Virus record (IMG/VR): IMGVR_UViG_3300042518_000946
Span: 1-20,605 of that record
Length of the DNA stretch: 20,605 bases
Strand: one strand, 5' to 3'
Source: a virus
Made by a program: the position numbers and the translations under genes. Every line of letters begins with the position of its first letter. The stretch's first letter is position 1. Below the pieces are notes generated by a model, which saw only the letters and a program-made list of their open reading frames with translations, did not search any database and was not told the DNA's origin. This document shows positions 1-20,605 of this stretch, in pieces.

Positions 1-27
1 AAGGCAGACGGCACGCCAGACCCAGTA

Positions 28-225
28 ATGCAGGATGAATCCGAGGTCACCGAGCAGAGGCACACACCCGACCTGGCTCGCAAGGCCTACGACCTGCGGG
101 ACCGCGGCCTGTCGCTGAATGACGTGGCCAAGGCCTGCCAAGTGCCCCGAGGCAGCGTGGTCTACCTCATTACCAAGGGGCACGAGCTCTACCTCGCAAG
201 CCAACGGAAGGACATTGAACCATGA
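28..225 (+). CDS. Small helix-turn-helix protein (5' end uncertain)
   Basis: Encodes about 65 residues from ATG 28, but the frame is open to base 1 with no stop and no ribosome binding site before ATG 28, so the protein may start left of the window. Residues about 17-55 read as a helix-turn-helix: a helix (DLARKAYDLRDRG), a turn, then SLNDVAKACQVPRGSVVYLI as a recognition-type unit, followed by a short charged tail. It probably binds DNA, perhaps as a regulator or packaging accessory close to the terminase genes. Its stop overlaps the next start in an ATGA quartet at 222-225, so translation is probably coupled to the glycosyltransferase. The HTH reading comes from residue pattern only; the specific role is unknown. 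Confidence 0.6.
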   Translation: MQDESEVTEQRHTPDLARKAYDLRDRGLSLNDVAKACQVPRGSVVYLITKGHELYLASQRKDIEP

Positions 226-1040
226 CCGATAACAAGGCAGCATCCCCGCAGATGGAAGATCCATTCATTTACGCACCGCAGCCGACCAGCAAGGTGCAAG
301 GCATAACCCAGGCAGGCATTAGGCCTTCCATCCATGTCTCGCTGTACGCCTACGGCGGCATCAGTGCAGCGTGCATGATGTCCTGGGTCGACCTGACGGC
401 CACGTTCGCCCGCTCGGACAGGCAGACCGACCTCCGCACCATCCGGGAGGATGCCCTCATCAGCCGGTCCCGGTGCCGTGCCACCAAGTGGTTTCTGGAC
501 AGCGGCAAGGACGTCTGGGTCCAACTTGATCACGACATTGAGTTCGCCGCGGCCGATGTCATCCGCATGGCCGAGCTGGCCCATGAACACCAGGCCACCG
601 TCTGCATCCCGTACTCATGTCGCTCACTGCCCGCCAGGCCGGCCCTGCGCCCGAAGGTGGAGCACCTGCAGGCCTTGAAGCACCAGGTGAATGACGCTGA
701 GTGCGCCTCTGAGCTAGTGCCCATCACCATGTTCGCATCGGGATGCCTCGCAATCCCCCGCAAATGCCTTATGGCGACACTTGATGCGCTGGGAGGGTCA
801 GGAGTGCAGAACCCATACAGGATCGACTGGTGCGAGGATGTGCGCGTCGAGCGCTTCCCGACCTTGTGGATGCCACTAGCCATGGAATCCATGCCCGGCA
901 AACTCGAGTATCTCAGTGAGGATTACGCCGCTGCGGTCAGGATGACCCTAGCCGGAGTGAGGCACCTCTCCATGAAGCCCAAGAAACAACTCAACCACTG
1001 GGGAGAGTTCCCCTACAGCTTTGCGCCTTATGCCGGGTAA
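222..1040 (+). CDS. Putative GT-A-fold glycosyltransferase
   Basis: A 272-residue protein resembling the nucleotide-sugar glycosyltransferases that many tailed phages carry. Visible marks are ISRSRCRATKWFLDSG (residues 80-95), which matches the arginine-rich helix of Anp1/GT2-like phage enzymes, then LDHDIEF (102-108) in the place of the metal-binding DxD. Near the C-terminus SEDYAAAVRMTLAG (232-245) matches the acidic 'ED' acceptor-side motif, and His259-Trp-Gly matches the conserved HxG close to the end. The family transfers a sugar from a nucleotide donor to a target such as phage DNA bases, a virion protein or the host surface; the acceptor here cannot be read. A GGAAGG-like stretch lies about 10 bases before the ATG, one of the few Shine-Dalgarno candidates here. 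The 3' end overlaps the next gene by 11 bases. Family call is good; substrate unknown. Confidence 0.72.
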   Translation: MTDNKAASPQMEDPFIYAPQPTSKVQGITQAGIRPSIHVSLYAYGGISAACMMSWVDLTATFARSDRQTDLRTIREDALISRSRCRATKWFLDSGKDVWVQLDHDIEFAAADVIRMAELAHEHQATVCIPYSCRSLPARPALRPKVEHLQALKHQVNDAECASELVPITMFASGCLAIPRKCLMATLDALGGSGVQNPYRIDWCEDVRVERFPTLWMPLAMESMPGKLEYLSEDYAAAVRMTLAGVRHLSMKPKKQLNHWGEFPYSFAPYAG

Positions 1041-1641
1041 GAAGACAAGGGCGTCACTGAATGATGTGGCGGCAAAAGCCGGTACAGACAGAAACCGCGT
1101 AACGTGGGCACTGCGTGATGACCCCAAGTTGCCAAAGGAGTTCAAAGACAAGATTAAGAAGGCCGCAGAAGAGGTCGGTTACGTCAAGCCACCGACCAAC
1201 CAGCATCCAAACTCTAAGCTAGACCAAGACAAGGCTGACAAGATTGTGGAGGGTATCGTGGCCAACAAGTCACTTGCCACCATTGCTTCAGAGACAGGGT
1301 TGAGCGAGCACACCGCCTTCAAGTACATCAGAGGAGTCAAGGTACCAGTCGATTATCCAGAGAATGAGGAAGACTGGCGGAAAGACGTCACTGGGTTCCT
1401 GGAGGTCGCAATCTGGAAAGGAACGAGGCGATTGGCTCAGGAATCAATGGCTTTCATTGATGACCGTAGCTTACCCGTATCAGTAGCCGTGCTAACAGAC
1501 AAGCTGGCTACTATCAAGGGCCAGCCTACCAGCATCCACCTCGCCATGACAGCCTCTGTGAACCACCGCGACCTGATGAAGGACCTGAAGGAGCGCGACG
1601 TGACCCCCGTGAACGACGAGCAGACACCCGATCTGGTTTAG
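1030..1641 (+). CDS. Putative terminase small subunit with LacI-type HTH domain
   Basis: A 203-residue protein from ATG 1030; an in-frame TTG at 1021 would add three residues. Residues about 8-52 follow the LacI-family headpiece: SLNDVAAKAGTDRNRVTWAL is the helix-turn-helix, and KKAAEEVGY matches the LacI hinge-side helix. A second HTH-like unit lies at about 68-103 (IVANKSLATIASETGLSEHT). The remaining 90 residues carry SLPVSVAVLTDKLATIKGQP, a pattern that recurs in the C-terminal part of small-terminase-like phage proteins. No LacI sugar-binding domain is present, so it is not a complete LacI repressor. Its place just upstream of terL and of a repeat-bearing gap fits a packaging-site recognition subunit. 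The alternative is a phage transcription regulator. The start overlaps the previous gene by 11 bases and has no Shine-Dalgarno sequence. Confidence 0.6.
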   Translation: MPGKKTRASLNDVAAKAGTDRNRVTWALRDDPKLPKEFKDKIKKAAEEVGYVKPPTNQHPNSKLDQDKADKIVEGIVANKSLATIASETGLSEHTAFKYIRGVKVPVDYPENEEDWRKDVTGFLEVAIWKGTRRLAQESMAFIDDRSLPVSVAVLTDKLATIKGQPTSIHLAMTASVNHRDLMKDLKERDVTPVNDEQTPDLV

Positions 1642-1653
1642 GTAGTGGCCCAA

Positions 1654-1667
1654 AATGTCCTACCCCT
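1654..1667 (+). repeat. Direct repeat copy 1 (14-mer aatgtcctacccct)
   Basis: First copy of an exact 14-base direct repeat, 12 bases after the stop codon of the putative small terminase. The same orientation and sequence recur at 1818-1831, 164 bases downstream. It could be a binding site for the adjacent HTH proteins or a packaging signal. Confidence 0.7.
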
Positions 1668-1817
1668 AGCGCGGCAGCACCATCGAAAACCACGCATTTA
1701 GGCCTGTTTCTGGCACTCATGCCTACAATAGCAGTTATATTCACTTCGACGCTCAAACACGCAGCAAACCCTTGCAAACATTGATCGAAACGCACATCAG
1801 CACCCCTCGGAAGACCC

Positions 1818-1831
1818 AATGTCCTACCCCT
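1818..1831 (+). repeat. Direct repeat copy 2 (14-mer aatgtcctacccct)
   Basis: Second exact copy of the 14-base direct repeat, 109 bases before the terL start codon. Identity stops sharply on both sides, which favours a short functional site over a larger duplication. Confidence 0.7.
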
Positions 1832-1852
1832 GCCATACAAGGCAGACACCAG

Positions 1853-1885
1853 GCCGCCCGGGCCCCCGGGGGGAGGGGGTCCGGC
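1853..1885. repeat. GC-rich palindromic block before terL
   Basis: A run of G and C holding nested palindromes: gcccgggc at 1856-1863 and cccccggggg at 1863-1872, flanked by gccg at 1853-1856 and its complement cggc at 1882-1885. Several competing hairpins could form. No T tract follows, so it is a poor intrinsic terminator. It may be a structured part of the packaging or regulatory region, or just a low-complexity G/C run. Confidence 0.4.
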
Positions 1886-1940
1886 AATCCTCGGAGACGG
1901 TAAAAGTCGACGGGTTCACTAAAACGAAAAATATTGATAA

Positions 1941-3647
1941 ATGAGCCAACCCTTCTGCCTCACCTGCTCCAAGCCCTTCGAGATCATCAAGCAGCGCGAA
2001 GGCCCTAAGCAGAAGCGCTTCTGCACCGAGGCCTGCAACACCATTTGGTGGAACGAGCAACCCCAGCACCCCGTCATTCCTAAGGTCGACGCCTCGCACC
2101 CCCGCGCAATTGAGCTCAAGCTGAAGCGCACCCAGCTCGTACTTCTCGAAAAGGCCGATCCCTACACCTACGGTTTCATTCCAGACCACTGGGAAATCGC
2201 CAACGCCGAGTTCCAAGCCACCCAGGAGCTCTTGATCTCCGGCGGCAACCGCGCCGGTAAAACCCTCTGGGCCGCCCGCCGCGTGGTTCAAACCCTCCTC
2301 GAGAAGGAAAACGCATCTGTCCTCTGCTGCCACACATCCCACGCCACCTCGGTCACTGTCCAACAGCCCGCAATCTACAACTACCTGCCTGTCGCCCTCC
2401 GGGCCACCAAGAAGGGCCGCATCCACTACCTTAACTACAGCCGCAAGAACGGCTTCACCGACGGCTCATTCATCCTGCCCAACGGATCACGCTGTGACTT
2501 CCTCAACTACACGCAATCCGAGAACACCATCGAGGGCCGCGAGGCCGACTTGATCTGGTGCGACGAGCTCGTTCCTCAGTCCTGGGTGGACACACTTCGC
2601 TACCGCCTAATTACCCGCCGCGGCAAGCTCCTCGTGACCCAAACACCCCTCGAAGGCGTGGCATCGGTCTACAAGGAGTTCACCGCCGGCTCCTCAATCT
2701 CCGCTTTCCACGACGCCGAGCTCATCAAGGGCAAGCAAGCGCTCCCCACCTGGCCCATCGGCAAGGCCGCCCGCACCATGGTGCAGCCCCAGACCAACCG
2801 GCGCACCGTGTTCTTCTTCAGCGAAGACAACCCGTACAACCCCTTCGACGAGATGAAGAGCAAGCTTGTCACCTCGCCCATGGGCCAGATCCTGACCCGG
2901 GCCTACGGCTGGGCCTCGGACAACATCGGCAAGGCCTTTGCGCGTTTCCGCCCCGACATCCACTGCATCCCATCATCCAAGGTGCCCCCCGGAGGCACCC
3001 TGTACATGGTCTGCGACCCGGCCGGCGCCCGGAATTGGTTCTGCCTATGGCTTCTGGTTTACGAGGACGGCAAGCGCATCGTGGTCCGCGAGTTCCCCGA
3101 CTTCTCCAACTACGGCGAGTGGGCCCTGCCATCCGAAAAGCCCGACGGCAAGCTCGGCCCCGCCCAGACCCTCGATGCCGGCCGGTCAATCTCCGAGTAC
3201 CGCAACCTCTTCCGCCAGATCGAATCCGATCTCGGCTACGGCGAGCCCGTGATGCGCCTGATCGACCCCAAAGCCGGCGGTTCCCCCGCTTTATCCGAGG
3301 CCGGCGGCACAACCCTCATCGACCTCTTGGCCGAGTCCGACAACCCCTTGGACGAGCCCATGGCCTTCGTACCCGCACCCGGCGTGCCCGTCGACCAGCG
3401 CACCAGTGCCATCAACTCGCTCCTCTCCTACGACGCCACCCAACCCCTGACCCCGCTCAACGAGCCCTCGCTCTACATCACCGACAACTGCGCCAACCTC
3501 ACCTACGCACTCTCCGAGCACACCGGCCGCGACGGTCAGAAGGGCTGCACCAAGGACCCCATCGACTGCCTGGGGATGCTTTTGGTCTCCGGTCTTGCGT
3601 TCGTAGGCCGCGGGGGCTTTGATTGCCGCGGCGGCGGCGGATACTAA
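1941..3647 (+). CDS. terL: Terminase large subunit (packaging ATPase-nuclease)
   Basis: A 568-residue protein that pumps DNA into the prohead and cuts the concatemer. The ATPase carries a Walker A motif SGGNRAGKT at 100-108, a Walker B LIWCDE at 204-209 with catalytic Asp208-Glu209, and a coupling motif LLVTQTP at 230-236. The RNase H-like nuclease follows, with candidate metal-binding aspartates Asp359 (MVCDP), Asp442 (LIDP) and Asp539/Asp542 (KDPIDCLGML). The N-terminus has an extra zinc-knuckle-like segment: Cys6 and Cys9, then Cys28 and Cys32 in RFCTEAC. Length is normal for the family and the motifs are intact. The start is taken from the ATG after the A-rich leader; no Shine-Dalgarno sequence is present. 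A short all-GC inverted repeat (3607-3613 with 3626-3632) lies at the end of the gene. Confidence 0.95.
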   Translation: MSQPFCLTCSKPFEIIKQREGPKQKRFCTEACNTIWWNEQPQHPVIPKVDASHPRAIELKLKRTQLVLLEKADPYTYGFIPDHWEIANAEFQATQELLISGGNRAGKTLWAARRVVQTLLEKENASVLCCHTSHATSVTVQQPAIYNYLPVALRATKKGRIHYLNYSRKNGFTDGSFILPNGSRCDFLNYTQSENTIEGREADLIWCDELVPQSWVDTLRYRLITRRGKLLVTQTPLEGVASVYKEFTAGSSISAFHDAELIKGKQALPTWPIGKAARTMVQPQTNRRTVFFFSEDNPYNPFDEMKSKLVTSPMGQILTRAYGWASDNIGKAFARFRPDIHCIPSSKVPPGGTLYMVCDPAGARNWFCLWLLVYEDGKRIVVREFPDFSNYGEWALPSEKPDGKLGPAQTLDAGRSISEYRNLFRQIESDLGYGEPVMRLIDPKAGGSPALSEAGGTTLIDLLAESDNPLDEPMAFVPAPGVPVDQRTSAINSLLSYDATQPLTPLNEPSLYITDNCANLTYALSEHTGRDGQKGCTKDPIDCLGMLLVSGLAFVGRGGFDCRGGGGY

Positions 3648-3658
3648 ACCATTTCACT

Positions 3659-5746
3659 ATGCAAGGAGATTCCTACAAGCAGGCAACCGACGTGATGGCC
3701 CGGGTCGGCGACGAGCCCAATGTCAGCGCATTGACCGAGGAGCTGCGGCGCTCGGCCACCGACTACGGCGTCTTCGCCCGTGTCGAGAATGCCGAGAATG
3801 TGCGCTACTGCCGCTGGCCTGGGCAGACCGACGACGGCAAGAAGTGGAATGATGCCAACCGCAACAAGCCGGCATTCCCCTGGGACGGGGCCTCCGACAC
3901 GCGCATCCCGCTCGCCGACGAGGTGATCAACGGCCTCGTGGACCTCTGTTCGACCGCCTTCTGGCGCTCAATGCTCCGCGTCAGCCCCACCAACATCAGC
4001 CAACTCGACCAGGCCGTCACCGCGCACAACCTGATGGACTGGACGGTCAACGCGAAGATGTACAACGACCTCACTCGCGAGGTCGAGCTGCTCTCCCAGT
4101 ACCTCTGGACCTACGGCTGGGCCGGCGTCCATGTCACCTGGCAGCAGGAGATGGGACAGCGCGAGCAGTACCTGACCATGGACCAGATCATGGCCCTGGC
4201 CGCCCAGTCCCCCGCGGACTCCATCCTGGCCGACCTGCCCAACCTCATTGCCAACCCCGAAGCCGACGATCAATCCGCGGAACTCCTTCTTTCAGCCTTT
4301 CCCAACCTGCGCAAGCGCCGGGCCCTCAAGGCCGTTCGCGACCTGCGCACCGAGGGCGAGTGCGATTTCCCCATTCCCACCATGGTCACGAACAAGCCCA
4401 TGGTCGCAGCCCTGGCGCCCTACGACGAGTTGGTCTTCCCGCCCGAAACCACCGACATCCAGTCCGCCCGGGTAGTCTTCCGCCGGTTCTACATGACCGA
4501 GGCCCAGCTCCTGAACAAGGTCGAGACCGAGGAGTGGGACGCCGAGTGGGCCCAAGAGGCCATCAACACGATGGGCCGCTTCAGCGACTACTCGGCCTAC
4601 ACCTACGCAGCCGTCGGCCTGGCCGAGAACTCCATCCTCGACCGCGAGAACCTGATCGAGGTCTGCTACGCCTACCAGAAGTCAATCGACTCCGACGGCA
4701 TCCCGGGCGTGTTCTACACCGTTTTCAGCCCCCAGGTCGGCGACAAGTGGGGCTACTTCGAGGCCCTGGACTACGCGCACGGGCAGTACCCCTTCGTTAT
4801 CTGGCGCTCCGAGCTCATCCACCGCCAGATCACCGAGAGCCGCGGCGTGCCCGAGGTTTGCTCAACCTGGCAGCACGAGGTCAAGGCCCAGCGCGACAGC
4901 ATCTTCGACTACACCAGCCTCGCCACCCTTCCTCCCATCGAGGTCCCCAAGACCCGCGGCGGAAACCTCAAAATCGGCCCGGCCATTCAGATCCCTGTCC
5001 TTCGCCGCGGCGAGATCGGCTTCCTGCAACCGCCCGCCCGCGAGCCCGGTGTGGCCTTCCAGCTCATCGCGGCCATCGAGGCCCAGACCGACCGCTACTT
5101 CGGCCGCCCGACCGAGAAGGTTCCGCCAGTCATCACACAGATGCGCCAGCAGCGCCTGATCAACAACTGGCTGCACGGCTGGACCGAGGCCTTCCGCCAG
5201 GTGCTGTCCCTCACCCTCCAATACATCGGGCCCGCCGAGATCCAGCGCATCACGGCCTCGTCCACCCCGCTCCCGCAGGACGTGCAGGACTTCGACGTGA
5301 TGCTCAAGTTCGACGTGCGCGAGATGAGCACTGACCTTGTGACCGAGAAGCTCAAGGCCATCAGCACCCTGGTGCTCCCCCTCGACACCGCCGGCGTCAT
5401 CGACCGGGCCAAGCTGATCTCTGTCGCACTCCGAGCTATCGACCCCAACCTAGCAAGCGAGCTGGTTATGCAGCAGGGCCCCGCCGCGCAGAAGATGTTC
5501 AACGAGACCAACGACGAGATCGCACTGATGAGCCTCGGTAACCCGCCGCAGCTCCGCGAGAACGACCCCACCGCGCCCATGCGCCTGCAGTTCAGTCAGC
5601 AGGTCCTTCAATCCAATCCGAAATATCAGGCCCAGCTTCAGCAGGACCCGCTCTTCCAATCCAACCTGCAGAAGTACCTTGAAAACCTGCAGTTCAGCGT
5701 CCAGCAGCAGCAGAACGCCATCACCGGCAGACTCGGAGTCCAATGA
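3659..5746 (+). CDS. Portal protein
   Basis: A 695-residue protein that would form the dodecameric portal ring at the head vertex, the docking site for terminase and later for the tail adaptor. Evidence is its place directly after terL, its length, and the N-terminal FPWDGASDTRIPLADEVING, the 'PW-GAS-RIPL' motif typical of portals in this kind of phage. The middle mixes alpha and beta, and the C-terminal 100 residues are glutamine-rich and helical (about 590-695), like a portal barrel or clip extension. I chose ATG 3659 over an upstream in-frame ATG at 3623, because 3623 lies inside terL's glycine-rich tail and would add residues encoded by a GC repeat. It overlaps the next gene by ATGA at 5743. 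Confidence 0.88.
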   Translation: MQGDSYKQATDVMARVGDEPNVSALTEELRRSATDYGVFARVENAENVRYCRWPGQTDDGKKWNDANRNKPAFPWDGASDTRIPLADEVINGLVDLCSTAFWRSMLRVSPTNISQLDQAVTAHNLMDWTVNAKMYNDLTREVELLSQYLWTYGWAGVHVTWQQEMGQREQYLTMDQIMALAAQSPADSILADLPNLIANPEADDQSAELLLSAFPNLRKRRALKAVRDLRTEGECDFPIPTMVTNKPMVAALAPYDELVFPPETTDIQSARVVFRRFYMTEAQLLNKVETEEWDAEWAQEAINTMGRFSDYSAYTYAAVGLAENSILDRENLIEVCYAYQKSIDSDGIPGVFYTVFSPQVGDKWGYFEALDYAHGQYPFVIWRSELIHRQITESRGVPEVCSTWQHEVKAQRDSIFDYTSLATLPPIEVPKTRGGNLKIGPAIQIPVLRRGEIGFLQPPAREPGVAFQLIAAIEAQTDRYFGRPTEKVPPVITQMRQQRLINNWLHGWTEAFRQVLSLTLQYIGPAEIQRITASSTPLPQDVQDFDVMLKFDVREMSTDLVTEKLKAISTLVLPLDTAGVIDRAKLISVALRAIDPNLASELVMQQGPAAQKMFNETNDEIALMSLGNPPQLRENDPTAPMRLQFSQQVLQSNPKYQAQLQQDPLFQSNLQKYLENLQFSVQQQQNAITGRLGVQ

Positions 5747-5985
5747 AACTGACCGACGAACAACTCTCGGAAGCCCTCTCAGTGTCCGAGGATCACCCAG
5801 TACTCCAGGCTATGGGCCAAGTCATTGACGACACGCTACGGGACGAGGTGCACAACGCCCTCCTCCCATCACTTTCTGCGGAGGACCGTGCCTACAACGC
5901 AGGCCGGGCAGCCGCAATCAAAGATCTCATCGCACAAATCAGTGCGTTAAGAAATGGGAGGGAATTGACTTCTGGTCAGTTTTAG
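5743..5985 (+). CDS. Small conserved phage protein between portal and scaffold
   Basis: An 80-residue, mostly helical, acidic protein of unknown function. The N-terminus MKLTDEQLSEALSV is followed by helices, with DRAYNAGRAAAIKDLI at about 47-65; small proteins of this look often sit between portal and scaffold genes in podovirus-like genomes. It begins inside the portal stop codon (ATGA), so it is translationally coupled to portal, and GGAG lies four bases before the start. It might assist head assembly or portal incorporation, but that is inferred only from position. No membrane segment or signal peptide. Confidence 0.7.
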   Translation: MKLTDEQLSEALSVSEDHPVLQAMGQVIDDTLRDEVHNALLPSLSAEDRAYNAGRAAAIKDLIAQISALRNGRELTSGQF

Positions 5986-6063
5986 GCTCTCACTCACACA
6001 ACGGCTTCTTGGTTGGCCTTAAACAACCATGGCGCAGCACACCCGGCTTGCAGGGTTAAAAGC

Positions 6064-7074
6064 ATGGACATCCCGACGAATACACAGGAAGCGACCCTGT
6101 CTAAAAACACGGCACAGCCCCCAATCAACCCGATGCAGTTCGACGAATCGGCGTTGGCCAAGCTACTGAAGACACGATTCAGCGGGGAGGAAGAGAAGGC
6201 GTCAGCCGTCGAGCGACAAGCGCCGGAGCCGGAATCCACTTCCGTGGACGATCAGGCCGAGGATGCGGAGCCGACCGCAGAACAAACGGACGCTCAGGCC
6301 GAGTCGCCTGAGCAGGATGTTCTTTCCGAGACCGAAGAGAACAGCGACGAGGAATCGCTGGGCTACCGCAAACGCATCGACAAGCTCACGCGCCAGAAGA
6401 AAGAGGCGCTGGAGAAGGCCGAGGCGCTCGAGCGGGAGCTCAACGACGCCAAGACCAAGCTGGAGCAGAGCAACGATAGGCCAACCCCGGTGCAGTCCGC
6501 TGCAGACCCGTTTGCCGATGTCTGGGAAGTGTCCAAACTCAACGATGAGTGGACTAAGGCCCGGAATCTCAAACGGTGGTGCGAGGACAACATCGACGGC
6601 TGCGAAGTAGAGGGCAAGGAGTACAGCGCGGAGGACGTGAAGCAGATCAAGCGGCGTGTAGAAGACGCCATTGACCTACACATCCCAACCAGAGCTCGCT
6701 TCCTGCAGAACTATCAGCAGATCAAGCCCATCGCGGAACAGCTCTATCCATGGTGGAAAGACCGTTCGGCTGCCGAGTACACCGAGGCGCAGGCCGTCCT
6801 GCGGCAACTGCCGCAGATTGCCTCACTGCCGGAGTACCAGGTGCTGGTCGGTGACTTCATTGCCGGGCGCAAGTTGCGTCTGGCGCAGGAGTCCGCCAAG
6901 GGCAAGCCATCTGCTACCCGCCCACTGGCCAAGGCACCCAGTCAGCCCGGTCGACCCACCGCAATCCCTGCAAAGAAGGATGCGGCCAAGGTCGGCCTGG
7001 ACAACGCCAAGTCGCAGTTCCGAAAGTCCGGGACGACAACCGAATTAGCCCAATTACTCAAAAGGATGCTCTAA
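6064..7074 (+). CDS. Putative capsid scaffolding protein
   Basis: A 336-residue protein that would line the prohead and leave before or during packaging. Residues about 40-97 are very acidic and low in complexity, a coiled coil follows at about 100-138 (RIDKLTRQKKEALEKAEALE), then a mixed helical region, and a basic, proline/lysine-rich tail ends the protein. This acidic-helix-basic arrangement and the position just before the capsid gene are typical of scaffolds. I prefer ATG 6064 (MDIPTNTQ) over an in-frame TTG at 6013, which lies within a short hairpin (6011-6015 pairs with 6024-6028) and adds an unrelated stretch. AGGG at -12 is a weak ribosome-binding candidate. The 78-base gap before it holds only that small hairpin. 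Confidence 0.78.
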   Translation: MDIPTNTQEATLSKNTAQPPINPMQFDESALAKLLKTRFSGEEEKASAVERQAPEPESTSVDDQAEDAEPTAEQTDAQAESPEQDVLSETEENSDEESLGYRKRIDKLTRQKKEALEKAEALERELNDAKTKLEQSNDRPTPVQSAADPFADVWEVSKLNDEWTKARNLKRWCEDNIDGCEVEGKEYSAEDVKQIKRRVEDAIDLHIPTRARFLQNYQQIKPIAEQLYPWWKDRSAAEYTEAQAVLRQLPQIASLPEYQVLVGDFIAGRKLRLAQESAKGKPSATRPLAKAPSQPGRPTAIPAKKDAAKVGLDNAKSQFRKSGTTTELAQLLKRML

Positions 7075-7077
7075 ACC

Positions 7078-8136
7078 ATGCCCCTACTTCAGCCCAACCA
7101 GGGCGGCTCTGTGCCGCTCGCTTCAACCTCCGAAGTCCGCGAAGACCTCGCTGACTACATCGCCATCGTCGACGCCAAGTCGACCCCGTTCGTGTCCATG
7201 GCCCCGAAGGGCAAGGACCTCGGGAATATGCAGTTCTCATGGTCGGTCGACAATTATGCTGCGCCGACCCTTGCCGGCGTGGTCGACGGCACCGACGTGA
7301 CCGTGTCCAGCGCGGGCAACCCGGTGACCAACCGGACCCGTTTGAACAACTACGCCCAGGCCTTCCGCAACGACCTGCGCATCGGTTTCATCGCCGAGAC
7401 TCAGGACGTCGCTGGTGTGACGGATGAGCTTGCAAACGGCATTGCTAAACGTCTCGTGGAGCTCAAGCGCTCCATGGAGGCGACCTTCATGTGCACCAAC
7501 CAAGCCGCCCAAGCCGATAACGGTACGAACCCGTACCTGACCGGCTCCCTTGGCAACTGGCTCAACAGCACCAACGCCTCCAACATCGGCGCGTGCGCTT
7601 CCGGTTCGCCATTCCTGCCGGCCTCTGCCGCAATTGACACCACGGCCAGCGCCTCTTTCACCGAGGCCACCGCTCAGAACGTGCTGACTGCCGTCTACGG
7701 CATCACCGGCACCTTCCGCGACTACGATTGTATCCTTGGCACAACGCTCAAGCGTGCGTTCACCAACCTCACGGCCTCGGGCACGACCGTGACGGCCAAC
7801 AGCAACACAATTGCTGCCACCAGCGTCCGCACCTTCAACCAAGAGCTGTCTGCCGACACCTTCAAGGCGTCCATCGACATCTTCGAGGGCGACTTCGGTC
7901 GATTGATCCTGCACCCGTCGACCTTCGTCGGCGGCAAGACCAGCACCGCGCTGACCGCCCAGGCCTTCAAGGGCTACGTCATCCCCATGGACATGGTCGA
8001 GGTCCGCTACGCCAAGCTGCCCCAGGTCAAGGTTCTGCCCGACGCCGGCGGCGGCCCTGCCCGTCTCGTCGAGGCCATTGCTGGTCTTGTGGTGAAGAAT
8101 CCGAGCGGCTTTGGCTTCTTCAACGGCGCCAGCTAA
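7078..8136 (+). CDS. Major capsid protein (SU10/DUF5309-like)
   Basis: A 352-residue HK97-fold capsid subunit. The first third has the layout of the SU10-type major capsid family (Pfam SU10_MCP, formerly DUF5309): REDLADYIAIVDAKSTPF, a PKGK turn with a Trp-containing strand, then TRLNNYAQAFRNDLRIGF and a long helix ending ELKRSMEATFM. The C-terminal third, with IDIFEGDFGRLILHP and VRYAKLPQVKVLPD, matches the P-domain side of the family. Length is normal. It follows the scaffold after a 3-base gap, and the ATG is preceded by 'ctaaacc' with no Shine-Dalgarno sequence at usual spacing. A strong hairpin starts 12 bases after the stop, which fits a heavily transcribed structural gene. No -1 slippery site like that of T7 gene 10 is seen at the end. 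Confidence 0.9.
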   Translation: MPLLQPNQGGSVPLASTSEVREDLADYIAIVDAKSTPFVSMAPKGKDLGNMQFSWSVDNYAAPTLAGVVDGTDVTVSSAGNPVTNRTRLNNYAQAFRNDLRIGFIAETQDVAGVTDELANGIAKRLVELKRSMEATFMCTNQAAQADNGTNPYLTGSLGNWLNSTNASNIGACASGSPFLPASAAIDTTASASFTEATAQNVLTAVYGITGTFRDYDCILGTTLKRAFTNLTASGTTVTANSNTIAATSVRTFNQELSADTFKASIDIFEGDFGRLILHPSTFVGGKTSTALTAQAFKGYVIPMDMVEVRYAKLPQVKVLPDAGGGPARLVEAIAGLVVKNPSGFGFFNGAS

Positions 8137-8148
8137 TCTTCTGCAACG

Positions 8149-8187
8149 GGGGGGGTCCACTCCGGGCCTCCCCCTCTTTCCTTTCTC
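8149..8187 (+). terminator. Probable intrinsic terminator after the capsid gene
   Basis: A G run at 8149-8155 pairs with C/T-rich bases at 8168-8174: five G-C pairs, a G-T wobble and another G-C. After a one-base mismatch, CC at 8157-8158 pairs with GG at 8165-8166, leaving a small loop. A pyrimidine tract of mixed T and C follows to 8187, directly against the next start codon. The tract is not a pure T run, so termination may be partial, raising capsid mRNA relative to downstream genes; it could also be an mRNA-stabilising 3' end. Confidence 0.6.
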
Positions 8188-8571
8188 ATGTCCCACAATT
8201 CCGCATCCTCCGTCATCGCCAACGCTCTCGACGACCTACCCGGCGAACTGCGCCGCGCCGTCATCAAGGAGTTCCAATCCGGCATCCAGAAGGACTGGGT
8301 CAAGGCCGGCATTGATCAGAAGCGCATCGCCAAAGACTCTCAACGCGAGGTCCGCGCCATCGACGGCATCGGACGACTACGGATGCGGATCGACCCCACT
8401 CTCTACCATGCCTGGGGCACCAAGTACGGGTACGATTGCTGGAAGGACTCCCAATTTTTGAAAGAGGTCGAGCGGGATAACCCCGAGGTGCGAGTGCGCT
8501 GCGGGGCTACACGCTTGCAGGTTGGATGGAGCGGTGGCACAAAACGCAGTAGTCAGAAGTTCACCCTATGA
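8188..8571 (+). CDS. Conserved phage protein of unknown function
   Basis: A 127-residue soluble protein. After a helical N-terminus it has AIDGIGRLRMRIDPTLYHAW (about 56-75), then GYDCWKDSQFLKEVERDNPE and a strand-rich end with VRVRCGATRLQVGW. I recognise this pattern as one recurring in phage genomes downstream of the capsid gene, without an assigned function. It may be a small virion or neck component, or an assembly factor. Its start abuts the probable terminator, so part of its transcription may be readthrough or come from an unseen promoter. Its end overlaps the following gene by ATGA at 8568. Confidence 0.7.
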   Translation: MSHNSASSVIANALDDLPGELRRAVIKEFQSGIQKDWVKAGIDQKRIAKDSQREVRAIDGIGRLRMRIDPTLYHAWGTKYGYDCWKDSQFLKEVERDNPEVRVRCGATRLQVGWSGGTKRSSQKFTL

Positions 8572-8822
8572 ATGTCGGATCTAACCGCCAACTGGCCGGC
8601 GAATACGGTGGCCGGTACATCGACCCGTCAACGGGCACCGTCACTGGTAATTTCATGGAGATCCATGCCAACCAGGCGGCAATCCTTGGCTCGGTGGATT
8701 CCAACATCACTGGCCTTCCAGCCGGACTGACCATGGTTGCCGGCGACTCAATCTCTGGTGTTTTCACCTCGGTGGCAGTGTCCTCCGGATCGGTGATCGC
8801 CTACAACCGCAAGTGGGTCTAA
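8568..8822 (+). CDS. Small beta-rich virion-associated protein
   Basis: An 84-residue protein with no Shine-Dalgarno sequence, starting inside the previous stop (ATGA). It is predicted mostly beta: NFMEIHANQAAILGSVDSNI in the middle, then LPAGLTMVAGDSISGVFTSV and a final SGSVIAYNRKWV. The ending 'aGd-i-G-fts-----GsviAY' recurs in small phage proteins near capsid genes. It could decorate the capsid or stabilise the head-tail junction, but this is inferred from context. No signal peptide or membrane segment. Confidence 0.65.
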   Translation: MNVGSNRQLAGEYGGRYIDPSTGTVTGNFMEIHANQAAILGSVDSNITGLPAGLTMVAGDSISGVFTSVAVSSGSVIAYNRKWV

Positions 8823-8826
8823 CCAC

Positions 8827-9060
8827 GTGAGACTTGGACTCGGCCTTGGTCTAGGCGTTGATCGCCCCCTAGGAGGGGGTGGTGGCGCGGACTATCCGGT
8901 CCTGCGACGCGACCTGCTGCAGGAGGACGAGTTCCTCGTGCTGCTGGAGGACGGCTCTGACATCGTCATCACTTTCGGCACATTCGACTCTTTAGACCTT
9001 GAGAACGGGGACTTCCTGCTCCAAGAGGACACAAGCAAACTCATCATCCAAGCAAACTAG
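8827..9060 (+). CDS. Small glycine-rich-start phage protein
   Basis: A 77-residue protein starting at GTG 8827, four bases after the previous stop; no other in-frame start precedes the conserved-looking part. The N-terminus is a Gly-Leu run (LGLGLGLGVDRPLGGGGG), followed by an acidic strand-rich body with DEFLVLLEDGSDIVITFG and two related QED-containing segments (LLQEDEFLVLLED at about 30-42 and FLLQEDTSKLII at about 63-74). Similar short proteins with an LGLGLG start occur among phage structural genes, without known function. The DNA here contains a perfect hairpin (8865-8870 with 8874-8879) as part of the glycine codons. Confidence 0.6.
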   Translation: MRLGLGLGLGVDRPLGGGGGADYPVLRRDLLQEDEFLVLLEDGSDIVITFGTFDSLDLENGDFLLQEDTSKLIIQAN

Positions 9061-9062
9061 CC

Positions 9063-10832
9063 ATGCCCGACACAAAAATCACAGCCCTAGCGGCTATTAG
9101 CACGGTCGACCCCGCAGTCGACCCGCTTGTCATTGTTGACGTCTCTGATACGTCAATGGCGGCCTCCGGCACGACCAAAAAGGTCACCAGCAACCAGATC
9201 CTCGGAGCCGGCGGCATTGCCACCCTTTCCAGCGCGACAGTTACGGGAGCAGTCACCGTCGGCACGACCCTCGGTGTGACCGGTGCCGCCACCTTCAATG
9301 GGGCCGTAACCCTCGGCGATGCTGTGGGCGATGCTGTCACCGCCACCGGCTCGTTCACCTCCCACACCGGCCAGAATCCCTCCGCCATCCGCGCCGCCGC
9401 TTCCGACTACGCTGCCGTGGCGTTCGATGGGGCGACGGCAAGCACGCGGATTTCCTCGACGCTGACGGGACAAGCCATTGGCACGGGCGACTTCTCAATC
9501 TGGTGCCGGTTCAAGATTTCACAGGCAACGGCTAAAGCCGTATTTTCGGTAGTAGAAGACGCAAACAACTACTTTGGACTGACAACATCTTCGGGTGCTT
9601 ACGGCTTGGATAAGACAATTGGAGGGGTTGCCTCCAATGCAACCATCACTGGATTTACTGGGGCTGCATTTGCCGGACAAATTGTTGATTTCGTTTTGGT
9701 GCGTAGTGCTGGTGTATTTTCTGTCTACGTCAACGGTTCTGCATACACACTCACAAACACGACTGGAAATATCAGTCTTAGCGCAGCAGCCAATCTTCGA
9801 GTCGGTGGCTACTTTACGGCTTCTCAAGTCTTCGATAAGAGGGTTTACCGCTCCGTTGTCTTCAACCGCGCACTGTCCGCGAGCGATGTCACCGAGCTTA
9901 TCACTGTCGGCGTGAATCCTGCGGATCAGTGGGGGACGCAGACGCAGGTTATCGGATTCAACCCCGCTGTGCTGAACGGTGGATTTGAGACGAACTCGCT
10001 GAATGCGTCTGGGACGTGGTCCACTTCTGTTGGAGGTACCAGTACCGCAACCATTGACACTAGTGGATCTTTTTCCCGTACTGGTACTAATGCCGGAAAG
10101 CTGACGCTAGATGGGTCTGGTAGTTTTGCCTCTTTCCAAGGCAGCAACGGAAGCACGTCGTTTCTTGCGGTTAACAAGCGGTATCGCATTTCAATCTGGG
10201 CGAGAAAAGGGGCCACAAGCGGATCTTGTGGTGTCCAATTTGGACCAATTGGTTCCGGGGCTGCTTACGGAAACACGGGTCTTTCCCTGACAACCTCCTA
10301 CGCAAACACTGTCGCTGAAGTTGTCTCGTCAATTGACGGCGGAATTACTCTTGGACGCCAAGCCAGCTCCGCAGCACTTTCCGAAATCTACATCGACGAC
10401 GTGGAAGTCACCCGCATCGGCGCAATCGTCGATCTGGATTTCACCGTCGGCACCGGCTTCCAAGCCACCGACCGCAGCACCAACAACCTGCACGGTACGC
10501 TATTCAACGGTGTGGAGTTCACGCAGCCGAAGCGTGTTGCGGTTCTCTATGCGACGACCAACACCAACGGCAACCAGCAGATCCTGGGCGGAACGCTTGC
10601 CATCCCGACCAACGCCATCATCGAGGACATCATCGTGAACTCGACCGGATCGGCCACGGTGAGCGTCGGCAACGCATCCGCTGGCACCCAGATCGTCAAC
10701 GGCGCATCAGTTGTCTCTGGCCGACAGAGGCTCACGCTGGCCACTCCGTTCTCGACCACCGGCAATCTGTGGGTGAACAGCTCCAGCACGGCCACCCTGC
10801 AATTCACCATCCTCTACACCATCGCTTCCTAA
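9063..10832 (+). CDS. Modular tail fibre / receptor-binding protein with lectin-like domains
   Basis: A 589-residue protein, probably a virion fibre or adhesin. The N-terminus (MPDTKITALAAI, then VDVSDTSMAASGTTKKVT, to about residue 47) is a common anchor of phage fibre proteins. Residues 55-100 are short Val/Thr/Gly beta repeats (TGAVTVGTTLGVTGAATFNG). A LamG/concanavalin-like jelly roll fits about 113-282 (FDGATASTRI, FSIWCRFKI, VYVNGSAYTL, RSVVFNRALSASDV). A CBM4/9-like module fits about 303-452 (NGGFETNSLNASGTW, YRISIWARKG, IYIDDVEVTRIG). The last 100 residues are beta-rich. The lectin-like part has visibly lower GC and different codons than its neighbours, suggesting module exchange. Binding of host surface glycan is inferred; the ligand is unknown. 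It lies unusually far upstream, before the adaptor and hub genes. Confidence 0.75.
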   Translation: MPDTKITALAAISTVDPAVDPLVIVDVSDTSMAASGTTKKVTSNQILGAGGIATLSSATVTGAVTVGTTLGVTGAATFNGAVTLGDAVGDAVTATGSFTSHTGQNPSAIRAAASDYAAVAFDGATASTRISSTLTGQAIGTGDFSIWCRFKISQATAKAVFSVVEDANNYFGLTTSSGAYGLDKTIGGVASNATITGFTGAAFAGQIVDFVLVRSAGVFSVYVNGSAYTLTNTTGNISLSAAANLRVGGYFTASQVFDKRVYRSVVFNRALSASDVTELITVGVNPADQWGTQTQVIGFNPAVLNGGFETNSLNASGTWSTSVGGTSTATIDTSGSFSRTGTNAGKLTLDGSGSFASFQGSNGSTSFLAVNKRYRISIWARKGATSGSCGVQFGPIGSGAAYGNTGLSLTTSYANTVAEVVSSIDGGITLGRQASSAALSEIYIDDVEVTRIGAIVDLDFTVGTGFQATDRSTNNLHGTLFNGVEFTQPKRVAVLYATTNTNGNQQILGGTLAIPTNAIIEDIIVNSTGSATVSVGNASAGTQIVNGASVVSGRQRLTLATPFSTTGNLWVNSSSTATLQFTILYTIAS

Positions 10833-10833
10833 C

Positions 10834-11061
10834 ATGAAAGAGAACGAGATTCAGCTTGTTGCGAACGAGGTCATCAAGTTTGACCCGCCGATCAAGGTCA
10901 ACCCCAACGTCATTGCCGGTGGCATGGTTGTCAGCGCCGCCGAGGTCATCCCGCAAGATGATCCAACACAAGTGGTGGCTTCTATCTACGGCGACGGGCG
11001 CGTCATCGGCGTTCCGTTCATTGACTCCAACGAAAACAGCATCAGGGTTGCCCTGAGTTAA
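10834..11061 (+). CDS. Small beta-rich protein following the fibre
   Basis: A 75-residue protein, one base after the fibre stop ('taacATG'), soluble and mixed charge with strand-like segments (NEVIKFDPPIKVNPNVIAGG and TQVVASIYGDGRVIGVPFID). I do not recognise a family. The tight link to the fibre suggests a chaperone-like or accessory fibre component, or a small virion protein, but nothing in the sequence proves this. No signal peptide or transmembrane helix. Confidence 0.55.
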   Translation: MKENEIQLVANEVIKFDPPIKVNPNVIAGGMVVSAAEVIPQDDPTQVVASIYGDGRVIGVPFIDSNENSIRVALS

Positions 11062-11063
11062 AC

Positions 11064-11240
11064 ATGGACGCAACCAACCACGGCGGAACCAACGGCCTAG
11101 CCATTTCGCTTGGAACCGCGGCAGCAGCTACCGGAGCCTCTATGCTCCCGCAGCTTACCGATGGAATCAGATTCCTTTCCGCCGTGGTCGGCCTTGCCGC
11201 CGCTTGTGTCGCGCTGTATAAAGCCATCAAACGCAAATGA
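11064..11240 (+). CDS. Small single-pass membrane protein, holin-like
   Basis: A 58-residue protein read directly from the DNA. After a short polar N-terminus and a Gly/Ala/Thr-rich segment (LAISLGTAAAATGASM), a hydrophobic helix spans about residues 36-53 (RFLSAVVGLAAACVALYKAI), ending in a basic tail (KAIKRK). This is the layout of a small holin or membrane accessory protein with cytoplasmic C-terminus. It starts 2 bases after the previous stop ('taaacATG') and its TGA overlaps the next ATG at 11237. The adjoining membrane protein and lipoprotein support a lysis role. Alternatives are an antiholin or a membrane protein of other purpose. Confidence 0.6.
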   Translation: MDATNHGGTNGLAISLGTAAAATGASMLPQLTDGIRFLSAVVGLAAACVALYKAIKRK

Positions 11241-11437
11241 AAAACACCAAGACCACACTAGCCGGCCTCGGCGCCATCCTCGTCGCAATTGGTGGGGCGC
11301 TCAATGCCCTGTTCGACGGCGACCCGACCACCCATCTGGACATCACCACGACCATTGCCGCGGTGACCGCTGGCATTGGCCTCATCATGGCCAAGGACGC
11401 CGACAAGACCGCTGCCCCCATCGACCCTAAGGCGTGA
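11237..11437 (+). CDS. Small two-helix membrane protein, putative holin
   Basis: A 66-residue protein with two hydrophobic segments, residues about 7-25 (TLAGLGAILVAIGGALNALF) and about 37-51 (TTIAAVTAGIGLIMA), joined by a short Asp-rich loop (DGDPTTHLD). The N-terminus is basic (MKNTKTT) and the tail KDADKTAAPIDPKA is charged. Small proteins of this shape are common in phages and usually annotated as holin-like. As a holin it would permeabilise the inner membrane and time lysis. It overlaps both neighbours by 4 bases (ATGA at 11237, GTGA at 11434), so the cassette is translationally coupled. No endolysin is recognisable nearby. Confidence 0.62.
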   Translation: MKNTKTTLAGLGAILVAIGGALNALFDGDPTTHLDITTTIAAVTAGIGLIMAKDADKTAAPIDPKA

Positions 11438-11607
11438 ACTGGGTCTACCAGATCCTTAAGGCCCTGCTCGACTGGCTCCGCGAAACACCACCCACCGATG
11501 TGCAACATGGTAAAGCTCCCGAGGCCCTCAAGAGCGATCTGGCTGATCGCATTGCTGACCTGCCTAGGCTGCCAGGTGACGAAGGTGGTCCTGGTCCCTT
11601 CCGGTGA
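11434..11607 (+). CDS. Small lysis-cassette protein overlapping the lipoprotein gene
   Basis: A 57-residue product from GTG 11434, in a GTGA overlap with the previous gene. The N-terminus MNWVYQILKALLDWLRE is an amphipathic or short hydrophobic helix; the rest is polar and helical (PEALKSDLADRIADL), ending glycine/proline-rich. Its last 110 bases overlap the lipoprotein reading frame (11498-11728) in another frame. That arrangement recalls overlapping inner/outer spanin genes such as Rz/Rz1, but this protein is short for an inner spanin and has no full-length transmembrane segment. Function unassigned; the coupled start and position are the main support. Confidence 0.5.
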   Translation: MNWVYQILKALLDWLRETPPTDVQHGKAPEALKSDLADRIADLPRLPGDEGGPGPFR

Positions 11608-11728
11608 TCCGGTGATGCTGGCCAAGCCGGTGAAGGCCAGCGTGTACGGATTCGACAAAGACAAGAAGCTGGTGGGGCCGTCCACGGTGACGCTGCCTGC
11701 CGGTTGGTATGTGCTACCCAAGCAATGA
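11498..11728 (+). CDS. Putative phage lipoprotein, outer-spanin-like
   Basis: A 76-residue protein (73 if translated from the internal ATG at 11507, MVKLPRPSR). A basic start, a hydrophobic stretch IWLIALLTCLGC and a cysteine at about 25 form a lipoprotein-type signal peptide, though the lipobox is not canonical (a second Cys lies three residues before). The mature part (VTKVVLVPSGDPVMLAKPVK, then TVTLPAGWYVLP) resembles short phage lysis-region lipoproteins ending 'lP-GWY-lP'. As an outer spanin it would be tethered to the outer membrane and act in the last lysis step, implying a Gram-negative host. The start region is embedded in the previous gene in another frame. Confidence 0.6.
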   Translation: MCNMVKLPRPSRAIWLIALLTCLGCQVTKVVLVPSGDPVMLAKPVKASVYGFDKDKKLVGPSTVTLPAGWYVLPKQ

Positions 11729-11757
11729 TCAATTGGGCGTGTAAATCCTGGTAGCCA

Positions 11758-12684
11758 ATGAGAACCGTCACCTACGACTACGTGCTGCAACGCGCCTGTG
11801 AGCTCACTGGGCGCGTTTTCTCCACCCTAACGACCGAGGAGTCCAACTTCTTTCGCACGTTCATCTCCATGTCACTGCGGAGTGCCTGGGAGTGCTTCGA
11901 TTGGCCCGAGCAGACGGTCTACGAGCAGCAGTTTTTTGCGGCCGACTACAACCCGTCCCAGCTCTATTCAGGCGGCATGGTGGTCTACTTCAAGACCGAG
12001 CAGAAGTACTACCAGTACGTCGGCTCAATCAACTCCGGCAATCCTCCGACCACCGGAGGCCCTGGCGGTACGCTCAATGCCCAGTACTGGGCCGAGGCAC
12101 TGCCTGACTACGGCAACAACGACGGCGACTGGGATGCGGCGACCATCTACACCATCGGGCAGATCGTTCTGTACCCCGACACCCAGCGGCACTACCAGCT
12201 ATTCGCCACGGCACCCGCTGGCACCGTCCCGACCGACCCGTTCTACTGGAGCGTGCTGAACAAGTTCCTGCGCAATATCTCGCAGACCAACAACCCCGAC
12301 GGTACAACCCGGGCTGTCCCCATTGGTGAGACATTCTCGGTCTGGCCGGGAGACCCTCGAGTGTCCTGGCGCCAGCAGGAGGCCACCTACACCTTCACCG
12401 ATGACGGTGTGCTGGTTGGGGAGCAGTTGCCCTACGTCTGGCTGGAGTTCCGCAAGACCCCTCCGTTGCTGGCCAACGCTGCCGAGGCCACCGCCTACGA
12501 CTTCCCTTACCGCTTCTCGGAGATCTGCGCACTCAAGGCCGCCGGCCAGATGCTTCGGGTCGACGGCAAGATCGACCTGGGCAACCAGTTCCTTGAGTTA
12601 GGAGAGGTTGAACTGACCAAGGAGATCGACAAGGTAGCGCTCCAGGAGAAATATGTCCGGCAGATAATCGTGCCGTCCCGGTGA
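11758..12684 (+). CDS. Head-tail adaptor / tail tubular protein A-like with carbohydrate-binding-like insert
   Basis: A 308-residue protein placed where podoviruses encode the gp11/tubular A adaptor under the portal. The N-terminus (YDYVLQRACELTGRVFSTLT, to about residue 50, ending WECFDWPE) and the C-terminal helical part (DFPYRFSEICALKAAGQML, about 255 onward) fit an adaptor fold. Between them are two units resembling CBM5/12 (chitin-binding type 3) repeats: about 66-113 (LYSGGMVVYF, YYQYV, PP, YWAEA) and about 125-167 (WDAATIYTIGQIVLYP, HYQLFA, VPTDPFYW). Both keep the spaced Tyr/Trp pattern 'W-----Y--G--V-y----Y-----n---P------W'. They may let the neck touch surface glycan. The start is 29 bases after the lipoprotein gene, with no Shine-Dalgarno sequence. 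Confidence 0.72.
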   Translation: MRTVTYDYVLQRACELTGRVFSTLTTEESNFFRTFISMSLRSAWECFDWPEQTVYEQQFFAADYNPSQLYSGGMVVYFKTEQKYYQYVGSINSGNPPTTGGPGGTLNAQYWAEALPDYGNNDGDWDAATIYTIGQIVLYPDTQRHYQLFATAPAGTVPTDPFYWSVLNKFLRNISQTNNPDGTTRAVPIGETFSVWPGDPRVSWRQQEATYTFTDDGVLVGEQLPYVWLEFRKTPPLLANAAEATAYDFPYRFSEICALKAAGQMLRVDGKIDLGNQFLELGEVELTKEIDKVALQEKYVRQIIVPSR

Positions 12685-12685
12685 T

Positions 12686-15514
12686 ATGCCTGACCTGCCT
12701 CAAATCGGTGCAATCGACGATGGATTTGTTGGAGTGGTATCACGCATTGACCCTGCGCTGATCCCGGCCTCCTACGTTTCCAACGCCGTCAACCGACGTT
12801 TCGAGGATCAGGTCATCAAGAACCGCTGGGGCATCGTGCAGCCCAAGTGGGGTGGTAAGTGGGAGTTGCTGAACCGCGTGGTGACGGTGACCTCCAACTC
12901 TGTTTCCACAGTCCCTGTCAGCGGCACGCCCATCCCGCAGAACGCAAGCATCTCATCAGACCCAGTCGCCAACGTGCTGGTCTTTTCCAACGGCACCCGA
13001 TGCCTCTTGGATGATGGGACCAACTGCGTGATGTCGACCGCAGCACTGGCTTTCACAGGGGCTCCGGTCAACCGCACCGTTCAGTTCTACAACCAGACGC
13101 TGCCCTTCGAGGATATCCTCGGCATCCTGCCCTACCGCGACCCGGACACCGGGGCCAATGCACTTCTGGTGGCAGTCAATGAGGCACGGACCTCCGACGG
13201 TGGCCAGGGCAAGGTTTGGTGCATCCGGCCCAACCAGTCGCCCGTCGAGGTGCCCATGAACGGGCACGACATCTACCTGCCGGTGCGCCTCATCCAGGCC
13301 ACCAACGGCGTGGTCATGCTGCGCCCGGGCAACGCCCGATACTACTTCGACAGCATTACCGGCATCGTTTACGACTCAATCGACACCGAAGGTGATGATG
13401 CGCTGCTGTGCGAAAGCGGTGCCCTGCTCTCTCAAGAGGCATCCACTGAAGTCACCTTGAATGTGGTGCCCGACCTTACCACGGGCGATATCGTGACCAT
13501 CGGCGGTGTGGGCGACGTGGCACCTCTATGGGTTGCAACACCAGGCTCTGGTCAAGGGTTTCAGTTCTTCGTAAACGTGGTAAATAACGAGGTCTCGCTT
13601 CACCTGACACTGGTCGATGCTCGGGCCGGGACAAACGCTCTTAAACTGAGCCCAGAGAACAATGCTCGATACTACATTGAGCGCTCTGCCAACCTGACCG
13701 GCTACGACCTGGCGCAAGACATTGTCGACAACCTGAACGACGGGATGCCCATCCTGATGCAGGGCAATGCCGCATTCCCATCTGCGCTCGACGCCGGGTT
13801 CGACCGCATCCCGTCTACGCTGTCCATCGTTGGCTCTGACTCAACCGGGGACACGCTGACGGTCTACAACCACAACTTCATCCCGGGCGACCAGGTCTCG
13901 ATCTCGAACGTGGTTGGAAGCGCCACGGTCAACAACCAGATCTACTACGTTTACCCGGTCGACAACAACACGCTGAAGCTCTTCAGCGGCACGACCGAGG
14001 AGACCGACTCGCTGAACGACGCTGGCCGCGCCATCATCCAGCTCACGACCACCGGCACGTCGCCTAACATCACGATCAGCGCGGTCACAATCCTCAATCA
14101 GGGTTCCGGCTACCTCTCGGCCCCGGTGATCACGGTCAGCGCCACTGGTACCATCACAACGCCTGCCAGCCTGACCACGACGGTCACCAATGGAATCGTC
14201 AGCTCGGTGGCTATCGTCAACGGCGGCGCATATTCAAACACACCCACGGTCTCGGTGGCCATGCCTTCGACGCTGGTCGACGTGGACAACAACAACATCA
14301 CCGGCAGCATCAAGCGCTCGAGTGCTTCCGGTTCCTCGGTGCCCCCGGGCCGAGAAGGTCTGTACTTCCAGAACCGCTTGTTGCTGCTCTACGGCAACGA
14401 TTACCTGGCTGTCTCCGACGTGCTGGACCCGTTGCACTACAGCCCGGTGCTCAACGAGTTCAAGCTCAACACAGGCAGCAATGACCGCGTGGTGGCCCTG
14501 TACCCGTTCAACACCACGACGCTGTTGGTCTTCAAGGAGAGATCGGTGCTGGCCGTGGAGAACCTCTACGGCGACCTGTCGACCACCCGCCTGACCGAGA
14601 TTACCCGGGAGTTCGGCTGCGTATCTCAGGCTTCCATCGCAGGCACGGGCTCCGACGTCATCTTCCTCTCACAACGCGGCATAATCAGCCTGCGCCAGAC
14701 CGAGTTTGGTATCAGTCAGTCGGTGGTTCTGCCCCTCTCCGACCAGATCCAGAACATCGTCGACGACATCGACCAGGCCTACTGGGGCAACGCCTGTGCG
14801 ACCTACTTCGCCAACCGCTACATCCTGAGCGTGCCCGTCGAGGGCGGTGACGGCAGCAACCAGCGCACGCTGGTCTACAACTTCCTGAACAAGGCCTGGG
14901 AAGGCTACTGGGAGGGCTCGCTACTCGTTCCGCGGTTCTGGTGCCGTGTCATTGTGGCAGGCACCGACACGCTCTGCTGGGCCGATGAGAGTGGCCTGAT
15001 CCACCAGTTCGACCCGCTCGGTCTCGTGGACGTCAACCTGGCCGGCAACCTCATCCAGATGTCGACCGAGGTCCGCTTCCGCGGCTACACCGGGGAGGAC
15101 AACGTCGACCACAAGCAGTGGACCGACATCCAGTTCGAGTTGGGTAACTGGAACACCCGCTATTCCATCACCGCGCAGTTCGACGGCGTGAACGAGTCCT
15201 ATGTGGTCGCCACCGACCAGACCAAGGATCGCACGGTCTACTACACCTACGGCAGCGGCACCTACAACACCAACAACACCGCCGACAACTTCCTGGCCCC
15301 GTACCGCGAGGACTACTCGGTGACCACCCAGTTCCGCTGCGGCAGCAACGGCTGGAAGGCTGGCTTGCACCAGTTCTTCAGCCACAAGGCCCGCCTGCGC
15401 AAGCACTCGGCCTCTGTGCAGCCCCTGATCACCACCGATCAGGGCTCCCTCGACATCTACAGCGCCAAGGTCATCGGCATTGCATTCCGACTCTACGGCA
15501 AGAACGACGTCTAA
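12686..15514 (+). CDS. Tail hub / nozzle protein (tubular protein B-like)
   Basis: A 942-residue, almost wholly beta protein, the largest in the window, one base after the adaptor stop. Residues about 554-760 (GLYFQNRLLLLYGNDYLAVS, LLVFKERSVLAVENLYG, GSDVIFLSQRGIISL) resemble the propeller-like core of podovirus nozzle or stabilisation proteins. Inserted upstream are 'HNF-PGDQVSIS' (about 396-407), a motif common in tail proteins, and a tandem pair of glycine-rich beta units: VTILNQGSGYLSAPVITVSA (about 465) and SVAIVNGGAYSNTPTVSVAM (about 505). The C-terminus (about 790-942) is another beta domain ending VIGIAFRLYGKNDV. It should form the hexameric tube beneath the adaptor that gates DNA exit and carries fibres. 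Confidence 0.8.
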   Translation: MPDLPQIGAIDDGFVGVVSRIDPALIPASYVSNAVNRRFEDQVIKNRWGIVQPKWGGKWELLNRVVTVTSNSVSTVPVSGTPIPQNASISSDPVANVLVFSNGTRCLLDDGTNCVMSTAALAFTGAPVNRTVQFYNQTLPFEDILGILPYRDPDTGANALLVAVNEARTSDGGQGKVWCIRPNQSPVEVPMNGHDIYLPVRLIQATNGVVMLRPGNARYYFDSITGIVYDSIDTEGDDALLCESGALLSQEASTEVTLNVVPDLTTGDIVTIGGVGDVAPLWVATPGSGQGFQFFVNVVNNEVSLHLTLVDARAGTNALKLSPENNARYYIERSANLTGYDLAQDIVDNLNDGMPILMQGNAAFPSALDAGFDRIPSTLSIVGSDSTGDTLTVYNHNFIPGDQVSISNVVGSATVNNQIYYVYPVDNNTLKLFSGTTEETDSLNDAGRAIIQLTTTGTSPNITISAVTILNQGSGYLSAPVITVSATGTITTPASLTTTVTNGIVSSVAIVNGGAYSNTPTVSVAMPSTLVDVDNNNITGSIKRSSASGSSVPPGREGLYFQNRLLLLYGNDYLAVSDVLDPLHYSPVLNEFKLNTGSNDRVVALYPFNTTTLLVFKERSVLAVENLYGDLSTTRLTEITREFGCVSQASIAGTGSDVIFLSQRGIISLRQTEFGISQSVVLPLSDQIQNIVDDIDQAYWGNACATYFANRYILSVPVEGGDGSNQRTLVYNFLNKAWEGYWEGSLLVPRFWCRVIVAGTDTLCWADESGLIHQFDPLGLVDVNLAGNLIQMSTEVRFRGYTGEDNVDHKQWTDIQFELGNWNTRYSITAQFDGVNESYVVATDQTKDRTVYYTYGSGTYNTNNTADNFLAPYREDYSVTTQFRCGSNGWKAGLHQFFSHKARLRKHSASVQPLITTDQGSLDIYSAKVIGIAFRLYGKNDV

Positions 15515-15520
15515 ACCACC

Positions 15521-16456
15521 ATGCCACTCTTTGTAACTGTCACCCCGGGCACCACGGTCAGCTCAACCACCACGCTGTCGGCCTCGACGCTCAACCTCTT
15601 GGGCACGCCCAGCATCAACATCACCGGCTCGGTCGACGGCGGCACGCTCTCGGTGGCCGATGGTTCGCTGACTCTTACCAAGTTCGCACCGATCTCCGGC
15701 AATCGGCTTATCGGCAACGGCAGCGCCGTGTCGGCCTATCCAGCGGAACTCTCCTCGACCGACCTGGCGTTCACCTCGAGCACGGTGAACATCGGCACCG
15801 GGGCTGTGACCACCGCCAAGCTGGCCGACTCCTCGTCAACCACCACCGGCGTCACCTACGCCAAGATCCAGCACGTCACCGATGCTCGTCTGATCGGTCG
15901 ATCTTCTGGCACCAACGGCGTCGCACAGGAGATCACGGTCGGGTCCGGGCTGTCACTGGCCAGCGGTGCGCTGACCAACGGCATCCTGCGGTACACGACG
16001 GCGCTAAAGGATCTCCCTGGTGCTGGAGATGCGAGCCAAACAGTGCAATGGAAGACCAGTCTGACCGAGCTTCCTACTGTCGTTTCATCGACGCTGCCTC
16101 AGTTCATTCGTGTGGTGCTGCGTTGCAAGACCAACGACGGCGACTTTGTTGTAGGCAATGAGCTAGACGTTACCAGCGTTGTGATGGATCAGGCTTGGAA
16201 CAGCGGCTATTTGGAGTCTGTTTATCCGATCAATGTCTGCACTGGGATGGAGTCTGCCAGCACGACAAACATTTTCTTGAACGTGTTTTTCGCAAAGCAA
16301 GATCCAGGGAACCGTGCTTGGAATCCTGCTGTTAATGGAGCAAGTAATGCGTTCTCTCAGATCACATACCTCAACAGCACTGGCTCGCGTGTTGTTCTCA
16401 CCCGTGCCAACTGGCAGGTGCGAGCCTATCTCATGTACGCACCCACCTGGGCATGA
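15521..16456 (+). CDS. Putative second tail fibre protein
   Basis: A 311-residue protein beginning six bases after the hub ('taaaccaccATG'). The N-terminal half is Ser/Thr/Gly-rich beta repeats (LSASTLNLLGTPSINITGSV; VNIGTGAVTTAKLADSS) followed by YAKIQHVTDARLIGRSSGTN, a segment seen repeatedly in phage tail-fibre shafts. From about residue 160 it becomes a compact domain with more aromatic residues (FIRVVLRCKTNDGDFVVGNE, WNSGYLESVYPINVC, VRAYLMYAP), a likely receptor-binding tip. The DNA of this C-terminal part (about 16000-16440) is noticeably less GC-rich than the shaft, suggesting exchange of the tip. The stop overlaps the next start (ATGA at 16453). Ligand unknown. Confidence 0.72.
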   Translation: MPLFVTVTPGTTVSSTTTLSASTLNLLGTPSINITGSVDGGTLSVADGSLTLTKFAPISGNRLIGNGSAVSAYPAELSSTDLAFTSSTVNIGTGAVTTAKLADSSSTTTGVTYAKIQHVTDARLIGRSSGTNGVAQEITVGSGLSLASGALTNGILRYTTALKDLPGAGDASQTVQWKTSLTELPTVVSSTLPQFIRVVLRCKTNDGDFVVGNELDVTSVVMDQAWNSGYLESVYPINVCTGMESASTTNIFLNVFFAKQDPGNRAWNPAVNGASNAFSQITYLNSTGSRVVLTRANWQVRAYLMYAPTWA

Positions 16457-16866
16457 TCCCTGCCATCACAGACTACCTGCTGCACAAGCTCCCGGACAGC
16501 TTCAAGGGCTGGACCCGTGAGGCCGTCGAGGACTACGTTATGTTCCATGCGGAGCAGGGCACGCTCAAGATCGCCACCCAGGACGACCATGTGGTCGGTG
16601 TGCTGGTAGGTTGGCGCCAGACGGGTCCAGAGCCTAAGGCCTGGGAGTGGCAGCATTCCGACCCCAATGGCGACCACTGGTACTGGCATCAATTCGCCGC
16701 GGATTGCGCGGTATTCGCCATGGCGGTGGCGGCTAAGTTCTTCCATGACCGACCGGAGGCTGCAATCCTCCCGGCTATCGGCTATCGCAACGGCAAACTG
16801 ACCATCTTCAAGAAAGGCTCGATGCCGATCTACCGGGTGGCTGACAAAAAATATGGCATCAGTTGA
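16453..16866 (+). CDS. GNAT-like virion-module protein
   Basis: A 137-residue protein starting in an ATGA overlap with the fibre gene. The order of elements recalls the GNAT N-acetyltransferase fold: an N-terminal helix (WTREAVEDYVMFHA), strands GTLKIATQDDHVVGVLVGW (about 36-54), a long helix HQFAADCAVFAMAVAAKFFH (about 79-98), and an ending with YRNGKLTIFKKGSMPIYRV. A clear acetyl-CoA-binding R/Q-x-x-G-x-G/A loop is not visible, so it may be a catalytically inactive structural version; small GNAT-like proteins are known among podovirus internal or tail genes. Enzymatic activity is unproven. Confidence 0.55.
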   Translation: MIPAITDYLLHKLPDSFKGWTREAVEDYVMFHAEQGTLKIATQDDHVVGVLVGWRQTGPEPKAWEWQHSDPNGDHWYWHQFAADCAVFAMAVAAKFFHDRPEAAILPAIGYRNGKLTIFKKGSMPIYRVADKKYGIS

Positions 16867-17647
16867 GGCACCAGCACCACGGGACTACGGCAAGGAGACT
16901 GCGGAAACTCTCCGCGCCCAGCTTGACCTAGCGCCCGAGAAATACGCAGCCGAGGCCAAGTACGCTCCGCAGTACCAAGCTCTTCAGCTCGGCCTGTTGA
17001 AGTCTGCCACGCCGGAGCTGCTGCAGCTCTACAAGGAGCAGATCGCGCCCACCATGGGCGATGTCGAGGCGGCCGCCCGCTCCCGCTCCCGGGCCGGTGA
17101 CATTGCCGACATCGAGAGACTCGGGCCGCAAGCCCGTGCTGCGATCAAGGCGGCCTCGCCGGAACAGGCTGCCTTGGCCGATACGTTGACCGCGCAGGCC
17201 CAGTCTGGCCTGGCCGCAGGTTCCCGTCTGACCCCTGAGCAACAGCGCATGGTTGAACAGCAGACCCGTTCCGGCCTAGCTGCCCGCGGCTTGGCCCAAG
17301 GTCCGTCCGGTGCCCTGCAGGAGGCTGTGCGCTCACAGATGGCCGGTGCCGGCCTACAACAACAGCGCCAGCAGCAGGCCATGGGTGCCCTCGGGGCTTC
17401 CCAGGGCGTCTACGGTGACGTCTTCCAACAGGTGCTTGGTCGGCCTTCTCAGGCCTTTGGGGCCTCGCAGGGCTTTATTGGTCAGGCTCAAGGATTCAAT
17501 CCTGGCCAACTCTTCAACCCGGAGAGCCAGTATGCTGCCAACCTGATTGGTGGCAACCAGCAGGCCCAGCTTGCTGCCCGTACTGCTTCCGCCGCCAACA
17601 CCACCGCGCTGATCGGTGCCGGTATGTCTGCCGCATCCAGCCTATGA
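16853..17647 (+). CDS. Internal virion (ejection) protein, Ala/Gln-rich
   Basis: A 264-residue protein rich in alanine, glutamine and glycine and mostly helical. The N-terminus (RDYGKETAETLRAQLDLAPE, YAPQYQALQLGLL) and the C-terminal QLAARTASAANTTALIGAGM match a recurrent type of podovirus-like internal protein that lies after the tail genes. A Gln run (LQQQRQQQ at about 168-175) sits in the centre. It has no signal peptide; the last 25 residues are weakly hydrophobic and could insert in a membrane on ejection. It overlaps the GNAT-like gene by 14 bases and the next gene by ATGA at 17644. Role inferred from composition and order. Confidence 0.68.
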   Translation: MASVEAPAPRDYGKETAETLRAQLDLAPEKYAAEAKYAPQYQALQLGLLKSATPELLQLYKEQIAPTMGDVEAAARSRSRAGDIADIERLGPQARAAIKAASPEQAALADTLTAQAQSGLAAGSRLTPEQQRMVEQQTRSGLAARGLAQGPSGALQEAVRSQMAGAGLQQQRQQQAMGALGASQGVYGDVFQQVLGRPSQAFGASQGFIGQAQGFNPGQLFNPESQYAANLIGGNQQAQLAARTASAANTTALIGAGMSAASSL

Positions 17648-17985
17648 ACTACGGATACCAGCAGCCCGGTGGAATGATGCAGGGCTACGCACCCCAGCCG
17701 CCGATGATGCCTGGCAGTGGGTACGGTGCGCCCATGATGACCAACTTCCAGAACACCACCGCGGATGTGGAAGCCCAGCGCAAGCGCCTCAAGGCCCTCG
17801 GACTGGACGACACCATGATCGACGACGCCTTGTCGTTTAAGCAGGGCCTCTTCGAGAAGCGCGACGAGATGCAAGGCAAGGCGCTTGAGGCTATTGGTGG
17901 TGGCATCAAGGCTGCCGGAAGTAATCTCACCGGAGCAGCGTCTGCCGCCGGTGCCGGCCTCAAAGGCCTTGCATCCTCTTTGTGA
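17644..17985 (+). CDS. Small internal virion-like protein
   Basis: A 113-residue protein of three parts: a Met/Gln/Pro/Gly/Tyr-rich, probably disordered start (about 1-38), a charged helical middle (EAQRKRLKALGLDDTMIDDA, about 43-62), and a Gly/Ala-rich amphipathic end (GGGIKAAGSNLTGAASAAGA). It is coupled on both sides by 4-base overlaps (ATGA at 17644, GTGA at 17982). Composition and place among internal virion genes suggest a small ejected or core protein. No family recognised. Confidence 0.6.
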   Translation: MNYGYQQPGGMMQGYAPQPPMMPGSGYGAPMMTNFQNTTADVEAQRKRLKALGLDDTMIDDALSFKQGLFEKRDEMQGKALEAIGGGIKAAGSNLTGAASAAGAGLKGLASSL

Positions 17986-18311
17986 TCATCAAGTTCCAGC
18001 GATGCACAGGAATCAGGCTCTTTCGGTTGTTCCGATGGCAGCTTGAGATCTGGTTTTGCCCCGCTGGTGAGTTGATCCCGTCGCATTGCCACAGCCAGTT
18101 TGACTCCCGGATCATCCACATCCTCGGGACCATGCGTTGGATGATGGGAGGCAAATCAAAGCACGTCACCAGCTACCACTGTGGGTGGTCTAAGCCCGTC
18201 CCTGCCGGCGTGCAGCACAGTGCCATTGCAATGTCGTTCTCGGTGTTCGCCAATCTGGAGCGGTGGAGCGGCAACCCAACCTCCGCGGCAATCGACTTCA
18301 ACCCGGCGTGA
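17982..18311 (+). CDS. Single-domain cupin protein
   Basis: A 109-residue protein from GTG 17982, in a GTGA overlap with the previous stop. Both cupin motifs are present in one short barrel. Motif 1 is Gly29-x5-His35-Cys-His37-x3-Asp41-x7-Gly49, matching G(X)5HXH(X)3-4E(X)6G with Asp for Glu. Motif 2 is Gly68-x5-Pro74-Ala-Gly76-x2-His79, matching G(X)5PXG(X)2H. His35, His37, Asp41 and His79 would bind a metal. Cupins include dioxygenases, isomerases and non-enzymatic binding proteins; the activity here cannot be read. The gene is locked by overlaps into the internal-virion operon, so it is probably made late and may be a virion component or fold-only structural part. Confidence 0.7.
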   Translation: MIIKFQRCTGIRLFRLFRWQLEIWFCPAGELIPSHCHSQFDSRIIHILGTMRWMMGGKSKHVTSYHCGWSKPVPAGVQHSAIAMSFSVFANLERWSGNPTSAAIDFNPA

Positions 18312-18730
18312 ACAAGCTCGGCCAGCTCTACTTTGACGCAGCCGGCGGCAACCACAACGCCGTGGTGTTCATCACAGCCTTCCATGCCTACTGCCACGCC
18401 ATCGACGACCTGGTCGACGGTGACGTGCCGTTCACGCCAGAGGCCTTCCTTGATGTGATGATGCAGGCCAACAGCCTCTACTCGACCCCGTTCTACATCG
18501 AGAACTGGTTCCGGCTGCAGCCCGTCATCGCGCAGATCACCAGCACCTATGCCGACTCGGTTGCCTGGGAGAAGTCAGACGAGGAGTGGAAGCGTCAGAC
18601 ATCAGATGTCCTACGGCTCTGCGGCAACGACATGATCATCCAAGTGGCTTGGATCATCGGGGGCTACAAGCACATGAGGGCTATCAGCTTGAAACTGCGC
18701 GAGTTCGCGTATCACTCTCAACACAGCTAA
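18308..18730 (+). CDS. Conserved alpha-helical phage protein
   Basis: A 140-residue helical protein. I choose GTG 18308, in a GTGA overlap with the cupin stop, over an in-frame GTG at 18263 that would read 15 codons inside the cupin gene. Marked segments are AFHAYCHAIDDLVDGD (about 24-39), STYADSVAWEKSDEEWKRQT (about 78-97), and DVLRLCGNDMIIQVA with a Gly-Gly-x4-MRAIS ending. This combination recurs in phage genomes near internal virion genes, but I know of no assigned function. The Asp-rich DDLVDGD recalls the first Asp-rich motif of isoprenoid synthases, but the protein is far too short for one. Likely soluble. Confidence 0.65.
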   Translation: MNKLGQLYFDAAGGNHNAVVFITAFHAYCHAIDDLVDGDVPFTPEAFLDVMMQANSLYSTPFYIENWFRLQPVIAQITSTYADSVAWEKSDEEWKRQTSDVLRLCGNDMIIQVAWIIGGYKHMRAISLKLREFAYHSQHS

Positions 18731-18733
18731 TCT

Positions 18734-20365
18734 ATGGCACAATACGGCTATTCCACACCATACACCGGACGCGGCGACACCGGCCCGCTGCCTCCCGGAT
18801 TCATGGATGCCGCAACAGCCCCCGGGCGCAACCTGGCGATGGGCATTGCTGCCATGGGCCAGGGCCTTGGTAAGGCTATAGAGCAGTACCGCACCAAGAA
18901 GGCGGAGACTGAGGCTGCCACACAGAGCTGGGAGACCGTCTCCGGGCTGATGCAGCAGCAGCTCTCAAGCGACCCTAAGTACCTGGCCATCCAGCAGTAC
19001 ATGGAGACCGGGGCTTTGCCTCAAGGCGTCACCGAGCAGGACATCCCGCGCTACACCCAACAGGTGCAGGCCGACCGGGAGATGCTCAACAAGTTCTCGG
19101 CTCTCGGTGAGAAGTTCCCGGACATGAGCCTGGCCAAGAAAAAGGCGGCTCTCGGGGACGCCGTGATGGTGCTGAACCAGTATAGGACTGATCAGCAGAA
19201 ACAGGCTGAAACTGAATTGCGCAATCTTCAAACCACTGCCGCCCGCTTTAACCTGCAGACAGCCCAAGGTGCCGAGGCACGACGCCTTGGGCTCGAGCAG
19301 GCAATCTCTCAGGTTGCCCAGCTTCCGGCCACGCAGGAAGTCACGGTGCCCGCACCTCCGGCAATCATCAGCAGCAGCCTAAACATTCCCGCGGAGCAGC
19401 AGCCCTACACCCCGTTCTACCAGGTGCAGCAGATCCCGGGGGGCACGATCCAGCAGCCTCCGGCCCCGCAGATGCCGCAAGGTCCAACCTTTGGCGGAAT
19501 GCGCTTCGGTGGTGCCGATCAGTATACCATGGGCCTCGGGCGCAACATCATGCCCATCCCGGCTGGCACCAATCGCTCTCAGTTCACGCCTTCCGCGCAG
19601 GTTCAGGCATCCACGCCTGCCGGTATCGCGCCCATCCCGCAGCGTGAGGTCCCGGCTTTCGAGTCGCAGCCCATTCAGCGCATGGTTACCGAGACCCAGC
19701 CGGTCAACTACCAGGACCGCTTCAAACAGGCGGTCGACGTGTTCCAGCGCCTAGGTGCTCCGATCAACCCGGAGGCCATCAGGAGCGTGCTGGAGGCCAC
19801 CGGAACGCCTCGGCCTATTCAGGTCGACACCCAGACTCTGCCCGGCGGCATCACCGTGGTGCGTGCGGACGGTAAGGTGGACATCCTGCCTGCGCCGAAG
19901 CCTGTGGAGGGCAAGGACCTGACCGAGGGGCAGTCCAACTCGCTGGGCTTTGCTTCGCGCATGATGCTCAACGAGGGCACGATCAACGACGTGGTTGGCC
20001 GCGGTTACCGCCCGGGAGGCCTGACCGAGTTCGGGTTCACCCCGGAGCGCCTGCGTTCCGACGACCGCAAGATCTACGACGCCGCCAAGGAGAACTGGAT
20101 CTCCGCTGCCCTGCGTAAGGAGTCCGGTGCCGCCATCGGCAAGGACGAGTATGCCGCCGCGGATCGCCAGTACTTCCCGCAGCCCGGCGACAGCGACAAG
20201 GTGCTTAAGCAGAAGGCCAACCTGCGCTCGACCGTCTTCAAGTCCATGAAGGCCGGCATCGGTCGGTTCGCTGACGACTACCTGCGCCAGATGGGCGTCG
20301 GGCAGGAAGGTCAGAACCAAGGCAGTGTCCGTAAGTACAACCCCGTCACGAAGCGCATCGAGTAA
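18734..20365 (+). CDS. Large internal virion / ejection protein
   Basis: A 543-residue protein. The N-terminus (GPLPPGFMDAATAPGRNLAM) leads into a long helical region with coiled-coil character (about 45-190), then a Pro/Gln-rich low-complexity linker (about 195-330), and a C-terminal domain (about 390-510) with TEGQSNSLGFASRMM, RKESGAAIGKDEYAAADRQY and FPQPGDSDKVLKQKANLRST. That last block, with 'AVLRKESGAAI' and 'YFPQPGDS', is a known recurrent domain of phage structural or ejection proteins. It would sit in the head core and be released with DNA into the cell envelope. It starts three bases after the previous stop and has no Shine-Dalgarno sequence. Confidence 0.75.
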   Translation: MAQYGYSTPYTGRGDTGPLPPGFMDAATAPGRNLAMGIAAMGQGLGKAIEQYRTKKAETEAATQSWETVSGLMQQQLSSDPKYLAIQQYMETGALPQGVTEQDIPRYTQQVQADREMLNKFSALGEKFPDMSLAKKKAALGDAVMVLNQYRTDQQKQAETELRNLQTTAARFNLQTAQGAEARRLGLEQAISQVAQLPATQEVTVPAPPAIISSSLNIPAEQQPYTPFYQVQQIPGGTIQQPPAPQMPQGPTFGGMRFGGADQYTMGLGRNIMPIPAGTNRSQFTPSAQVQASTPAGIAPIPQREVPAFESQPIQRMVTETQPVNYQDRFKQAVDVFQRLGAPINPEAIRSVLEATGTPRPIQVDTQTLPGGITVVRADGKVDILPAPKPVEGKDLTEGQSNSLGFASRMMLNEGTINDVVGRGYRPGGLTEFGFTPERLRSDDRKIYDAAKENWISAALRKESGAAIGKDEYAAADRQYFPQPGDSDKVLKQKANLRSTVFKSMKAGIGRFADDYLRQMGVGQEGQNQGSVRKYNPVTKRIE

Positions 20366-20367
20366 TT

Positions 20368-20605
20368 ATGCCATACCAGATCCAGGTCGGCTCTCAGGTT
20401 GTCGAGTTCCCTGATTCTGTTGGCCAGGATGAGGCCCAGCGGATTCTGTCCGAGCAGTTCCCAGCCACCGGCGAGGATATTGCCGGTGCCATGCAGGACC
20501 CGGCCTACAAGCCGTCGGTCGACGACTACCTGAAGTTCGAGGAGTTCTCCAAGAACAAGCAGACCGACTGGATCAACACCATCGCGCAGTCGGTGGATGC
20601 TGCCG
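20368..20605 (+). CDS. N-terminus of a probable large internal virion protein (cut by window edge)
   Basis: An open frame from ATG 20368, two bases after the previous stop, still open at base 20605 (79 complete codons). The first residues (MPYQIQVGSQVVEFPDSVGQ, then DEAQRILSEQFP) match a short N-terminal module, 'v-eFPd---deeA--iL---fP', that opens many large phage internal or tail-associated proteins, some carrying lytic transglycosylase domains. The following DYLKFEEFSKNKQTDWINTI is helical. Full length and any peptidoglycan-degrading domain lie outside the window; an endolysin-like activity missing elsewhere may reside here, which is inference. Confidence 0.65.
   Translation, partial: MPYQIQVGSQVVEFPDSVGQDEAQRILSEQFPATGEDIAGAMQDPAYKPSVDDYLKFEEFSKNKQTDWINTIAQSVDAA

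Follow-up and report, generated by a model that had tools for sequence, protein, structure and literature searches.

The 203-aa protein encoded directly before the large terminase in a fragment of an uncultured virus carries a LacI-type DNA-binding headpiece at its N-terminus, and this headpiece exists in at least eight discrete recognition-helix types, which are linked to one stretch of DNA from the start codon onward. The reading that we favour, with a probability of about 0.6 for the whole statement, is that the protein is a small terminase (TerS) to which a LacI headpiece has been added, giving exchangeable packaging specificity. The DNA belongs to IMG/VR record IMGVR_UViG_3300042518_000946, and the window, meaning the whole stretch analysed, covers 20,605 nt (positions 1 to 20,605 of the record), including a portal gene and a gene for an SU10-type major capsid protein (PF17236, E=1.2e-40).

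Gene order and conservation of the locus

The genes surrounding the candidate are the following.

222 to 1040, plus strand: upstream gene g1, 272 aa, with no assigned function, adjoining the small-terminase candidate in the relatives checked.
1030 to 1641, plus strand: LacI-headed small-terminase candidate (203 aa), conserved in 138 viral-contig stretches and by synteny.
1941 to 3647, plus strand: large terminase TerL (Terminase_6N, PF03237, E=5.1e-10).

The ATG of the candidate gene overlaps the stop of g1 by 11 bases, and about 300 noncoding bases separate its end from TerL. The order of HTH gene, 272-aa gene, LacI-headed gene, gap, TerL, portal and major capsid protein is conserved in all contigs long enough to contain it, and when loci are anchored on g1, a protein with a LacI-type N-terminus is encoded next wherever the contig extends that far; two contigs stop too soon to show it. 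Relatives of the 203-aa protein are encoded in 138 stretches of viral contigs, and the ORF is thus conserved; all known relatives are metagenomic sequences, and a pattern-limited scan of 84,980 GTDB genomes found no prophages or hosts with the C-terminal half. TerL is 87-97% identical among the relatives of genus 1, and a second genus, whose TerL is 77-80% identical, has the same LacI-headed architecture. The small-terminase position ascribed to the gene in the initial annotation is supported, as TerL follows the gene immediately in those TerS-anchored loci that are long enough to show it.

A small HTH gene, g0 (1-225), is located two genes upstream of the terS-terL pair, encodes about 108 aa when complete and is kept in most relatives. 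The start of TerL (1956-2036) resembles a zinc finger, with an invariant CxxC...CxxxC arrangement (C6, C9, C28, C32), and weakly matches HNH-endonuclease and uncharacterised phrog families.

The LacI-type headpiece

1030 to 1197, plus strand: LacI-type headpiece, residues 1-56 (Pfam match to residues 10-52, 1057-1185), from Pfam, phmmer, PDB profile and Foldseek.

In the window protein, the Pfam LacI family (PF00356) matches residues 10-52 with E=1.3e-4 and 22.1 bits, below the curated cut-off of 27 bits, which is exceeded in three of the eight relatives tested (G001, 38.7 bits; G008, 32.2 bits; G005, 31.7 bits). The same family is matched by all 21 relatives in one set and by 31 of 35 in another. 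The DNA-binding headpiece of CytR was identified by phmmer (E=9.8e-5), a family profile of 21 relatives matched LacI-family headpieces in the PDB (best E=3.3e-7), and the AlphaFold model, with an AF2 pLDDT of about 80-88 for residues 10-50, was placed by Foldseek onto 1l1m, the headpiece of lac, with 49 columns superposed at 1.3 A (TMt 0.70), adopting the three-helix headpiece fold. The resemblance is not due to chance. Each of these approaches bears out the N-terminal LacI headpiece that was read from the sequence at first, and the profile searches place the first 50 residues with LacI rather than with another HTH class.

No periplasmic-binding-protein-like ligand domain was found in Pfam, PHROGs or NCBIfam, and a length of only 203 aa confirms the proposed absence of the sugar-binding domain. 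The accompanying hinge pattern did not hold: a GY motif is followed by coil and by QH.N, of which the QH is invariant and the N near-invariant in relatives, while the LacI hinge helix is absent, residues 50-65 being coil in both AF2 models. Nor was a Verrucomicrobiota source of the domain recovered, as the seven GTDB matches to the headpiece from the pattern-limited scan all fall in other groups, namely Actinobacteria, a lactobacillus, Caulobacter and Microbulbifer.

Probable identity of the gene as a small terminase

1213 to 1332, plus strand: second helix-turn-helix (residues 62-101), which the TerS families phrog_1482 and phrog_4102 match, with weak scores, through their N-terminal HTH.
1366 to 1515, plus strand: helical region, residues 113-162, proposed oligomerisation core, with low-confidence helices H113-129, H133-144 and H148-162 and strong conservation.
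1564 to 1638, plus strand: conserved C-terminal tail (HRDLMKDLKERDVTPVNDEQ), near-invariant in genus 1, proposed TerL contact, a role suggested by lambda and P22 TerS.

TerS proteins are built from an HTH at the N-terminus, followed by a helical core and a tail (PMC9611059); in lambda, 21 and N15, the part that binds TerL is located in the C-terminal half (PMC9026076). The second HTH of the initial annotation gained support, as residues 62-101 are modelled as helices (H66-77, H82-89 and H93-99) and phrog_1482 and phrog_4102 align to them with weak, subthreshold scores (E 0.015-0.2, the best, 0.015, with phrog_1482). The alignment covers profile positions of about 5-53 across the searches, and of about 12-50 in one of them, which is the N-terminal HTH of TerS; since the TerS profiles begin there with their own N-terminus, what follows the LacI headpiece is of TerS size, and the headpiece can be read as placed in front of it. 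The suggestion that the remaining C-terminal part is TerS-like stands insofar as this part is helical, conserved and plausible, but neither sequence nor fold lends it support: the C-terminal half is predicted as helical in two AF2 runs, but with a pLDDT below 50.

All TerS scores of the 203-aa protein are subthreshold, and no TerS family is matched significantly. Six genomes have a phrog_1482 hit, and in these the best match falls at the LacI-headed gene, apart from trivial fragments of 15-23 residues in G008. A second terS, which would have spoken against the assignment, was found in none of eight complete or near-complete relatives, and PF03592 (Terminase_2) gave no matches. Given its place directly before TerL, its architecture and the lack of any other candidate in the complete genomes, the gene probably encodes the small terminase, with family scores below threshold. 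The family phrog_30044 was considered as a headpiece-less homologue and was not found in the records tested.

Recognition-helix types and a putative exchangeable cassette

1090 to 1113, plus strand: recognition helix, residues 21-28, from the modelled helix H21-28, the type table and the specificity positions of PMC2978694.

The types and their specificity triplets are:

Type A, the window's own: AGTDRNRVTWAL, triplet R/N/W.
Helix type AGTHRDAVSAAL, triplet R/D/A.
Helix type AGVNYLYTQRVL, triplet Y/L/R.
Helix type AGVNYVYTQRIL, triplet Y/V/R.
Helix type AGVYPHHAQFVM, triplet P/H/F.
Helix type AGVNHQYAQRVL, triplet H/Q/R.
Helix type SGVNEVYVNRIL, triplet E/V/R.
Helix type CGVNVVRVNQIL, triplet V/V/Q.

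Residues 17, 18 and 22 of lac set specificity in the LacI family (PMC2978694), and their equivalents in the window protein, R21, N22 and W26, vary between types, of which there are at least eight discrete ones plus a singleton. The headpiece has an amino-acid diversity of about 0.4-0.64, compared with about 0.04-0.28 (mostly below 0.28) for the C-terminal half, at similar synonymous diversity.

1030 to 1529, plus strand: putative exchangeable specificity cassette, the sole stretch linked to headpiece type, from column association and trees.

Across 123 unique regions, type explains a share of column variation of about 0.41-0.75 between the start codon and about 1354, about 0.34-0.55 from there to 1529 and about 0.18-0.35 elsewhere across 130-2341, with a sharp boundary at the start codon (1030), these statistics resting on headpiece types defined in this analysis and measuring linkage, not function. 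On the trees, type changes 8 times for the headpiece, 14 times for HTH2/core and 35 times for the C-terminal stretch, compared with 49 changes for g1, 49 for the intergenic region, 52 for TerL and about 70 for shuffled labels. Few changes on the headpiece tree against many on those of its neighbours indicate that the types hop between backbones as a unit from the gene start, and the headpiece, judged from sequence comparison, looks like a specificity cassette exchanged between near-identical phages.

Search for the DNA target

1642 to 1940, no strand: conserved intergenic region, unlinked to type, with two AATGTCCTACCCCT copies, a GC-rich invariant block and AACGAAAAATAT.

This intergenic region had been put forward as the target of the headpiece, an expectation that the data do not support, since it shows no covariation with type and an association at background level. 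Phages of types A and B with nearly identical intergenic DNA exist, and no linkage extends outside 1030-1529, so that the headpiece types are not matched by different sites in neighbouring noncoding DNA. Types B-E, whose recognition helices differ, have flanking DNA in common.

Several features of the region were observed in their own right. The two AATGTCCTACCCCT copies (1653-1666 and 1818-1831), about 165 bases apart, are conserved in most relatives, and a nearly invariant GC-rich block (GGGGGAGGGGGTC) follows the second copy; together they are a possible promoter or packaging element. In L008, L012, L036 and L043, the left part of the region after terS is replaced by DNA with GGTTCGATTC motifs (tRNA T-arm-like) and AGTGCTAAC repeats, which suggests that an element was exchanged or integrated there. 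The end of terS (1600-1638) and the first 30 codons of terL (1941-2030) have reduced synonymous diversity, and DNA-level constraint seems to reach from the intergenic region into both genes. A cos site might make contig ends cluster in the intergenic region, but no such clustering was found.

A perfect, LacI-operator-like palindrome of 16 bases, GCAGAAGCGCTTCTGC (2009-2024, in terL), is kept with at most single-base changes in the tabulated relatives; it was rejected as a target because its bases form the conserved codons for QKRFC, and the one that varies ignores type. No family-wide palindrome exists in the cassette. Genome-wide, no k-mer of 12 or more bases follows type A, and the sole candidate for type B, an intergenic 25-mer, is also present in 4 of 24 other genomes, while types D, E and G are represented by too few lineages for this test.

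Within terS, GAATCCTCTATTAACTTG, 18 bases at codons 137-142 (equivalent to 1438-1455) in types B-E, e.g. L062, shows almost no synonymous change (0.028 vs 0.395 in 59 unique sequences; shuffled P=0.0002, for a stretch chosen after looking). The flanking codons vary, and the window's type A does not contain GAATCCTCTATTAACTTG. This stretch may be a DNA or RNA element embedded in terS; being common to types B-E with their different helices, it is not itself a type-specific site. The options that remain for the target are a site inside the cassette or a target other than phage DNA.

Proposed mechanism and alternative explanations

In the mechanism proposed here, a tailed-phage group with an SU10-type capsid and portal would use a TerS whose layout is the ordinary one, an HTH, a helical core and a tail that contacts TerL, but for an additional LacI-type headpiece at the N-terminus. 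This TerS would oligomerise via its core and recruit TerL through its C-terminal tail, while the headpieces would read specific DNA through the recognition helix and so determine the choice of concatemer for packaging. Headpiece, HTH2 and core would be inherited as one cassette and swapped among phages by recombination, and types with different specificity residues would confer different packaging specificities, as in lambda, 21 and N15, whose winged-HTH TerS proteins differ in recognition helices, in R sites and in packaging specificity (PMC4669245). The data establish what the headpiece is, the position and uniqueness of the gene, the diversity of types and the linkage of the cassette, and from these we infer a TerS function, oligomerisation, a DNA target and a packaging specificity, and with them the recognition of a packaging site by the 203-aa protein.

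Because only the DNA of 1030-1529 follows type, the cognate site would most simply lie within the cassette, as a pac-type site inside terS. A more specific and rather doubtful extension is a polymorphic packaging-compatibility system, in which terS would carry a LacI-type reader together with its own recognition site in the coding sequence, the two being co-inherited. If this were true, the cassette would spread in the phage population, and near-identical co-infecting phages would package only their own type.

An unlikely alternative is that the gene encodes a transcription regulator ahead of the late operon, with a headpiece that binds operators and types that resemble repressor immunity types, and that TerS is absent or goes unrecognised elsewhere. 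LacI headpieces belong to regulators, transcriptional regulators are among the phrog families matched (several of them), the TerS scores are subthreshold and the small upstream HTH gene g0 is present; however, the position before TerL is fixed, complete genomes contain no second terS, and the C-terminal half is very conserved, unlike a ligand domain. Flanking noncoding DNA, where operators would be expected, ignores type, and the k-mer result for type A points in the same direction.

About equally improbable, the protein may be a TerS whose headpieces have diversified to evade satellites, or anti-packaging proteins, that target the DNA-binding domain of TerS, rather than to recognise different packaging sites. 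The Rpp proteins of PICIs in lambda-like phages hijack TerS by heterodimerising (PMC9026076), and frequent type switching without linked DNA outside terS fits a protein target, but it is the DNA-contacting triplet in the recognition helix that changes, and not only a dimer face. Finally, it is very improbable that the headpiece is a general clamp of weak sequence specificity with which TerS holds DNA, its types being neutral or generated by recombination. Ring TerS can bind DNA via many sequence-independent HTH contacts (PMC4737164), and no target was seen to covary with type; however, the headpiece is where amino-acid diversity is concentrated, at similar synonymous diversity, and discrete types recur on many backbones.

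Comparison with known systems

To our knowledge, known small terminases read DNA by a single HTH or winged HTH, and no published LacI-headed small terminase was found in the open-access literature. The recognition code of LacI headpieces is unusually well worked out, and the family described here offers eight natural headpiece versions on nearly constant backbones. The choice of packaging DNA by TerS and the evolution of packaging specificity thus become testable through the binding preferences of natural types, which, in moving between near-identical phages, possibly give them different packaging specificities.

Among sequences on record, UniProt A0A6J7WBQ9 (uncultured Caudovirales phage; 206 aa, 57% identical) belongs to the same family and is annotated by domain only, as 'LacI-type HTH domain'. 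The gene upstream of TerL in Phage C75C1 (OQ984151), a distant relative whose TerL is 29.6% identical, occupies nearly the same place and by inspection encodes an HTH and helices, but it has no LacI headpiece, and homology to its family was rejected, the hhalign profile comparison being not significant. LacI, CytR and PurR share the sequence and fold of the headpiece and the variation at positions 17, 18 and 22, whereas the phage protein has neither hinge helix nor sugar-binding domain and continues after the headpiece into a second HTH and a C-terminal half that is conserved among the phages. The TerS proteins lambda gpNu1, P22 gp3, SPP1/SF6 G1P and PaP3 likewise adjoin TerL and have an HTH followed by a helical region, here predicted, and a conserved tail; the 203-aa protein differs in the LacI-type headpiece ahead of these parts, and its core fold is predicted only. 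In comparison with the lambda/21/N15 system of winged-HTH gpNu1 and cosB R sites, the headpiece here is of LacI type, the adjacent noncoding DNA ignores type and a cognate site was not found, but both systems combine a conserved TerL with TerS recognition helices that differ among related phages.
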